Origin: Pyrinomonadaceae bacterium
GTDB taxonomy: Bacteria; Acidobacteriota; Blastocatellia; Pyrinomonadales; Pyrinomonadaceae
Assembly: GCA_028284415.1 (NCBI GenBank)
Contig: JANQRU010000007.1
Span: 806,001-870,000, forward strand
DNA: 64,000 nucleotides
Direction: 5' to 3'
Shown: positions 1-64,000 of the stretch, piece by piece
Position numbering within the stretch: the stretch's first letter is position 1
Layout: each line of letters opens with the position of its first letter
Made by a program: the position numbers and the translations under genes
The notes under the pieces: generated by a model
Told to the model about the DNA's origin: nothing
Seen by the model: the letters and a program-made list of their open reading frames with translations, nothing else
Database searches by the model: none

Positions 1-24
1 AAAACAAGAGGAAAAAATAAAACT

Positions 25-408
25 ATGGAAAATGAAAAATCTGCACTTGGGCTTGATGGAAATGTTACAGCATTGATCGGCTACATTATTGGAATCGTAG
101 CATTAGTTCTCATTTTTATTGAGAAAGACAATAAATTTGTTCGTTTCCACGCTCTCCAGTCTGTTCTATGGGCAGTTGCTTATATCGCTACGGTAATCGT
201 TTTAACAATTTTAGGTGCAATTCTTGGAATCGCACTCGGAGCAGTTTCAGAAGGTCTCGGAGCTATTGTTGCATTATTAATGACCTTGATTTCGCTTGGA
301 GCAGTTTTAGTCTTTTTAGGCGGCTTGATCTTCGCTGCGATCAAAGCTTTTGGCGGAAACGAATTCAAACTCCCAGTCGTCGGAAACTTAGCTCAAAAAT
401 GGGTTTAA
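25..408 (+). CDS. DUF4870/Tic20-like small membrane protein
   Basis: This is a 127-residue integral membrane protein of the DUF4870 type. A short soluble N-terminus (residues 1-10) is followed by about three hydrophobic segments near 14-32, 47-72 and 80-108. The polar link between the first two carries the family hallmark F-x-R-x-H-A-x-Q (FVRFHALQS, about residues 38-46). The role of the family is unknown; a link to membrane organisation is only a guess. The ATG follows a GAGGAAA stretch that can act as ribosome binding site. The gene ends by overlapping the convergent purB stop by a few bases. Confidence 0.8.
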   Translation: MENEKSALGLDGNVTALIGYIIGIVALVLIFIEKDNKFVRFHALQSVLWAVAYIATVIVLTILGAILGIALGAVSEGLGAIVALLMTLISLGAVLVFLGGLIFAAIKAFGGNEFKLPVVGNLAQKWV

Positions 409-1697
409 TCAAAAACTCTCTTGAACACCTTATCTACATTTCGTAGATAGTGTTTCACATCAAATACGCGGGCAATTTCTTCGCTTGATAAATGTGAAGA
501 AATGTCCGCATCATTTTGTACTAAATCTTTATATTCGCCTCCCTCATCCCAAACTTTCATCGCATTTCTCTGTGTCCATTTATATGCTTCTTCCCGCGAA
601 ATTCCCTTTTGAGTTAAGGCAAGCATCAATTGTCCACTGAAAATCAAACCGCGTGTTAGATTCAAATTCTTGAGCATATTTTCAGGATAAACAACTAAAC
701 CATCGAGCAATGACGTCGTTTTTGCTAGCAGATAATCAAGCGTTACGGATGAATCAGGAAAAACAACTCTCTCCGCCGAAGAATGAGAAATGTCCCGCTC
801 GTGCCAAAGAGCTACGTTTTCCATTCCAACAATCGCATTTGCCCGAACAGTTCTTGCCAAACCACAAATCTTCTCCGACAAAATCGGATTGCGTTTGTGC
901 GGCATTGCTGACGAACCTTTTTGTCCAGTCTTAAATTTTTCTTGAGCTTCGCGGACTTCCGTGCGTTGCCAATGGCGGACGTTTAAGCCCATCTTTTCTA
1001 AAGAAGATGCAATAATTCCAAGCGTTGAAAGGTATTCTGCATAACGGTCTCTTTGAATAACTTGCGTCGAGATCGGTGCGGGTTTTAACCCCAAACGCTC
1101 GCAAACTCTTTCTTCAACATCAGGGTTCAAATGTGCAAACGCTCCAACTGCACCTGAGATATTTCCAACGGAAACTATTTCCTTTGCTTTTTCAAGACGC
1201 TCTTTGTTGCGTTGCATTTCCGCATACCAAAGGGCGAAAGTCATTCCGAATGAAGTAGGTTCAGCGTGAATTCCATGAGTTCGCCCAATTTGCGGTGTGT
1301 CTTTGAATTCATAAGCACGACGTTTCAAAACCTCAAGTAAACCATCAACTTTTTCAAGCAAAAGCTCACATGCTTCTTTAAGTAACAAGCCATTCGCCGT
1401 GTCCACAACGTCTGAAGAAGTTAAACCATAATGAACAAAACGTGCCGAATCACCGATGTTTTCAGCTAAATTTGTCGTAAATGCAATTACGTCGTGATCG
1501 GTAACTTTTTCAATTTCGTTAATTCTCTCAACTGTAAAAGCCGCTTTGGATTTTATGTTTTCTAAATCTTCCTGTGGAATTGTTCCGTCTTCAGCGTGAA
1601 CTTCACAGACAGCGATTTCCACATCCAACCATTTTTGAAACTTATTTTGAAGCGTCCAGATCGCCCCCATTTCGGGCAATGTATATCTTTCAATCAT
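405..1697 (-). CDS. purB: Adenylosuccinate lyase
   Basis: Adenylosuccinate lyase acts twice in purine synthesis. It releases fumarate from SAICAR and from adenylosuccinate. The 430-residue length is normal for the short bacterial form. The fumarase/aspartase-superfamily signature GSSAMPHKRNP is at residues 261-271, and the active-site His region RTHG is at 139-142. The protein is cytosolic. It overlaps the convergent DUF4870 gene at its 3' end and is separated by about 100 bases of repeat-like sequence from asd upstream. purF lies 52 kb away, so purine genes are not clustered here. Confidence 0.95.
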   Translation of the reverse strand: MIERYTLPEMGAIWTLQNKFQKWLDVEIAVCEVHAEDGTIPQEDLENIKSKAAFTVERINEIEKVTDHDVIAFTTNLAENIGDSARFVHYGLTSSDVVDTANGLLLKEACELLLEKVDGLLEVLKRRAYEFKDTPQIGRTHGIHAEPTSFGMTFALWYAEMQRNKERLEKAKEIVSVGNISGAVGAFAHLNPDVEERVCERLGLKPAPISTQVIQRDRYAEYLSTLGIIASSLEKMGLNVRHWQRTEVREAQEKFKTGQKGSSAMPHKRNPILSEKICGLARTVRANAIVGMENVALWHERDISHSSAERVVFPDSSVTLDYLLAKTTSLLDGLVVYPENMLKNLNLTRGLIFSGQLMLALTQKGISREEAYKWTQRNAMKVWDEGGEYKDLVQNDADISSHLSSEEIARVFDVKHYLRNVDKVFKRVFD

Positions 1698-1803
1698 TAT
1701 AATGTTTTATCCAGGCTTTTTTGCTCACGAATCACACTAATCTACACAAATAATTGATTTTTCGTTCGTATTATTCGTGCTATTCGCGGGCAAACTCTTT
1801 TTT
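1698..1803. repeat. Intergenic inverted word repeat (TTCGTG family)
   Basis: The gap between purB and asd holds an imperfect inverted repeat. One arm is built of CACGAAT words and the other of ATTCGTGCTATTCGCGGGC. Related copies occur near 9.25-9.38 kb, 47.82-48.02 kb and 63.69 kb. The arms could fold in RNA. No clear T-tract terminator was seen. Confidence 0.6.
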
Positions 1804-2844
1804 CTAGATTAATTTCTTATCAATCAATAATTCTGCATTCAAAACTGCTGCTCCGGCAGCTCCTCGAACTGTGTTGTGACTTAAAGCCACAAAACGATAA
1901 TCAAAAATATTATCGGGGAATAAACGTCCGACTGTAACGGTCATTCCATTTCCGTTATCTCTATCTAAGCGAGGCTGTGGACGTGAAGGTTCATCACATA
2001 CAGAAATAAATTGGTCAGGCGAAGAATGTAAATTCAATGAAGGAAAATCAATCATTGCCTGCTTTACATCTTCTAATGTTGCACTGCGCTGTAGATTTAC
2101 GCGAACAGAAGCCGTATGTCCATCAATCACCCCAACCCTGAAACACTGAGCTGAAACTGTAAAATCCGCTTTTTCAATTATTTCATCTTCTAATTTACCA
2201 AGAATTTTTTGAGCTTCGGTTTCGGCTTTTGGTTCTTCTCCTGCAATGTATGGCAGAACGTTGTCAAAAATATCTAGGCTTGCAACCCCCGGATAACCTG
2301 CTCCGGAGACGGCTTGCATAGTCGTAACAATAACTGATTCCACTCCAAATGCTCGATCCAAAGCTGCCAACGGCGGGGCAAAACTAATTACTGCACAATT
2401 AGGATTAGTTATGATAAATCCGCGATCAAACCCTCGTTTCTCTTGTTGTTTTTCAATTAGACCTAGATGATCAGGATTAATTTCAGGAATCAGAAGCGGA
2501 ACATCTTCTTCCATTCGATATGAAGATGAATTACTAATCACGGGATAACCTGCTCTTGCAAATGCCTCTTCTGTTTCTCTTGCAACCGACGATGGCAAGC
2601 TTGAAAACACAAAATCACAATCAAGCGGAGGTGCAATTGGTACAACCTCTATATCTTTCACATTTTCAGGCATTGGCGTCGAAAGTTTCCACGCACAAGC
2701 TTCTTGATATGGTTTCCCAACCGATCTCTCAGAAGCCGCCAAAGCAGTAATCTCAAACTGCGGATGATTTTCCAAAAGCTGGCAAAATCTCTGTCCGACA
2801 GTTCCCGTCGCTCCTAAAATTCCTACACGATATTTATTACTCAT
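1804..2844 (-). CDS. asd: Aspartate-semialdehyde dehydrogenase
   Basis: The enzyme reduces aspartyl phosphate to aspartate semialdehyde with NADPH, the branch point for lysine, threonine and methionine. The N-terminal Rossmann motif is GATGTVGQRF (residues 11-20). The catalytic cysteine is in NPNCAV (Cys150), and the SGAGYPG loop is present. Sequence style (SNSSSYRMEEDVPLLIPEIN) matches the archaeal/fungal-type Asd rather than the E. coli type. At 346 residues the length is complete. It lies downstream of the aminotransferase with a 60-base repeat between, as part of the scattered lysine gene set on this strand. Confidence 0.93.
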   Translation of the reverse strand: MSNKYRVGILGATGTVGQRFCQLLENHPQFEITALAASERSVGKPYQEACAWKLSTPMPENVKDIEVVPIAPPLDCDFVFSSLPSSVARETEEAFARAGYPVISNSSSYRMEEDVPLLIPEINPDHLGLIEKQQEKRGFDRGFIITNPNCAVISFAPPLAALDRAFGVESVIVTTMQAVSGAGYPGVASLDIFDNVLPYIAGEEPKAETEAQKILGKLEDEIIEKADFTVSAQCFRVGVIDGHTASVRVNLQRSATLEDVKQAMIDFPSLNLHSSPDQFISVCDEPSRPQPRLDRDNGNGMTVTVGRLFPDNIFDYRFVALSHNTVRGAAGAAVLNAELLIDKKLI

Positions 2845-2904
2845 TTATCATTCCTCATTTATCATTTATCATTCAGCAAAAAGACAAATGATAAATGATA
2901 AATG
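2845..2904. repeat. ATTTATCATT inverted word repeat
   Basis: The gap between asd and the aminotransferase consists almost wholly of the words ATTTATCATT on one side and AATGATAAAT on the other, which can pair. The same word family fills the gaps at 50.28, 55.49 and 57.74 kb. Confidence 0.65.
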
Positions 2905-4056
2905 TTAAATGCTCAAAGCTTGTTTCATTCTCTTGATACCTTCGCGTATGTCATCTTCACTTGCACAGAATGAAATCCTCAAAAATCCTTTTGCTTCGTC
3001 GCCAAATCCCAAGCCGTTGACGGTAATTACGCGATTTTCTAAAAACTTATTGACGATATCCATTTCTTCGCCGATCTCAGAAATATCAACCATCGAGTAA
3101 AATGCTCCTTCGGGTGAAACGGCTTTTAATCCCAACTCTTCATCAATCAATTTCACGAGCAAATCACGGCGACTTTTGTAGATTTCTCTTGCCTCGGCTT
3201 CTTCGCGTTTCCCGTCTTCCGTCCAGTATGCAAGCGAAGCCTTTTGTGTAATCGTCGAAGCACAAACTGTGTTGTAGCCGTGAACGACGAGTGCCTTTTT
3301 CATCGCTTCCGGCACGCCTAAAAGCCATCCCATACGCCAACCCGTCATCGACATATTTTTTGACAAACCACCGACAACCAAAGTTTTTTCATAAAATTCC
3401 GAGATCGAAGCAGGACGCTCGTCCGTAAAATAAAGTTCGCGGTAAATCTCGTCCGAAACAGCATAAATTCCCGTTCCTTCCAAAATTTTTGCAATAGTCT
3501 GGAGGTCTTCTTTTGAAAGCGTTCTGCCCGTGGGATTTGAAGGACTCAAAACAATCACCGCACGGGTTTTATCTGTGATAACTTTTTCAAATTCATTTGC
3601 GTCAAACCCAAAACCTTTTTCCTTCGGCAAACGATACAAAACCGTCTCCGCATCCGCCAAATTATTGATTGCCGGATATGCTGGAAACGCAGGATTCGGC
3701 ACCATTACCTCATCACCCTCTTCACAAAGCGTCATCAAAGCACAAAACAGAGCTTCATTTGAACCGACCGTGATAATACAATCATCTGCTGTAATGTCCA
3801 GATGCGGATATTCACCAACAATCTTCTCACGCAACTGCGGCAAACCGGCGTGTGATGTATATCCAAGCGGCTCTTCATTTATGACGCGAATCGCCTCATT
3901 ACGAATACATTCCGCCGTCCGCAGATCAGGTTGTCCGAGTCCAAAATTAATACTTCCCGGCAAAGCACTATCAAAAATTTGCCGTATATTCGATTTCTGC
4001 ATCCCTTGCAGACGCTTCGGCACTCGAAATTCATCTTGTTTTTCGCTTGGAATCAT
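2905..4056 (-). CDS. Class I/II PLP-dependent aminotransferase
   Basis: This is a 383-residue fold-type I aminotransferase. Visible motifs are the substrate region NFGLGQPDLRT, the PLP-contact stretch SPSNPTGR and the Schiff-base lysine in SKNMSMTGWRMGW. The family includes aspartate and N-succinyl-diaminopimelate aminotransferases. Because dapD, dapA and asd are neighbours on the same strand, DapC (N-succinyl-LL-2-amino-6-ketopimelate to N-succinyl-DAP) is a plausible role. Sequence alone cannot exclude an aspartate or aromatic aminotransferase. The latter would also feed the tyrosine pathway at 45-51 kb. Confidence 0.8.
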   Translation of the reverse strand: MIPSEKQDEFRVPKRLQGMQKSNIRQIFDSALPGSINFGLGQPDLRTAECIRNEAIRVINEEPLGYTSHAGLPQLREKIVGEYPHLDITADDCIITVGSNEALFCALMTLCEEGDEVMVPNPAFPAYPAINNLADAETVLYRLPKEKGFGFDANEFEKVITDKTRAVIVLSPSNPTGRTLSKEDLQTIAKILEGTGIYAVSDEIYRELYFTDERPASISEFYEKTLVVGGLSKNMSMTGWRMGWLLGVPEAMKKALVVHGYNTVCASTITQKASLAYWTEDGKREEAEAREIYKSRRDLLVKLIDEELGLKAVSPEGAFYSMVDISEIGEEMDIVNKFLENRVITVNGLGFGDEAKGFLRISFCASEDDIREGIKRMKQALSI

Positions 4057-4189
4057 AGCTTTTGATAATAACTTTGTATTGGTTCTCTGTAAAATACTTA
4101 TCGCTATTACAATTGATTTTATATGTTTGAATTAGTGTTGAATTAGTTTAGAAACAGGCACTGAGAGGAAGAATGTTGGAAAATTGCGA

Positions 4190-5125
4190 CTATTTGAGTT
4201 GATGAGTGAAAAAAACCAAGTCTTTTTTATTTGAATTTTTTGATAGTTTTATTTTTATATTCAAATTCATTAAATCATTGGGAAGCTTAAACTTAATATA
4301 TTTTTGGTTTCGCATACTCGGAATTATCTTATCAGCAAAGTCATTGATATTTTCACTCTTTTTGGGAAAAACAGCTACCCCACCACTTGCCTCAACAATG
4401 CTTCTGATAAACTTTTCTGCTTTTTTTCTAGGACTATACCTAAATCCAAATCGTCGCTTCTGCAGATCTTGTAATAAACCTATGAAGAAAACTTGAACGT
4501 TTTCCTTCTCTAATAATTTAATTAATTCTCTATTGCTTTTTAGACTCATTCTATCTTCACCATCTGAAATAACAATCACAAATCGACGATAATTTTTACC
4601 TATACCTTTTTGACCAGCAACTATCTCAACACTTTTATAAATAGCGTCAACCAATGCGGTTTTTCCACCTTGAACGTAAAAACTATCTAAAATTTTACTA
4701 AGATAATTAGTATCAGAAGTAAACCTGTCTGTAACTTGTATTTTCTTCAAATCCACAAAACGCATTAAAACAGTTCCATCCTGAGGACTGTTTTGATTTA
4801 TAATTCTCTTTGAAGAATCAATCACATCGTTCAACAAAAATCGCATAGACCCCGAATTATCCATTGATAAAGCATAAAGCAAGGGTGCCGTTTCGGTTTC
4901 CAACGTAAAATCAGTTATTTCTATGTTATTTACCCGTAAACGTAGATCTTTTCTATCTATATCAGTAATTAAATTTCCATTTTTATCTGTAATAAAAAGT
5001 CTTAACTTCTGATATTTTTGGTTCTTTGATTTCTTATCTTGAGAGAACGTAATGCTGCTTGCCAAGAGGCATATGAAAATAATGATACTAAAATTTTTAG
5101 TCAATTTTTTCAGCAGTAAATTCAT
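4190..5125 (-). CDS. Secreted VWFA-related protein
   Basis: A signal peptide (residues 1-28, hydrophobic IIIFICLLASSITFS) precedes a short beta-rich N-terminal domain and a von Willebrand factor A domain. The metal-ion-dependent adhesion site begins at SMDNSGSM and continues with a Thr in GGKTALVDAI and an Asp in VISDGEDR. This layout is typical of VWFA-related proteins that are abundant in Acidobacteriota. Function is probably protein binding outside the cytoplasm. It sits as cargo between the aminotransferase and dapD, with 14 bases to dapD. It looks AT-richer than its neighbours. Confidence 0.8.
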   Translation of the reverse strand: MNLLLKKLTKNFSIIIFICLLASSITFSQDKKSKNQKYQKLRLFITDKNGNLITDIDRKDLRLRVNNIEITDFTLETETAPLLYALSMDNSGSMRFLLNDVIDSSKRIINQNSPQDGTVLMRFVDLKKIQVTDRFTSDTNYLSKILDSFYVQGGKTALVDAIYKSVEIVAGQKGIGKNYRRFVIVISDGEDRMSLKSNRELIKLLEKENVQVFFIGLLQDLQKRRFGFRYSPRKKAEKFIRSIVEASGGVAVFPKKSENINDFADKIIPSMRNQKYIKFKLPNDLMNLNIKIKLSKNSNKKDLVFFTHQLK

Positions 5126-5139
5126 AATTTAATAAGATT

Positions 5140-5970
5140 CTATCTTAAATAATCTTCTAACTGTGTCGAAGAATCCGTTTTTTCATCGCGGTATTTGACG
5201 ATGATTGGTGCATAAAGTGATAAACCATTTTCTTTACCAAAACCGCTTGTAATATTGCGAGAACCTTGTACGACAACTGCATTTGCAGGAACTTCAAGAG
5301 GATTTTCACCATCGCTTTTAATAATTTTATTGTTCGGTAAGTCGAAAACGGGAGTCGAACGAGTCAAGATTACGCCTGAGGCTAAAACTGCTCGTGTCCG
5401 AACAATTGTTCCTTCATAAACCCCCGTATTTCCTCCCACCAAAACATCATCCTCAATAACAACTGGCATCGCTCCGATTGGTTCTAAAACGCCACCAATT
5501 TGAGCGGCGGCAGAAAGATGCACATTTTTACCGATTTGAGCACAACTTCCGACGAGTGCGTGCGAATCAACCATCGTGCCTTCATCAACATAAGCACCAA
5601 CATTTATATACATCGGCGGCATACAAACGACGCTTTTTGCAACATAACTTCCATCCCGAATTGTTGAACCCCCCGGAACAATTCTAACGCCGTCTTCCAA
5701 ACTCATCGGATGCAATGGATAAGTTTCTTTATCAAAAAACTTGAATGATTCCGTGCCTTTCGACATCTCGATCATTCCGCCCATCTTAAACCCGAGCAAA
5801 ATTCCCTGCTTCACCCACGCATTCGTCCGCCAATTTCCTTCCGAATCTTTCTCTGCCGCACGAATCTCGCCTTTCCGTAAAGCCTCCTTAAAAGATTCAA
5901 AAATCTCTCGATCATTTGCTGTAAAATCTGATTTTTCAGTTAACTCTTTTATTTCTTCTTGTAAACTCAT
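5140..5970 (-). CDS. dapD: Tetrahydrodipicolinate N-succinyltransferase
   Basis: DapD transfers succinyl from succinyl-CoA to tetrahydrodipicolinate in the succinylase branch of lysine/DAP synthesis. The 276-residue protein has an alpha-helical N-terminal domain. A left-handed beta-helix of hexapeptide repeats follows, with [20 protein letters not shown] and [15 protein letters not shown] as clear examples. The conserved [19 protein letters not shown] stretch is present. Its presence with dapE implies the succinylase route to meso-DAP. The intact start lies 24 bases after the end of the disrupted peroxiredoxin frame. Confidence 0.93.
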
Positions 5971-5994
5971 TGTTTTATATAATTTCTATCTTAT

Positions 5995-6528
5995 TTATTT
6001 TTTCTTTAGTGAATCGTATTTTTCAGCCAAAGCATCCGAACGAGCTGCGTAGATTGAAGTTATCACGGAGCGGTCGGATGGTCGAAAGGCACGTAGCATT
6101 GTGCGTCTCGAACGGATTATTCCTTTTGCATCAATGATAACCACCGCTCGCATAAAAGCGGTCGGAAAAATCCAATGAAAGCTGTATTATTCTGTAATAC
6201 TTCGATCATCGTCAGCCAACAATATCAGAGGTAGTCTATGTTTTCCTGAAAACTCCGAATGCTCTTCTACCGTCCCGGGCGAAACACCTACGATTGTAGC
6301 TTTTGTTTCCAAATAATCATTCCAATTGTCACGCACGGAACACATTTGTTTTGTGCAAATAAGCGTTTCATTTTTCGGATAAAAAAGCAATGCAATAATT
6401 TTCCCCAAATGATCGGAAAGCCGCCAGGTATTTCCTTTTGAGGTTTTGAGTTCGAAATCAGGTGCTTTACTACCTATTTGAACAGAAAAGTTCTTTTCTG
6501 TTTCATTCTCGTAAAGTAGGTTTTTCAT
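5995..6528 (-). pseudogene. Peroxiredoxin (BCP/AhpC-TSA type) interrupted by an in-frame TAA
   Basis: The reading frame encodes a peroxiredoxin. GSKAPDFELKTSKG is followed by FYPKNETLICTKQMCS (peroxidatic-Cys region) and VGVSPGTVEEHSEFSGKH. It stops at a TAA (6187-6189) after SITE. Translation in the same frame then continues for 63 codons (YSFHWIFP, VVIIDAKGIIR, a Ser/Lys-rich end) to a second TAA at 5995-5997. The continuation has the normal peroxiredoxin C-terminal strand and helix. This points to a recent nonsense mutation or a base-call error rather than a real 113-residue protein. An ochre codon gives no reason to propose recoding. Confidence 0.75.
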
Positions 6529-6554
6529 TTATTTATTTGGAAGTATGGCTGATT

Positions 6555-7004
6555 TTACTCATAAATTATTGAGTAATCGCTGTTTTCTTGTTTCTTAAAT
6601 GCTCTTTGAGCTTGCTTGCCTACATAATCCATGCTGCCACCACTCATAATTTTTATGCTTTCAATATTTATTTCGTCTTTATCATGCCCTGAATAATTTA
6701 CTTCAGCAGCAACTATCACAGCTTTCCCTGACGGCAATTTTATCTTGATAGTTCTGGTAGCTTCATCGATTTCCAGATTATCTTTTTCTATCTGTTGCCA
6801 ACCTTTTGACATACCCGTTGTCTTTTCCGCCGAGGTGATTCTAGGCTTTTCATAATTAGCAATATTTTTGACCTTGTATTCAATTTCAATAACCGAACCT
6901 GATTTATTGATAATCATAAACTCGCTCAGCGTTGAACAAGATGTTAAAAATACAGATAGACAGATAATTAAAGATAAATAAAATGTTTGTTTAATCATTT
7001 TCAT
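6555..7004 (-). CDS. Lipoprotein, tandem paralogue A
   Basis: This is a 149-residue predicted lipoprotein. The lipobox LTSC falls at about residues 20-23 after a hydrophobic leader. The remainder is beta-rich with the motifs STLSEFMIIN, IEIEYKVK and INIESIKIMSGG. It is clearly paralogous to the next gene, sharing TLSEF, EIEYKVK, SGHD/GGHD, NIESIKI, VGKQAQ and FKKQEN. No catalytic residues or known domain were recognised. It is probably a small envelope protein arising from tandem duplication. Confidence 0.7.
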   Translation of the reverse strand: MKMIKQTFYLSLIICLSVFLTSCSTLSEFMIINKSGSVIEIEYKVKNIANYEKPRITSAEKTTGMSKGWQQIEKDNLEIDEATRTIKIKLPSGKAVIVAAEVNYSGHDKDEINIESIKIMSGGSMDYVGKQAQRAFKKQENSDYSIIYE

Positions 7005-7190
7005 TTTGGCTAATGTAAAAATCTGTTTTTATTTTCCCGTAATTTTCATTCAACTGCGGTTCGAGTAAAAGAGTAGCAGAAATTCGACGATTCATATCTC
7101 TTACTTCGTCAACTTATTCAAGTTTCAAAGTCCAACCAAGTAATAAGTTTCAATTTCTTCCATGAGTAATTTTTAGGTGCTTAAATTACT

Positions 7191-7631
7191 TTATTTGTAA
7201 AACATCACGTAAGAGTTATTTTCCTGTTTTTTAAATTGCGTTTGAGCTTCTTTACCAACGAAATTTCTTTCGCCGCTTCCGCCCTTAATCTTAATGCTTT
7301 CGATGTTAATGCTTCCTTCATCGTGTCCGCCGTAATCAACCTTTGACTCAATAACAACCGCTCGATTCACAGGTAATTTTACGTTGACAATTCCCGATGC
7401 TTTATCAACCTGCAATCTGTCCTCAGCAATGGGTTTCCAATCTTGGTTCATTCCTCCCAACTTGTCAGGAGAAGTGGTTCTGACGGACTCCATAAGATTC
7501 ATATCTTTAACTTTATATTCAATCTCGATCTCCGAATTTGATTCATTAACGATGATAAATTCAGAAAGCGTCGTGCAAGACGTCAAAAACATCGTCAAAC
7601 CAATAATCAACAAAATAGTTTTTAGTTTCAT
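7191..7631 (-). CDS. Lipoprotein, tandem paralogue B
   Basis: This is a 146-residue predicted lipoprotein with lipobox LTSC near residue 19 and the same fold pattern as the 6.6-7.0 kb gene. The pair is separated by 186 bases, mostly without features. Downstream of the stop, AGTAATTT and AAATTACT can form an 8-bp stem, but it lacks a T-run. Immediately upstream, only six bases away, is the orphan dapA 3' end. This gene pair therefore originally followed dapA directly. Confidence 0.7.
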   Translation of the reverse strand: MKLKTILLIIGLTMFLTSCTTLSEFIIVNESNSEIEIEYKVKDMNLMESVRTTSPDKLGGMNQDWKPIAEDRLQVDKASGIVNVKLPVNRAVVIESKVDYGGHDEGSINIESIKIKGGSGERNFVGKEAQTQFKKQENNSYVMFYK

Positions 7632-7636
7632 AATCT

Positions 7637-7690
7637 TTAACCCAAATCATCTAAAATTTCTTTTAATTTCTTCTCGCTTGCTTTTGAAAC
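7637..7690 (-). pseudogene. Orphan 3' end of a second dapA copy
   Basis: Eighteen codons on the minus strand read VSKASEKKLKEILDDLG followed by TAA. The intact dapA ends VSRASQKKLKAILEELK. Over 54 bases the two agree at 38 positions by my count (about 70 percent), with differences mostly at third positions. This is therefore a diverged homologous 3' end and not a fresh duplication. It abuts the left end of the RAYT element exactly (7690/7691). The frame has no start and no upstream body. It is a remnant of the original or an alternative dapA terminus. Confidence 0.75.
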
Positions 7691-8321
7691 CGTCCCTGAA
7701 AGGGACAGATTTAATAGCGTCGGGTGCAACCCGACGTTGATTGTCAACATTCGAGCCGTCCCTGTAGGGGACGAACATCAATCCCAGACATAAAGCTCAT
7801 CATATTCCATTTCATATTTTCGCAAAAACCCGCGAAATTCGTTCTTAAAATCTGTTTCCTTGTGTTTGATTTTCTGATTGGCAATATAATTTTTCACATT
7901 TTTAATCTGCGAATGTCCGATTGAAAACGCTCCGTAACCGTCCTGCCAATAAAATTTATCAAATTGCGAATCTTGCTTCTTTATCCAAACCGAACTGTCG
8001 CGTTTTATATCGCCGACAAGTTCGCTTAAACCCAGATTTTTATAAAGCGAGACCAGCAAATGTATGTGGTCGGCAGTTCCGTTCGCGGCAAGCAGTTTTG
8101 ATTTATTGTTGTTCAAAATTCCGCCGATGTATGAGAACAAATCCGGTTCGATTTCCGGCGTAATCAAATTTGCACGATTTTTTGTCGAAAAAATTACGTG
8201 AACGTATAAACTGACCAATGTTTGTGCCATAACCTGTTCGTCCCCTACAGGGACGGATTTTGCGTTGTTACAATTCGTCGGGATTCTCCCGACGCTATTG
8301 AATCTGTCCCTTTCAGGGACG
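7691..8321. mobile_element. IS200/IS605-like RAYT element with nested palindromic ends
   Basis: This 631-bp unit is bounded by imperfect inverted repeats (7691-7724 and 8288-8321, 33 of 34 bases matching). Each end carries three small palindromes in the same order: a GTCCCT..AGGGAC hairpin, a CGTCGGG..CCCGACG hairpin and an inner CGTCCC..GGGACG hairpin. The inner pair, 7757-7777 and 8235-8255, is an exact inverted match. Between them lies one tyrosine HUH transposase gene. HUH transposases of this class recognise hairpins. The architecture fits a REP-associated tyrosine transposase with its own REP pair. No target duplication is evident. Confidence 0.8.
7778..8230 (-). CDS. REP-associated tyrosine transposase (Y1/HUH family)
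   Basis: This is a 150-residue Y1 transposase. The N-terminal strand YVHVIFSTKNR (residues 9-19) and the HUH metal motif His55-Ile-His57 are intact. The helix that carries the nucleophile reads NVKNYIANQK, with Tyr115 as candidate. Such enzymes cleave single-stranded DNA next to hairpins and mobilise or process REP sequences. The gene lies entirely within the palindrome-bounded element and appears functional. It sits between the orphan dapA end and dapA. Confidence 0.9.
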   Translation of the reverse strand: MAQTLVSLYVHVIFSTKNRANLITPEIEPDLFSYIGGILNNNKSKLLAANGTADHIHLLVSLYKNLGLSELVGDIKRDSSVWIKKQDSQFDKFYWQDGYGAFSIGHSQIKNVKNYIANQKIKHKETDFKNEFRGFLRKYEMEYDELYVWD

Positions 8322-8341
8322 ATATTATTTTTTCAAATTTC

Positions 8342-9241
8342 CTATTTCAATTCTTCCAAAATAGCCTTCAATTTTTTCTGACTCGCTCTTGAAACAGGCA
8401 CAAGTGGCAAACGTAAGTTGTTTTCGAGTAAGCCCATTTCTTTCATCACAAATTTTGCCGGAGCGGGATTCGCTTCGATGAAATTTGTTTCCGTCAAATC
8501 AAGGATCTTGTAATGAATTCGGCGAGCTTTTGAGAAATTTCCTTTTAATCCTGCTTCAACCATTTGGGAAGTTTCTTTTGGAATTTCATTTGAACAAACC
8601 GAGACCAAACCGTCTATGCCGATCGAGAGCATTGGGACTGTAATCGCATCGTCACCTGAAAATACACGGAAGTTTGTCGGACGATTCTGAACAATCTGCA
8701 TAATTTGTGAAAAATCACCGGATGCTTCTTTTGTTGCGACGATGTTGGGACATTCTTCAGCAATACGGACTTGGGTTTCCGCAGTGATGTTTGAAGCAGT
8801 TCGCCCTGGAACGTTGTAAAGCATTATTGGAAATTTCTTTACGGAATTGGCGATTTCTTTGAAGTGTCTAAAATATCCTTCTTGCGTCGGTTTGTTGTAA
8901 TAAGGTCCGACGACAAGTGCCATATTCGCACCGATTCGGCGAACTTTTCTTGTGAAATCAATCGTCGCGGCGGTGTTGTTACTTCCCGTTCCAGCGATAA
9001 CTTTTGCGTCTTTATGCTTTTTTGCAACTTCAACCGTCATCTTGATAACGTGCAAACGTTCGTCTTCGCTCATCGTAACGCTTTCGCCAGTTGTTCCGCA
9101 CGGAACGAGCAATTTCACGCCGTTTTTTATTTGTCTCTCAACTAATGCCTTAAAACATTCATCATCAATCGAACCGTCTTTCTTAAACGGCGTAACAAGT
9201 GCCGTCGCACATCCTTTTAACCAATTTAATCTCATTGTCAT
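8342..9241 (-). CDS. dapA: 4-hydroxy-tetrahydrodipicolinate synthase
   Basis: DapA condenses pyruvate and aspartate semialdehyde. In this 299-residue TIM barrel the Schiff-base lysine is Lys171 (VATKEASGD), the catalytic tyrosine is Tyr142 (LYNVPGR), and the GTTGES loop is at 49-54. A MTMRLN start is chosen; the second ATG two codons later would do as well. The last codons (VSRASQKKLKAILEELK) have a diverged second copy beyond the RAYT element, so the present 3' end may have arrived with that insertion. The upstream gap is shared with a divergent carotenoid oxygenase. Confidence 0.93.
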   Translation of the reverse strand: MTMRLNWLKGCATALVTPFKKDGSIDDECFKALVERQIKNGVKLLVPCGTTGESVTMSEDERLHVIKMTVEVAKKHKDAKVIAGTGSNNTAATIDFTRKVRRIGANMALVVGPYYNKPTQEGYFRHFKEIANSVKKFPIMLYNVPGRTASNITAETQVRIAEECPNIVATKEASGDFSQIMQIVQNRPTNFRVFSGDDAITVPMLSIGIDGLVSVCSNEIPKETSQMVEAGLKGNFSKARRIHYKILDLTETNFIEANPAPAKFVMKEMGLLENNLRLPLVPVSRASQKKLKAILEELK

Positions 9242-9556
9242 AGTTTTTTATTTTGCCCGCGAATCTACGCGAATTGGCACGAATAATAAGAAAAGAAATT
9301 CTAACCAATAGCGGACAAATATTCATTTAAATATAATTTATCTTCTATTCGTATCCATTCGTGTTATTCGTGGGCAAACTCTCTTGTAAATCTCTAACCA
9401 TTTTAACCAAATCTCAAAAAAGTTAAATCCAAGCGATGCAGTTTATCTCTGATTTCGGACAGTTCATCCGAAAGTCTTGCAGTTCGTCGGAAAGTGAAAA
9501 CAAACTTCTACAAAATGACGTTAGACTTTGCATAACATCAAAAGGAGATAAAATTT
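9242..9556. other. Intergenic region with TTCGTG-family inverted repeat and divergent starts
   Basis: This 315-base gap lies between divergent dapA and the carotenoid oxygenase. Positions about 9252-9383 carry an imperfect inverted repeat (GCGAATCTACGCGAATTGGC against CATTCGTGTTATTCGTGGGC). Nearer the oxygenase, two similar segments, CAGTTCATCCGAAAGT and CAGTTCGTCGGAAAGT, form a direct repeat around 9467-9501. No RNA gene or known riboswitch was recognised. Confidence 0.5.
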
Positions 9557-11041
9557 ATGCAATTTTCAAGACGTGATTTTTCAAAAATGTTGCTCGGTGC
9601 AGGTGCTTTGGGATTATTGGATTTAGATGTCTTTGGAAGATTTTTGGGTGATTCCAAAAAATCTATGCGTTATCTGGCAACACAGAATGCAAGCGGTGAA
9701 GGCGTTTGGACAAAGCTCAAAATCGATGGAAAAGTTCCAAAATCTTTGAACGGAAATCTTTTCCGAACTGCCCCGGGACAATCGAGTCGTTTTGGAGTTA
9801 CGTTGCGACATCTCTTTGATGGCGATGCTTATGGAGCGGCTTGGCGTTTTCGCAACGGCAAAGTTACCTTGCAGGGTCGCTACATTCCGACGCCGGGACG
9901 CATAAAAGAACAAAAAGCAGGCAAGATGATCTACGGCGAATATGGTACGTCAATCCCCAATCAACAAGGCGGAAAAAACCAACCGAGCGTAAACATAATC
10001 GAATGGCGTGGCGGATTACTTGGATTGTCCGAAGGTGGTCTGCCAACGAAAATTAACCCCGAAAATTTTGATTTTGAAGGTTATGAGAATTTCGGTGGCG
10101 TTGTGCCAAATTATCTGACCTTTACCGCACATCCGCGTTTTGACGCGAAAACAAACGATATGTACGCGTGGGGATTTGAAAAACGCCCGCCGGGAACGAT
10201 GCATATAATCCACGTCAATAATAAAACGGGCAAAGCCGAAACGCTCTATAAAATGCCGCAACAGGGTTTTAACATGGTTCATGATGCGATGCTCACGGAA
10301 AATTATTTTGTCATCCTTATCCTGCCAACTGCTTACGATTTACCGATGCTTATGAGCGGAAAACCAATGGGCGATGCTCTGAAATTTGCCGAAAAACAAC
10401 CGACGATGCTTTATGCTTTCCCGCGTGATAACAAAGGCGGAAAAGCAAAACCAATCGCAATCGAGCTTCCGCCACAGATTATTTTCCATTACGGAAACGC
10501 TTACGAATCAAAACCGAATCGCATAACTTTTGAAACGATCTCAAGCGACAGTGACCAGATTTTTGAAGTATTGAGAAATTGGCGTGAAGACAATGTTCCA
10601 AAACTTGCTAAACCGCCAGTCTTAAAACAAGTTACAGTTGATCTCGGCAAAAAGTTAGTCGTCAGCACAAATGATCTCGCCAAAGATGTCGAGTTTCCAC
10701 GATACGATATGCGTCTGACAGGACAGAAAGCAAGATATTTATATGTCGCCGAAAAACTTTATGACAAAGACGCTTCAATCATGCGGATTGACTTGAAAAC
10801 ACGAAAAGTGCAAAAAGCGGGAGTCGGAAAAACACGCACTGTTGCCGAACCCGTCTTTGTTCCGAAAACCAAAAAGATAAACGAAGATCGCGGCTGGATT
10901 CTTGCACAAGGTTACGATGCCGAAAAGAATGAAAACTTCCTTGAAATCAGAGACGCTCAAACATTAGACTTTGCCGCAAGAGTCTGGGCAAATGGTCAAC
11001 ACTTCCCACTTGGTTTTCACGGAAATTATTATTCAATCTAA
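9557..11041 (+). CDS. Carotenoid oxygenase family protein, Tat-exported
   Basis: The 494-residue protein starts with a twin-arginine signal (SRRDFSK, residues 4-10, then a hydrophobic stretch). The body matches the carotenoid cleavage dioxygenase beta-propeller. Visible elements are LNGNLFRTAPGQ, HLFDGDAYGAAWRFRNG and conserved histidines in TFTAHPR, MVHDAML and the C-terminal LGFHGNYY. These are candidates for the four His ligands of Fe(II). Substrate could be a carotenoid or a stilbene-like phenolic; sequence does not decide. A strong AAAGGAGAT ribosome site lies upstream. The next gene starts 11 bases downstream. Confidence 0.85.
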   Translation: MQFSRRDFSKMLLGAGALGLLDLDVFGRFLGDSKKSMRYLATQNASGEGVWTKLKIDGKVPKSLNGNLFRTAPGQSSRFGVTLRHLFDGDAYGAAWRFRNGKVTLQGRYIPTPGRIKEQKAGKMIYGEYGTSIPNQQGGKNQPSVNIIEWRGGLLGLSEGGLPTKINPENFDFEGYENFGGVVPNYLTFTAHPRFDAKTNDMYAWGFEKRPPGTMHIIHVNNKTGKAETLYKMPQQGFNMVHDAMLTENYFVILILPTAYDLPMLMSGKPMGDALKFAEKQPTMLYAFPRDNKGGKAKPIAIELPPQIIFHYGNAYESKPNRITFETISSDSDQIFEVLRNWREDNVPKLAKPPVLKQVTVDLGKKLVVSTNDLAKDVEFPRYDMRLTGQKARYLYVAEKLYDKDASIMRIDLKTRKVQKAGVGKTRTVAEPVFVPKTKKINEDRGWILAQGYDAEKNENFLEIRDAQTLDFAARVWANGQHFPLGFHGNYYSI

Positions 11042-11051
11042 TTAAAAACAA

Positions 11052-12035
11052 ATGAAAAAATTTATCGTTATTTTTCTATTGGTTTTATTTAACCTAAACA
11101 CTATAAATGCTCAAGAAAGGCTTTCAAACTCCGCACTTGAAAGCCTTCTAAATCTAGCCGAGGAGCAATCTCAAAAATACGAAAAAGTTTTCAGAAATCT
11201 TTCAGCTGAAGAGACTAAAACTAAACTTTATTACAAAAAAGATGGAAGTTTGGATGAAAAGCGTGTGATTAAATCAAACTTTATCGTCTATCAAACGCCA
11301 GATGGCAAGCGTGTACAAGAATACAGAAATGTTCTTGAATACAACGGCAAAAACGTTCAGCGAAGTGATAAGAAAATTGGTAAATTCTTTGAGAACTTAT
11401 TAAAAACAAAGAATCCCGAAAAAGAATATAATCGCATCAAAAAAGAAGGAACAAGATTTGATGGTAGGACTACCGAATGGGGTTTAACACTCGGGCAAAG
11501 AAGACCTTTTAGAAGTTACTTGCGGGAACATTTTGACTTTAAAGTTATCGCAGGAGAAGAAATTGATAATCGGAAGGTTTGGAAAATTTCTTATAGACAA
11601 AAGAAACCAATTCCGCAAATTGCTCTTAATCCAACAAAGGCTGAAGAAAAAATTCGACAGCAACAAAAGCAACGCGGAATCAGATTTAGAACAAATTATT
11701 CAGGTGATTTGCGTCCAACAAAAGCTTTAATGAAAGGAACTATTTGGATTGATGCTGAAACTGCTCAGATTTGGCGAAATGAATTTGATCTAACAGCGAA
11801 TCCAGCGGCAGTTTCCAGACCAATCACGGCAGTTAAGGTCTTATTCGAATACCAACAAAGCGATTTCGGAATTTTGATTCCAAAGAAGTTCAAATTCACA
11901 TTTTTTACTGTAAAAGGTAAAAATGACGAGACTTTGAAGGTTCGTTTAAACTCCGAAAGTATTTATCAATACTCAAAATTCAGAGAATTCCAAATAGAGG
12001 TTAAAGACTACAAACAAGATTCAATCAGTAAATAA
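11052..12035 (+). CDS. Secreted protein of unknown function
   Basis: A signal peptide (MKKFIVIFLLVLFNLNTINAQ) precedes about 305 residues. A helical N-terminal part rich in Glu/Lys is followed by beta-strand segments, including GTIWIDAETAQIWRNEF and VLFEYQQSDFGILIPKKF. This pattern resembles LolA-like or outer-membrane sorting folds that read precursor properties, but I cannot place it firmly. It probably shares a transcript with the carotenoid oxygenase (11-base spacing) and stands just ahead of the two-component system. Confidence 0.6.
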   Translation: MKKFIVIFLLVLFNLNTINAQERLSNSALESLLNLAEEQSQKYEKVFRNLSAEETKTKLYYKKDGSLDEKRVIKSNFIVYQTPDGKRVQEYRNVLEYNGKNVQRSDKKIGKFFENLLKTKNPEKEYNRIKKEGTRFDGRTTEWGLTLGQRRPFRSYLREHFDFKVIAGEEIDNRKVWKISYRQKKPIPQIALNPTKAEEKIRQQQKQRGIRFRTNYSGDLRPTKALMKGTIWIDAETAQIWRNEFDLTANPAAVSRPITAVKVLFEYQQSDFGILIPKKFKFTFFTVKGKNDETLKVRLNSESIYQYSKFREFQIEVKDYKQDSISK

Positions 12036-12071
12036 CTTTTTGAATAAGAAAAAATAAGTAAAATAGATAAA

Positions 12072-13112
12072 GTGGAAAAAACATCTTTCAAAATTGAAAC
12101 GTGGCAGGTGCTTTTCGTCGTCGTGGCGTCAGCATTTGCCGTCGTCTTTTTGAACGCTTTGGCTTACGGAGTATCTTCCGAAACAGTTGCTGATTCTTTG
12201 ACTCATACTTTTTTTATCGCAACTTGTGTCACTTTGGGAGTTGTTTATTCATCAAATCCGATCTTCGAACTTTCCCTTGCCAAAAGAGTCTTGATAATTT
12301 CGATAGTTATCTTCGTTGCGACGATCATCGGAGTCTATCTAACAAAATTTTTCCTAGCAATGTTTAACAATTACGGAATCGAAAACTATCAAACGCCAAG
12401 CTACCGAACCATAATTTTCTCGCTCATAATTTCATACACATTCGGTCTCAGCACATATTTCTATCAGCATTCGCAAAACAGACTTCGACGAACAAAAAAA
12501 CTTTTGCAAAAAAAAGAATTAGACGAAGCCAAAGCAAAATCGCTCGCCATTTCCGCCCAATTAGCCTCGCTCGAATCAAAAATCCACCCGCATTTTTTGT
12601 TCAACACTTTGAATTCAATCGCTGCCTTGATAAAAGAAGACCCCGATCTAGCAGAAAAAACGGTTGAAAAATTATCGGCTCTTTTAAGATATTCGCTCGA
12701 TTTCGAACAAAACAAACTCGTTACATTGAAGGAAGAATTAAAGATCACTAAAGATTATCTGGAAATCGAATCAACCAGATTTGCCGATAAATTGGATTAT
12801 AATTTTGAAATCGAAGAAAATTTACACAGCGAAAAAATCCCAGCGTTTTCACTGCAAACGTTGGTTGAAAATTCCATAAAACACACTGCTTCAAAGCGTT
12901 CAAAACCAACCAAAATAGATATTTCGGCATTTAACAGCAACAACAGTTTGAAGATAGAAGTTAAAGACAATGGAAAGGGATTTTCCGAAAAAGATTTAAA
13001 GTCGGGACACGGTTTGGATATTTTACGAAAGCGTTTGGAAAATATCTTTGGTAATGAAGCAAAACTGAAAATTATGGATGGCGGAAAAGTCCGTTTAGAA
13101 TTTCGAGTTTAA
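12072..13112 (+). CDS. LytS-type sensor histidine kinase
   Basis: This is a 346-residue sensor kinase starting at GTG. About four membrane helices occupy residues 12-130. A short coiled linker (LRRTKKLLQKKELDEAKAKS) follows, then the His_kinase domain with ESKIHPHFLFNTLNS (phospho-acceptor His) and a HATPase domain with VENSIKHT (N box) and DNGKGFSEKD (G1). This domain set defines the LytS/YehU class. The partner is the LytTR regulator at 13295. A 167-base palindromic element separates the two genes. Confidence 0.9.
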   Translation: MEKTSFKIETWQVLFVVVASAFAVVFLNALAYGVSSETVADSLTHTFFIATCVTLGVVYSSNPIFELSLAKRVLIISIVIFVATIIGVYLTKFFLAMFNNYGIENYQTPSYRTIIFSLIISYTFGLSTYFYQHSQNRLRRTKKLLQKKELDEAKAKSLAISAQLASLESKIHPHFLFNTLNSIAALIKEDPDLAEKTVEKLSALLRYSLDFEQNKLVTLKEELKITKDYLEIESTRFADKLDYNFEIEENLHSEKIPAFSLQTLVENSIKHTASKRSKPTKIDISAFNSNNSLKIEVKDNGKGFSEKDLKSGHGLDILRKRLENIFGNEAKLKIMDGGKVRLEFRV

Positions 13113-13115
13113 CAA

Positions 13116-13282
13116 ACACGTTTAGAGTTCAAACTTCAGTTTGCCAATTTCTGCCAGCGAAGCGATGCAGAAATAATGCGTAAACTTTTAGGACTTGGAT
13201 AAACAACTCAGTAATCCAACTTTTGCAAACTTTTTGCTTCGCTCAAGTTTGTCACAAACTGAAGTTTGAACTCTGAACGTGT
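13116..13282. repeat. Long inverted repeat between kinase and regulator (MITE-like)
   Basis: Arms 13116-13143 and 13255-13282 pair at 27 of 28 positions (acacgtttagagttcaaact at the left). The 111-base centre contains smaller self-complementary words such as AGCGAAGCGA and TTGCTTCGCT. No open reading frame is inside. It is either an inserted miniature element or a strong RNA hairpin between the two genes of one operon. Confidence 0.75.
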
Positions 13283-13294
13283 AAGATAAAATTT

Positions 13295-14056
13295 ATGGGC
13301 AAACTCAAAGTTTTCTTAGTTGACGATGAACCGCTGGCGATCAAGCGACTTTCACGTTTGCTCAGTGAAACCGAAAAAGTCGAAATAATCGGACAAACAA
13401 ACGAACCTCTCGATGCACTCAAGATCATCCCAAACTTAAATATTGACGCCATTTTTCTAGACATACAAATGCCCGAATTAACAGGCTTTGAACTTCTACA
13501 AAAACTTGAAAATTATCCACCCGTGATTTTTACGACCGCCTATGACGAATTTGCCTTAAAAGCCTTCGAGGTTCATTCGGTTGATTATTTATTAAAACCA
13601 ATTGAATCCGAAAGACTCGATCTAGCTTTGGAAAAACTCGAAAATCTAGTCACAAACAATAATTCGAATTCAAACATCGAAAAACTTCTCGAAAATCTAA
13701 CACAAAAAAAAGACGAAACCATAGCACGAATCGCTTCTCGCATCGGCGGAAAAGTGCAAATTTTGAATATAGATGAGATCACGCACTTTTTTGCTCAAGA
13801 CAAAGTGACATTTGCTAAAACACTCAAAGGCAAAGAATTTCCACTTGATGATTCGCTTAATAAATTGGAAGAAAAGCTTGATGAGAAAACTTTTTTACGT
13901 GTGCATCGTAGTTCAATTGTGAACTTAAATTTTATAGAAGAAGTTCACGGTTGGTTTTCAGGAAAGGTTTTGGTTCGTTTGAAAGATAAGGGAAAAACTG
14001 AAATAACTGTCGCCAGAAACCGTGTTAAAATTCTCAAAGACAAACTCGGGATGTGA
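13295..14056 (+). CDS. LytTR-family response regulator
   Basis: This is a 253-residue regulator with a CheY-like receiver. The acidic pair is VDDE (10-13), the phospho-acceptor Asp56 is in FLDIQMPE, and the Lys is in YLLKPIE. A C-terminal LytTR DNA-binding domain follows, with HFFAQDKVTFAKT and FLRVHRSSIVNLNFI. LytTR regulators bind direct-repeat sites upstream of targets that often concern the cell envelope. Partner kinase lies upstream and two surface peptidases lie immediately downstream. Confidence 0.92.
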   Translation: MGKLKVFLVDDEPLAIKRLSRLLSETEKVEIIGQTNEPLDALKIIPNLNIDAIFLDIQMPELTGFELLQKLENYPPVIFTTAYDEFALKAFEVHSVDYLLKPIESERLDLALEKLENLVTNNNSNSNIEKLLENLTQKKDETIARIASRIGGKVQILNIDEITHFFAQDKVTFAKTLKGKEFPLDDSLNKLEEKLDEKTFLRVHRSSIVNLNFIEEVHGWFSGKVLVRLKDKGKTEITVARNRVKILKDKLGM

Positions 14057-14058
14057 TT

Positions 14059-14802
14059 ATGAAAAAACTAAAGACATTTTTGAAAATCTCGCTCCCAATC
14101 ATCGGGATTTTCATAGTAATCTGTCTGACGATTTTCATATTTCCGCAGATTTTATTTGCACATCAAGCCGAATATAAACAGTTCATTGTCTATTCCGACC
14201 GACCGCTTAATAAAGATATTGAACCCGTTTTAGATGAAGCTATCAAAAGGCTCTCTAAATCTGATCTGTATGATTCCGAACAAAAATTTAGAGTTTTCGT
14301 CTGCAATGATATTTGGCGTCTAATGATATTCAGCCGTGGAAATGATAACGTCGGAGGCTTGGCATTCGCTGATCTAACGCAGGATATATTCCTGCGTCCA
14401 GTTGATTTTAAGAAAAATAAAATCATTCCACCTGATTCCTGGAAATTTGCGAAAAACCCTTGGACATTTGATGACCGACCGCTTAGTTATTACATCGCCC
14501 ATGAATCAACCCACGTCTTACAATACCGACATACTAGACGCTTTTTATGGCGTTATCCAACTTGGTTAATCGAGGGTTATGCTGATTATATCGGCAAAGG
14601 TAATGATTTTGATTTTGAAGAAAACTTAAGGCTTTTCAAGAAAAATGCTCCCGAACTCGACCCGAAAAAAGGACTCTATCGCCGTTACCATTTAATGGTC
14701 GCCTATTTGTTAGAATTCAAAAAAATGGATATTAAAGATGTCTTTGCAAATCCACCGAATGAAGAAAAGATTTTAGAGGAACTGAAAAACTTAAACTCAT
14801 GA
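14059..14802 (+). CDS. Membrane-anchored gluzincin-like metallopeptidase
   Basis: This is a 247-residue protein with one N-terminal membrane anchor (residues about 8-31) and an extracytoplasmic domain. The zinc motif HESTH lies in YIAHESTHVLQYRH, and the downstream Glu in WLIEGYADYIG supplies the third ligand, as in peptidase MA-like families. ATG at 14059 is preferred over the upstream GTG at 14053 because the signal anchor then starts MKKLKTF. Just two bases separate it from the regulator stop, so it is co-transcribed with the LytTR system. Confidence 0.75.
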   Translation: MKKLKTFLKISLPIIGIFIVICLTIFIFPQILFAHQAEYKQFIVYSDRPLNKDIEPVLDEAIKRLSKSDLYDSEQKFRVFVCNDIWRLMIFSRGNDNVGGLAFADLTQDIFLRPVDFKKNKIIPPDSWKFAKNPWTFDDRPLSYYIAHESTHVLQYRHTRRFLWRYPTWLIEGYADYIGKGNDFDFEENLRLFKKNAPELDPKKGLYRRYHLMVAYLLEFKKMDIKDVFANPPNEEKILEELKNLNS

Positions 14803-15410
14803 TTAAAAAACCTTTATTTCTTATTTTGCTACTTTTGTCTTGCATCTTCTTATCCTGTTCAAAATCCAGTAAACAAAATACCTCTGAAACTCAAAGCGAA
14901 TCTGAAAAACCTAAAATTATTGCGAAGAGTTTTGCTTATCCGATCGGCGAAAAAGAATTCATCACAGAAGCAAAAGATAAGAAAGACAAATGGTATAACG
15001 CACAGGATTTCGGTGAAAACAGACACCTCGGCGAAGATTGGAATATAAATTCGGGCGGAAATACCGACTGTGGAGAGCCAGTTTTTGCGGCGGCGGACGG
15101 AATCGTAACTTATGCCGACGATGCCGGAACGGGCTGGGGAAATGTCATAATCATCACGCACAATTTACCGAACGGTGAAAAAGTTCAAACGCTTTATGGA
15201 CATCTTGAGAAAATTTTGAAATCCTCGGGAGAAGTCAAAAAACGCGAAAAGATCGGAACGATTGGAAACGCTGATGGGAAATATCTATGCCACCTGCATT
15301 TTGAGTTGAGAGATGAAAGTTGTCTTTTGTGGAATAAAGTTTTTATCGGTTACAGTCCCGTGAGAAAAGGCTGGCTTGATCCGTCGGATTTTATTGATAA
15401 GAACAGTTAA
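14799..15410 (+). CDS. M23-family peptidase lipoprotein
   Basis: This is a 203-residue lipoprotein (lipobox LSCS near residue 20) with an M23/LytM domain. LGEDWNINSGG supplies the first zinc ligands (His of RHLGED and its Asp). GHLEKI and the HLHFELRD motif (HxH) complete the site. Such enzymes cut peptidoglycan cross-links or regulate other hydrolases. The ATG overlaps the preceding stop by 4 bases. The order kinase, regulator, peptidase, peptidase suggests an envelope-stress or wall-remodelling operon. Confidence 0.88.
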   Translation: MIKKPLFLILLLLSCIFLSCSKSSKQNTSETQSESEKPKIIAKSFAYPIGEKEFITEAKDKKDKWYNAQDFGENRHLGEDWNINSGGNTDCGEPVFAAADGIVTYADDAGTGWGNVIIITHNLPNGEKVQTLYGHLEKILKSSGEVKKREKIGTIGNADGKYLCHLHFELRDESCLLWNKVFIGYSPVRKGWLDPSDFIDKNS

Positions 15411-15413
15411 TGC

Positions 15414-15860
15414 TTATTTGAATAAATTCTCGTAAATACTCAAACCGACCAATGCCGAAATGCTTACCACAGCTACATTTATAATTGTCGTTACAAGTGA
15501 ATAAACGAGAGCGATGGGTAATCTACCAAGTTTAAAGAGTAAGAAAAGAACTGTGCGAACGGCAAATATTAAGATCGGTATCAAAATGAGAGCCAAGATC
15601 ATTAAGTAAAAATACTTTTCGCCTTCATTAAACCCTGCTCCAAAAGCAACTATAAATCCGATCGCAAACAAAACAATGGCGATGAGCACGATTGTTATTA
15701 TTATCACTAGCCCGAGAATATTTGCAGAAATCGGAAACCAAACAAACTTCGGCGAATCGACCTTTTTTGATAATTTTAAGCCGAAAATTTCTGTAACAGT
15801 CAAAATAGCAACCGCAAAAACAATCCCGAAAATTGGCAAAAATGAAGCGATCTCTTTCAT
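15414..15860 (-). CDS. Four-helix membrane protein, tandem paralogue
   Basis: This is a 148-residue protein made almost entirely of four hydrophobic helices, with the loop LKLSKKVDSPKFVWFP and the motif LIPILIFAVRTVLF. It is paralogous to the following gene, sharing the motif ILIF(A/V)VR, the LxSPK/LEAPK loop and the YSL segment. No functional residue was recognised. It converges with the M23 gene with a 3-base gap. Confidence 0.65.
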   Translation of the reverse strand: MKEIASFLPIFGIVFAVAILTVTEIFGLKLSKKVDSPKFVWFPISANILGLVIIITIVLIAIVLFAIGFIVAFGAGFNEGEKYFYLMILALILIPILIFAVRTVLFLLFKLGRLPIALVYSLVTTIINVAVVSISALVGLSIYENLFK

Positions 15861-15867
15861 AAGCTTT

Positions 15868-16326
15868 CTACAAATTCGGGTTAATACTTGAAAGAATAAA
15901 TATCACCAAAGACCATAACGCAATCATTACAACCAAAACCCCTATGGTACTCAGCAATGAATAAATCAGACTAAATTTTGTCTCAGCAAGCCCCAAAATC
16001 TTAAAGAGTAAAAACCTGACAACAAAAATCAGAATCGGTATCAGAAGCAAGAGAACTATAATTCCAACAATTGAGCCAAGGGCAACCGAACCAACTCCAC
16101 CCAAAGCTGCTGCAAAAAATGCAAGAAACAAAAACACCATAAGTGATGAAACAAAAATGGTTATGACGAAGCCCGAGATATTTGCAGCAAGAACATAATA
16201 TAGGTTTTTCGGTGCTTCCAAACGTTTAAATGCTCGTAAAACAAAAACTTCAATGATTGCTGTAATTAAAAAAATTGCGAATGTAATGCCGCAGGAGATC
16301 AAGAAAAATCTAAGTTCTTCACTCAT
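15868..16326 (-). CDS. Four-helix membrane protein, tandem paralogue
   Basis: This is a 152-residue membrane protein starting at MSEELRFF. An AGGA box stands a suitable distance upstream. A longer frame adds 28 polar residues and is less likely. Helices fall at about 9-28, 42-65, 72-112 and 125-147. Shared motifs with its downstream neighbour show tandem duplication. The two are only 7 bases apart and must be co-transcribed. Function is unknown. Confidence 0.65.
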   Translation of the reverse strand: MSEELRFFLISCGITFAIFLITAIIEVFVLRAFKRLEAPKNLYYVLAANISGFVITIFVSSLMVFLFLAFFAAALGGVGSVALGSIVGIIVLLLLIPILIFVVRFLLFKILGLAETKFSLIYSLLSTIGVLVVMIALWSLVIFILSSINPNL

Positions 16327-16418
16327 ATTTTTTTTCCTGTCAAATGGATTTGAACTACTAAAACTTAAAGAATAGGTAGGTAATATATTGCGATTCTCTT
16401 TTATTAGCAAATTTTCAG

Positions 16419-17075
16419 CTAAACTTTTTCGACCTCTGAAAAGAAACTTTCGAGTTTTCTCAAATCCAATTTCCCGTATGTTCTAACACCCGAACACAGA
16501 TCCAAACCGAATGGCTGAACTGTTTCGATTGCTTCACGGACATTTTCAGGTTTCAAACCACCCGCTAAAAAAACAGGCTTTTCGCATTGCTCGACGATTT
16601 TTCGACTCAAATCCCAATTGTGCGTTCTGCCCGTTCCGCCGAGTTCTTTTACTTCCAAATTCGGATTGCCCGAATCAAGCAAAATCGAATCGACTTGTTC
16701 GCTCAATCCCAGAGCCTTCTCAATCGAACTCTCGTCCAAAACATGTACGACCTGCACAAGTTTTGTATTCGGCAAAACCTCACGGATTTCGTAATAAGTT
16801 TTATCTTCCAGTTCATCAACAATTTGAATCGTATTGGTATGCACTTTCTTATGATGTTCAATTATATCCTGTGCTTTTGTCTCACTCGTCAACAAAAATG
16901 TAGCGATCGGCGGCGGCACATTAGATGCAATTTCCAAAATCTCTTTATCCGAAATAACACCGGGTCCCGAAGGCATTTCGCCGACAAGTCCCAAAGCCGC
17001 CGCACCAAACTTAATTGCGTCAAACGCCTCTTGCTTACTCGAAATACAACAAATTTTCACACGTGGTTTGTTCAT
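16419..17075 (-). CDS. trpF: Phosphoribosylanthranilate isomerase
   Basis: This 218-residue TIM barrel matches TrpF, the Amadori rearrangement step of tryptophan synthesis. Characteristic pieces are KICCISS at the N-terminus (the family has KICG), GGTGRTHNWDLS, the phosphate-binding FLAGGLKPENV, and DLCSGVRTYGKLD near the end. The catalytic Cys and Asp are in KICC and LLDSG. No other trp gene is nearby, so it is a stand-alone copy. The relaxed N-terminal motif leaves room for a TrpF-like enzyme with another substrate. The start MNKPRV is chosen over one four codons upstream. Confidence 0.8.
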   Translation of the reverse strand: MNKPRVKICCISSKQEAFDAIKFGAAALGLVGEMPSGPGVISDKEILEIASNVPPPIATFLLTSETKAQDIIEHHKKVHTNTIQIVDELEDKTYYEIREVLPNTKLVQVVHVLDESSIEKALGLSEQVDSILLDSGNPNLEVKELGGTGRTHNWDLSRKIVEQCEKPVFLAGGLKPENVREAIETVQPFGLDLCSGVRTYGKLDLRKLESFFSEVEKV

Positions 17076-17091
17076 ATAATTTCTCATTCGT

Positions 17092-17157
17092 GTCAGTACC
17101 GTCGGTGTGAGCCGATGCCTTCAAGTTTAGGCATCGGCTCACACCGACGGTACTGAC
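17092..17157. repeat. Perfect 29-bp inverted repeat with 8-nt loop
   Basis: Arms 17092-17120 and 17129-17157 are exact reverse complements (gtcagtaccgtcggtgtgag at the left). The loop is TCAAGTTT. It lies between divergently transcribed trpF and the radical SAM gene, so it is not an ordinary terminator. REP-type palindromes have this size and GC-rich look against an AT-rich background. Confidence 0.85.
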
Positions 17158-17212
17158 CTTTAATAATATTGCCTAAAGCATAAATGTTTTATAGAATCTT
17201 GCCAAAACCCCG

Positions 17213-18973
17213 ATGAATAAACACAAAAAAACATTTTCTCTGGTGCTGATAAAACCATCGCATTACGATGACGATGGTTATGTCATTCAATGGTTTCGTT
17301 CAGCAATTCCCTCAAATTCTTTAGCCTGTCTTTATGGCTTATCACTGGAGTGCAAAGAAGAAAAAGTGCTTGGCGAAAATGTCAAAATCGAAATTCACGC
17401 ATTTGACGAAACCAACACAAATATCAAACCTAAGAAGATTATCTCTCTGATTGAAAATGCCGATGACGGAATGGTTATGCTCGTAGGTGTGCAGTCAAAT
17501 CAATTTCCGCGTGCATTGGATATTGCGAAACCTTTGCGTGAGGAAAATATAAAGGTTGCGATCGGCGGTTTTCACATTTCGGGAACAATGGCGATGCTCA
17601 AAGAAAGAGATTCACATGTTCAAAAAGCGATAGATTTGGGGATCACTCTTTTTGCAGGTGAAGCGGAAGGGCGTCTGAGCCAAGTTTTAGTTGATGCTTA
17701 TGAAGGCAATCTAAAATCCATTTACAATTTTATGGATGATCTGCCGAATATAGAAGGCGTTGCATCACCGATCTTGCCCGCCGAAAGAGTTCATCGCACA
17801 GCCGGAGCAAATACGAGTTTTGATGCCGGACGCGGTTGTCCTTTTTCTTGCTCTTTCTGCACGATCATCAACGTGCAAGGCAGAAAATCCCGCCGCCGTT
17901 CTCCCGAAGACATCGCCGAGATCATACGCAAAAACGTCGCTCAAGGAATCTACACATTTTTCATAACCGACGATAATTTCGCCCGCAACAGCGATTGGGA
18001 AGCGATTCTTGATAAAATTATCGAACTCCGCGAAACGGAAGATATAAACGTACGCTTCACGATTCAGGTTGATACACTTTGTCATAAATTGCCTAACTTC
18101 ATCGAAAAATCAAAACGTGCAGGGGTCAAACGCGTTTTCATAGGCTTAGAAAATATCAACCCGGATTCCCTACTCGGAGCAAGCAAACGCCAAAACAAGA
18201 TCACCGATTACCGCGAAATGCTTCTTGCTTGGAAAAAGGTCGGCATCGTTACATATTGCGGTTATATCTTGGGTTTTCCAAACGACACACAGGAATCAAT
18301 TCTCCGTGACATTGAAATTATCAAAAAAGAATTGCCGGTTGATCTGCTCGAATTCTTTTATTTAACGCCACTTCCCGGTTCACAGGATCACAAGAAATTG
18401 TTTGAAGATGAAATTCCGATGGATGAGGATTTAAATAAATATGACCTAAATCACGCCGTCACCGCTCATCCGAAAATGTCTAAGGAAAATTGGGAAGAAA
18501 CTTACCGTAAGGCTTGGGAAACTTATTACACATACGAACATATCGAAACAATTCTGCGACGTGCAATCGCCACCGGAACAAGTCCGGGCAAGACTATGTT
18601 TTTTATAAACTGGTTTATGGGTTGCATAAACATCGAAGGAATCCACCCGCTCGAAGGCGGTTTCCTGCGTATGAAATTCCGCAAATCCCGCCGTTCGGAA
18701 ATGCCGCTCGAAAATCCTCTCGTCTTTTATCCGAAAACTTATTTTCAAATTCTCTGGAAACAAATCAAATGGATTTCACTTTATTCTAGATTGCGTCTGA
18801 TTTACCGAAAAGTCCGCAAAGATCCAACTAAACACAAATATATGGATACAGCTATAACACCTGTAACCAAAGATGAAGTTAAGAAGCTTGAGCTTTTCCA
18901 AACCGAAGCTGCACACAAGTTTATTGATAAAATAAATCGTAATAAGAAATTAAGACATGGGGAAAGGGTTTAA
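17213..18973 (+). CDS. B12-binding radical SAM protein
   Basis: The 586-residue protein has an N-terminal cobalamin-binding Rossmann-like domain (about 10-165, with VAIGGFHISG). A radical SAM domain follows, whose [4Fe-4S] motif is RGCPFSCSFC (CxxxCxxC). The helical C-terminal extension runs to residue 586. The class includes methylases and ring-modifying enzymes such as HpnP-like hopanoid methylases; the substrate here is unknown. GIQVDT and GLENINPDSL fit the SPASM-less B12 subfamily. No biosynthetic partner lies beside it. Confidence 0.88.
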   Translation: MNKHKKTFSLVLIKPSHYDDDGYVIQWFRSAIPSNSLACLYGLSLECKEEKVLGENVKIEIHAFDETNTNIKPKKIISLIENADDGMVMLVGVQSNQFPRALDIAKPLREENIKVAIGGFHISGTMAMLKERDSHVQKAIDLGITLFAGEAEGRLSQVLVDAYEGNLKSIYNFMDDLPNIEGVASPILPAERVHRTAGANTSFDAGRGCPFSCSFCTIINVQGRKSRRRSPEDIAEIIRKNVAQGIYTFFITDDNFARNSDWEAILDKIIELRETEDINVRFTIQVDTLCHKLPNFIEKSKRAGVKRVFIGLENINPDSLLGASKRQNKITDYREMLLAWKKVGIVTYCGYILGFPNDTQESILRDIEIIKKELPVDLLEFFYLTPLPGSQDHKKLFEDEIPMDEDLNKYDLNHAVTAHPKMSKENWEETYRKAWETYYTYEHIETILRRAIATGTSPGKTMFFINWFMGCINIEGIHPLEGGFLRMKFRKSRRSEMPLENPLVFYPKTYFQILWKQIKWISLYSRLRLIYRKVRKDPTKHKYMDTAITPVTKDEVKKLELFQTEAAHKFIDKINRNKKLRHGERV

Positions 18974-18983
18974 TAATGATTTT

Positions 18984-19320
18984 TTAGAGTTTATTGTTTT
19001 TTTCAAAACCTACTTCAACAACCTTATTCCAAACTTCATTTTCTGTTTCACATTTCGCCTCAATCCAACTATTTTCACAATTTTCGCACCAAGTATCAAT
19101 AACAAAATTTTTTGGTAACCTTCTCTTATTTAGAGTACCACTATCACTTGCAAACCCCTTATTTTCAATAGGATATTGGAAGCCTTGTCTCCAAAGGATA
19201 TTGGAAGCCTTGTCTCCAAACAAATAATCCACAATCTGCATCTTTACCCTGCCAACCTTCAAGAGGTGTATCACAATTAGGACGATTTATATCAGGAACA
19301 GGAATATAATAATCAAACAT
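18984..19320 (-). pseudogene. Small gene frameshifted by a 25-bp tandem duplication
   Basis: Removing one copy of a 25-bp tandem repeat (19171-19195, 19196-19220) joins two frames into one protein of 103 residues. It would start MFDYYIPVPDINRP and end VGFEKNNKL. As it stands, the N-terminal frame runs into a stop soon after the repeat, and the C-terminal part is open without its start. Cysteines in WCENCENSW suggest a metal-binding pair. It follows the next gene by 17 bases and was probably its operon partner. The family is unknown. Confidence 0.7.
19171..19220. repeat. Two-copy 25-bp direct tandem repeat
   Basis: The unit, which starts ggatattggaagccttgtct, occurs twice back to back without a mismatch. 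Since 25 is not a multiple of three it disrupts the surrounding reading frame. Perfect identity implies a very recent event. Confidence 0.9.
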
Positions 19321-19337
19321 TCTCATATTTTTCACTT

Positions 19338-19778
19338 CTATTCGTCGCTTATTTCGATAATTGTAAATCCAAAAGATTTAACCAATGCTTGCATACAACC
19401 AGTTCCGCCATAAGGATGAGAATATGGAGCAAAAAACAATCTAGCCTTTTTATCTGATTTTTTTTCGCAAGAAACAAGTTCATATTCGCCATCTTCAAAA
19501 CTAGCAATCATAGACTCAAAATCCCATTTTCTCTTTAAAGATTTATCTTTCCATCTTATGTCCAAAGGCGTGGATTCCCACTTTTTAAGCCAGTCGGTAT
19601 TTTCTTCTTCAGAATACCAACCAAAATATGATTTTGCCTCTTCATCAAAATATTCTAAATATATTTTCCAATCCTCAAATGATCTACTTTCTTTATCAAT
19701 TTTAAGTTTATGAAATATCTTTTGAAACGATCTAAATCTAGCAAAATCATTAATCTCAAATTCGATATACTCAACCAT
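19338..19778 (-). CDS. Hypothetical acidic protein
   Basis: This is a 146-residue soluble protein rich in Glu, Lys, Trp and aromatic residues (WLKKWESTPLDIRWKDKSLK). It ends with a glycine-rich segment, FAPYSHPYGGTGCMQAL. The composition is reminiscent of small immunity-like proteins, but there is no toxin beside it and I do not recognise a family. It lies between dapB and the frameshifted small gene. The two are 17 bases apart and form a pair that interrupts the lysine genes. Confidence 0.55.
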   Translation of the reverse strand: MVEYIEFEINDFARFRSFQKIFHKLKIDKESRSFEDWKIYLEYFDEEAKSYFGWYSEEENTDWLKKWESTPLDIRWKDKSLKRKWDFESMIASFEDGEYELVSCEKKSDKKARLFFAPYSHPYGGTGCMQALVKSFGFTIIEISDE

Positions 19779-19795
19779 TTTACCTTTTCACTTTT

Positions 19796-20491
19796 TTACT
19801 TGATTATCTCATCCATAACTTCCGTAAATTCCCAAAAGCCTTTTTTACCCGCAACCCATTCCGCCGCTAGAATTGCCCCCGAAGCAAAGCCTTCCCGCGA
19901 ACGTGCAAAATGTTCGAGCAAGATTTGATCGGCATTACCGTCAAAACCAACGCGATGCGTTCCGGGAATATTTCCCGCACGAGTTGCCGAAACACTGAAA
20001 TCTTTCTTAATGTGTTCAGCAACAATATCCTGTAATTTCAAAGCTGTCCCCGAAGGTGCATCAACTTTCCGTGAATGATGTTGTTCTTCGATAAATGTTT
20101 CGTAATCTTCAAACTTCGCAAAAAGCTCCGAAGCGTAATCGACCACACGGTAAAACAAGTTCACACCGATAGAAAAATTCGCCCCGAAAACAAACGAACC
20201 ATTATTTTCGCCGACAAATTCTTTGATACTTTCAAGTTCCGAATTCCAACCCGTCGCACCTTCGACAAGAGAAATATCAGCCAAACAACACGCCTCGACA
20301 TTTTTCTTCACCGCTTCCGCAACACTAAAATCAATCGCCACATCCGCCGATTTCAATTTCTCCGCTAAATCTTTTACGGATAATTCAGCAGATTCTTCAT
20401 CAATAATTTCGACAATTTCGTGTCCTTTATTTTTTGCTAAAGTCTCAATGAGTTTTCCCATCGCACCGTAGCCGATTATTGCTATTTTCAT
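19796..20491 (-). CDS. dapB: 4-hydroxy-tetrahydrodipicolinate reductase
   Basis: DapB reduces the DapA product with NAD(P)H. The 231-residue protein has a Rossmann motif near its start (GYGAMGK, residues 7-13), the conserved VEGATGW/FGANFSIGVN segment and the signature EQHHSRKVDAPSGTAL. HH and K are the catalytic residues. It is slightly short for the family but complete. It is 47 bases downstream of dapE, and that gap carries an inverted repeat. Confidence 0.93.
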   Translation of the reverse strand: MKIAIIGYGAMGKLIETLAKNKGHEIVEIIDEESAELSVKDLAEKLKSADVAIDFSVAEAVKKNVEACCLADISLVEGATGWNSELESIKEFVGENNGSFVFGANFSIGVNLFYRVVDYASELFAKFEDYETFIEEQHHSRKVDAPSGTALKLQDIVAEHIKKDFSVSATRAGNIPGTHRVGFDGNADQILLEHFARSREGFASGAILAAEWVAGKKGFWEFTEVMDEIIK

Positions 20492-20497
20492 ATTTTT

Positions 20498-20577
20498 TTA
20501 CCGCAAAGGTCGCAAAAAACGCAAAGTTTAAAATGTCTTTAAAAATTCTTAGCGTCCATTGCGACCTTTGTGGTTAA
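20498..20577. repeat. Inverted repeat overlapping the dapE 3' end
   Basis: Arms TTACCGCAAAGGTCGCAA (20498-20515) and TTGCGACCTTTGTGGTTAA (20559-20577) pair with one mismatch and one extra base. Internal GCAAA words repeat. The right arm encodes the last codons of dapE. The family resembles the ACCACAGATGAACACAG word repeat at 21.58 kb. Confidence 0.7.
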
Positions 20578-21564
20578 ATGTTTTACCAAATTTTCATAAA
20601 GCTCAACAGCCTTTTCCAAATCCTTCTTCAAAACAAACTCGTGCTTCGTATGAGCATCAAGAATCGAACCGGCACCAAGGAGCAGAGGTGTTCCCCACTT
20701 TGTTAAATATGGAATATCGGTTGTAAAACGGACAACTTTTTGTTTGAAACCCTCTACCTCCAACATTTTGACGGGGAGACTGCACGACATTGTTTCTAAT
20801 TCCGCTCTTCCTGCAATCGCTTTTTCCAACGCTTCAACAACTGGCTCTAAATCTGAAACCATACGAATATGCAACCCCGCTTCGGCAAAAGGCGGAACGA
20901 CGTTTGTTTTCAAACCACCTTTTATCGTGCCGATGTTAAGAGTCGTCTCGCCAAAGAATTCATCCTTCGGCAGATCGGCTTTTAGAATATCTTGCAAAAC
21001 ATCCAAAATCTTTTCGATCGCCGAATCGCCCATTTCAGGATACGCTGAATGTGCTGCTTTTCCGTTTGTCTTGAGTGCCATCCGTAGAGAGCCTTTTGAA
21101 CCTATAGCCAAATCTAAATCTGTCGGCTCACCATTTATCAAAAACTTACATTTTTCTGCGATTCTGTGTTCATTCGCAACTCTTGCACCCGCTCCCGATT
21201 CTTCTTCATCAACCGTATAAAGCAAACCGATATTCTCAAATCCTTCTTTTCGTAAATTCTCCGCCGCAATTATTTGCGAAGCGATAATTCCTTTCGCATC
21301 GCACGAACCCCGTCCGTAAATTTTCTCATCATCTTCGGTTGGCGGAATAAATGGCGGCACTGTGTCCATATGAGTCGAAAGAAAAACCTGCGGATCATCC
21401 GAAGCCCAAGCGATCACATTTTTGCGTCCGTCAACGACTTCTTGCAATTCAACTTCATAACCAAGCGACTCCAAATATTCGCCCAAAAATTTCCCGACAG
21501 CTTGCTCATTTCCCGAAATTGATTCGATCTTCATCAATTCGGTTGTTAATTCAAATACATTCAT
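20539..21564 (-). CDS. dapE: M20-family deacylase, probable succinyl-diaminopimelate desuccinylase
   Basis: This is a 341-residue binuclear zinc peptidase-fold enzyme. Metal motifs are STHMDTVPP (His, Asp), GRGSCDAKG (bridging Asp) and VDEEESGAGA (general base Glu). The C-terminal KHEF-type His region reads DAHTKHEFVLKKDLEKA. DapE, ArgE and LysK are close relatives. Adjacency to dapB and the presence of dapD make desuccinylation of N-succinyl-LL-DAP the likely reaction. The final dozen residues (HLTTKVAMDAKNF) are encoded by an intergenic-type repeat, so the native C-terminus has probably been altered. Confidence 0.82.
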   Translation of the reverse strand: MNVFELTTELMKIESISGNEQAVGKFLGEYLESLGYEVELQEVVDGRKNVIAWASDDPQVFLSTHMDTVPPFIPPTEDDEKIYGRGSCDAKGIIASQIIAAENLRKEGFENIGLLYTVDEEESGAGARVANEHRIAEKCKFLINGEPTDLDLAIGSKGSLRMALKTNGKAAHSAYPEMGDSAIEKILDVLQDILKADLPKDEFFGETTLNIGTIKGGLKTNVVPPFAEAGLHIRMVSDLEPVVEALEKAIAGRAELETMSCSLPVKMLEVEGFKQKVVRFTTDIPYLTKWGTPLLLGAGSILDAHTKHEFVLKKDLEKAVELYENLVKHLTTKVAMDAKNF

Positions 21565-21580
21565 AATTATTTATGAATAA

Positions 21581-21682
21581 TTTAACCACAGATGAACACA
21601 GATTTGCACAGATGTTTTTTGATTTTATTTATCAAACATCTCTTTATTATCTGTTTTTTATCCTTGTTCATCTGTGGTTAAA
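21581..21682. repeat. Perfect 18-bp inverted repeat (ACCACAGATGAACA family)
   Basis: TTTAACCACAGATGAACA at 21581-21598 is the exact reverse complement of 21665-21682. The 66-base spacer also contains ACAGAT words. It fills the gap between dapE and the DUF790 gene and causes a spurious in-frame N-terminal extension of the latter. Confidence 0.85.
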
Positions 21683-21689
21683 TAAAAAA

Positions 21690-22898
21690 GTGCTTACAGC
21701 CGATTTAGCAATTAGTTTCAAGCGAAAGGGCAAAATTCATCCACGCCTAATTAAGACAAGTGCCGCAAATTATCTGCGAGACGCGGAAAATCTGATCGCA
21801 ATTTTTGAGGAACACGAAGGCAAATCTCGCGGCAAACTGGAAAGTGAACTCGAAAATTACGTCGGCACGGGAACGAATTATCGGATTTTGCGTGGGTTTA
21901 TAAAATTGCTGACAGACCGTTGCGAATTTGAGACCGTGAGCATTGCCGAGCCATTTGAGATACGGCAAAAAGTTTTCCTCGAAGCTAAGAATTTTCAACC
22001 CGTTTTGCCCGGTTCAAAGAAACGTGAAGAAGTTCTGGAAATAGCGGCGGAAGAATTCCAAACCGATGCGGAAACAATTTTCGGAACTCTCTACGCCGAT
22101 TTGCCAAATCAACAGAACCTTACTTTTTTTGAAGAAATCTCAGCTGAGGATTTACTAGACCGATACAATCTCGCTCAAGCCCAAGCTTTGCTTTACAAAT
22201 GCGTCGAAATGAAAATCAAAGTTTCGCCATCCAACACGGCAAATTATCGTGCGATCTTCGGTGCGATCAAACATTTTGGTTTGATTCATTCAATTTCAGG
22301 CGATACAAAAAACGGCTATCAAATAACAATCACGGGAGCGGCTTCGCTCTTTCACCGTTCACAAAAATACGGTATCCAAATGGCGGTTTTTCTACCCGCT
22401 TTGCTGCTTACCAAAGATTGGGAAATGACCGCCGAAATTCACGACAAAAAATACGGTAATGCCATCTTTGAACTTTCCAGCGAACAAGATGTTTTAAGTT
22501 CTTGCTATTTTGACGAACCCGAATTTGAAAATCCGCTTTTTGAAAAATTAAAACAAGATTGGGAAAAATCTTCTACGACGTGGAGTTTGGAAGAAAACAA
22601 AGAAGTTTTAGACTTAGGCAAAACCGCTTTCATCCCTGATTTTGTTTTGATCTCCCCCGACAAGAAGAAAAAAGCCTATCTCGACATCTTAGGCTTCTGG
22701 ACACCAAAACTTATTAAAAAACGTCTCGAACAATTTGAAGGAACAAACTTTCAAAACTTCATCCTCGCCGCATCTCAAGAACTACGCGGAACTCGTGATG
22801 AAGAACATTTACAAAATAAAAACATAGTCTTTTTCAAATCCGTAATTCGTCCGCTTTTGTTAGAAGAAACTGCTGAAAAGCTTTGTTTAGAAAATTAA
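21690..22898 (+). CDS. DUF790/Bax1-like nuclease
   Basis: The protein matches DUF790, the family of archaeal Bax1, a nuclease that works with XPB helicase in DNA repair. I start it at GTG 21690, giving MLTADLAISFKRKGKIHPRL. This is the usual family N-terminus; the 39 codons upstream are repeat DNA. The C-terminal nuclease core is visible as FIPDFVLISPDKKKKAY followed by LDILGFWTPKLIKKRL (PD-(D/E)xK-like, with Asp where many have Glu). The XPB-like gene is 9 kb away at 31.6-32.9 kb. The two are usually neighbours in genomes that have both. Confidence 0.8.
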   Translation: MLTADLAISFKRKGKIHPRLIKTSAANYLRDAENLIAIFEEHEGKSRGKLESELENYVGTGTNYRILRGFIKLLTDRCEFETVSIAEPFEIRQKVFLEAKNFQPVLPGSKKREEVLEIAAEEFQTDAETIFGTLYADLPNQQNLTFFEEISAEDLLDRYNLAQAQALLYKCVEMKIKVSPSNTANYRAIFGAIKHFGLIHSISGDTKNGYQITITGAASLFHRSQKYGIQMAVFLPALLLTKDWEMTAEIHDKKYGNAIFELSSEQDVLSSCYFDEPEFENPLFEKLKQDWEKSSTTWSLEENKEVLDLGKTAFIPDFVLISPDKKKKAYLDILGFWTPKLIKKRLEQFEGTNFQNFILAASQELRGTRDEEHLQNKNIVFFKSVIRPLLLEETAEKLCLEN

Positions 22899-22945
22899 GA
22901 TGCAGCTATTGTCGAAAAGTTTTATAATTCCTGTAAAATACAAAA

Positions 22946-23692
22946 ATGATTGAAAGAAAACCCTTTCAAGGAGTTCTAAACATACTGGACTTTAATCGGC
23001 ATTTTTATTATTTCGGACTAACGTTTCTTCTAATTTTGTTTTTAATCAAATTTATCTTTGGTTGGAGCGGATTCACTTTTTGGATAGTTATCGCCGGATT
23101 TGCCTATGGTCTAATAATGCCTTTGTTGGTTTCCGCTTATGTTTATGATTTTTCGGGCTATTACAAATTCAATTGGCTAGAACCCTTGGTAAATAATCCA
23201 AATAAAGTTTCAAAGCTTGTAAACATAAACGCAGGTTTTGATGAAACAAGTTATATTCTGGAATCCAAATTTCCAAACGCAAAAATATCTGTATTTGATT
23301 TCTACGATGAAGAACACCATACGGAAGCGGCAATTAAGCGTGCCAGAAAGGTCAGCCTTGTTTATCCCGATACATCTTCAATCCAAACAGACAAAATACC
23401 CTTGGAAGATGATTCCGTTGATGCGATTTTCCTCTTATCGTCAGCACACGAAATAAGAGATGTTGATGAAAAAGTGCAACTTTTCAAAGAGTGTAAAAGA
23501 ATACTAAATCCAGACGGTCAGATCATACTCGTTGAACATTTAAGAGATTTCCCAAATTTTGTAGCTTTCACAATAGGATTCACGCATTTCTTTTCAAGTA
23601 ACACTTGGAAAAAGGCTTTTAAGTCCGCTGGTTTTGAATCCATAAATGAAACTAAATTTACTCCTTTTATGTCAGTTTTTAGTGTTAAATAA
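22946..23692 (+). CDS. Membrane-anchored class I methyltransferase-like protein
   Basis: Two N-terminal hydrophobic helices (about 22-40 and 44-65) anchor a cytosolic domain of about 180 residues with a methyltransferase plan. Motif I is degenerate (LVNINAGFDETSY in place of GxGxG). The acidic end of strand 2 is VFDFYDEE, and motif IV/post I reads DDSVDAIFLLSSAHEI. Late strands are GQIILVEHLRDF and FTPFMSVF. The weak SAM motif means activity is uncertain. It follows the DUF790 gene by 47 bases and may be co-transcribed. Confidence 0.65.
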   Translation: MIERKPFQGVLNILDFNRHFYYFGLTFLLILFLIKFIFGWSGFTFWIVIAGFAYGLIMPLLVSAYVYDFSGYYKFNWLEPLVNNPNKVSKLVNINAGFDETSYILESKFPNAKISVFDFYDEEHHTEAAIKRARKVSLVYPDTSSIQTDKIPLEDDSVDAIFLLSSAHEIRDVDEKVQLFKECKRILNPDGQIILVEHLRDFPNFVAFTIGFTHFFSSNTWKKAFKSAGFESINETKFTPFMSVFSVK

Positions 23693-23845
23693 ATTGGCTT
23701 AGAAGTCTTAAAAATCTATTGATTAAATCATTTTGCTATTAGCGAAAATCCTTTCCATTATTCAAAAACCACAAAAATTCTGTTACGCTTTTTTAACATA
23801 ATAAGAATCAACAAATTTTAGCTCTCTCACGCTAGGAGACTGGGT

Positions 23846-24340
23846 ATGAACCTTTTTGGCGATGAAGAATTCCCCGAAAAAAATGAAATAAAGCTCGGCG
23901 GAAAGACTCAAACAACATCTATTATTGCGGCGGAAATCCTTTTATCTATGGATATGGGTTTCCACATTCCGACTCGCACACAAAAGAAAAATATGCTCAT
24001 CGCTTTTGCCGAAAGAGGTTTTTCTCTCAACAGAAAAGCTTTTGACATCGTTCGATTAGAAGAAGGTGACACTCTCAAATCTCTAAATGAAATCAGGCGT
24101 TGCTTTGAGAGAATCACGCTCTACGAAATAAAATCTACGGGCAAAGAAAATGTAAAAGAGGATTTTACGGGTTATTTCTTCTCAATCTCAATGGCTGAAA
24201 TTTTAATGGCTCAAAACTTACACGAAAAATACCGATTCGCCTTCGTCAATACACTTACAAAAGAATGGAGGGATTTTACTTTGCAAGAAATATACTCAAA
24301 AGCAAAAGGCATCTATCCAACTTGGAGTATTCAGTTTTAA
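23846..24340 (+). CDS. Possible PD-(D/E)xK/DUF3883-like protein
   Basis: This is a 164-residue protein behind a clear AGGAG ribosome site. The C-terminal half reads FERITLYEIKST, then a gap, FSISMAEILMAQ, then YRFAFVNTLTKEW. That spacing resembles DUF3883-type restriction-like domains, in which E-x-K binds metal and the following S-x-x-E helix supports it. The N-terminal half has a helical region (TRTQKKNMLIAFAERGFSLN) that may bind DNA. I infer a possible nuclease fold; no partner methylase is present. Confidence 0.4.
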   Translation: MNLFGDEEFPEKNEIKLGGKTQTTSIIAAEILLSMDMGFHIPTRTQKKNMLIAFAERGFSLNRKAFDIVRLEEGDTLKSLNEIRRCFERITLYEIKSTGKENVKEDFTGYFFSISMAEILMAQNLHEKYRFAFVNTLTKEWRDFTLQEIYSKAKGIYPTWSIQF

Positions 24341-24436
24341 TAAATTCTTGGAATAATAAAAGATTGACCACTTAAACAACAACCTACTTCCTAATTCTAC
24401 GGACAAACTGACTTTGCCAAAACTGCGAGAAGAATT

Positions 24437-25108
24437 TTACTCCGCATAAGTTATTCTTCTTATTTCTAAACTCAGAGGCTTGTCGTTTTGAATCAAAATC
24501 CTGGATGTCCAGTTTTTGTGTTTGTCAAATGAAGTGTATTTGTATTTATACTCAACTCTTCGCGAACCGTCTTTTCTCTCGTAAACATATCCTGTTTGAT
24601 TTCCGTTTTCGTCATAACTAACCTTGTCCGTCGCTCGAAATTCTCCTTTGGGATTGCCGTAACGTCTTTCCAGTTCGTTCCCATTTTCATCAAGCACAAA
24701 TTCATTTATTGCAGTAATTTTACCTGCCGCATTCGTGTAAGTTACACGCCTGAGTTTTCCATCACTTTTATATTCAAAATTTTCAAGGTTCGGATCAAGA
24801 TCGCCTTCAAAATAAACCGCTCCGTAAGGTTTATCGCTTTCTTTATAAAGTTCCATAAACGCCAGCGTTACTTCACCCTCAGCATTATGCCATTCGACAC
24901 GCAAACGTCGCCCTAAAACATCAAATGTTTCATACTCAGTTCTACTGAGATTTCCAACGGCAGAACCTTCACTATTCTTCTTCTCTTTAAGATTAAAAAC
25001 CTGCTTTACAGTGTTCTGAATTTTCTTTTTCGATTGTGCTTGAACGAATGTTGCGGCAAATGTGATTAGTAAAAAAAGACTTAACGTAAATACAAAATAT
25101 CTCTGCAT
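24437..25108 (-). CDS. Secreted protein with YD-like repeats
   Basis: This is a 223-residue exported protein (signal peptide ending FVQAQ, residue 24). The mature part has three or four strand-turn units of the form x-Y-D-x-x-G-N/K, for example EFVLDENGNELERR, VSYDENGNQTGYV and YTSFDKHKNWTSR. They recall RHS/YD or MORN-like motifs used in outer-membrane or secreted scaffolds. There is no toxin domain or cysteine cluster. It is a single gene with no obvious operon partner. Confidence 0.6.
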   Translation of the reverse strand: MQRYFVFTLSLFLLITFAATFVQAQSKKKIQNTVKQVFNLKEKKNSEGSAVGNLSRTEYETFDVLGRRLRVEWHNAEGEVTLAFMELYKESDKPYGAVYFEGDLDPNLENFEYKSDGKLRRVTYTNAAGKITAINEFVLDENGNELERRYGNPKGEFRATDKVSYDENGNQTGYVYERKDGSRRVEYKYKYTSFDKHKNWTSRILIQNDKPLSLEIRRITYAE

Positions 25109-25428
25109 ATTTCCCCCTTGATATAAATGTGTTTTTTATTTGCTGTCTGAATTATTAAATTCGTAAACTTTTGAAAAATGGTTTTAAAGAAGAAACTGAG
25201 GAATCAAAAAATTATGAGATTTGCTAAAATTGTGATTTTTATTTGTTATCTCTTTGTTCCGTTAGGAACATTCGATAATAGTCCGTCGATTTATCGTCGG
25301 ATTTGATTACAAAAAATAAAGAAGTCCCGCGAGGGACGACAAACACTCAATAAGAGAAGACTGAATGAAATAAAATGACTCTTTGATCATTATCCCAAAA
25401 TCTACCTAACAATGATATCCAGCTATCC
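25109..25428. other. Gene-free region with REP-like hairpin cluster
   Basis: This 320-base gap between two minus-strand genes has no open frame of note. Its only structured part is the triple hairpin cluster at 25256-25337. The rest is AT-rich and probably contains the promoter of the 24.4-25.1 kb gene. Confidence 0.5.
25256..25337. repeat. REP-like triple hairpin cluster
   Basis: There are three palindromes in a row: GTTCCGTTAGGAAC (25256-25269), CCGTCGATTTATCGTCGG (25283-25300) and GTCCCGCGAGGGAC (25324-25337). Their order, spacing and cores (GTCC..GGAC, CGTCG..CG) mirror each end of the RAYT element at 7.7-8.3 kb. This suggests a non-autonomous derivative. Confidence 0.6.
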
Positions 25429-27648
25429 TTATCCATAATCATCAACTTTTATTTGTGAGCTGTTAACACCATTTGGAAGAAGCAACTCCCCCATTCCGTT
25501 TACGAAAGATGAAGTTCCAACAATGTAATAGTTATATTCTTTCAAATCACCAAGATGCTCTTTGAGGAAAGCTTCATTAATCCTTTTATCTGTTTTGGTA
25601 TGAACATTAATTAATGTGAAATTGTCAGAATAATTCGTTTCAATCTCGTTTAAATACGCGGCTGTTGATTTTTCTTTGTTTGAGTAAAATAAATAGACTT
25701 TGCCTTTGTGATTTTTTCTTTTAAGTTCTTTTAGCATTGGAATGATGGGTGTAATTCCAATTCCTCCAATAAGAAAAACTATATTCTCTTCAGAACCTTC
25801 CGACAAAGCAAAATCGCCCATCGGACCAAATACCAATGCTTCGTCTCCGACTTTTAGAAGATCACAGCTTTTCTTAAAACTGCTTTTGCCGAGCCGCATA
25901 GCAAATCTTAAAACAGATTCTTCAGGATGGGAAACGATTGAGAGCGAACGGAAAGGCATATCCAATTCATTCGTTGCAGGATTCATCAATTTTAAGACGA
26001 CATACTGACCTGCCTCGTGTGTGAATCCGTTCGGTTTTTCAAAGATTAGCTCAATGGTATTTTCAGCAATATTTTTCTTTTCAATCAGCTTAACTATTCT
26101 TTCATCGGGCATTTCAATAACAGAACTTTGAGACCATTCCGCCTCATCATTCATTTTCAAACCAGTTAAAAATCCACCTGCGATTGCTCCTGAGAATCCT
26201 CCGCCGGGAAATGCCCAGGCAGAAGCGAAATATAAATTGGGAATCAAGAAATTATCCCGGAGTCGATTGAATCCTACTTTTTCAGGTGTTTGAGCATAGC
26301 CATAGGCGGTCCCTTCGGGATTGAGCGTATATTCTTTAATAGTTTTGGGCGTACCGACTTCAAAGTATTCGATATGATCTCTTATTCCGGGGAAACGGTT
26401 TTCCAGTCGCTGAAATAAAATTTCAGCTACCTCATCTTTCTTAGATTTATAATCGTCCTCGCTTAACCCTTCCCAGTCATTCAAATAATCCGCCGCACAA
26501 ATCACCGCAACATTTTTTCCTTCTGGAGCCAGTTCTGCGTCTATTTTGCTGTAATCTACAAAAGCGAAACCACGTTTCGACCAATCTCCTCTATTGCTTG
26601 GATAAACATCTTTGAGTTCTTTGACATCGTCACCCGAAAAAATGGTCGAGTAGTGTTTAACACCAACATCGCTCAAATCTCCGTTTACACCAATATAAAT
26701 TGATATAAGCGAGCAAGCCTCTTCAAATGAAGATGTTTTTTCTTTCAATGAACTGGAATGAGGTTCTTCGAGCATTTCGCTCACCAAAGGCATAGCACAA
26801 TTCGCAACTACATTGTCGCAATCCACCGTTACAGAACTTAGATTAGAATTGAAGCTGTCGGCATAAGTAACTCCGGTTACGTGATTGTTTGTAGAATTAA
26901 TTTTCTGTGCCTTTTTGCCTAGCAGAACGGTGCCGCCATTTTGCTCAATAAAGGATGCCAGATAATCCGATAGCTTTTGCGAGCCACCTTTAATAAAGTG
27001 TCCGCCGCCACCAATAAAACTGCTCTGAGCCAAGCTGTAATAATACATCGAGAGAGTGTATGGATCATCCCCCCAGTAAACTATCCAAGACGTTAAATCT
27101 AACTTTAAATCCTCATTTGTAATATATTTATCAAGCCACGAACCGACGCTGTGGCTGGAAGCCTCAATCGTGTTGGGATAAAGAAAAGGCATTAGCGGAT
27201 AAAAAAGAATCTGTTTCCATTTCTTTTGCGGTAATTTGCCCATTTCAAGTGGTATTCCTTTAATCAAATCAATAAATCTGCTAATTCCCTCTGCATCTTC
27301 AGGATACCTTTTGGTCAGAGTTTCTCTCACCTCTTCGTAACCGTGCGGGAAAACAAACTCACCGTTTTTTGAAAGGATATGATGGAGTTCAGGTATTTGC
27401 TCAAACTGAATATTCTTATCAACTTCCAACATCTTGAAAATCTGGACTTTGCCGTCATTTTCATACAACCCATCCATTTCGTGAAGCCCGACTTCCATAA
27501 CAAAATCACGCCTCTTAAAAGTGGTCGCACAACCGCCCGGAATATAATGCTGTTCAAGCAAAAGCACCTTTTTCCCAAACTTCGAAAGCAAAGCTCCCGC
27601 CATTAATCCACCCAGTCCACCGCCAATAACAACCGTATTAAATTTCAT
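25429..27648 (-). CDS. Phytoene-desaturase-like flavoprotein fused to a ferredoxin-reductase-type module
   Basis: From ATG at 27648 (an upstream TTG is unlikely) the protein has 739 residues. The first half is a CrtI/RetSat-type amine-oxidase-fold enzyme with the FAD motif VIGGGLGGLMAGALL (about 7-21), the GGCATTFKRRDF loop, and the C-terminal FAD contact YFASAWAFPGGGFSGA. Residues about 513-739 form an FNR-like module: AGQYVVLKL, the FAD motif RSLSI, and GGIGITP plus YSNKEKS for NAD(P)H. It lacks a 2Fe-2S domain. The fusion implies NAD(P)H-driven reduction or redox recycling of an isoprenoid substrate in one chain. No other carotenoid gene adjoins it. Confidence 0.82.
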   Translation of the reverse strand: MKFNTVVIGGGLGGLMAGALLSKFGKKVLLLEQHYIPGGCATTFKRRDFVMEVGLHEMDGLYENDGKVQIFKMLEVDKNIQFEQIPELHHILSKNGEFVFPHGYEEVRETLTKRYPEDAEGISRFIDLIKGIPLEMGKLPQKKWKQILFYPLMPFLYPNTIEASSHSVGSWLDKYITNEDLKLDLTSWIVYWGDDPYTLSMYYYSLAQSSFIGGGGHFIKGGSQKLSDYLASFIEQNGGTVLLGKKAQKINSTNNHVTGVTYADSFNSNLSSVTVDCDNVVANCAMPLVSEMLEEPHSSSLKEKTSSFEEACSLISIYIGVNGDLSDVGVKHYSTIFSGDDVKELKDVYPSNRGDWSKRGFAFVDYSKIDAELAPEGKNVAVICAADYLNDWEGLSEDDYKSKKDEVAEILFQRLENRFPGIRDHIEYFEVGTPKTIKEYTLNPEGTAYGYAQTPEKVGFNRLRDNFLIPNLYFASAWAFPGGGFSGAIAGGFLTGLKMNDEAEWSQSSVIEMPDERIVKLIEKKNIAENTIELIFEKPNGFTHEAGQYVVLKLMNPATNELDMPFRSLSIVSHPEESVLRFAMRLGKSSFKKSCDLLKVGDEALVFGPMGDFALSEGSEENIVFLIGGIGITPIIPMLKELKRKNHKGKVYLFYSNKEKSTAAYLNEIETNYSDNFTLINVHTKTDKRINEAFLKEHLGDLKEYNYYIVGTSSFVNGMGELLLPNGVNSSQIKVDDYG

Positions 27649-27746
27649 AATACGGTCATACAAAGCAAGTAATGTTCCGTTTGATAAAAGTGGGATATTG
27701 GCAGGCAATGATTTATCTATTGTGAAATTTTTCGCACTCTTTCTCT

Positions 27747-27774
27747 TTCGGTGCGAGATTTCTCACGCACCGAA
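27747..27774. repeat. 9-bp stem hairpin (TTCGGTGCG)
   Basis: TTCGGTGCG and CGCACCGAA flank a 10-base loop. There is no T-run on either strand, so it is listed as a REP-like palindrome rather than a terminator, although it does lie 3' of the trypsin-nuclease gene. Confidence 0.6.
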
Positions 27775-27834
27775 TTTCTAGTCAAATAAATTTTTAACAA
27801 ATTGTCTTAACAAAACTCTCTGTCAGAAACTCAA

Positions 27835-30087
27835 TTATCCCAATCCTTGCAAAAAATCAATTTTTTCTACTAGGTCGGGAAAATCTATGAGTGGATTACG
27901 ATTGCCTTGCTTTTCGTAAATGGCTGCATTCCTATGTTTTTCATAACGACTGACCGTGTCACCTTTATGCCAATCAATTAAGATTTCGATACGGTCTCGG
28001 GTGTATTCTTTTCCTGTTTCATCAATTTCACCTGGGTAGCGTATAAGAAAATATAGTGTCGCACGAGCAACGGCTCCTTTTCCAGCTGATGGTTCAAACT
28101 TGTTTGAAACTCTTTTTCCACAGTCATCACGAACACTTTCTTCAAAGTCTGGAAAATCATAGTAAGGAATATTGCTACGAAAGCTATTACAACGAGATTC
28201 ACATGCAAATAAGTGATGTAAATCCCCACGCATAGGTTCTCTTTTGCGATACCAACTCTGTGGAACGACATGCTCACAATTGTAAGGAAAACGTGCTTCA
28301 AGCGAATCAATCCATTCCTCTGAACTAAATTCATCAAAATCAGACTCCCTTAATAACAACTCTTTAAATTGCTCACGTTTATATTCTTTTGCAAAATCTG
28401 CTTCAATGAACTCTCTCGGATTGAAACTTTCTCCTGAATAAACACTCTTCAAAATAAATCTTCCATCATCTTCATGTAAATCTACCCATGGATAAACATG
28501 TTTAGCAGGCTTATATCTAAATTTATTTTTATGAGTATCTTTCAAAAGTTCGTGAAGACTTGTATAAACTTCTCTCGAATTAGAATTATCAAAATCTATC
28601 TCGCTGTAATATGTTTTGCGGTCTTCTAAATCAGCAGTTTCATCGTAATAAATTCTATTTCTTGCACTTTCTAATTCTTGCAAGGCACCTGTAAGTTCTT
28701 CTGAGTCAATATTAACAGATGATGCAATGGGCACTTCATCTAAATTAGTTTGAGGTGGTTTTTCTAAATCATCCACATCTTTTCTACTAAAAGCAGTGTT
28801 ATTTTGTTCTGTTTTACTACCAGATACCCCTAATGACTGTGTTTGCGATTGTCCTCCACCTAAACTTAGATCTATTTGTAGTGGAACCGTAAAACTTACT
28901 CCGCCCTTTGAATTCGAACTTATATTATTTTTTTTATTTGATTCAGAACAATTTTCATTGTCACTTTTTGGTTTATAAGTGTGCTTGGGATATTTTTTTT
29001 CCTCTGCTTCTCTCATTATTGCCACCTCAATCGGATTAGGTGGTTCAAGATCAAGCATATCCCTTTTTAAGGATTCTTCATCCGAAGACATATTTTTGTT
29101 AATAATAAATTTAACAATCCGACTTATACGAATTCCTTCATTAGCAATCCAAAGTATATCTTCTGGATCATCAGTTCGTCGCCAAACAGAACCATCCTTT
29201 TTAATAATTTGTCCATTTTCAACCTTAGGAACTCCGCTATGATGTAATGCAACAACTTCCCATTCATCATTGTAAACAGGTGAACCAGATGATCCTTGTT
29301 CAGTATCTGTCCCATAATGTGCGAACTTGTCTAATAGATTTGTTAAAGGATTTGAACGAAATGCAATCTGTTTAGTTCGTCCACGCGGGTGCTGAATAAT
29401 ATTTAATGCTTCACCTTTAATTGCTTTGCCCTCTTCACCTATGAGTCGACTCCAACCATAGGTATCTATACTCGCTTTACCATTTACTGATTTATCGCTA
29501 ACAGCAACAATTGTAAAATCTAATGTTTTGTCAGTCATAAAGAACTTATGTGGTTCAAATCTAAAATTATTTACAGTCCTCAATCTCCCAAAACGATCAT
29601 ACTGGTAATCAAATTCAATCTCGCTAAACTTAGCATCTGCAACTGACGAAAGAACATGATTGTTTGTAATCATCAACTTTGGAGAAACCATAAATCCCGT
29701 CCCATGCCCGATTCGTACAGTTGAACTCCTTTTTATTGCAACGCGTCCAACAAATCTTGATACTGCTAAGGCTTTTTCTAAAAAATTTATGTCCATTAAA
29801 TCAGATTTATCAATTATCCTTTCAAGTAAAGTTTGACCTAACAAATCTGCCGCTCGAGCTTTTCCACGGACAGTTTTTCTGACAGTTTCAATCGCCGCTT
29901 CTGCGAAAACCTCAGGCTCTTCCACTCTGTTTTGCACATATCTTTCTAACCTTTTTTTTAACCTTTCATCTGTTTCAATTTCCTGTATATCATTTCTTTC
30001 GATGGATTCTATATTTCTTATTACCTCTCGCTCGTTGCTTAACCATCTTTCACCAGCTTGCTTTGCTATCTCAATGTTAATATCCAT
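27835..30087 (-). CDS. Trypsin-like protease fused to Endonuclease I-type nuclease
   Basis: This is a 750-residue cytosolic protein with no signal peptide. Residues 1-110 are helical, with NFLEKALAVSRFVGR leading into the protease. The S1-like protease occupies about 118-330, with His144 (TNNHVLS), Asp190 (LDFTIVAV) and Ser267 in QGSSGSPV. Residues 380-450 are a Gly/Ser/Asn-rich linker. The C-terminal 270 residues match Endonuclease I (EndA): CEHVVPQSWY (His606), GDLHHLFACE (622-630), CNSFRSNIPYYDF and RNPLIDFP. EndA-type enzymes are normally exported, so a cytosolic copy needs control; cleavage by the attached protease is an attractive idea. The membrane coiled-coil gene lies 69 bases upstream. 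I infer a defence or programmed-death effector. Confidence 0.85.
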   Translation of the reverse strand: MDINIEIAKQAGERWLSNEREVIRNIESIERNDIQEIETDERLKKRLERYVQNRVEEPEVFAEAAIETVRKTVRGKARAADLLGQTLLERIIDKSDLMDINFLEKALAVSRFVGRVAIKRSSTVRIGHGTGFMVSPKLMITNNHVLSSVADAKFSEIEFDYQYDRFGRLRTVNNFRFEPHKFFMTDKTLDFTIVAVSDKSVNGKASIDTYGWSRLIGEEGKAIKGEALNIIQHPRGRTKQIAFRSNPLTNLLDKFAHYGTDTEQGSSGSPVYNDEWEVVALHHSGVPKVENGQIIKKDGSVWRRTDDPEDILWIANEGIRISRIVKFIINKNMSSDEESLKRDMLDLEPPNPIEVAIMREAEEKKYPKHTYKPKSDNENCSESNKKNNISSNSKGGVSFTVPLQIDLSLGGGQSQTQSLGVSGSKTEQNNTAFSRKDVDDLEKPPQTNLDEVPIASSVNIDSEELTGALQELESARNRIYYDETADLEDRKTYYSEIDFDNSNSREVYTSLHELLKDTHKNKFRYKPAKHVYPWVDLHEDDGRFILKSVYSGESFNPREFIEADFAKEYKREQFKELLLRESDFDEFSSEEWIDSLEARFPYNCEHVVPQSWYRKREPMRGDLHHLFACESRCNSFRSNIPYYDFPDFEESVRDDCGKRVSNKFEPSAGKGAVARATLYFLIRYPGEIDETGKEYTRDRIEILIDWHKGDTVSRYEKHRNAAIYEKQGNRNPLIDFPDLVEKIDFLQGLG

Positions 30088-30156
30088 TTTTATTTCCTTT
30101 GTTTTAATTTTTTTCTAAAATTCCATCAAAAACGTTTAACTTGATTCTTACTGGTT

Positions 30157-30918
30157 TTAGAAAAACCAGTAAGCCTTTTCAGTTTCTTTTATATTTTCAA
30201 TTTCGTCATTCATTAGTTTTGCTAACTTACGAAGTTTTCCATTTTCGCCTGTCACTTTTTCAGTTTCATCAGTATATTTCTTGATTTGATAATATAGTTC
30301 TGATTTTTCTTTTAGATTTTTATTCTTTATTTCTTTGTTTTCTTTTTTATACTTTTTGATTATAGCGAGCGTCTTTTCATCAAGGTTGTTCATTAAACGA
30401 AGAGTATAGTTTCCAACATACCTTCTGTCATCAATTATCTCAGTAAGAAGTTTACAAATATTAGGGTCTTTAAAGTTTGCAGTGATTTCTGAGAAAAGTT
30501 TTTTTGAGTTAACTCTCCATTCTCGGCTTGTCTTACGCCAAAACTTCCTACGTTCTTTTTCTTCTTCGAGCTTATGTTGTTTGCTAGCATTTTGAAACAG
30601 TTGCAATATATCTTCTACGGCAGTAAAAGTTTTTGCCGTCTCTACAGTAATTTCATCTGTAAGCTCATAATTCCTTTCAATTTTCTTTTGATTTTTCGTA
30701 TAGACTTGTTGCTCTGCCCATTGTTTACTTTGCCAACAAGAACTTAACCATGTTCCTATGACTCCTGTTAAAATAAAACCAGCAATAAATCGTCCTAAAG
30801 TACCTTCACCTAAAAAAGACTTCTTGTTTTCTTTTGGTTTGATTTCACCAATTATTTCCCCCTTTAAAATCTCACTAATTATTTGCTTCTTAATTTCTTT
30901 AATTTCTCTGCTTTTCAT
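30157..30918 (-). CDS. Membrane-anchored coiled-coil protein, partner of the protease-nuclease
   Basis: This is a 253-residue protein. The N-terminus is a basic/acidic helix (KEIKKQIISEILKGEI, residues 7-22). A single membrane helix lies at about 41-61 (LGRFIAGFILTGVIGTWLSS). The rest is highly charged alpha-helix with two long coiled-coil stretches (about 75-130 and 185-245). There is no enzyme motif. It precedes the trypsin-nuclease gene with a 69-base gap on the same strand, so the two are probably co-expressed. A membrane sensor or tether for the effector is a reasonable inference; no family was recognised. Confidence 0.6.
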   Translation of the reverse strand: MKSREIKEIKKQIISEILKGEIIGEIKPKENKKSFLGEGTLGRFIAGFILTGVIGTWLSSCWQSKQWAEQQVYTKNQKKIERNYELTDEITVETAKTFTAVEDILQLFQNASKQHKLEEEKERRKFWRKTSREWRVNSKKLFSEITANFKDPNICKLLTEIIDDRRYVGNYTLRLMNNLDEKTLAIIKKYKKENKEIKNKNLKEKSELYYQIKKYTDETEKVTGENGKLRKLAKLMNDEIENIKETEKAYWFF

Positions 30919-30957
30919 AAGACTTATTTTGATACTTATCAGAAAATTAATTATGAT

Positions 30958-31329
30958 TTATATTTTAATTTCTCCAATTTCAGTAACTTTCCCATTTTTT
31001 ACTATAACGCCATTTGCAACAACAATTGTGTAATCGTCAAATTCTACTTTTATAGTGTATGTTCCAGATTTTAAGCCTGTAATTCTAAATCTTCCTGAAG
31101 AATTCGTAACAGTTCTGCCATTAACGCAACACTTACATTTTCTAGGTTTCTTACATTGGTCACATTTACAGGACTCAACATTTGCTCTAATTGTAAGTCC
31201 AACAACTGGATATTTTTGGGAAGTTGAAACAATCTTCCCTGTAATCCCGCCTAACTCTTTAGTAATAGCTGATGCTTGATAACAAAAAAACAATAAAACA
31301 AAAAGTGTTACTAAGGTATGTTTTTTCAT
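30958..31329 (-). CDS. Secreted carboxypeptidase-regulatory-like domain protein with Cys cluster
   Basis: The preferred ATG at 31329 gives 123 residues with a signal peptide (MKKHTLVTLFVLLFFCYQASA). The mature part is one beta-sandwich of the CarboxypepD_reg type (GGITGKIVSTSQKYPVVG, then SSGRFRITGLKSGTYTIKV). Between the first strands sits an unusual cysteine cluster, CKCDQCKKPRKCKCC, with six Cys, which could bind metal or form disulfides. It is 40 bases upstream of the coiled-coil gene. Shared transcription is possible, but its secreted nature makes a joint role uncertain. Confidence 0.6.
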   Translation of the reverse strand: MKKHTLVTLFVLLFFCYQASAITKELGGITGKIVSTSQKYPVVGLTIRANVESCKCDQCKKPRKCKCCVNGRTVTNSSGRFRITGLKSGTYTIKVEFDDYTIVVANGVIVKNGKVTEIGEIKI

Positions 31330-31554
31330 GCAATTCAATTTATAATTTGCCACCCTATATTCTCCACTTAAAAATGATTTATTTCTTTACCTAATTATAT
31401 ATGAAAAAAAGTTGAAAAATATTACAAAAACTTGCAAAACACACGTATTTACTTCACTTATGTGCCATAATACATATTTAAGTATTTCACTTTCTATCTC
31501 TAATCTTTACTAAACTTTCTAAATACTTTATTTTCATTACAATTTATTGAGGTT

Positions 31555-32934
31555 TTATTCTTGTCCTTTTTTTGCATCTTTGAATTGTCGAACATCAGAG
31601 CGTTTTTGGGATGTGTATTCTTCGGTTGTGTCTTTGGCGATTACTTCGTAGAGGATGGCTTGTTTGTTGTCTTTTTTTCGTAGGATTCGCCCCAAGCGTT
31701 GGATGTGTTCGCGGGTTGAGCCGGAGCCGGAGAGGATTATGGCGACGGATGCGTCGGGGATGTTGACGCCTTCGTTGAGGACTTTTGAAGTTGCGAGAGC
31801 GAGGACATCGCCTTGGTTAAAGGCTTTGAGCCAGAAGCGGCGTTCTTTGATGTTGGTTTGGTGGGTGATGGCGGGGATTAAATAATCGTTGGAGATTTGA
31901 TAAACGGTTTCGTTTTCCTGGGTGAAGATTATGCACTTGTCGCGTTTGTGGCGTTTTAATAATTCCTGCAAAACACGCATTTTTGAATCTGTGCCGAGGG
32001 CGATTTTTTTGTAGTTGCGGTAGGCTTTCATCGCACGTCTGCCGTCTTCGCTTCTTGCACTTTGGATGAGGAACATACGCCAGCCATCTTGTCCGTATGG
32101 CAAGTTCATTTTGCGACGGAAATTGAGATAAATTTGTCGCTCGGTTTGATACATCATTCGCTCTTCTTTTGAGAGTTCGACCTCAATTCTTTCAACTATG
32201 TAATCCGCTAAATATTCGCCCGCAAGTTCCTGTGCTTCGAGGCGATAGACGAAATTTCCAATAAGCCGCGTTAAATCTTCTTCCGCTCCGTCGGTGCGTT
32301 CGGGAGTGGCGGAAAGTCCAAGACGAAAAGGTGCGATAGCAAATTCTGCTCCGTATTTGTAGCCTTCGCTTGGAAGATGATGGCATTCATCAAAAATAAC
32401 CAAACCAAACTGATTACCGATGCGTTCCTGATGTCGAAACGCCGATGAATAGGTCGTAACAGTAATCGCTCCAATCTCATAAAAACCACCGCCAATCAAA
32501 CCGATTTCCGCATCGAAAGTTTCCAGAAGTGTGTCATACCATTGATTCATCAAATCAATCGTCGGAACAACCACCAAAGTTTGCCGTCCACACATCTCAA
32601 TCGCCATCGTCGCAACGTGAGTCTTCCCCGCTCCCGTCGGTAAAACAACAACTCCACAACGCGAATTATTTTTCCATTCATTTATAGATTCAGTTTGATA
32701 AGGTCTCGGAGTCAGTGGAATCTTCTGCTTAAAATCAAACTTATGATATTTCTTGGCAAGGTCTTCGTAAGGGGTTTTGTTGCGAACAAAATCAATGATT
32801 ATTTCACGATATTTATATGCAGGTGAACGAAACTGTTTTGTCCGCGTATCCCAAACAAAGGCATTTGGCATATCGTCTGCTTGATTCGCACCTTCTAAAA
32901 TTAGAGTTCCTTGTTCAAATTTAAGTTTGAGCAT
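31555..32934 (-). CDS. XPB/Rad25-like superfamily 2 helicase
   Basis: This is a 459-residue helicase close in plan to archaeal XPB. A small N-terminal damage-recognition-like domain (1-80, with AFVWDTRTKQFRSPAYKYRE) comes first. Motif I is LPTGAGKTH, motif II FDECHHLPSEG and motif III LGLSATPERTDG. An insert rich in basic residues is followed by the second RecA domain with motif V SKVLNEGVNIPDA and motif VI IQRLGRILRKK. XPB unwinds DNA in nucleotide excision repair and partners Bax1 (DUF790). A Bax1-like gene is present at 21.7 kb. It starts 18 bases after a VapC-type gene on the same strand. Confidence 0.88.
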   Translation of the reverse strand: MLKLKFEQGTLILEGANQADDMPNAFVWDTRTKQFRSPAYKYREIIIDFVRNKTPYEDLAKKYHKFDFKQKIPLTPRPYQTESINEWKNNSRCGVVVLPTGAGKTHVATMAIEMCGRQTLVVVPTIDLMNQWYDTLLETFDAEIGLIGGGFYEIGAITVTTYSSAFRHQERIGNQFGLVIFDECHHLPSEGYKYGAEFAIAPFRLGLSATPERTDGAEEDLTRLIGNFVYRLEAQELAGEYLADYIVERIEVELSKEERMMYQTERQIYLNFRRKMNLPYGQDGWRMFLIQSARSEDGRRAMKAYRNYKKIALGTDSKMRVLQELLKRHKRDKCIIFTQENETVYQISNDYLIPAITHQTNIKERRFWLKAFNQGDVLALATSKVLNEGVNIPDASVAIILSGSGSTREHIQRLGRILRKKDNKQAILYEVIAKDTTEEYTSQKRSDVRQFKDAKKGQE

Positions 32935-32952
32935 TTGCGAAGATTCTAGCAG

Positions 32953-33360
32953 TTAGTTTTGTTCTTCAGAAATGATTTTGAGGTCAGTAACGTTTATAAA
33001 ATCTCTACTGTTGTGAGTTACAAGTGGAATATCAAAAAGTAATGCAGTTGAAGCAATCCAAGCATCTGCTACATCAAGGGGTCTGCCTTTTTTGTGAGCT
33101 TCGCTTCGTATTTTAGCCCAGATTTTGCAAAGTTTTTCATCTGAATAAATTACTCCATATTTGTTAGACACATATTTTTCTAAATCATTCTTTCGACGGT
33201 TTCCCCAGTTATTTTGTAAAGTCCATTTATGTAATTCTGCCAAAGTCATAAATAAGATGAGTTTAGTAACACTACGCAAATGGGAATCATATAACTTTGC
33301 TCTTGAATCACGCTTAAACAGAAATGAAATGACATTTGTATCAACAACAACTGCCATCAA
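32953..33360 (-). CDS. PIN-domain (VapC-type) toxin
   Basis: This is a 135-residue PIN ribonuclease. Acidic residues at the usual places are Asp in VVDTNVISFLF, Glu in TLAELHKW, Asp in PLDVADAWIA and Asp in THNSRDF. VapC toxins cut tRNA or rRNA when released from antitoxin. The start overlaps the upstream antitoxin gene by 4 bases (ATGA). The XPB gene follows at 18 bases and may be read through from the module promoter. Confidence 0.85.
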   Translation of the reverse strand: MMAVVVDTNVISFLFKRDSRAKLYDSHLRSVTKLILFMTLAELHKWTLQNNWGNRRKNDLEKYVSNKYGVIYSDEKLCKIWAKIRSEAHKKGRPLDVADAWIASTALLFDIPLVTHNSRDFINVTDLKIISEEQN

Positions 33361-33566
33361 TCAAGACTCCTTTCTTTCCTGTCCTTTCGCCACTCATTTA
33401 ACATTCCCAAAAATTCATCAACTTCTTCATGGATTTCTTCTTGAGTTTGATTAGTTTCAGGTCCGAGCAAATCTTCAAAAGTCTCAGCAACTTCGATCTT
33501 ATGAGTCGCAAGATATTTTTCGAGTCTTTCCTTTGCTAAAGTTTTATCAATTACTGTTTCCGCCAT
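33357..33566 (-). CDS. Putative antitoxin paired with VapC-type toxin
   Basis: This is a 69-residue acidic helical protein (AETVIDKTLAKERLEKYLA, then EEIHEEVDEFLGMLNEW). Its gene overlaps the PIN toxin start by 4 bases. No clear ribbon-helix-helix or AbrB motif is visible, so the antitoxin label rests on size, charge, overlap and context. Confidence 0.65.
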   Translation of the reverse strand: MAETVIDKTLAKERLEKYLATHKIEVAETFEDLLGPETNQTQEEIHEEVDEFLGMLNEWRKDRKERSLD

Positions 33567-33596
33567 TTTCTTAAACTTCTTTTATGAAATAATACA

Positions 33597-34037
33597 TTAT
33601 TCTACTGTTTTTCCGCCAAAAACCACTTCTTTAATTTCATCATTACTAACAAAATCTGGTCTTCCAATGCTTTCTTTCCTCATCAAATTAATCAATTCAG
33701 AAAACTCATCTTTAGCTTTTTCCGAATTAACCCCCTCATGTTCCCGAAAAAGTTTTGCAATTTTCTTTATTACATCTTCACTTCCGTAAATTGAAACTCT
33801 TAATCTTGCTTCTGCAGCCAATATTATAAATTCTTTTTCTTTCTCTTTATCATTTAAAAATTGTGCCTTTCCACTACCTGATATTCCCTTTATAAAGTCA
33901 ATATATGATTGTGTTTGCAGTAAGTTAAATTGTCTAGAAGTTTCAAATCTCTTATTAAACAAGTATTGAACAAATGCACCTGTCACAATTCCTAAAATTC
34001 CAACAATGGCTACAATAATTGGTGTTTCCATTTTCAC
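33597..34037 (-). CDS. Single-pass membrane protein of unknown function
   Basis: This is a 146-residue protein with an N-terminal membrane helix (IIVAIVGILGIVTGAFVQYLF, about 6-26). A mainly helical cytosolic domain of about 115 residues follows, with EKEFIILAAEARLRVSIYG as a central segment. It resembles the small TM plus helical proteins found in accessory islands but has no named domain. It lies between the two toxin-antitoxin modules, and the orphan lysC 3' end begins 8 bases before its start codon. It was probably once the gene directly after lysC. Confidence 0.55.
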   Translation of the reverse strand: MKMETPIIVAIVGILGIVTGAFVQYLFNKRFETSRQFNLLQTQSYIDFIKGISGSGKAQFLNDKEKEKEFIILAAEARLRVSIYGSEDVIKKIAKLFREHEGVNSEKAKDEFSELINLMRKESIGRPDFVSNDEIKEVVFGGKTVE

Positions 34038-34044
34038 ATCTTAA

Positions 34045-34143
34045 CTAAAAAAAAGATTCGTGCAATCTTTTTATGACTTCACTAGTTTTTTCTCTTTTTA
34101 CGACAAGGTTTAGATTTACACTTGTGGCTCCGTGTAAGATTAG
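34045..34143 (-). pseudogene. Orphan 3' end of a second lysC copy
   Basis: Thirty-three codons including the stop read LILHGATSVNLNLVVKRE, then KTSEVIKRLHESFF and TAG. The intact lysC ends LISHGASSVNLTFVVKEE, then KVGEVIKRLHESFF. Over 99 bases 75 match by my count, including a run of 26 identical bases near the end. No upstream lysC body is present; the sequence breaks off at about 34144, just before the second toxin gene. It is a diverged displaced gene end, the same situation as at dapA. Confidence 0.8.
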
Positions 34144-34159
34144 AGTTTTTTTTCGATTT

Positions 34160-34588
34160 TTACAGATGATGTACGGTAAACCCGATGTTTTTGGCAACTT
34201 TTAGCAGCTTTGCATCGCCTGAAACAAAATCTTTATTTTTCGGAATTTCATTGCACCAAACCAAAGCTGATGCAAGTTGAAGGCTATCAGCGGCTTTTAG
34301 TCCGTGATTTGCAGGAAATGTTTTGGCAAGTTCCTTGACTCTTGGTTCGGGTTCAATTTCATTCCAAACTCTTTCAAGAATTTCAAGACGTTTTTCGGCT
34401 TTTAATCTCTTCTTTTCAGAGATTTTGCTTTCTCTTTCTAGTCTTGCGAGAGCGGAACAAATTTCAACACTTGTTTCCCACCAAACGACTTTTGTGGAAA
34501 ATTGTTTCCACAATCTTCCTGCAAGAATTGAGCGAGGTTCATTTGTGCAGAGAGGAACTAATGCACTGCTATCCCAAAATGACATCAA
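34160..34588 (-). CDS. PIN-domain (VapC-type) toxin, second module
   Basis: This is a 142-residue PIN protein. Acidic site residues are Asp in SFWDSSALVPL, Glu in TSVEICSALAR, Asp in LKAADSLQLASALV and Asp in VSGDAKLLKVA. The pattern WDSSALV plus CNEP is typical of one VapC subgroup. It overlaps its antitoxin by 4 bases. Together with the antitoxin it fills almost exactly the space between the orphan lysC end and the intact lysC stop, so the module is the cargo of that rearrangement. Confidence 0.87.
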   Translation of the reverse strand: MMSFWDSSALVPLCTNEPRSILAGRLWKQFSTKVVWWETSVEICSALARLERESKISEKKRLKAEKRLEILERVWNEIEPEPRVKELAKTFPANHGLKAADSLQLASALVWCNEIPKNKDFVSGDAKLLKVAKNIGFTVHHL

Positions 34589-34836
34589 ACATTCGACTCC
34601 TCGCGTTCATTGATTACTGCCCGAATTGTTTCGCCATCGGGTAAATCAGTTTCTTCGGAAAACAAATCTTCAAAAAAATCTTCTGGCAAATCGTTTCTTT
34701 TTATATTTTTCTGTTCAAAGTTTTTTATTGTTATGTCCAAAGCAATTTCAATTGCTTCACTTTCAGTATTAGCACCAAGTAAATCCTTCGCTTTTTTGAG
34801 TTTCTCTTTGTCTGATATTTCTACAACAGTTGACAT
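34585..34836 (-). CDS. Putative antitoxin of the second VapC-type module
   Basis: ATG at 34836 (MSTVVEISDKEKLKKAKDLL) is preferred to one nine codons upstream, because GAGGTAAG sits just before it. The 83-residue product has a VapB-like N-terminal helix with LGANTESEAIEIALDI (arc/MetJ-like ribbon-helix-helix pattern). An acidic C-terminus (ETDLPDGETIRAVINERE) probably wraps the toxin. The start lies 44 bases from the lysC stop. Confidence 0.75.
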   Translation of the reverse strand: MSTVVEISDKEKLKKAKDLLGANTESEAIEIALDITIKNFEQKNIKRNDLPEDFFEDLFSEETDLPDGETIRAVINEREESNV

Positions 34837-34880
34837 ATTCTTACCTCGAAACAATTCTAGCACAATTATTTATCTACATT

Positions 34881-36242
34881 TTAGAAAAACGATTCGTGCA
34901 ATCTTTTTATGACTTCGCCGACCTTTTCTTCCTTTACAACAAACGTCAGGTTTACGCTAGAAGCTCCGTGGGAGATTAGGGAAATGTTTATGTCTTCGAT
35001 GGTTGAGAATATTTTTGAGGCGAGTCCTGAAGATGCTCGCAAGCCTTCGCCGACAACACAAATAACTGCATTTTCGTGTTCGATTTCAATATCGCCAAGC
35101 CTTTCTAACTCCTTTACAACTTTATCGAGTGAATCAGTATTATCAAGTGTCAAAGCGACCGAAACTTCGGATGTGGAAATGACGTCTATAACGGTTCGGA
35201 ATCTGTCAAAAACTTGGAAAAGTGCGGACATAAAACCGTAACTTCCGAGCATACGTGCGGATGAGATGCGTAGGATCGTGATACCTGTTTTGTGGGCGAT
35301 AGATTTGATTCGATTAGGAGCGATTTCACTTTCTGCCAAGACCATTGTTCCACGTTCGGCGGGTTGATGTGAATTGCAAACACGGACAGGGATTTCGTAA
35401 TCGACGGCAGGTTGAATCGTTTTTGGATGTAAAACTTTTGCACCGAAATAAGCTAACTCTGCCGCCTCATCATAAGACAAAACATCAATCGTTCGGGCAT
35501 CAGAACAAATTCGTGGATCACAGGTTAAAACCCCAGTTACGTCCGTCCAAATTTGAATTTCTTTAGCTCTTAAGGCAGCTCCAACGAGTGCAGCTGAATA
35601 ATCCGAACCACCACGCCCTAAAGTCGTTGTCTCACCACTACGATTTGAAGCAATAAAACCGCCCATTATCGGAATTTCATTTGCTTCGAGTAAAGTATTT
35701 AATTCAAGCTGAATAAACTTTTCAGTCTCGTCCCAAATCGGTTTTGCCGAACCATATTCATCATCCGTTACAATTACACGCCGTGAATCAACCTGTCTTG
35801 CATTCAATCCTTTCGCCTTGCAAACTTCTGCAAGCAAACGTGAAGCTAGCTGTTCGCCGTAAGAAACAATCGCATCTTTTAACATCTGCAATGGCAAACT
35901 GCGACGTTCGACCCGTAAAAGCAAACCCGACAGTTCTTCTTTCGCTAAGTCGAGTTCAGCAAGGAAAGCCGTTTGACGTGGTTTATCAAATAATTCTTCC
36001 GCAACAGCTTTGTGCCTTTCAAAATGTTCTTCCAAAGACGAAAAGGCATCACCTGAATTTCCATTTTTAGCAATTTCAAAAGCATCCAACAAAGCGTCTG
36101 TAACTTTTGCCATTGCCGAAGTTACAACAATCGGTATATCATCTTTTTGATTACTGACAATTCCTGCCACACGCGAAAACGCCTCCGCATCTTTTACGGA
36201 AGTCCCGCCGAATTTCATTACTGTTGGATGATAATTACTCAC
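34881..36242 (-). CDS. lysC: Aspartate kinase (LysC type, class III)
   Basis: This is a 453-residue monofunctional aspartokinase. The kinase domain has MKFGGTSVKDAEAF at the start, TLGRGGSDYSAAL for ATP and Asp binding, and YFGAKVLHP. Two ACT domains follow from about residue 310 (ITILRISSARMLGSYGFM, later AVICVVGEGLRASSGLA), indicating feedback control, probably by lysine. Start is GTG. The last 33 codons have a diverged duplicate beyond the PIN module, so the present terminus may be acquired. No homoserine dehydrogenase domain is attached. Confidence 0.93.
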   Translation of the reverse strand: MSNYHPTVMKFGGTSVKDAEAFSRVAGIVSNQKDDIPIVVTSAMAKVTDALLDAFEIAKNGNSGDAFSSLEEHFERHKAVAEELFDKPRQTAFLAELDLAKEELSGLLLRVERRSLPLQMLKDAIVSYGEQLASRLLAEVCKAKGLNARQVDSRRVIVTDDEYGSAKPIWDETEKFIQLELNTLLEANEIPIMGGFIASNRSGETTTLGRGGSDYSAALVGAALRAKEIQIWTDVTGVLTCDPRICSDARTIDVLSYDEAAELAYFGAKVLHPKTIQPAVDYEIPVRVCNSHQPAERGTMVLAESEIAPNRIKSIAHKTGITILRISSARMLGSYGFMSALFQVFDRFRTVIDVISTSEVSVALTLDNTDSLDKVVKELERLGDIEIEHENAVICVVGEGLRASSGLASKIFSTIEDINISLISHGASSVNLTFVVKEEKVGEVIKRLHESFF

Positions 36243-36344
36243 GGTTAAATTGATAAATTAAATCAAAACCGCGAACTACGCAAAGGAAGGAAGAAAATTT
36301 CACCACAGAGGACACCAGGAAATTTAAAGGGTGATTAACTAAAA

Positions 36345-37127
36345 TCACCCACATAAAACAGCCCCACCGTTTACATTGACGATTTCGCCTGTGATGTGTT
36401 GTGACCAAGGTGAGAGCAGAAAACAAATGGAAAGTGCGACATCATCGGTTAGAGCCATACGTTTTAGAGGAATCGCATCGAGGACGCTTTTTTTATAATT
36501 TTCATCTTCAAAAACAGGACGAACCATTGCCGTTTCTATCCAACCGGGAGCGACACAATTGACGCGAATCTTGGGGCATAATTCGGAAGCTAAAGCTTTT
36601 GTAAAGGAAATTTGTCCACCTTTCGAAGCGGCATAGTTTGAATAATTTGCTTCACCGCGTTGTCCTGCGGTTGAGGAAACAAGAACGATTGCACCGTCAT
36701 CCTGTTTTTTCATTGCAGGGACGCAAGCCTTTGTCATCGCCCAAGCCGATTTTAAGTTTGTGTTCAAGACTTTGTTCCAAACCTCTTCCGACATTTTCTC
36801 AATTGGCGAACCTTCCCAAATTCCTGCGTTTAGGACAAGCAAATCAATCCGTCCAAATTTTTCTTGAGCCTTTTCAGAAATATTTCTCGCATCAAGCCAA
36901 TTTGAAACATCACCTTGAACCGCAATCGCCCCGACGCCTTTTTTCTTACAAATCTCGACAACCTCATTCGCCGAATCTTCACGCGATAAATAATTAATAA
37001 CCACATTCGCACCCGCTTCCGCCAAACGCAATGCCGTCGCACGCCCAACCCCACGCGATGCCCCCGTAATTATCGCCGTCTTTCCCTCAAACAGATTCTT
37101 CGGCAATCCGATGTATTTCTTTTCCAT
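36345..37127 (-). CDS. Short-chain dehydrogenase/reductase (FabG-like)
   Basis: This is a 260-residue SDR with the NAD(P) motif TGASRGVG (about 19-26), the NAG motif LVLNAGIWEG, catalytic SSTAGQ with YSNYAASKGG (Ser, Tyr, Lys), and the C-terminal ITGEIVNVNGG. FabG-type 3-oxoacyl-ACP reductase is the closest common family, but many SDRs share these motifs and there is no fab gene beside it. A hairpin GGGTGATT/AATCACCC (36329-36350) overlaps its stop but lacks a T-run. Location is immediately upstream of lysC on the same strand. Confidence 0.85.
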   Translation of the reverse strand: MEKKYIGLPKNLFEGKTAIITGASRGVGRATALRLAEAGANVVINYLSREDSANEVVEICKKKGVGAIAVQGDVSNWLDARNISEKAQEKFGRIDLLVLNAGIWEGSPIEKMSEEVWNKVLNTNLKSAWAMTKACVPAMKKQDDGAIVLVSSTAGQRGEANYSNYAASKGGQISFTKALASELCPKIRVNCVAPGWIETAMVRPVFEDENYKKSVLDAIPLKRMALTDDVALSICFLLSPWSQHITGEIVNVNGGAVLCG

Positions 37128-37170
37128 AAATTTGTTGATTGAAGACTAAATTTATAATATTTGGTGAAAT

Positions 37171-37202
37171 AAGAAAAGCCCGGACAAATTGCCGGACTTT
37201 TT
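37171..37202 (-). terminator. Rho-independent terminator of the 37.2 kb membrane gene
   Basis: On the minus strand AAAGTCCGG and CCGGGCTTT form a 9-bp stem (one G-T pair) with a 7-base loop, followed by TTTCTTATT. It lies 3' of the membrane protein gene that ends at 37224. Confidence 0.75.
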
Positions 37203-37223
37203 AAATTTGAGTTAATGTTTTTA

Positions 37224-37796
37224 TTAATCAGAATTTCTATCAACTAAAAATTTCGCTAAAAATGGAGCTGTGAGTGCTAAAGGCATAAAAGAGAAGATAA
37301 TTTTTTCAACTGTTCTAAAGTCACCATATTCAGTAAAGCAATATGCTAGAAAACCAGCAATACTTCCAACCAAAACAATTGAACCGGAAATTACTAAATG
37401 CTTTGATTTTCTTATGTCACCAATTCCCAAAATAACTAGAAGAGAAGAAATCAAACCGATAAGTAATACATTCCAAGTTAGCGGTTTCCAAGAAAGTCCC
37501 GCCTCAACCAACCAAAAATAAACTAAGCTACCAGCAAGAAAATTTAATAAAAATGTCCCGGGCAAAAATAGGAATATTTGTCTAAGAGCTCTAAACGCTA
37601 TCTTAACCTCGCTAGGAAACTCTTTATCTTCTTCAATTCTATCAATGCCGCCTTCATATGCGAACGATAACTTTTGTTCAGGTACTACCTCATCGACTGC
37701 AACATATTTATCATAAAATTTTCTAAACTTTTCCTTTACCTTCATTTCAGCCATCTTAAAGTTGCAACTTGCGGATTTTTGTAAAACTTTAAGCAT
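37224..37796 (-). CDS. GIGDV-motif membrane protein, paralogue 1
   Basis: This is a 190-residue protein (or 176 if translation starts at MAEMKVKEKF). A charged N-terminal cytosolic part of about 70 residues is followed by four membrane helices. The loop between helices two and three carries GIGDIRKSKHLV, shared with two neighbours as GIGD(V/I)(R/K)(K/N)(P/S)K. The segment before the first helix, RQIFLFLPGTFLL, is also common to all three. No domain is known to me. It probably arose by tandem duplication. Confidence 0.6.
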   Translation of the reverse strand: MLKVLQKSASCNFKMAEMKVKEKFRKFYDKYVAVDEVVPEQKLSFAYEGGIDRIEEDKEFPSEVKIAFRALRQIFLFLPGTFLLNFLAGSLVYFWLVEAGLSWKPLTWNVLLIGLISSLLVILGIGDIRKSKHLVISGSIVLVGSIAGFLAYCFTEYGDFRTVEKIIFSFMPLALTAPFLAKFLVDRNSD

Positions 37797-37821
37797 TCTA
37801 CGTCGAAAATCTACATTTGTT

Positions 37822-38334
37822 TCAATCTTCTAAAAGTTCTTTAACAACTACCGGCAACATGAATGCAATTGGAAATAAGTAAATTGAATAGTTAGCTAAA
37901 AAGTTCCAACTCATTTCGCTTCCAAAAAGAGAAGAGACTAAAAATATAAATAATGAAAACGCCACAACTGAAATTGGTAAAGCTAGATACTTTGGATTTT
38001 TCACATCACCGATTCCGAACATTACCATAAACCCGAAAAGGAAAAGCCACAGCATCCCCAAACTCACTCGCAAAAAATTAGATTGTCCTGTAAAAAAAGT
38101 ATTTATCAAAAATAAACTGCACGGAAAGAGAAATGTAACGCCGGGTAGGTATAGAAATAAACCTTTAATTATTTTCAACCACTGGTCACCAAATGATTCA
38201 ATCGTTAATTCTTCACCAACTGCAAGTTCAGAGTTATTGATACTTAGTAAAGAATCTTCCGTCTTGATTGATTCCCCAAGATGGTCTTGCCAAAAGCTAT
38301 TTAACGATTCAAATGTTTTTTCTTTAGTTTCCAT
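37822..38334 (-). CDS. GIGDV-motif membrane protein, paralogue 2
   Basis: Starting at METKEKTF the protein has 170 residues; a frame 14 codons longer is possible. The layout is the same as its neighbours: soluble N-terminus with acidic residues, IKGLFLYLPGVTFLF entering helix 1, the loop GIGDVKNPKYLALPISV, then two more helices. It carries no charged residues inside helices that would suggest transport. Function is unknown. Confidence 0.6.
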   Translation of the reverse strand: METKEKTFESLNSFWQDHLGESIKTEDSLLSINNSELAVGEELTIESFGDQWLKIIKGLFLYLPGVTFLFPCSLFLINTFFTGQSNFLRVSLGMLWLFLFGFMVMFGIGDVKNPKYLALPISVVAFSLFIFLVSSLFGSEMSWNFLANYSIYLFPIAFMLPVVVKELLED

Positions 38335-38403
38335 AATTATCACCAAAACAATTTTAACAAAGTTAAACACTTTCATTCAATACATTTTGGAAATAAACAA
38401 ACA

Positions 38404-38440
38404 TTAAAAAAAGCCTTTACAACTTTTGTGTAAAGGCTTA
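38404..38440 (-). terminator. Rho-independent terminator of paralogue 3
   Basis: Read on the minus strand, AAGCCTTTACA and TGTAAAGGCTT pair over 11 bases around a short loop and are followed by a run of Ts. It lies 28 bases after the stop of the gene ending at 38469, so that gene is transcribed separately from paralogue 2. Confidence 0.88.
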
Positions 38441-38468
38441 AAGAAATGATCTTTTGAATTATCAAAAC

Positions 38469-38978
38469 TTACTCTTCAACGCCATCTAGCCAAAATTTAA
38501 CAGTAAAAGGTAAAACTAACGCCAAAGGAAAAAACAAGATTCCAAAATTATTTAGTTTTAAGTAAGGTGAGCCTGTAACCCAAGCCAAAAATGCTACCAA
38601 ACTACCAACAGCCATTACCGAAATCGGCATTAGATAGTCCTTTGGTTTTCTTACATCTCCTATTCCAAACAAAGTAAAAAAGAAAGCAGCAATTAAAATA
38701 ACATAAGTAATTGTTGGGTTCTCACCTGCATCCATCAAAAATCTATAAGCAAATTCCGCACTCATTACCCACAAAACAAAAACTCCGGGGAAATATAAAA
38801 ACACTTGTCTAAAAATTGTGAATATCTTGCTATAAGAACTACTTTTTGATTCTTCGATGTTAGATTTATTAATACTAACTTTCTCCGAAAATACTACTTT
38901 TCCAGATTCTTGATTTTTGTCATCAAAAAGTGCTTTGATTGGATTTTTAATCCTGTCTTTTGATTCTTCTTTTTTCAT
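38469..38978 (-). CDS. GIGDV-motif membrane protein, paralogue 3
   Basis: This is a 169-residue protein. The N-terminal 55 residues are soluble and rich in Lys, Ser and Glu. RQVFLYFPGVFVLWVM opens the membrane part, which has four helices and the hallmark loop FGIGDVRKPKDYLMPISV. It has its own terminator downstream, so at least this paralogue has an independent transcript. Sequence divergence between the three is high outside the shared motifs, which argues for an old duplication. Confidence 0.62.
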   Translation of the reverse strand: MKKEESKDRIKNPIKALFDDKNQESGKVVFSEKVSINKSNIEESKSSSYSKIFTIFRQVFLYFPGVFVLWVMSAEFAYRFLMDAGENPTITYVILIAAFFFTLFGIGDVRKPKDYLMPISVMAVGSLVAFLAWVTGSPYLKLNNFGILFFPLALVLPFTVKFWLDGVEE

Positions 38979-39146
38979 TTGAAATTCTCTCAGGCTATTA
39001 TTTTAGGAATTACGCAAACAAAATAAGCTTAACATGCTCAAAAAAACAATCAAAAAAACCTCTGGACTTTGTTGATTTTATTAGCTGTTATAGACTTCCA
39101 AGTATTCAATTTTCTATAAATCGCATTAGTGAAAAATTAAATTTCT

Positions 39147-41294
39147 ATGAACGAATCAAACACATTTGAAAATCTACCAATCGCTTGGAATCCAACCGAA
39201 GAGGTTATCGAAAAAGCTCAACTAACAAAATTTATGAAACAAATCGGTGTTTCAAGTTGGGACGAACTTTATCAAAAATCTGTCGAAGATGTTGAAGTTT
39301 TTACAAAAGAAGTCTTGAAATTCCTCAATATAAAATTCAACCCACCTTACGAAAAACTTCTTGATACATCAGAAGGAATCGAATGGTCAAAATGGTGCGT
39401 TGGTGGCGGTTTGAACATAACCGAAATGTGTCTTGACCGTTGGATTGGAACAGAAATCGAAAATCAGCCTGCAATAATTTGGGAAGGTGAAGACGGCAAA
39501 GTTGAAGAAGTTTCATATAAAAAATTACTTCAACAAGTTGATTTTTGTGCCGCAGGTTTACGTGCAAATCATTTAGGAAAAGGGGATGCAATTGGCATCC
39601 ATCTTCCGATGATGGTTGAAACTGTTGTCGCTCTATTGGCAATAAATAGAATTGGAGCAATTGCTGTCCCTGTTTTTTCCGGTTATGGAGTCGAAGCAAT
39701 TGCGAGCCGTTTGAATGCTGTCAAAGCAAAAGCCTTTTTTACCTGCGATGGATTTCCAAGACGCGGTAAGAAAATTAATGCTTTCAAAGTTGCATTTCAA
39801 GCCGTTGAAAAATGCTCAACAATAGAGCATTTGTTTATTGTAAACGATATTGTTAAAGGGCTACCTGATTCATTTGTAAACTCAGAACATAATTATTCCT
39901 ACACATTCTATGATGAACTTCTCGATGAAGGTGAGTTTGGTTTTGAAGTTGATGATTCTGATGAAAATTTAACTGCTACCGACATAAACAAACAATTTGA
40001 GGAAGCAAGCAAACGAGATAAAGAAGAAGTTGAAAAAAATTTCTATGCAGAGCCAACCTCTGCAAACGACCCAGCGATAATTCTTTACAGTTCAGGCACT
40101 ACGGGCAAACCCAAAGGTATTGCTCATGTTCATTGCGGGTTTCCGATAAAGGCAGCTCAGGATATGGCTTTTGGAACTGATGTTGGCAAAGGCACGCGGA
40201 TTTCTTGGGTAACTGATATCGGTTGGATGATGGGACCTTGGTTGATTTATGGGGCGTTGATAAACGGTGCAACAATGGTGCTTTATGACGGTTCGCCTGA
40301 TTATCCACGATCCGATCGTATGTGGGAATTTTGTGCGAAACACAAGGTCGAGATTTTGGGAATTTCGCCAACATTGATTCGTGTGCTTTCAACCAAAGGC
40401 GACGATTTGCCGAAAAATCACGACCTTTCATCGCTTCGAGCGTTTGCTTCGACGGGCGAACCTTGGAATCCAGAACCTTGGCGTTGGCTATTTGAAAAAG
40501 TCGGCGATTCCAAATTGCCGATTATCAACTATTCAGGCGGAACAGAAATTTCAGGCGGAATCCTGATGGGAAATCCTTTGCTTCCACAAAAACCCGGCTC
40601 ATTTCCCGCACCCTGTCCCGGAATGAATGTTGATATTTTAGATGAATCTGGCGAATCGGTTGAAAAAGGTGAAGTTGGCGAACTATCCATCAAAGACACT
40701 TGGATTGGAATGGCGAGAGGCTTTTGGGAAGAAAAAGAGCGTTACCTCGAAACTTACTGGAATCGCTTCGATAAAATATGGGTTCATGGTGACTTCGCAA
40801 TGCAAGATAAGGATGGACATTGGTACATTTTGGGGCGTTCCGACGACACTCTAAACGTAGCAGGAAAACGAGTTGGACCAGCCGAAATTGAAAGTCTTTT
40901 AGTTGCTGATGAAAGAGTTGCTGAAGCTGCTGTCATCGGAATTCCCGACAAAATAAAAGGAACAGCCATGGTCGCATTTTGTGTTTTGGCAGAAGGGAAC
41001 GCAGGCAGCCTGCCTGCAAGTAATGAGCAGAATGAAAGTTCCGACGAGGATTCACACGCAGGCAAGCTGTCTGCGTTCCAATTAGAAAAGGATTTAAAAT
41101 CCGTCATCGCCAAAGATATGGGAAAACCCCTCACACCAAAACATATTCACTTCGTTTCAGCTTTGTGTAAAACAAGAAATGGAAAAGTTATGCGTCGCAT
41201 CATTCGTTCGGCATATTTAGGCGAAGATGCGGGTGACTTATCTGCCTTGGAAGATCCGAAGACGGTTGAAGAAATCACCCAGCTGGAAATGTAA
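39147..41294 (+). CDS. Acetyl-CoA synthetase-like AMP-forming acyl-CoA ligase
   Basis: This is a 715-residue member of the AMP-dependent synthetase superfamily. A3 motif [19 protein letters not shown]5 region [12 protein letters not shown]7 [12 protein letters not shown], and A8 [20 protein letters not shown] are all present. The C-terminal lysine needed for adenylation is in [10 protein letters not shown]. The N-terminal ACAS domain (GVSSWDEL, about 30-90) fits acetyl- or short-chain acyl-CoA synthetases. Between strands of the C-terminal domain it carries an extra 28 residues encoded by an inserted palindromic repeat (40996-41079). The next gene starts 2 bases downstream. Confidence 0.85.
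40996..41079. repeat. Palindromic repeat inserted in frame within the acyl-CoA ligase gene
   Basis: Arms GGAACGCAGGCAGCCTGCCT (from 40996) and AGGCAAGCTGTCTGCGTTCC (ending 41079) are imperfect reverse complements over 22 bases (19 matching). The 84-base unit encodes about 28 residues rich in Ser, Asn, Glu and Asp (including [10 protein letters not shown] and HAGKLSAFQ). Typical family members have only a short turn at this place. Length divisible by three preserves the frame. Confidence 0.75.
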
Positions 41295-41296
41295 AT

Positions 41297-41995
41297 ATGA
41301 TCGCACCTGAACTCCTTTTTCTTTTAATCGCTGTCATTGCCGTCATAGTCTTTTTTGTGTTTATAGTGCTTTTGGTTGGTGGGATAATCCTCTATGCAAA
41401 AGGCACTGCTAAAGAAAACTTGAAAGTTTGGGAAGAATTATCGGAAAAGCTAAATCTGCAAATGCCCGATCCAGAAGATTTTCGTTTAGCCGGAACATAC
41501 AATGATCTCGAAGTCGAAGTTAAAACCTACGTAAAAATGGTCAGTATGTATGGACAAACGGAATCCTATCAATTCACAAACTGCACGGTGAAATTTCCAC
41601 AATCGCTGAATTTATCTTTGAAGCTAAAACATCCGAAAGAATCCGATTCACCTAGTTTACTGGTTGGGCAAACCGAATTTGATTCAAACTTTAGTGCGAC
41701 ATGTTCTAGTCAAGAAACTTTGCAGAAATTTCTTCAGTCTGAATCGGTAAAAAATAACAATTTACTGAGTGATATTTTGCAAACAAAAAGCTATATAGAA
41801 ACGACGAGTCATAATCCTGCACTTGTAAAAGTTAAGCACGAAAAAACCAATCCTACCTTTCTGATTACAGACGATTCTGTATTTATAGAATTTAGAACAA
41901 AATTCGGCAATGAATCAGAGCAGGTAAAACAACTTCTAGATGTAACAACCCATTTGGCTAAACAAATTTACACAGCACGACTTAATTTAAGTTGA
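41297..41995 (+). CDS. Membrane-anchored protein with single copy of an uncharacterised domain
   Basis: This is a 232-residue protein. One strong N-terminal membrane helix (about 4-34) is followed by a beta-rich cytosolic domain. Landmarks are GTYNDLEVEVKTYV, the strand CTVKFPQSLNLSLKL, VGQTEFDSNF and the C-terminal helix LLDVTTHLAKQIYTAR. The same landmarks occur twice in the 43.3 kb gene. No known domain was identified. It follows the acyl-CoA ligase by 2 bases and so shares its transcript. Confidence 0.6.
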   Translation: MIAPELLFLLIAVIAVIVFFVFIVLLVGGIILYAKGTAKENLKVWEELSEKLNLQMPDPEDFRLAGTYNDLEVEVKTYVKMVSMYGQTESYQFTNCTVKFPQSLNLSLKLKHPKESDSPSLLVGQTEFDSNFSATCSSQETLQKFLQSESVKNNNLLSDILQTKSYIETTSHNPALVKVKHEKTNPTFLITDDSVFIEFRTKFGNESEQVKQLLDVTTHLAKQIYTARLNLS

Positions 41996-41998
41996 TGT

Positions 41999-42511
41999 TC
42001 AAAATAGTTTTTTTTGTTTAGACTCGACAATTTTTGCAATCTCATCGTTAGTGATTTGGATGTGCGGATTCAAAATGAAATCGGCATCAAGCGAAAATCC
42101 GTTGCAATTTGCTTTTGAATAACCATATTCGGTTTTCCAAAATTCTTGTGGAAAGTTTTGGTTTGAGGAATATTCAGATAAGAAGTTCTCTAGTGTCTGC
42201 CAGCGGTATTCTTTTTTATAAAAGACCTCTATTTGATAAAGTTTGCCGTCGTAAAATCTTAAAAATAGTGCACGGATACCTGCCAAACTTCCCTTTGCAT
42301 CTTTCTTGATGTAGTTTTTGAAAAATGTTCGTTGCCCTTCTGTTTTAGCTTTTACTTTTATTGGTAAAACACTTGAGGCTTGATTTGGTGTTATTCCAAG
42401 TTTCAGATTTAATAGTCTCGGCGATTGCTCCAAAGTCAATTCACACTTTTGTTGTGCATAAGTAAAAACTGCGAAGATAAAAATAATAATTGTTATGAAC
42501 AAAAATCTCAT
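41999..42511 (-). CDS. Secreted protein of unknown function
   Basis: This is a 170-residue exported protein with signal peptide MRFLFITIIIFIFAVFTYAQ. The mature part has three or four strands and a helix. It includes LKLGITPNQASSVLP, which resembles the helix-turn used in small periplasmic domains of variable sequence, and LFLRFYDGKLYQIEVFYKK, a beta hairpin. There is no catalytic motif. Its start region adjoins the 129-base inverted-repeat element at 42534. Confidence 0.6.
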   Translation of the reverse strand: MRFLFITIIIFIFAVFTYAQQKCELTLEQSPRLLNLKLGITPNQASSVLPIKVKAKTEGQRTFFKNYIKKDAKGSLAGIRALFLRFYDGKLYQIEVFYKKEYRWQTLENFLSEYSSNQNFPQEFWKTEYGYSKANCNGFSLDADFILNPHIQITNDEIAKIVESKQKKLF

Positions 42512-42533
42512 TGGTTAAGAATTATACAACAAA

Positions 42534-42662
42534 AATCAGTATAGCGAACGATAGTGAGCCAGATAGACATCTATAAAGATCATATTTGTTGTACAGGTCG
42601 ATTCTGTATATTTGCATTTCCAAAAGACAAACCTGCTCACTAACATTCGCTATACTGATTTA
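42534..42662. repeat. Inverted-repeat (MITE-like) element between divergent genes
   Basis: Arms 42534-42563 and 42633-42662 match at 26 of 30 positions (aaatcagtatagcgaa at both outer ends). The unique centre is about 69 bases and has no open frame. It occupies nearly all of the promoter region between a secreted protein gene and the glycosylase gene, ending 7 bases before the latter's ATG. Confidence 0.75.
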
Positions 42663-42669
42663 AAAAATT

Positions 42670-43299
42670 ATGCAAAAAATATCCGAAAAAAACTTACCCG
42701 AATTTTGTGAGAAACTTGCAAAGAAAGACAAAGATCTCAAATTTATTTATCAAACTTATGGAACCCCACCGCTTTGGGCGAGAGAGGAAAGTTTTGCGAC
42801 TTTGATTCACATTATTTTAGAACAACAAGTTTCGCTTGCTTCCGCACTTTCTGCGTTTAATAAATTGAAGGAAAAAATCGGTGAGATCACACCTGAAAAA
42901 GTTTTAGAGTTAAATGATAAAGAAATGAAATCCGTTTATTTTTCACGACAAAAAATGGGCTATGCGAGAAATCTGGCTCATGCGATTTTGGATGAAAGTC
43001 TGGTTTTGGATGATTTGGAAAAGTTATCAGATAACGAAGTGCGTGAAGAATTAATAAAAATAAAAGGCATCGGGCGTTGGACGGCTGATATTTATTTGAT
43101 GATGGCTCTTTTGCGTCCCGATGTTATGCCGCGTGGCGATCTGGCTTTGCATGTAGCTTATAAAAATCTGAAAGGCTTGAAAAAACGTCCCACGTCTGAT
43201 GAATTTATTGAATTAACAAAAGTCTGGAAACCTTATCGCTCAGTAGTGGCAAGATTGCTTTGGCATTTTTATCTTTGTGAAAAGAATTCAAAAGAATAA
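42670..43299 (+). CDS. AlkA-type DNA-3-methyladenine glycosylase
   Basis: This is a 209-residue HhH-GPD superfamily glycosylase. The helix-hairpin-helix is LIKIKGIGRWTADIYLMM, followed by the catalytic Asp in VMPRGDLAL. An N-terminal helix, TLIHIILEQQVSLASALSAF, carries the conserved Gln pair. It lacks the four-cysteine [4Fe-4S] cluster of EndoIII and the AlkA N-terminal domain, so it is a short AlkA-like enzyme that removes alkylated bases. The ATG directly follows a repeat element, with no good ribosome site. Confidence 0.85.
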   Translation: MQKISEKNLPEFCEKLAKKDKDLKFIYQTYGTPPLWAREESFATLIHIILEQQVSLASALSAFNKLKEKIGEITPEKVLELNDKEMKSVYFSRQKMGYARNLAHAILDESLVLDDLEKLSDNEVREELIKIKGIGRWTADIYLMMALLRPDVMPRGDLALHVAYKNLKGLKKRPTSDEFIELTKVWKPYRSVVARLLWHFYLCEKNSKE

Positions 43300-43341
43300 A
43301 AAACTTTGTAAAAACAAAAAAACGTAATAAAATCCGTTGTC

Positions 43342-44511
43342 ATGCTGAGCTTGGTTCTACTTTTGTCTGTGGGAGAAACACTTTTATTACTGCTTTTTTT
43401 CTTTGTAATAGGCTTCATACTGTTGGTTGGGGTATGCGTAATCATCTATAAGTTATTGAAAAATAGACAAAACGTTTCAGCTTTTCAAAAACTTTCTCAA
43501 CAGACAGGTTTGCAGATGACAAATCCTAAAAAGCCTTTTCTAAAAGGTGTTTATAATGATTGTGAAGTAGAGCTGGCAATAAGTTTTCGCCGAGTTGGAA
43601 CGGGAGAAGATAGCTATACCGAACACTTTACTTATTGTGAATCCTACTTCCCATATTCTTTAAGATTCCTACTTGATATAAGCTGTCCTCAAGGCTGGTT
43701 TTCGAGAGCTTTGGGTTCAAATGATGTAAAACTCGGACATACAGCTTTTGATAACAAATTCACTCTCAAATGCTACGATGCAAATGTTGCCCGAAGGCTT
43801 CTGCTATCAGACTTTCCTTCAGATAATTCGCAAAACTTAATGGGTGATTTGATGTTAGCCGGTTCAAAAATTACATACATTGACGTTACAGACCACGAAG
43901 TTTATACCGAAGAGACCGGACAAATTGCCAATATTGAACAGCTTAAACAAATGCTCAACACAACTACTCACTTAGCAAAAAGGTTTCGTGTCGCCCGTGA
44001 GAAATTTCCTTTAGCTGACTGGGAAAAACAGCTTTTTCATAGTTGGCAGAAGATCGCAAAAGAAAACAATCTCAGAGTAGATACAAATCATTTACAAATG
44101 CAGGGGTTTTATAAGAATTTTCCAATTCTGGTTTCAATTGATACCAAAGGTGGAAGATGGCAGACAAACATAAAACTCAAATTTCCGGAAAGTTTGATGG
44201 TCGGATTAAAACTTATGCCCGAAAATTCAATCCACAAAGCACTGAGTTGGTTCGGAGTTCAGGATATTCAAATCGGTATTAAAAAATTCGATGATGCTTT
44301 TATCGTTAAAGGAAAAAACGTCCAAATGGCAAAATATAAACTGCAACCAAATGTCTGTAATCAACTGCTTGCACTAAGCAAACAAACTAATAATTTCCTT
44401 ATTGATGATACCTCAATGTCTTTTACTTACAATTCTGTTTTGGGTAGTGAAAAAATGCTTAAGAGTCAAATCGAAGGGATGATTTCAACCGCCAAATTAC
44501 TTTTAGATTAA
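43342..44511 (+). CDS. Membrane-anchored protein with two copies of an uncharacterised domain
   Basis: This is a 389-residue protein with one N-terminal membrane helix (about 8-35). Two tandem copies of the domain seen once at 41.3 kb follow. Copy 1 spans about 45-225 (GVYNDCEVELAISF, LGHTAFDNKFTLKC, MLNTTTHLAKRFRVAR). Copy 2 spans about 228-389 (GFYKNFPILVSI, IGIKKFDDAFIVKG, IEGMISTAKLLLD). The repeat implies internal duplication. Function is unknown. The end overlaps the convergent Lrp gene by 4 bases. Confidence 0.62.
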   Translation: MLSLVLLLSVGETLLLLLFFFVIGFILLVGVCVIIYKLLKNRQNVSAFQKLSQQTGLQMTNPKKPFLKGVYNDCEVELAISFRRVGTGEDSYTEHFTYCESYFPYSLRFLLDISCPQGWFSRALGSNDVKLGHTAFDNKFTLKCYDANVARRLLLSDFPSDNSQNLMGDLMLAGSKITYIDVTDHEVYTEETGQIANIEQLKQMLNTTTHLAKRFRVAREKFPLADWEKQLFHSWQKIAKENNLRVDTNHLQMQGFYKNFPILVSIDTKGGRWQTNIKLKFPESLMVGLKLMPENSIHKALSWFGVQDIQIGIKKFDDAFIVKGKNVQMAKYKLQPNVCNQLLALSKQTNNFLIDDTSMSFTYNSVLGSEKMLKSQIEGMISTAKLLLD

Positions 44512-44954
44512 TCTGTATAATATGGTTCTAACACACGTCTTTTAACAGGCGATGAGAGAACAATAGCCGTTGTCGTAATTCCGTAAGGCGTAAGTTTGTC
44601 TATGATCGTTTGCAGATGCTCTACATCGCTGACTGCAACTTTAATTATAAAAGAATCCCCACCCGTGCCACGATGACATTCGAGAACTTCGTTTGATTCT
44701 TTGACCGTCTCGATTATGTGCGAATAATCAACGCCCGTTATGCTCATCCGTATAAAAGCCGTGACGGGCAAACCAACTTTTGCTGTGTCAATTTCGACGC
44801 GATAACCTGTGATGATTCCCGCGTCTTCCATCTTCCGAATGCGTTCAATAATTGCGGGCGTTGTTAAACCGATTCGTCTTCCCAATTCCGCATAGCTAGT
44901 TCGTGCATCATCTTGAAGTTCGACAAGTATTTTCCAATCTATTTCATCTATCAT
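44508..44954 (-). CDS. Lrp/AsnC-family transcriptional regulator
   Basis: This is a 148-residue regulator. The N-terminal winged helix-turn-helix (DEIDWKILVELQDDARTSYA, then LGRRIGLTTPAIIERIRKME) is followed by a RAM/ACT effector domain (FIRMSITGVDYSHII, CHRGTGGDSFIIKVA). Lrp proteins respond to amino acids. It is transcribed divergently from the phenylalanine hydroxylase gene 170 bases away. That makes it the likely local regulator of the phenylalanine/tyrosine cluster. Confidence 0.9.
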   Translation of the reverse strand: MIDEIDWKILVELQDDARTSYAELGRRIGLTTPAIIERIRKMEDAGIITGYRVEIDTAKVGLPVTAFIRMSITGVDYSHIIETVKESNEVLECHRGTGGDSFIIKVAVSDVEHLQTIIDKLTPYGITTTAIVLSSPVKRRVLEPYYTD

Positions 44955-44967
44955 TTAAATTTTAAAG

Positions 44968-44977
44968 TAAACGTTTA
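44968..44977. promoter_or_regulatory. Possible operator palindrome in the Lrp/phenylalanine hydroxylase gap
   Basis: TAAACGTTTA is a perfect 10-base palindrome 13 bases upstream of the Lrp start codon, and ATAAAC is repeated 30 bases further on. Lrp-family proteins often bind AT-rich palindromes in their own promoter. This is suggestive only. Confidence 0.3.
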
Positions 44978-45124
44978 TTTTTTCTTTAAAACTTAAAATA
45001 AACTACACTCAAAAACAAATCTTCCCTATTCAAAAAAGTCTCTGAATCATTTAAAATAGAAAGTTACGAGATAATCAAAGATTAAACCGTTTCTGATATT
45101 TACATTTTAAGGAGATATTCGACA

Positions 45125-46030
45125 ATGTTGACTGATACAACTTCGCCCATAGAGCCTGCTTTTGAAGTTCAAAATTTTGAGGTTACGAAAGAAGAACTTC
45201 CTGCTTTTGAAGATATGCCTTTCGAGGACATCGAGGAATTACCACTTGAACATCCAGGGGCAAGAGACCCTGAATACCGAAAAAGACGCGATTATATTGC
45301 AAGCCTTGCCAAGAAATTCCGCGAAACAGGCGAAATCACAGATGTTGAATACACGAAAGAAGAACAGAGCGTCTGGCAACACGTCGCCGGCGAACTGGAA
45401 GAACTCCACCAAGAAAAAGCTTCCCCATCATATTTACAAGCAAAGAAAATACTAGGCATCAGCAATGACCGAATTCCACAGTTGTCAGAAATGAATAAGC
45501 GTCTGGGCGAGACTACGGGCTATCGTCTTGCACCGATTGAAGGACTTGTAAACACACGAGCATTCTTGAGTTGGCTATCGTGGCGGACGATGCTTTCAAC
45601 CCAATACATACGCCATCATTCGCGTCCGGGTTATACGCCCGAACCAGACATCGTTCACGAAGCGATGGGACATATACCAATGTTCACCAACCCGAATTTT
45701 GCAGACTTTTCACAATTCATCGGACATGGTGCAAGAATGGCAAACGATGAGCAATTAGAAGGATTAGGCAGAATTTATTGGTTCACAATCGAATTCGGTT
45801 TGGTCGAAGCAGAAGGCGATATAAAGGCTTACGGTGCGGGAATACTTTCTTCATTCAAAGAAATGAAAAATGCATTCTCCGACAACGTTGAACGCCGCCC
45901 ATTTGTTTTAGAAGAAGTCATTGAACACGAATATACTTACTCTGATTTGCAACCGATCTTGTATGTTGCTCATTCATACAAAGAATTAAAAGAAGATGTC
46001 AGACGATATATCGAGAGTTTTGGGAAATAG
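45125..46030 (+). CDS. phhA: Phenylalanine 4-monooxygenase
   Basis: The enzyme hydroxylates phenylalanine to tyrosine with tetrahydropterin. This 301-residue bacterial form has no long regulatory domain. Iron ligands are His178 and His183 in [13 protein letters not shown] and Glu223 in [12 protein letters not shown]. The pterin-binding [17 protein letters not shown] segment is intact. A strong AAGGAGA ribosome site stands upstream. It opens the catabolic cluster and is divergent from the Lrp regulator. Confidence 0.93.
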
Positions 46031-46165
46031 AATGCAGTGAGCAGTGAGCAGTGAGCAGTAATAAAACAAAGCATCGAAGATGCGATATCAGGTAGCCAGA
46101 GGTTCGCTTCGCTCACCACTGGCTACCACATTGATGCTCTTTTCGGAGCGGAAAGAGAATAATTT
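46031..46165. repeat. GCAGTGA tandem words and hairpin (GGTAGCCAG family)
   Basis: Directly after the stop come almost four copies of GCAGTGA (46034-46060). They are followed by an inverted repeat, GGTAGCCAG (from about 46092) and CTGGCTACC, around TTCGCTTCGCTCACC. AAAGCATC/GATGCTCTTT words lie outside it. No terminator T-run was seen. It separates the hydroxylase from the TIMP-like gene. Confidence 0.65.
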
Positions 46166-46684
46166 ATGAAATACCTTTCATATTCAATTTTGCTTTTGAT
46201 TTTCTTTTTGGTCATATCCAACCCTGTATTCGCCTGCCCGATTTGTCCGAAGATGAGTCTCGGGGAAGAAGTTAAAAAGACTGACTTTATATTTGTCGGA
46301 GAAGTAGTAGAAATCGCAGAAGATAAAAATTACGCCCCGCCAAAAATCGAAATTGGGTCTGAATTACTACAAAAAATGGTGGATTTGAGAAAACGTTATT
46401 TTGTGAAATTTAAAGTTATAAAGAAAGTCAAAAACATTGAAAGCGATGAAATTATTCTTATTGATTATAAGGCAGAAAATATAATTTCCTGTTCTGACTA
46501 TCCGCTTTATAAAAAAGGCAAAACGTATTTGATTTATGCAAATAAGAGAAAAAGTGCTGAAGGAGTAGAAGAGATAACTGATAACGGTATGTGTTCACGG
46601 ACTCGACTATTAGATCAAGAATCAAAAGATAATAAAGAGTCAAAGAAGTTATTAAAAAGTAAAGATAAGAAAAAGAGATCATAA
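46166..46684 (+). CDS. Secreted TIMP/NTR-like protein
   Basis: This is a 172-residue exported protein. The signal peptide ends at FACPICP, so the mature N-terminus would begin with a cysteine, as in tissue-inhibitor-of-metalloproteinase (NTR) folds. The first strands, FIFVGEVVEIAEDK and YFVKFKVIKKVKN, fit that OB-like barrel, and later Cys are in IISCSDYP and GMCSRTR. The C-terminal 35 residues are highly charged. It lies inside the tyrosine cluster without an obvious metabolic role. Confidence 0.6.
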   Translation: MKYLSYSILLLIFFLVISNPVFACPICPKMSLGEEVKKTDFIFVGEVVEIAEDKNYAPPKIEIGSELLQKMVDLRKRYFVKFKVIKKVKNIESDEIILIDYKAENIISCSDYPLYKKGKTYLIYANKRKSAEGVEEITDNGMCSRTRLLDQESKDNKESKKLLKSKDKKKRS

Positions 46685-46702
46685 ATATATTGAGGCAATT
46701 AT

Positions 46703-47815
46703 ATGACAAACGAAAAAAATCCATTAGGTTTAAAAAAGATACATCATGTAGAGTTTTATGTTGGCAATGCGAAGCAAGCGGAGTTTTATTATCGAAATGC
46801 GTTTGGTTTTTCGCGTGTGGCTTATTCGGGATTAGAGACAGAGAATCGTGAAACGACTTCTTATGTATTGCGACAGAATCGTGTGAATTTTGTCTTCACG
46901 ACTCCTTTGAATGAGAACCACGAAGCAGCCGACCATATCAGATTACACGGCGATGGTGTTAAAGACATTGCCTTTCAAGTCGAAGATGCTGATTACGCTT
47001 TTAACGAAGCGGTCAAACGGGGAGCAAAAGTTGCGATTGAGCCGTATGATTGGAAAGACGAACACGGTTCGGTCAGACGTGCGGCGGTGAAAACTTACGG
47101 TGATACGATTCATTCATTTATCTCGTATAACACAAACAACGGACACAATTATTCTGGACCATTTTTGCCCGGATTTACTGAGCAAAATGTTGCGGGTGAT
47201 GATGTCGGAATCGTTTTAGTTGATCACATCGTTGGAAACGTCGAACTTGGCAAGATGAATTATTGGTGTGATTATTACCGTGATGTGATGGGCTTTGAAC
47301 GCTACATAACTTTTGATGACAAAGATATTTCGACCGAATATTCAGCTTTGATGTCAATCGTAATGTCAGATGGCGGACATAATATCAAATTCCCTATCAA
47401 TGAACCGGCGGAAGGAAAAGGCGGTAAGTCACAAATCCAAGAATACATTGATTACTATAAATCCGCAGGCGTACAACACGTTGCATTGCTTTGCAAGGAC
47501 GTTATGCATACGGTTCAAAAACTGCAAGACAACGGCGTTGAGTTCTTAAGAGTTCCCGACGCATATTATGAAGAATTACCAAGCCGTGTCGGTCCGATTG
47601 ATGAAGACATAGACGAACTAAAACGCCTCGGCATCTTAGTTGACCGTGACGATGAAGGTTATCTATTACAGATTTTTACTAAACCTGTCGAAGATCGTCC
47701 GACCGTTTTCTACGAGATTTTGCAGAGAAAAGGCTGCAAAGGTTTTGGGAAAGGAAACTTCAAAGCTCTTTTTGTTTCGATCGAAGAAGAACAAAGACGA
47801 CGTGGGAATTTGTAG
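46703..47815 (+). CDS. hppD: 4-hydroxyphenylpyruvate dioxygenase
   Basis: HPPD converts 4-hydroxyphenylpyruvate to homogentisate. The 370-residue protein has two vicinal-oxygen-chelate halves. The metal site is in the second: His in LVDHIVGNV, His in GVQHVALLC and Glu in FYEILQRKG. The family C-terminal [18 protein letters not shown] is complete. It is followed by about 200 bases of TTCGTG-family repeats before hmgA. The substrate must come from an aminotransferase not found in this cluster. Confidence 0.93.
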
Positions 47816-47817
47816 GA

Positions 47818-48023
47818 ATTAGACACGAACAAACACGAAATTTCACAAAACGGGTTGAATTGAATTTAACTTTAAATTGAAACTGGCAATAAAAAGTTTC
47901 AAACAACTTTTACAAAACTTTCGTGCTTTTTCGTGTTTGTTCGTGGCTAAAAATTATTTTTAGAACATGAGAAATTAGTATTTTAGACCTTTCGTGTCTT
48001 TTCGTGTTTGTTCGTGGCTAATT
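47818..48023. repeat. TTCGTG-family word repeats ahead of hmgA
   Basis: Two direct copies of a 33-base unit containing TCGTGTTTGTTCGTGGCTAA lie at 47918-47950 and 47989-48021. Reverse-complement words (GAACAAACACGAAA) occur at about 47825-47839. The second copy runs up to 2 bases before the hmgA start codon, so it provides its 5' leader. Confidence 0.75.
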
Positions 48024-49313
48024 ATGAAAGACTTAAAATATCAAACGGGATTTGGCAATGAATTTGCGACCGAAGCGGTTGAAGGAGCACTGCCAATCGG
48101 CAAAAACTCACCGCAGAAAGCTCCGCTTGGGCTTTATGCAGAACAGTTTTCTGGAACGGCTTTTACTGTTCCGAGAGTTTTTAACAAACGCACTTGGGAA
48201 TACCGAATTCGCCCGAGCGTCTTGCATAAACCATTTCAGCAAATTGAAAACGGAAATTGGCAAAGTAAGTTTGATGAATTGCCAACAACGCCAAACCAAC
48301 TCCGTTGGAATGCTCTGCCGATGCCAACTGAATCAAAGGATTTTATTGAAGGCATTCAATCAATTGCAGGAAATGGTGATGTGTTTTCTCAAGTCGGTAT
48401 TGCCGTTCATATCTACGCCTGCAATAAAGATATGACGGATAGATTTTTCTACAATTCTGATGGCGAAATGCTCATTGTTGCAGAGAAAAATCGCGTTCGT
48501 TTTTTGACTGAATTGGGAATTATCGAAATCGGTTCGGGAGAAATTGCCGTTTTGCCGAGAGGTCTGAAATTCCGTGTTGAATTACCCGATGGTGAAGCTC
48601 GCGGTTATATTTGTGAAAACTATGGTTCGCAGTTTCGAATTCCTGATTTAGGTCCAATTGGAGCAAACGGTTTAGCAAATCCAAGAGATTTTGAAACGCC
48701 TGTCGCTTGGTTTGAAGACCGCGAAGGTGAATTTGAAATAGTAACAAAATTCGGTGGAAATCTCTGGAGTTGCGAAATTGGTCATTCTCCACTTGATGTA
48801 GTTGGTTGGCATGGAAACTATGCTCCTTATAAATATGATTTGCGAAGATTTAACACAATCGGTTCAATTTCCTTTGACCATCCCGACCCTTCAATTTTCA
48901 CAGTTTTGACTTCACCTTCTGCTGAAACAGGCGTTGCTAATTGTGATTTTGTAATTTTCCCAGACCGTTGGCTCGTTATGGAAGATACATTCCGTCCGCC
49001 TTGGTATCATCGCAATACAATGTCGGAGTATATGGGCTTGGTTTATGGTCAGTACGATGCAAAAGAAGAAGGTTTTGTCCAAGGTGGTGGCTCGCTTCAC
49101 AACCAAATGTCAGCTCATGGTCCTGATTTAGATGGTTTTGAAAAAGCAACAAATGCAGAACTTAAGCCACAAAAATTGAGTGATACTTTGGCATTTATGT
49201 TTGAATCGCGGTATATCATTCGCCCGACAAAATTTGCGATGGAAACCGATGCTTTGCAAGCAAATTATTATGAATGCTGGCAGGGTTTGAAAAAGAATTT
49301 CGGAAATGGATAA
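48024..49313 (+). CDS. hmgA: Homogentisate 1,2-dioxygenase
   Basis: The enzyme opens the ring of homogentisate to maleylacetoacetate. At 429 residues it is full length. Family marks are [13 protein letters not shown] at the start, the iron-site segment [16 protein letters not shown], and [11 protein letters not shown]. The ATG at 48024 is used; ten upstream codons are repeat DNA. No ribosome site is evident, because the repeat reaches the start codon. That could affect translation. Confidence 0.93.
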
Positions 49314-49372
49314 TTGAAGACGTAAATGGATACAAGAAGTTCCGTAAATCCACCATTTGCCCCAAACAAATA

Positions 49373-50275
49373 ATGAGTGAACAAATAAAAGAATCCGTTA
49401 GAGTTTTACTTTCCGAAATTGTTGATTACGCAGGACTTTTTCCTCCTTCTAAGCTTTCAATGCCCGAAGCCGTGATTAATTATGCTACCTACAAAAATAG
49501 TAATTACAGCTGGATGCTCGGGCGGTTTGTTTGCCCTGTGGGTCGGCTTGATGAATTTATCGAAACGGCAAAAGATTTTTTCTCAAGAGATGAAAAAGGA
49601 GCTTGGAAACTCAGCGTTATTGCCAGTGACAATGTATTTGACACGATTCGGCATGTCGAAGAATTCAATGCTCAGAATGCTCCGGGAGTTATTTGTGACG
49701 CTTTAGAAATACGGGCAAACACCGCAGAAAAAATTGAAAAATGTGCGAAGGAAATACCCGATAGTTTCTCGACCTATTTTGAACTTCCGCTCAATGAAAA
49801 CTTAGCTGACTTAGTTTCTGCCTTAGCAGTTACCAAACAACGTGCCAAAATCCGCACGGGCGGAATCACAACGGATTTATTTCCCGACAGCAAAGAAATT
49901 ATACGTTTTGTAAGAACTTGCCTAGCGGCGAACATCGCTTTCAAAGCAACCGCCGGATTACATCATCCGATACGCTGCTTTAAGCCTCTAACCTACGAAC
50001 CAAATTCTCCGAAGGGCACGATGCACGGCTTTCTAAATCTTTTTCTCGCAACAGGTTTTGCCCGCGAAGGCTATAAGCCCGAAATCCTCGAAGAGATTAT
50101 GGAAGAAGAATTTGAAGAGGTTTTTGAATTTGATAACAACGGGGCTTATTGGCAAAAAGAGCATTTTTTAAACAATTCAAAACTAGAAAATTTAAGAGAA
50201 AAACACATAATCTCATTCGGTTCTTGCTCATTTGATGAGCCGATCGAAGATTTACAAAATATAGGACTTTTATAA
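49373..50275 (+). CDS. Unknown enzyme in the homogentisate cluster (possible TIM barrel)
   Basis: The start MSEQIKES at 49373 gives 300 residues; a longer frame reads back into hmgA and is rejected. Helix and strand alternate in a barrel-like order. Conserved-looking strand ends are KLSVIASDN, GVICDALEIRAN, FSTYFELPL, AKIRTGGITTD, AFKATAGLHHP and ISFGSCSFDEP. The pair KIRTGG and FKATAGLHH resembles phosphate or carboxylate sites in aldolase-type barrels. I do not recognise a named family. Position between hmgA and fahA suggests a role in this pathway, for instance maleylacetoacetate handling; that is inference. Confidence 0.6.
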   Translation: MSEQIKESVRVLLSEIVDYAGLFPPSKLSMPEAVINYATYKNSNYSWMLGRFVCPVGRLDEFIETAKDFFSRDEKGAWKLSVIASDNVFDTIRHVEEFNAQNAPGVICDALEIRANTAEKIEKCAKEIPDSFSTYFELPLNENLADLVSALAVTKQRAKIRTGGITTDLFPDSKEIIRFVRTCLAANIAFKATAGLHHPIRCFKPLTYEPNSPKGTMHGFLNLFLATGFAREGYKPEILEEIMEEEFEEVFEFDNNGAYWQKEHFLNNSKLENLREKHIISFGSCSFDEPIEDLQNIGLL

Positions 50276-50352
50276 CATTTATCATTCAACATTTATCATT
50301 TATCAGATTTTTAGATGTTGAGTGATTTTTTTTGATAAACGGTAATTTATAA
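50276..50352. repeat. ATTTATCATT inverted word repeat
   Basis: CATTTATCATT words at 50278-50310 face GATAAACGGTAATTTATAA just before the fumarylacetoacetase start. It is the same family as the gaps at 2.85, 55.49 and 57.74 kb. Confidence 0.6.
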
Positions 50353-51630
50353 ATGACAAATATAAACGAAACACACGACCAAAACTTAAAAAGCTGGGTA
50401 GAATCAGCAAACGATCCCGACACGGATTTTCCAATTCAAAATTTGCCAGTATGTAAATTTGTCGAAAATGGCGAAGCAAGAATCGGAGTTGTAATTGGTG
50501 ATTATCTTCTTGATTTTGAAGGATATTTCAATGCGACTCTCTCTGAAGGTTTTGAGAAAATGAGCATCGAACTTGCCTCAAATTCCCAAGTAAGAAATCA
50601 GATGCAAAAAGATTTAGGTAAAAGTGCGAGCAAAGAAACTCAAAATCTAATAAAAGAGAATTTTTTGATTGATAGGAATAAAGTTGAATTTACTTCTCCT
50701 TTTAAAACAGCCGATTACACAGACTTTTACTGCTCAATCTATCATGCAACGAATGTTGGAAAACTTTTCCGTCCTGATAATCCTTTGATGCCGAATTATA
50801 AATGGATTCCGATCGGTTATCATGGTCGTGCTTCTTCAATTATTCCTTCGGGGCAGGATATCAAACGTCCAAAGGGGCAAAACCGAAGTGATGCAGAAAA
50901 GCCGCCGATTTATATTCCGTCGAAGGCTCTGGATTATGAAATGGAAGTTGGTTTTTATGTCAGCAAAGGAAATGAACTCGGCGAAACAATTGACATAAAA
51001 GATGCCGAGGATCATATTTTCGGACTTTCTCTAGTAAATGACTGGTCAGCACGTGACATACAAGGTTGGGAATATCAACCGCTTGGACCTTTTTTGGGTA
51101 AGAGTTTTGCAACAACTGTTTCGCCTTTTGTCGTTACGATGGAAGCACTCGCACCTTTCCGTGTTCCCGCTTTTAAACGCGAAGAAGGCGATCCAAAACC
51201 ACTTCCATATTTGCAAGACGATGGAAACGAAACTCATGGTGGAATTGATATAAATCTGGATGTTTATATTACAACCAAGAAAATGCGTGAGATGGATTTA
51301 GAACCGCATTTATTGTCGCGTTCAAATCTAAAAGATTTGTATTGGACGATCGGACAAATGCTTACGCATCACGCTTCAAATGGTTGTAATTTGCAAGTCG
51401 GTGATCTAATGGCAACGGGAACTGTTTCGGGTAAAGAAGATTCTGAAAGAGGCTGTTTGCTTGAAATCACAAGACGCGGTGCTGAACCCGTCGAATTACC
51501 TTCAGGCGAAACACGCAAATTTCTCGAAGATTATGACGAGATAATTATGAAAGGATTCTGCGAAAAAGAAGGTTTCCGCCGAATCGGTTTTGGTGAATGT
51601 CGCGGAATGGTTTTACCAGCTGATGAATAA
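50353..51630 (+). CDS. fahA: Fumarylacetoacetase
   Basis: The enzyme hydrolyses fumarylacetoacetate to fumarate and acetoacetate. The 425-residue protein has an N-terminal SH3-like domain (1-115) and the FAH barrel. Metal and catalytic parts are DFYCSIYHATNVG, GYHGRASSI, YEMEVGFYVSKG, and NDWSARDIQGWEYQPLGPFL. The C-terminal GDLMATGTVSGKE is standard. It is the last catabolic gene. Its product acetoacetate could be used through the acyl-CoA ligase family, but that link is speculative. Confidence 0.94.
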   Translation: MTNINETHDQNLKSWVESANDPDTDFPIQNLPVCKFVENGEARIGVVIGDYLLDFEGYFNATLSEGFEKMSIELASNSQVRNQMQKDLGKSASKETQNLIKENFLIDRNKVEFTSPFKTADYTDFYCSIYHATNVGKLFRPDNPLMPNYKWIPIGYHGRASSIIPSGQDIKRPKGQNRSDAEKPPIYIPSKALDYEMEVGFYVSKGNELGETIDIKDAEDHIFGLSLVNDWSARDIQGWEYQPLGPFLGKSFATTVSPFVVTMEALAPFRVPAFKREEGDPKPLPYLQDDGNETHGGIDINLDVYITTKKMREMDLEPHLLSRSNLKDLYWTIGQMLTHHASNGCNLQVGDLMATGTVSGKEDSERGCLLEITRRGAEPVELPSGETRKFLEDYDEIIMKGFCEKEGFRRIGFGECRGMVLPADE

Positions 51631-51638
51631 TTAATAGA

Positions 51639-51708
51639 TAGAAACGCGACCGTTAGGAAGCGTGTATTTCAGGTTGATAATATACGCTTCCTGACGGGCG
51701 CGTTTCTA
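51639..51708. repeat. REP-type inverted repeat after fumarylacetoacetase
   Basis: Arms 51639-51668 and 51679-51708 match at 27 of 30 positions (tagaaacgcgaccgttagga at the left). The loop is 10 bases. The GC-rich stem is long enough to stop or stall transcription, but there is no T-tract, and it looks like a dispersed REP. Confidence 0.8.
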
Positions 51709-51722
51709 CAATATTCCCTCCG

Positions 51723-53945
51723 ATGGGTAAATACTCAAAACAAGATCGTGGTGATATTTCAGCCTACGAAAGTTATTTCGCAGGAATGAATGCCTCAATG
51801 CAACAGAAAATTGCACTCACAACTGCACATTTTCCGCCGTATGGAAGGATTGCCGATATGGGCAGCGGTTCGGGAAGTGGAACATTTGATTTAGCAAGGC
51901 TTTATGAAAATTTGGAGGTTGTCGGGATTGATATAAATCCAAAAACAGTTGAATACTCAAACAATAAATATAAAGCGGAAAACTTAAAATATATCGTTGG
52001 GGATATTGCCGAAAAAGTTCTCGAAAACAATTCGCTTGAAGGTATTCTGAATTCTTCCGTCTTGCATCACGTCACGAGTTTCAACGGGTATGACAAGCAA
52101 CAAATTGTCAAAACTCTAAAGAATCAAACCGCACAATTGAAACAAGGTGGAGTTTTAATAATCCGTGACTTTGTTGTCCCTGATAATGCAGACCGCGAGG
52201 TCGCACTTGGTCTTCCTCAAAATGATGGTCAAGAAGAAGGTGAAATACCCGAGCTATCAACTGCCACTCTTTTTGAAATATTCGCAAGAGATTTCCGAAG
52301 CAGTTTAAATTTAGATAAAAGTGTTCCATACAAAAGACTCGATCTTTCGATTGAACATTTCGTATTTTTTGAAACAACTCTGCGTTATGCGGCTGAGTTT
52401 GTTTTGCGAAAAGACTACCGCAAAGATTGGGCGACCGAGTTAATCGAAGAATACACATATTTTTCGCAAGAAGATTTTGAAAATGCCTTTCGTAATGAAA
52501 ATTTACGCATTGTTGTTTCAATGCCACTTTGGAATCCTTGGATAGTTTCAAATCGCTTTGTCGGAAAATTCCATTTATCAGATTTAGAAGGAAATTCGCT
52601 GACTTTCCCACCTACTAACTTTTTGGTCGTTGGTGAAAAAGTTAACGAAAATGATGGCGTTCAGATTGCTGAAAAAACCAGAGAAAATGCTGAGTTTCAA
52701 TTCCTGAAGCTCAAAGCATATCGTCACAAAAAAACTAATCAGATTTTTGAACTTGCCGAACGTCCTAATCAGACAATCGACCTTTTGCCTTGGTTTGAAA
52801 ATAAAAAAGGACAGATTTTTGTGCTTGCTAAAAAAGATTTCCCGCGTCCGATCGTCAATGCTCAAATGCAACGTAAAAATCTGAATCGTGCGAATTATTC
52901 GGGATATTTGACCGAACCGATTTCTGCAATAGTTCAAAGTTCGGAGACTAATACCCAAATTTCGATCAAAGAAATTCTTTCAAAACGCGGGAATTTAACA
53001 GCAGATGAGATTTTAGAAATTAGCGAACCGCAATTTTATTTTACATCGCCCGGCGGAATTGATGAACGAGTTGAATCCTATTTGGTTGAGATAAAAGATT
53101 GGGAAAAACCTCCACAGGAAATTGAAAATTATACACAGTTTGCATCAGCCGGATTTGTGCGTGAACTGGATGCTTTGCAGGTTTTGCGTTCATGTGCCGT
53201 TGGTGGGATGTTTGATGCAAGGTTAGAGATAAACATTTATAGGCTTTTGCGAAAACTGGAACGCTCAGCAAGCAGTTGGATCGGTGCAGAAATAAAGCCA
53301 ACCACTCAAAACTTAGAAAAAGACTTTGTTACTTTACAAGTTAAAGACTTAAATCTTGTAAAACGTAAAGTATTCGATGAAATTGAATTTACGCAAAATA
53401 GCTTCTTGAAGCTAAAACGCTCCGAATTCATTGAAGAAACCTCCGATAAAAAGCAGATCGCAAAAGCTGAGTTTGAATATGTCGTCCCGAAAAATTTCAG
53501 CAAAAATACAGTTGCAGCAATTCCTTTTTTTCAAACGGAACATAAAACTTTTGTAGGTATAGAATTTAGGAGTTTACCCGCACCACAAAGATTTTCTGGC
53601 AGTTCGCATCTGGCTTGCGTTCCCGCTTGGCGACTTCCCTTTTCGGTTGAACATAAGTTTGATTTAGAACCTTTTTTATGTGAAAGATTTCCTATAGACT
53701 TTCGTGCTGAAATTAATCAAGTTTGGGAACTTGGTGGAAGCTATTTCACATCCGCCGGAGTTACGCCTGAAGTTGTTTATCCGTTGGCGGTTGAATTAAA
53801 AATGGGTAACCTAATAAATGCCGATTTGCATTATTTTGAGATTGAAGAACTTTTAGAAAATTCAGATAAAATTGACGATGCTCATCTACTTATTTTGTTA
53901 AATCGTCTGGCACATGCTTTGGGCAAATTAACTTATTTTAATTAA
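51723..53945 (+). CDS. Large protein with N-terminal methyltransferase domain
   Basis: This is a 740-residue protein. Residues about 30-200 are a class I methyltransferase: motif I RIADMGSGSGSGTFDLA, acidic loop VGIDINPKTVEYS, motif IV EGILNSSVLHHV, and post-strand GGVLIIRDFVVPD. The remaining 500 residues contain no family I know. Strand-rich parts such as GQIFVLAKKDFPRPIVNA and GYLTEPISAIV recall NUDIX-like or tudor-like folds. A second cluster sits around VELKMGNLINADLHYFEIEELL. The substrate is unknown. It stands alone, 93 bases after a REP-containing gap and 140 before purF. Confidence 0.65.
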   Translation: MGKYSKQDRGDISAYESYFAGMNASMQQKIALTTAHFPPYGRIADMGSGSGSGTFDLARLYENLEVVGIDINPKTVEYSNNKYKAENLKYIVGDIAEKVLENNSLEGILNSSVLHHVTSFNGYDKQQIVKTLKNQTAQLKQGGVLIIRDFVVPDNADREVALGLPQNDGQEEGEIPELSTATLFEIFARDFRSSLNLDKSVPYKRLDLSIEHFVFFETTLRYAAEFVLRKDYRKDWATELIEEYTYFSQEDFENAFRNENLRIVVSMPLWNPWIVSNRFVGKFHLSDLEGNSLTFPPTNFLVVGEKVNENDGVQIAEKTRENAEFQFLKLKAYRHKKTNQIFELAERPNQTIDLLPWFENKKGQIFVLAKKDFPRPIVNAQMQRKNLNRANYSGYLTEPISAIVQSSETNTQISIKEILSKRGNLTADEILEISEPQFYFTSPGGIDERVESYLVEIKDWEKPPQEIENYTQFASAGFVRELDALQVLRSCAVGGMFDARLEINIYRLLRKLERSASSWIGAEIKPTTQNLEKDFVTLQVKDLNLVKRKVFDEIEFTQNSFLKLKRSEFIEETSDKKQIAKAEFEYVVPKNFSKNTVAAIPFFQTEHKTFVGIEFRSLPAPQRFSGSSHLACVPAWRLPFSVEHKFDLEPFLCERFPIDFRAEINQVWELGGSYFTSAGVTPEVVYPLAVELKMGNLINADLHYFEIEELLENSDKIDDAHLLILLNRLAHALGKLTYFN

Positions 53946-54085
53946 TTTTGAGCTGTTTAGTTTATTGCTCAATACCATAATTTGTTAAACTACCCGTTAC
54001 CGTTTGCAATAATGATTTCTATGCAGAAAAAAACTGTGTTAATCTGCTTAAGTTCAAACAGACTTTTCAATCAGACAACTTAAAA

Positions 54086-55480
54086 ATGACTGACTTTCTT
54101 TCAGATAAATTCAGAGAAGAATGCGGAGTTTTCGGCATTTTTGGACATGAGGAAGCCTCAACCCTAACTCAGCTTGGACTATTTGCACTTCAACATAGAG
54201 GACAAGAGGCTTGTGGAATTGTCTCCGCAGAAGGCAACAGCTTTACGCAAATCCGAAGGCTTGGACTCGTTGCAGATAATTTCGATGCAAAAACGTTAGA
54301 ACGTTTGAAAGGAACTGCTGCTATCGGACACACAAGATACTCAACTGCCGGAAGAAAATCAGTCCGCGAAGCTCAGCCTTTTTCTGTAACTTGTCAACAC
54401 GGAAAAATTGCTATTTGTCACAATGGCAATTTACCATTTGCAAAGCAAAAACGCAGAGAACTAGAAAAACAAGGGGCGATTTTTAATTCAACTTCTGATA
54501 CGGAAACAATCTTACATTCAGTTGCTAGAACAGAAGCAAAAAATGCGATCGAAGCAATTGCAAAAGTTTTGAAGGAAACAGAAGGAGCGTTTTCGCTTTT
54601 GTTTTTAACTCCCGAAGCAATGATCGCAGTGCGTGATCCACGTGGATTTCGACCGTTGGTTTTAGGAAAATATAAAGATGCTTGGGCGGTTGGTTCAGAA
54701 ACCTGTGCATTTGATTTAATAGATGCCGAATACGTTCGGGAGATCGAGCCAGGTGAAATGCTTGTAATTGATAAGAATGGGCTTCATCCCTATTATCCAT
54801 TTGCTGAAAAACCAAAGTCAGTCTGCACCTTTGAACACGTATATTTTTCGCGTCCCGATTCATATATTTTTGGGCGTTCGATAAATCAATCCAGACACTT
54901 AATGGGGAGACATCTCGCTCTGGAACATCCCGTTGAGGCGGATATTGTCGTTCCTGTGCCGGATTCAGGGGTTGCGGCGGCGATTGGTTATTCAGCAGAA
55001 TCAGGAATTGCATTTCGGCAAGGAATCATCAGAAATCATTACATTGGCAGAACTTTTATAGAACCAACTCAATCCATACGTTCATTTGGAGTGCGTCTAA
55101 AGCTCAATCCAATTCAGGATTTAATAAAAGATCAAAGAGTAATTTTAGTTGATGATTCAATCGTTCGCGGAACGACATCAAAAAAAGTTGTTGCTCTTGT
55201 GCGAGAGGCTGGTGCGAAAGAAGTGCATGTAAGGATTTCTTGTCCGCCGACCATTTCACCCTGTTATTATGGCGTGAACACACCGCGAAAGGCAGAATTA
55301 ATTGCGGCTCAAATGTCGGTTGATGAGGTTTGCAAATACATCGAAGCAGACTCGCTCGGCTATTTGTCTTTGGAAGGAATGCTGGAAGCAACGGGTATGG
55401 AAGTTGGCACTGTTTGCGTCGCTTGTTGGAACGGAAATTATCCAACCGAGATTGGTAACGGCTCAAAAGATATTAGATAA
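54086..55480 (+). CDS. purF: Amidophosphoribosyltransferase
   Basis: PurF makes 5-phosphoribosylamine from PRPP and glutamine, the first step of purine synthesis. In this 464-residue protein the N-terminal nucleophile is Cys13 in REECGVFGIFGH, so a 12-residue propeptide is cleaved. Glutaminase signs are QHRGQEACG and GHTRYSTAG. The PRPP motif is VILVDDSIVRGTTS. Two cysteines near the C-terminus (TVCVACWNG) fit the [4Fe-4S]-containing Bacillus-type enzyme. Confidence 0.95.
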   Translation: MTDFLSDKFREECGVFGIFGHEEASTLTQLGLFALQHRGQEACGIVSAEGNSFTQIRRLGLVADNFDAKTLERLKGTAAIGHTRYSTAGRKSVREAQPFSVTCQHGKIAICHNGNLPFAKQKRRELEKQGAIFNSTSDTETILHSVARTEAKNAIEAIAKVLKETEGAFSLLFLTPEAMIAVRDPRGFRPLVLGKYKDAWAVGSETCAFDLIDAEYVREIEPGEMLVIDKNGLHPYYPFAEKPKSVCTFEHVYFSRPDSYIFGRSINQSRHLMGRHLALEHPVEADIVVPVPDSGVAAAIGYSAESGIAFRQGIIRNHYIGRTFIEPTQSIRSFGVRLKLNPIQDLIKDQRVILVDDSIVRGTTSKKVVALVREAGAKEVHVRISCPPTISPCYYGVNTPRKAELIAAQMSVDEVCKYIEADSLGYLSLEGMLEATGMEVGTVCVACWNGNYPTEIGNGSKDIR

Positions 55481-55594
55481 CATTTAATATTTTTCATTAA
55501 TCATTTATCATTTAATAGTAATTAGTTTTTCAAAAAACCATTTGGCAATGAAAATAATCTGATATGTGGTTTATGAAAAATGACAAATGAACTT
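55481..55594. repeat. ATTTATCATT word repeat ahead of the rhodanese gene
   Basis: TTTTCATTAATCATTTATCATTT-type words after purF face ATGAAAAATGACAAATGA shortly before the rhodanese ribosome site (GGAGG at 55595-55599). The two sides can pair imperfectly across about 60 bases. Confidence 0.55.
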
Positions 55595-55605
55595 GGAGGT
55601 TTAAA

Positions 55606-56121
55606 ATGCGTTTTATTTTATCTTTATTGATGATTTATGCTTTGGCAGCCTTTACCGCTTGCCAAGGTGCTTCTTCAACAACTGTAGAATCTGAAAAGAA
55701 GACTACAAATGAAAAGAAAGTAGAAGAATCTGTAGAAAAAATAGAAAAAAAAGAGGAAAAAGCTGAGAGCCAAGACAATCAGGAAAGTGATGATGAGGCT
55801 CCGCGAATTTCTTTAGAAGATGCCAAAAAGGCTTTTGATAAAGGTGAAGTTGTTTTTATAGATACACGCTCGGCTTTATCCTATCAAAACGAACATATTG
55901 AGGGAGCAGTCAATCTTCCGGCTGGTGATTTTGAAAAGGAATATAACAAGATTCCCAAAGGCAAGAAAATAATTGCCTATTGTTCCTGACCGGCTGAAAA
56001 TACAAGTGCCCGTGTGGTACAAATGCTGATGAAAAAAGGATATAAAAATGCTTATGCATTAGTCGGCGGAACAGCCGCTTGGAAAAACGCAGGTTATCCG
56101 ATGGAAAGTTCAAGTAAATAA
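55606..56121 (+). CDS. Rhodanese-like lipoprotein with in-frame UGA (putative selenocysteine)
   Basis: Read through one UGA, the frame encodes 171 residues. A lipoprotein leader has lipobox FTAC (Cys19). A Lys/Glu-rich linker runs from about 24 to 64, followed by a rhodanese domain (ISLEDAKKAFDKGEVVFID, then INPxGDF-like NLPAGDFEKEY). The active loop reads AYCS-U-PAENTSARV with UGA at codon 128. Relatives have the loop YCxCPxE, so UGA replaces the second Cys. Downstream of it the domain finishes normally (KKGYKNAYALVGGTAAW) and a terminator follows. I therefore annotate through the UGA. A nonsense mutation or base error is the alternative. Confidence 0.65.
55987..56020 (+). promoter_or_regulatory. 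UGA codon and candidate bacterial SECIS hairpin
   Basis: UGA is at 55987-55989. Bases 56006-56010 (GTGCC) and 56016-56020 (GGTAC) form a 5-bp stem with loop CGTGT, including one G-U pair. The loop starts 21 bases after UGA and has G as its second base, within the loose rules for bacterial SECIS elements. The stem is short, so support is moderate. SelA, SelB, selC and SelD are not in the window. Confidence 0.4.
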
Positions 56122-56130
56122 AATAAAAAC

Positions 56131-56167
56131 AGGCGAAGGTTACATTTAATCTTCGCCTCATTTTTTT
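56131..56167 (+). terminator. Rho-independent terminator of the rhodanese gene
   Basis: AGGCGAAG (56131-56138) and CTTCGCCT (56151-56158) form a perfect 8-bp stem with a 12-base loop, followed by CATTTTTTT. It sits 9 bases after the read-through stop at 56121, so the transcript is built to include the region beyond the UGA. Confidence 0.92.
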
Positions 56168-56175
56168 GAAAACTT

Positions 56176-56643
56176 ATGCTCAATGATGAGATAAAAAAGT
56201 ACATAGAAAAAAGCGTTTTGTGTTGGTTAGCAACATCCGATGCTGAGAATATCCCAAACGTATCTCCCAAAGAAATCTTCACACATTTAGGCGATGAGAT
56301 TCTTTTGATCGCCAACATCGCATCGCCTCAATCAGTCCGAAATATCAAACAAAATGAAAATGTTTGCGTAAGTTTTGTAGATGTATTCGTGCAGAAAGGT
56401 TTTCAACTTAAAGGAAAAGCGAAGATTATCGAAAAATCCGACAAAGATTTTGATGAGTTGGAAAAACCTCTACTCAAAATGACGGGTGGAAATTTTCCAA
56501 TCAGATCAATAATTAAAATTAAAATTGAAAAATCAAAACGCATTCTCGCACCGAGATATTTTTTGTATCCCGACACGACGGAAGAACAACAAATTGAAAG
56601 TGCTTTAGAAACTTATGGCGTGTGTTCAAAAGACTCTAACTAG
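56176..56643 (+). CDS. Pyridoxamine 5'-phosphate oxidase-like FMN-binding protein
   Basis: This 155-residue split-barrel protein of the PNPOx-like superfamily has a core CWLATSDAENIPNVSPKEIF and then LLIANIASPQSVRNIKQNENVCVSFVD. That is the FMN-binding beta barrel seen in small flavin reductases and F420/heme-binding relatives. LKGKAKIIEK and RILAPRYFLYPD complete the barrel. The substrate cannot be told. The end overlaps the convergent wecB gene by 8 bases. Confidence 0.82.
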   Translation: MLNDEIKKYIEKSVLCWLATSDAENIPNVSPKEIFTHLGDEILLIANIASPQSVRNIKQNENVCVSFVDVFVQKGFQLKGKAKIIEKSDKDFDELEKPLLKMTGGNFPIRSIIKIKIEKSKRILAPRYFLYPDTTEEQQIESALETYGVCSKDSN

Positions 56644-57736
56644 TTTCTATCAAAGCATCACAAATTCTTTCAGCAGTTTTTCCATCCCAAAGCGGGGGAT
56701 TTTTTGCATCTTTAGCAAAATCTTCAGTTTCTAAGATTTTGAATGCTTCTTGTTTAATTTTTTCGGGATTTGTTCCGACCAAAACATTTGTTCCCATTTC
56801 GATTGTGATTGGTCTTTCTGTATTTTCGCGTAAAGTTAAACACGGAATTTTTAGAGCTGTTGTTTCTTCCTGTAAACCGCCAGAGTCAGTTAAAACCAAC
56901 TTTGAGTTACTCATCAAATTCAAAAAATCTAGATAACCGAGTGGTTCGACAATCTTTATATTTGAGTTTGCAATTCTGTCTGAAAAACCAAATTCTTTGA
57001 TGCGTGAAGCAGTTCGCGGATGTGCCGGGAAAATAATTGGAATCTTTTGGCTGATTTCAGAAAGAGCATCAAGTAAGCCTTCAAAAGTTTCTCTTTCGTC
57101 AACATTTGAAGGTCGGTGAAGTGTCATTGCCGCGTAATCCTTATCGATTAAACCCAACTCTTCTCGAATATTTGATTTTTTCGCAAATTCCAGATTTCTA
57201 AAAAGCGAATCAATCATTACATTTCCGACTAATTTTACTTTTTCATCAGGAATTCCCTCTTTCTTCAAATTTTCATTGCCGTCGGGTGAAGGCGTCAGAA
57301 GCAGATCGGAAATCGAATCTGTTAAAATACGATTTATTTCTTCGGGCATGTCTCTATCCCATGAACGAAGTCCAGCTTCAACGTGTGCAATCTTTACGCC
57401 GAGTTTTGAACAAACTAGAGCACAGGCAATCGTTGAATTTACATCGCCAACAACCAAAACCCAATCAGGCTTTTCTTTCAAAACAATCGGTTCAAATTCG
57501 AGCATAATTTTCGCCGTCTGAACCGCGTGCGAGGCTGAACCAATTCCTAGATAAACATCAGGCTTCAGCATTCCGAGATCATTGAAAAATGCGTCGGACA
57601 TTTTCTCGTCATAATGCTGCCCCGTGTGGACAATTAAAGGCAAAAACTCCGATTCACGCCGTTTCATTTCGGCATAAATCGGAGCGATTTTCATAAAGTT
57701 CGGTCGAGCACCGACGATGTTCAAAACCTTAATCAT
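56636..57736 (-). CDS. wecB: UDP-N-acetylglucosamine 2-epimerase (non-hydrolysing)
   Basis: The enzyme interconverts UDP-GlcNAc and UDP-ManNAc for surface polysaccharide. It is a 366-residue GT-B fold protein. Conserved parts are GARPNFMKIAPIYAEM, HTGQHYDEKMSD, HVEAGLRSWDRDMPEE and the C-terminal LTDSGGLQEET with RENTERPIT. Together with the downstream dehydrogenase it would give UDP-ManNAc uronate. It starts 74 bases after that gene. Confidence 0.92.
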   Translation of the reverse strand: MIKVLNIVGARPNFMKIAPIYAEMKRRESEFLPLIVHTGQHYDEKMSDAFFNDLGMLKPDVYLGIGSASHAVQTAKIMLEFEPIVLKEKPDWVLVVGDVNSTIACALVCSKLGVKIAHVEAGLRSWDRDMPEEINRILTDSISDLLLTPSPDGNENLKKEGIPDEKVKLVGNVMIDSLFRNLEFAKKSNIREELGLIDKDYAAMTLHRPSNVDERETFEGLLDALSEISQKIPIIFPAHPRTASRIKEFGFSDRIANSNIKIVEPLGYLDFLNLMSNSKLVLTDSGGLQEETTALKIPCLTLRENTERPITIEMGTNVLVGTNPEKIKQEAFKILETEDFAKDAKNPPLWDGKTAERICDALIETS

Positions 57737-57810
57737 TTATCATTTATCATTTATCATTTAACAAATATCAAAGATAAAACTAATAAATATTGAATGATAA
57801 ACGCTGAATT
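57737..57810. repeat. ATTTATCATT inverted word repeat
   Basis: Three ATTTATC words after the wecB start side (57737-57759) face AATATTGAATGATAAACG near 57783-57802. It is the fourth member of the family in the window. Confidence 0.6.
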
Positions 57811-59148
57811 TTACAAACGTATTATTTTCGAATTGCTGTTTTCACGCACTTCTTTGTTAAGAGCATTTCTTGTATCGACGATTAGATTTGAAAGTTCAGT
57901 AACTTTTGCATAATCAACATCGCTGTGGTCAGCACAGATGACTACGCAATCTGCATCTTTGATCAAATCATCGGAAAAATCTTTACTGTAGAGGGGCTCG
58001 CCGTCACCAATTGTGTAGGCGTGATCAAACGTAACTTCTGGCACAAATGGATCGTGGTAAGCAACCTCTGCACCTTTAGAGCGAAGTAAATCAATTACTG
58101 AAAGTGCAGGCGATTCACGCATATCATCAATATCTTTTTTATATGCGACTCCCAAAATTAAAACTTTTGAACCATTTACAGCTTTTTTATTTTCGTTTAG
58201 AGCATCTGCAACGAGCTTTACAACATATTCAGGCATCCCTGAATTTATCTCTTCGGCAAGAGTAATAAACTGTGAATCAAATCCATGTTGGCGAGCTTTC
58301 CAACTTAAATAATGCGGATCAAGCGGAATACAATGTCCGCCGAGACCCGGACCTGGATAAAAAGCCATAAATCCAAATGGTTTTGTGTCAGCTGCTTTAA
58401 CTACTTCCCAAGTATCTATGCCCAGAGTATTACAGAGTTTTGCCATTTCATTCGCCATTCCGATATTGATAGCACGAAATGTGTTTTCCCAAAGCTTACA
58501 AGCTTCAGCAACTCTCGAAGATGTAACGGAATGTACCTCATTGACGATTTTTGAATAAAGAAGCGAAGCAACTTCGGTTGAATCTTCGCCAACGCCTCCA
58601 ACAACTTTTGGAATATTATGCGTTTGAAATTGGGCATTACCAGGATCAACTCTTTCAGGTGAAAATGCCAATAAGAAATCTTCATTTAGTTTGAATCCGG
58701 CTTTCTCAAAAATCGGTTGTAGTATTTCATCCGTCGTTCCCGGGTAGGTTGTTGATTCTAGAATTACAAGCTGTCCTGGACGCATATATTTTTGAATTTC
58801 GTCGCCCGCCGCCAAAATGTATGACATATCAGGGTCTTTCGTTTTGCGAAGGGGTGTCGGAACACAAATAATTATCACATCGCATTTTTCAAGTTGTGAA
58901 AAATCAGTTGTAGCCGTCATCTTTCCGCTGTCAATGCATTTTTGAACGTCTTCATCGGAAACGTCAACTATGTAAGAATCCCCATTATTTATTGAATCTA
59001 CTTTTTTCTGATCAACTTCAAATCCAATCCCCTGAAAGCCTTTTGATGTGAATTCAACGATCAAAGGCAATCCAACGTAACCGAGTCCGATCACGCCTAT
59101 ACACGCACTTTTTTCCTCAATAAGATTTTTAATCTGGTCTTTTATCAT
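57811..59148 (-). CDS. wecC: UDP-N-acetyl-D-mannosamine/glucosamine 6-dehydrogenase
   Basis: This is a 445-residue nucleotide-sugar dehydrogenase. NAD motif GVIGLGYVGLPLIVEF lies at about 18-33, and VPTPLRKTKDPD and ESTTYPGTTDE follow. The catalytic Cys is in PGPGLGGHCIPLDPHYLSWK, and the UDP-binding domain ends with GVAYKKDIDDMRESP. It oxidises the 6-hydroxyl of a UDP-HexNAc to the acid in two steps. WbpA/Tvi-like enzymes share these marks, so UDP-GlcNAc is an alternative substrate; the epimerase neighbour favours UDP-ManNAc. Confidence 0.88.
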   Translation of the reverse strand: MIKDQIKNLIEEKSACIGVIGLGYVGLPLIVEFTSKGFQGIGFEVDQKKVDSINNGDSYIVDVSDEDVQKCIDSGKMTATTDFSQLEKCDVIIICVPTPLRKTKDPDMSYILAAGDEIQKYMRPGQLVILESTTYPGTTDEILQPIFEKAGFKLNEDFLLAFSPERVDPGNAQFQTHNIPKVVGGVGEDSTEVASLLYSKIVNEVHSVTSSRVAEACKLWENTFRAINIGMANEMAKLCNTLGIDTWEVVKAADTKPFGFMAFYPGPGLGGHCIPLDPHYLSWKARQHGFDSQFITLAEEINSGMPEYVVKLVADALNENKKAVNGSKVLILGVAYKKDIDDMRESPALSVIDLLRSKGAEVAYHDPFVPEVTFDHAYTIGDGEPLYSKDFSDDLIKDADCVVICADHSDVDYAKVTELSNLIVDTRNALNKEVRENSNSKIIRL

Positions 59149-59374
59149 TATTTTAATTTTATAAACTATTTATTTTGCAAAGAAGGTTTTATGGAATGAG
59201 GCGAAGAATTAATTCTTGCCACAAATAAGATTAAAGTAAGCATACTTGTTAGTCAAGACACTTTTTCTTCTTTAAAACCCGCATTTTGTGATAGAATGTT
59301 AAAAGAGTTTTAAACTCTGCATACCTAAATATCCTCGTATCTTTAAGTTTTTTTCAAAACAATTTCTTTTCCAT
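59149..59374. other. Divergent intergenic region
   Basis: This 226-base gap lies between wecC (minus) and a HEAT-like protein (plus). It is AT-rich. The only structure I see is AAAGAGTTTTAAACTCTGC near 59300-59320, a small palindrome around TTTAAA. It presumably holds promoters for both genes. Confidence 0.4.
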
Positions 59375-60616
59375 ATGAATCTCGAAGTAATTTCAACTAA
59401 TTCCGTCGTCAAAGCAATAGCTGAAGGTAAAGCTCCGCGCCCGGCTCAATTAGCAGCCGCCAAAGGAATACTGCCTTTGCCCCAGAACGATTTGCTGGAA
59501 GCACTTGTAGTTTTAAGCAAAGCAGGAGATAAAGAATTATCATCTGCAGCAGAAAAAACTCTTAAATCTCAAGATGCAGTTCAATTAAAAACAGTCATTG
59601 CTTCCGAAGAAGTATCTCCGTTGGTATTGGATTATTTCGCAACGCAAGAAACACTTTCACAAGACGTTTATGAAGCCGTAATTGCTAATCCGAATACTCC
59701 TAGCGAATCAGTAGCAAAATTTGCCCAACACGCTTCAAATGGCGAATTACTTGAAGTTCTTTCTTTCAATCAGCAACTTCTCATTAAAACCCCAAATATC
59801 TTAGACGCGATTTTAGCTAATCCGAATCGAACGGCAGAAGCAGAAAGGCGTGCAAAAGAAATCAAGCGTGAGTTTTTTGAGAAAGAACGCGGAGCTGAAC
59901 AAATTGCCAATGAATTAAGAGCACAAGGAAAAGATGCTGCGGCTGAATTCATTGAAGAAGCCGAATTTACCGATAATTTATCTGAAGAATCTTCTGATTC
60001 AGACACTGATCTGGATTTTGAAGATGCAATTTTGCTTGCTGAGCTCATTGAAGTTTCTAACACGGATGCCGATGATAGCTGGCTTTCGCTTGAATACATC
60101 GAAGAAATTTATGAAGAAACTGAAGAACAGAGGCAAGCCGCACTTAATAAGATTTTAGGTGAAGTAAAAGCCGAGAACGATGGCGAAATTTCAAATGAGA
60201 GAGTCTCAATGATCAGTAAGATTATGGGAATGAATATGAAAGATCGCATCAAGATGGCAATGAAAGGAAACCGTGAGGCTCGCACTATTCTGATACGTGA
60301 TCCAAACCGTGTTGTTGCTCAGGGAGTTATTAACAATCCGAAAATAACCGAGCAGGAGGTTGAAAAAATTGCGAAGATGAAAACTGTTCCTGATGATGTT
60401 TTAAGGCAGGTTGCTATGAACAGACAATGGGCAAGAAACTATATAATTATGCATAGCCTCGCAACTAACCCAAGAACTCCGATCGGTAATGCAATGACGA
60501 TTCTAGCACGTTTACAGCTTCGGGATTTACTAGCAATCTCTAAAAATAAAAACGTTCCCGATGCTATCCGCAAACACGCAATGCGTCTAGCAAAAGCCAG
60601 ATCAGGAAGGCATTAG
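59375..60616 (+). CDS. Helical-repeat protein of unknown function
   Basis: This is a 413-residue soluble all-helical protein. The first 170 residues consist of short repeats with the signature ANPNTPSESVAKF and LANPNRTAEAERR. The last 150 residues repeat the same theme (NNPKITEQEVEKIAKMK, then SKNKNVPDAIRKHAM). These NP-x-T/V-P turns resemble leucine-rich-repeat-variant or HEAT-like arrays used for protein contacts. The centre (about 195-260) is very acidic. No enzyme motif is present. A bidirectional terminator follows. Confidence 0.65.
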   Translation: MNLEVISTNSVVKAIAEGKAPRPAQLAAAKGILPLPQNDLLEALVVLSKAGDKELSSAAEKTLKSQDAVQLKTVIASEEVSPLVLDYFATQETLSQDVYEAVIANPNTPSESVAKFAQHASNGELLEVLSFNQQLLIKTPNILDAILANPNRTAEAERRAKEIKREFFEKERGAEQIANELRAQGKDAAAEFIEEAEFTDNLSEESSDSDTDLDFEDAILLAELIEVSNTDADDSWLSLEYIEEIYEETEEQRQAALNKILGEVKAENDGEISNERVSMISKIMGMNMKDRIKMAMKGNREARTILIRDPNRVVAQGVINNPKITEQEVEKIAKMKTVPDDVLRQVAMNRQWARNYIIMHSLATNPRTPIGNAMTILARLQLRDLLAISKNKNVPDAIRKHAMRLAKARSGRH

Positions 60617-60634
60617 ATGTAAGATATAGATGAG

Positions 60635-60670
60635 AAAAGCGTTTGGTTAGAGCTCTAACCAAACGCTTTT
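60635..60670. terminator. Bidirectional palindromic terminator
   Basis: A 36-base perfect palindrome (AAAAGCGTTTGGTTAG, then AGCT, then its reverse complement) ends in TTTT on both strands. It lies between the convergent helical-repeat and DUF2227 genes and can stop both transcripts. Confidence 0.92.
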
Positions 60671-60694
60671 TAATATTGTTTTCAAAATAACTTA

Positions 60695-61228
60695 TTACAA
60701 AAATTCGCCCAATCTTCCTGTTTTTATGAATGAACCTGCCATATCGGTTATTGTGTGGCTCGCGGCACCTACCCACAAACCAACAAAGATCGAATAGAAA
60801 AAATACTCACCAAAATTATTGCGTCCAAATTCACCGATCTGCTGCCAGTTTTTCGTGAATTCGAACAAATGCGGAATTTCGCCACCCATATAGATTGTCG
60901 CAATAAAAGTTACGAGAAAAGATAAAAGCGTCAGAACACCTATAAAATAAACAACCCGCAAAAATGTTCCGAAAATAAGTCCGTGCGACCAACGCGAACG
61001 ATGTTTGAAAAAAGCTTGATACGGATACCAAAGCGATTTGAAAATTCCCCAGCGCGTGTATTGTTTTGAGAGTGTATCGAGATCAGGACCAAACATTAAT
61101 CCGCCGAATAAAAAAGTTGCTGTTACGGTTGTTGCAATAGCAACGCTGCCGGTCAATTTCCAAGCCGCCGCCCAAACAGGTGCGGTAAAGAGAAATGTAA
61201 CTGCGTCGTGCGTTTTTCCTGATGGCAT
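60695..61228 (-). CDS. DUF2227 putative metal-binding membrane protein
   Basis: This is a 177-residue membrane protein. PSGKTHDAVTF at the start, FGPDLDTLSKQYTRWG and HRSRWSHGLIFG form the conserved His/Asp set of DUF2227, a family related to YdjM-like membrane hydrolases. Three or four helices follow. The motifs suggest a metal site at the membrane face. It is 14 bases downstream of the endonuclease/phosphatase gene and so belongs to the PLD operon. Confidence 0.85.
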   Translation of the reverse strand: MPSGKTHDAVTFLFTAPVWAAAWKLTGSVAIATTVTATFLFGGLMFGPDLDTLSKQYTRWGIFKSLWYPYQAFFKHRSRWSHGLIFGTFLRVVYFIGVLTLLSFLVTFIATIYMGGEIPHLFEFTKNWQQIGEFGRNNFGEYFFYSIFVGLWVGAASHTITDMAGSFIKTGRLGEFL

Positions 61229-61242
61229 AAAGAGTATTTTTT

Positions 61243-61971
61243 CTATTGGCTAAACTTAAAATCGGCGACAAGCGGGATATGATCGGAGGCAACGAGTGCT
61301 TTTCGGCTGCGATGTATAAAAACATCAACGAGCTTTAAGTGATTATCATAATAGATATGATCAAGATGTAAAAGTGGTAAAACACCGGGGTAGGTTCTTT
61401 TTCTGGCAAGAATTTTTCGGATATCATCCGGATGAAAATGTGTTTTGAGAAGTTTTGAAGTTAAGCCCTTTGTCCATTCATTAAAATCTCCTAACAAAAT
61501 TCGCGGTGCAAAATGGTTTCTGTTGAGGATTTCCTTATCTAGAAGACGCTTTATCTGTCGGCGGCGTTCAAAAAATGCCGTGCCGAGATGTATGTTGTAG
61601 ATGTGCAGAAAACTTGTCGAGCCAATGTCTATATCCGCATGCAAACACCCACGCGGTTCTCTGCCTCTTATGCTGATGTCAAAATTTTTGGTTTCAGCTA
61701 TCGGAAAATGTGACAAGATTACATTGCCGTATGCTCCGCCACGATGTTTACGGTTTTCGCCGATCGTATATTCAAATCCCAACTCTTCAGCGATAAATTG
61801 GGCTTGGTCTTCTTCTGCACGGTCATTTTTTACCGAAACAACTTCCTGCAAAGCGATAATATCCGCATCGATTTCGCTTAAAACTTCAGCAATTCGCATA
61901 GGGCTTGTCTTCAAATCCAAACCTTTGCATTTGTGTATATTGTATGTAGCGATGCGAAAATTCTTTTTCAT
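61243..61971 (-). CDS. Endonuclease/exonuclease/phosphatase family protein
   Basis: This is a 242-residue EEP-fold enzyme with [19 protein letters not shown] (metal Glu), LLGDFNEW (Asp/Asn) and the C-terminal [10 protein letters not shown] (Asp-His). Such enzymes cut DNA, phospholipid headgroups or phosphoinositides; no signal peptide is present. The gene overlaps the phospholipase D gene by 4 bases. This pairing is seen in other bacteria with lipid-active PLD proteins, which hints at a phosphodiesterase role. Confidence 0.88.
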
Positions 61972-63491
61972 TTTTCAAGTTTTCTCATTTCAATAGATGC
62001 TTCTTCCAAGTCATTTCGTTTTCTTTCTCTTTTCAGTTTTAAGAGTAATCTGACTGAATTAATAAAAAGTGAAGCGGTAAACCATAAACCAATTACTCCT
62101 AGAGGTATTGCAATAATTTTCGACCAAAAGATAGCCAAAATGCTAAGAATCAAGAGTAAAATACCACCCGTAAAAGCTATTTTCGCTTCGGTTGCACCAA
62201 GTTCACGTCGATTCTTTGATGTAAAAGATTTTCCAAATGCACTTCCAATAGCAACTGCAGAAGGAGCTATGCGAGCAGCACTCCCGGCAGAAGTTTTAAG
62301 ACTTCTTTTTCTTCGTCGACGTTTTTTTATTGGTCTTGCAGTATGTTTTTTGCTCAAAACAATTTCAGTAGCGTTTTCGAGATCAGTTAAATACATCTCC
62401 TGCATTTGCCTACCGAATTCCCTATCTTCAACCAAAACATCCAATTCGCAGTTGCTTACCCAACTTGCTAAGTTCAGATTGGTTGAACCCACACGCGACC
62501 AAAACCCATCTATTACAGCTGTTTTTGCATGAAGCATTGTTCCATTCCACTCAAAAATTTTCACTCCAGCCTCAAGCAAAGAACGATAACCAACTCGCGA
62601 AATGGCTTGCATCACAGCAATATCGGTCGTCGCCGGAACTAGAAGCCTGACATCCACACCATCTTGTGCAGCAGAAGTAAGAGTTTCGGTGTAAACACTC
62701 GTTGCGGCAAAATACGCGTCAGTTAACCACAGGGTTTCTTGTGCAATAGAGCCGAGTATCTGATCAAGTCTGTAAATACGTGCGTCTCCGGGCATACCTG
62801 CAACTACATGCAAACTTACGTCGCCAGCGTCTTCCAATAAATCTTCTCTCGCTAAATCACTTTCAGGAATCGCTTCGCCAATAGAAGCCCAAATTTCCGC
62901 AAAAGAATAATCAATATCGACAACTGCTTTTCCGCGAACCTCTACGCCTGTATCACGCCAAGCCTCAATTTCTTTTTCTGGATAACCGACCCACATCTGC
63001 CCGACGCACAATCCCGTTACAAAACCAACTTTTCCGTCAACAATTAAAACTTTTCGGTGATCCCGATTAATCCAGCCAAGGGGTGAATCAAAACGAAAAG
63101 GATTGTAGCAACGCACTTCGATGCCGTTTTCACGCAAACGCCGCCAGTATCTTTTTGATGTCTTCCCAAACCCGCCAACCCAATCGTATATCAAACGAAC
63201 TTTGACACCCTCTTTCGCCTTAGCAATCAAAGCATCGGCGAAGATTTTTCCCTGCTTATCTTCGTGAATTATGTAGCTTTCAAAATGTATGGTCTTTTCC
63301 GCGTTTTTAATCGCGGAAAGCCAAGCGGGATAATTTTCTTCTGCATCCTTTAATATCTTGACTTGATTTCCTTTAACTAATGGAGTTTCGGCAATCCTCG
63401 AAAAAGCTTCTTGTGATAAGCCGATTTTCGCAGGGTTTTCCCGAACATCGAGACGTAAATCTTTTTTCTTAGTTAAAGTAATCTCTTTCAT
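61968..63491 (-). CDS. Phospholipase D/cardiolipin synthase-like protein
   Basis: This is a 507-residue PLD-superfamily protein. The two HKD motifs are [16 protein letters not shown] and [24 protein letters not shown]-type basic segments around [13 protein letters not shown] precede the first. After the catalytic part, residues about 395-410 are strongly basic (KKRRRRKRS) and two C-terminal membrane helices follow (about 448-490). Cardiolipin synthases have N-terminal rather than C-terminal helices, so the topology is unusual. It heads a three-gene operon. Confidence 0.87.
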
Positions 63492-63714
63492 CTGATGAAA
63501 TTCCGTAAATCAAATTTATACGAAAAACCTTTATTTACAAAGCATTTTTATGTCCAATGCATTTTGCAATCATCGTTTACAGCATTTTTGCAACTTGCCA
63601 AGCGAACAAGACTCAAAACCCCGATTTTGCTACACTTTTTGTTTGGCATTCTCTTTGCTTAATCTTAATTTTAGAAAATTTTCACATCCTTTCGCGTTTT
63701 TCGCGGGCAAAAAA
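63492..63714. other. Divergent intergenic region
   Basis: This 223-base gap lies between the phospholipase D gene and the UbiA gene. A TTCGCGTTTTTCGCGGGCAAA word of the TTCGTG repeat family abuts the UbiA start. Nothing else was recognised. Confidence 0.45.
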
Positions 63715-64000
63715 ATGAGAAACTTTTGGCAAAAACTAAAAACCACTCTGGAGATGATAAAGTTCGAGCATACTATCTTTGCTCTGCCTTTTGCATTTCT
63801 GGGTGCGGTTCTAGCAGCAAATGGACTCCCAACTTGGTCTCAAATTTTGTGGATAACCGTCGCAATGGTCGGAGCTAGAAGTGCGGCGATGAGTTTTAAT
63901 CGAATCGCTGATCGAAAAATTGACGGAGAAAATCCACGCACAGCCAATCGTGAACTCCCAAGCGGAAAATTATCCGTCGAATTCGCTTGGGCATTTATGA
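63715..64000 (+). CDS. ubiA: UbiA-family prenyltransferase (partial, cut by window end)
   Basis: The first 95 codons are present. [15 protein letters not shown] and the first Asp-rich motif [20 protein letters not shown] place it among 4-hydroxybenzoate prenyltransferase-like proteins (family pattern NxxxDxxxD). Two membrane helices are seen so far. It would attach a polyprenyl chain to an aromatic ring in quinone synthesis. The second Asp-rich motif lies beyond the window, and the symbol is by family. Confidence 0.85.

Follow-up and report, generated by a model that had tools for sequence, protein, structure and literature searches.

The gene described here lies on the forward strand of a 64,000-nucleotide stretch of Pyrinomonadaceae DNA, the whole of which is referred to as the window, and runs from an ATG at 55606 to a TAA stop at 56119-56121 (Table 1). 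It contains a single in-frame TGA, with an open frame of 127 codons from the ATG to this TGA and another of 43 codons from there to the TAA. Translation of the TGA as a residue gave a protein of 171 amino acids in which it occupies codon 128, in the context IIAYCS-U-PAENTSAR. This confirmed the loop sequence YCS-U-PAENTSAR, and the open frame on both sides of one TGA, that an earlier note on this DNA had reported. From its N terminus, the protein has a signal peptide, which closes with AAFTAC (Cys19), followed by a charged linker and a single rhodanese domain. The PF00581 match bridges the UGA, spanning residues 70 to 162 (E value, 1.5e-18; 67.5 bits versus a cut-off of 22.2). Furthermore, the AlphaFold2 model had a pLDDT of >90 across most of residues 66 to 170, and the top PDB matches of the model in Foldseek were rhodaneses. 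The terminator noted earlier corresponds to a terminator-like 12-bp stem with a T run, 9 bases 3' of the read-through stop.

Table 1. Features of the putative selenoprotein gene and its flanks (window coordinates)
Feature	Position	Strand	Details and basis
Putative selenoprotein gene, lipoprotein-anchored rhodanese	55606..56121	+	171 aa, predicted Sec at codon 128; UGA in 29/30 loci
Ribosome-binding site GGAGG	55595..55599	+	Read from sequence
Signal peptide and lipobox FTA-C, Cys19 the predicted lipidation site	55606..55662	+	Sequence; lipoboxes in relatives
Rhodanese domain, residues 70-162	55813..56091	+	PF00581; AlphaFold2; Foldseek rhodanese matches
Canonical rhodanese active-site Cys126	55981..55983	+	Invariant in alignments A2 and A3; YC of 3tp9 domain 2
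UGA codon as predicted Sec, residue 128, +2 from Cys126	55987..55989	+	Translation and homologue reading
Putative bacterial SECIS hairpin GUGCC / CGUGU / GGUAC	56006..56020	+	Covariation, slid controls, Sec versus Cys contrast
Stem of 12 pairs and T run, resembling an intrinsic terminator	56131..56158	+	Sequence

An open frame past a TGA is weak evidence of recoding in this A+T-rich window, because 18 TGA sites there passed the same simple open-frame filter, 17 of them besides codon 128; the open frame alone was therefore dropped as proof. A read-through search of 60 relatives, in genomes that are mostly metagenome assemblies, recovered homologues in all 60, and the best match contained exactly one in-frame TGA in 41 of them. 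The aligned codon, read in 30 homologous loci, was UGA in 29 and TGC in one (L048), and the UGA loop variants included YCSUPAENTSAR, YCTUPSEHTSAG, and YCSURDEHTSAR. Within the window's genus, the UGA was carried by all seven genomes, and its presence in these independent assemblies makes a base-call error untenable. When GTDB genomes were scanned with a pattern in which the UGA was fixed, UGA forms were found on 91 stretches from several phyla, mostly Acidobacteriota (Pyrinomonadaceae, Thermoanaerobaculia, Vicinamibacteraceae, and Chloracidobacterium) and Anaerolineae; a small number came from Geobacter/Geotalea, Desulfobacterota, KSB1, and Synergistaceae. Cultured bacteria with a UGA form include Anaerolinea thermolimosa (L116) and Geotalea (L096/L119). 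The half of the protein downstream of the UGA, which was inspected for decay, is conserved in relatives, with Ser134 and Gly154 invariant and Ala135, Gly145, Gly155, and Trp159 nearly so. It is this comparative evidence, and not the open frame, that puts the predicted recoding beyond chance. Were the UGA instead a true stop, arising from a nonsense mutation, an assembly error, or a decaying gene, the product would be a truncated rhodanese without its C-terminal part. Of 24 long genes in the window whose stops were checked, one ends in UGA as a normal stop, and chance open frames follow TGAs elsewhere in the window; nevertheless, the recurrence of the codon in every congeneric genome (seven of seven) and at nearly every locus read (29 of 30), the conserved downstream half, and a covarying hairpin (see below) make a true stop very improbable.

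The earlier note had named the selenocysteine (Sec) machinery of the genome as a check, and all of the components sought were found: selA (E value, 1.5e-159), selB (3.2e-118), a tRNA-Sec with anticodon UCA, and selD (3.7e-107). The selD gene, located at L176:920-2020 on the minus strand (G000:C2 near 860584-861507), has an in-frame UGA of its own within CAGUVAK; as it is itself a selenoprotein gene, selenium incorporation relies on a Sec enzyme. Among the 60 relatives, 59 possessed selA above the cut-off, and the sole exception, G026, was also without a UGA rhodanese match.

The hairpin with a G in its loop that had been noted 21 bases beyond the UGA was confirmed. It reads GUGCC-CGUGU-GGUAC, its arms occupy 56006-56010 and 56016-56020, and its loop begins 21 nt past the UGA. 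The bacterial SECIS model of PMC13188914 has a loop of 3 to 9 nt, a stem of 4 to 16 bp, a spacing of 16 to 37 nt, and a G at loop position 1 or 2, usually with G or U next; the window hairpin, with its 5-nt loop, 5 bp, G at position 2 followed by U, and spacing of 21 nt, fits these rules. The model also sets the minimum free energy at -7.5 kcal/mol or below, in a passage that names no folding length for this value, and the 46 nt from the UGA folded at -7.2 kcal/mol, narrowly short of it. The energy of the 46-nt fold was no better than that of shuffled sequences (z, 0.00), and the isolated 22-nt hairpin reached a z of -1.88 against shuffles. An Rfam scan of the window gave no match, which is unsurprising because bacterial SECIS elements vary between families.

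Covariation was measured across 99 distinct UGA forms. In these, 89.7% of pairs were kept, changes on both sides occurred in five of the six pairs, and 35 double-change cells were observed versus 8.1 in shuffles; the signal was lost in all versions of a slid control in which the partner was moved by 1 to 3 columns. Compensatory changes in this 5-bp hairpin with loop NGUNN span Acidobacteriota, Anaerolineae, Geobacter, and others, as exemplified by GCGCC..GGCGC changing to GCGCU..AGCGC and by UCCGCC..GGCGGA in Geobacter. Of 110 distinct UGA forms, 104 carried NGU in the loop; some loops read GGUCU, which is the loop of the Escherichia coli fdhF SECIS. Compared with fdhF, the window loop appears to lie about one codon farther from its UGA. 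A fully paired stem (5/5) together with the GU loop was found in 94 of the 110 Sec forms versus 0 of 10 distinct Cys forms (Fisher P value, 5e-8, to be read as a guide only because related sequences are not independent), and the loop GU by itself was likewise kept in none of the 10. The loop sits on the codon of an Arg, Gly, or Ser residue, which is nearly always CGU, GGU, or AGU, a bias that is not a selection effect because the pattern scan left those bases free. Since the residue varies while the GU stays, the RNA constraint of the putative recoding hairpin appears to override a protein residue of the active loop. Placement of a SECIS element on active-loop codons would make the RNA and protein constraints separable.

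To follow the earlier suggestion that homologues be aligned for U/C alternation at codon 128, Cys forms were collected from L148, L165, L189, and L196-L204. The Cys set was small, comprising 10 distinct sequences; 8 of the 20 fetched non-Sec regions failed the motif filters and were excluded. In every non-Sec homologue read, the residue at +2 from the canonical Cys was Cys, a statement that holds for the copies read. The alternation is present, even inside a single genus of the same family (g9), in which L147, L150, L151, L152, and L156 carry UGA and the member represented by L148/L178 has TGT at the Sec codon and an altered loop. The claim that relatives have a Cys at this position thus stood in part: Cys forms exist, but they are a minority, and most close relatives also have UGA. 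In genus g9, L177 (UGA) and L178 (TGT) have common neighbors on both sides, a peroxiredoxin upstream and a UDP-sugar dehydrogenase-like gene downstream, and are therefore orthologues. The peroxiredoxin (AhpC/TSA family, PF00578) lies directly upstream of the Sec/Cys orthologues, at L177:3050-3511 and L178:4555-5016, and possibly forms one operon with the rhodanese. This syntenic Sec/Cys switch, with the hairpin loop lost in the Cys form, provides a clean natural experiment on the gain and loss of Sec.

The same contrast bears on the possibility that reassignment or readthrough of the UGA inserts an amino acid other than Sec, for example Trp. The open frame would suit such a reading, and nothing else does: the homologues read show only Cys or UGA at the codon, a complete Sec system is encoded in the genome, and the GU loop is missing from 10 of 10 Cys forms, as expected if SelB reads the loop. 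We regard insertion of another amino acid as hardly conceivable. Readings as a pseudogene, a sequencing error, or a reassigned code were all rejected on conservation, hairpin covariation, and the Sec system. The UGA at codon 128 is therefore almost certain, as judged from sequence comparison, to encode Sec, and the earlier interpretation of the rhodanese lipoprotein as a selenoprotein is supported. Standard annotation is liable to truncate such genes or to label them pseudogenes. A whole branch of rhodaneses anchored in the envelope, from Acidobacteriota and Anaerolineae that are mostly uncultured, is here predicted to require selenium.

The proposed membrane anchor was assessed from the N termini. 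The lipobox of the window protein, AAFTAC, has a less usual Phe at -3, and most close relatives also have a lipobox (LTAC, LTSC, VTGC, or LAAC), in agreement with the prediction that the protein is a lipoprotein. It is consequently predicted with high confidence to be located outside the cytoplasm. N-terminal membrane segments in the Anaerolineae forms indicate the same location, but some UGA copies in Geobacter relatives have no obvious signal or membrane segment, so that an extracytoplasmic location is not family-wide. At L039, L072, L095, L100, and L122, two UGA rhodaneses stand in tandem, separated by a few hundred bases; in the L039, L072, L095, and L122 tandems, a lipobox is present in one copy and none was detected in the other.

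The same genome encodes a DedA-family (VTT domain) protein with a C-terminal rhodanese at L175:1569-2504 (G000:C1:716568-717503). Its frame contains a UGA at L175:2373, where the loop reads YCTUPNEAKSAS, together with a hairpin of six perfect base pairs, AGUGCC-AGUGU-GGCACU. At related loci in Acidobacteriota, the loop is YCTUPNEATSAR or, in Cys forms, YCTCPSEETSAK. This DedA-rhodanese fusion is a second predicted Sec architecture in the genome. It may be undescribed; a literature search found nothing that combined rhodanese, DedA, and selenoprotein, which is weak evidence because the search covered open-access papers only.

Rhodaneses have long been reported among bacterial selenoprotein families, as the earlier note stated, and NF041203 (rhodanese_LYCAU, "rhodanese-related (seleno)protein") covers the CxU type. 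PMC13188914 lists the NF041203 type as rhodanese-like form 3, with a CxU motif, and the window protein has the same C-x-U loop position, in AYCSU. NF041203 was its best NCBIfam match (101.9 bits; E value, 1.9e-29) and was matched by all 25 aligned relatives scanned. The score lies below the cut-off of 115, making the window protein a close relative of NF041203 and not a formal member. Against the same cut-off, the DedA fusion scored 90.1 bits and several Anaerolineae, Geobacter, and acidobacterial forms scored 55 to 84 bits, whereas a Desulfobacterales member reached 150.2. A further difference from NF041203 is that the window's branch is lipoprotein anchored. By these comparisons the window protein is of the same kind as NF041203, in what appears to be a divergent branch that the present cut-off of the model would miss. 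Added here to an already catalogued selenoprotein family are a large, divergent, membrane-anchored branch, the DedA-rhodanese fusion with its predicted Sec, and the apparent precedence of a recoding hairpin over a residue of the active loop; the window protein itself is very probably a membrane-anchored Sec rhodanese. Other rhodanese selenoproteins listed in PMC13188914 are forms 1, 2, and 4, with UxxS/UxxG motifs, and TsoB (NF045694), a rhodanese/DsbD fusion with the motif UxxxxU; they share with the window protein a rhodanese domain with Sec, theirs presumably in the active loop, but, as far as these motifs tell, differ from it in that it keeps the canonical Cys and has Sec at +2. The window protein scored 37.7 against the TsoB model (cut-off, 805) and 38.5 against that of GlpE (cut-off, 102). 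The single-domain thiosulfate sulfurtransferases GlpE and PspE have the same fold and catalytic Cys position as the window protein but are without Sec, and they have a shorter loop and one Cys.

The Cys-x-Sec pair proposed earlier was borne out, with the refinement that Cys126 is the canonical Cys and Sec128 is the extra loop residue. Cys126 is invariant in the alignments and occupies the position of the canonical catalytic Cys, as in YCR--TGGRSA of 3tp9, and the active loop, inside which Sec128 falls, is two residues longer than the usual rhodanese loop. The only pairings seen in the active loop were Cys-x-Sec and Cys-x-Cys. The predicted recoding, the putative SECIS element, the conservation of the Cys-x-Sec pair, and the probable anchor are all shown by comparison. 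In the model that we favor, SelB and Sec-tRNA(Sec) would decode UGA 128 as Sec, guided by the SECIS within active-loop codons, and the single rhodanese domain of the mature lipoprotein would face outside the cytoplasm. Within the enlarged active loop, Cys126, the canonical nucleophile, and Sec128 would form the Cys-x-Sec pair. Cys126 would take up sulfane sulfur or become oxidized, Sec128 would then attack the persulfide or oxidized thiol to give a selenenyl-sulfide, and an envelope thiol reductant would regenerate the enzyme. The net activity would be persulfide or thiol-peroxide reduction and not plain thiosulfate:cyanide transfer. The Cys-x-Sec/Cys-x-Cys pair suggests such a thiol/selenol redox couple, and together with the peroxiredoxin upstream in genus g9 it leads us to favor a redox reading; this neighbor is known from that one genus, on which the neighborhood argument depends. 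We put the chance that a Cys126/Sec128 couple reduces persulfides or oxidized thiols/peroxides at about even.

The main rival to this redox mechanism is a Sec-dependent sulfurtransferase proper (a thiosulfate, polysulfide, or selenium carrier), in which Sec128 would carry or present the transferred sulfur or selenium and would not act as a resolving redox residue. Both the rhodanese fold with its canonical Cys and the fold neighbors, namely, EanB (6ktv, persulfided Cys412), persulfide dioxygenase-rhodanese fusions, YgaP, and CoA-persulfide reductases, are consistent with sulfur transfer. However, the exclusive Cys-x-Sec or Cys-x-Cys pairing favors a thiol/selenol couple, the usual loop has been replaced by the longer one, and a peroxiredoxin lies upstream in genus g9, so we treat plain sulfur transfer as a real possibility but not as the expected outcome. 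Oxyanion reduction occurs in the rhodanese superfamily, in certain enzymes of the Acr2/Cdc25 kind, and an arsenate- or selenite-reductase-like function would accord with a loop longer than in sulfurtransferases and with the rhodanese ExtH of selenite/tellurite reduction operons, which one family member matches weakly (E value, 4.8e-4). Yet no arsenic or selenite genes were recognized among the neighbors examined, and the loop differs from the CX5R loop of the Acr2/Cdc25 group; oxyanion reduction is thus quite unlikely.

More broadly, the branch could tentatively be viewed as a distinct envelope Cys-x-Sec rhodanese system of many Acidobacteriota and Anaerolineae that would handle extracytoplasmic sulfane sulfur or peroxides. 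Its architectures would comprise the lipoprotein, a single transmembrane anchor, tandem pairs, and the DedA fusion, and the SECIS would have forced the conserved active-loop Arg to Gly or Ser (codons CGU, GGU, and AGU).

In the window's genus and near relatives, the conserved upstream neighbor is an amidophosphoribosyltransferase-type gene, and UDP-GlcNAc 2-epimerase and UDP-sugar dehydrogenase genes lie downstream on the other strand. These conserved neighbors establish orthology, and none of the three gave a functional or redox hint. At 56176-56643 of the window, a pyridoxamine-5'-phosphate-oxidase-like gene (PF01243), not seen at that place in close relatives with listed neighborhoods, separates the selenoprotein gene from the UDP-GlcNAc 2-epimerase gene.
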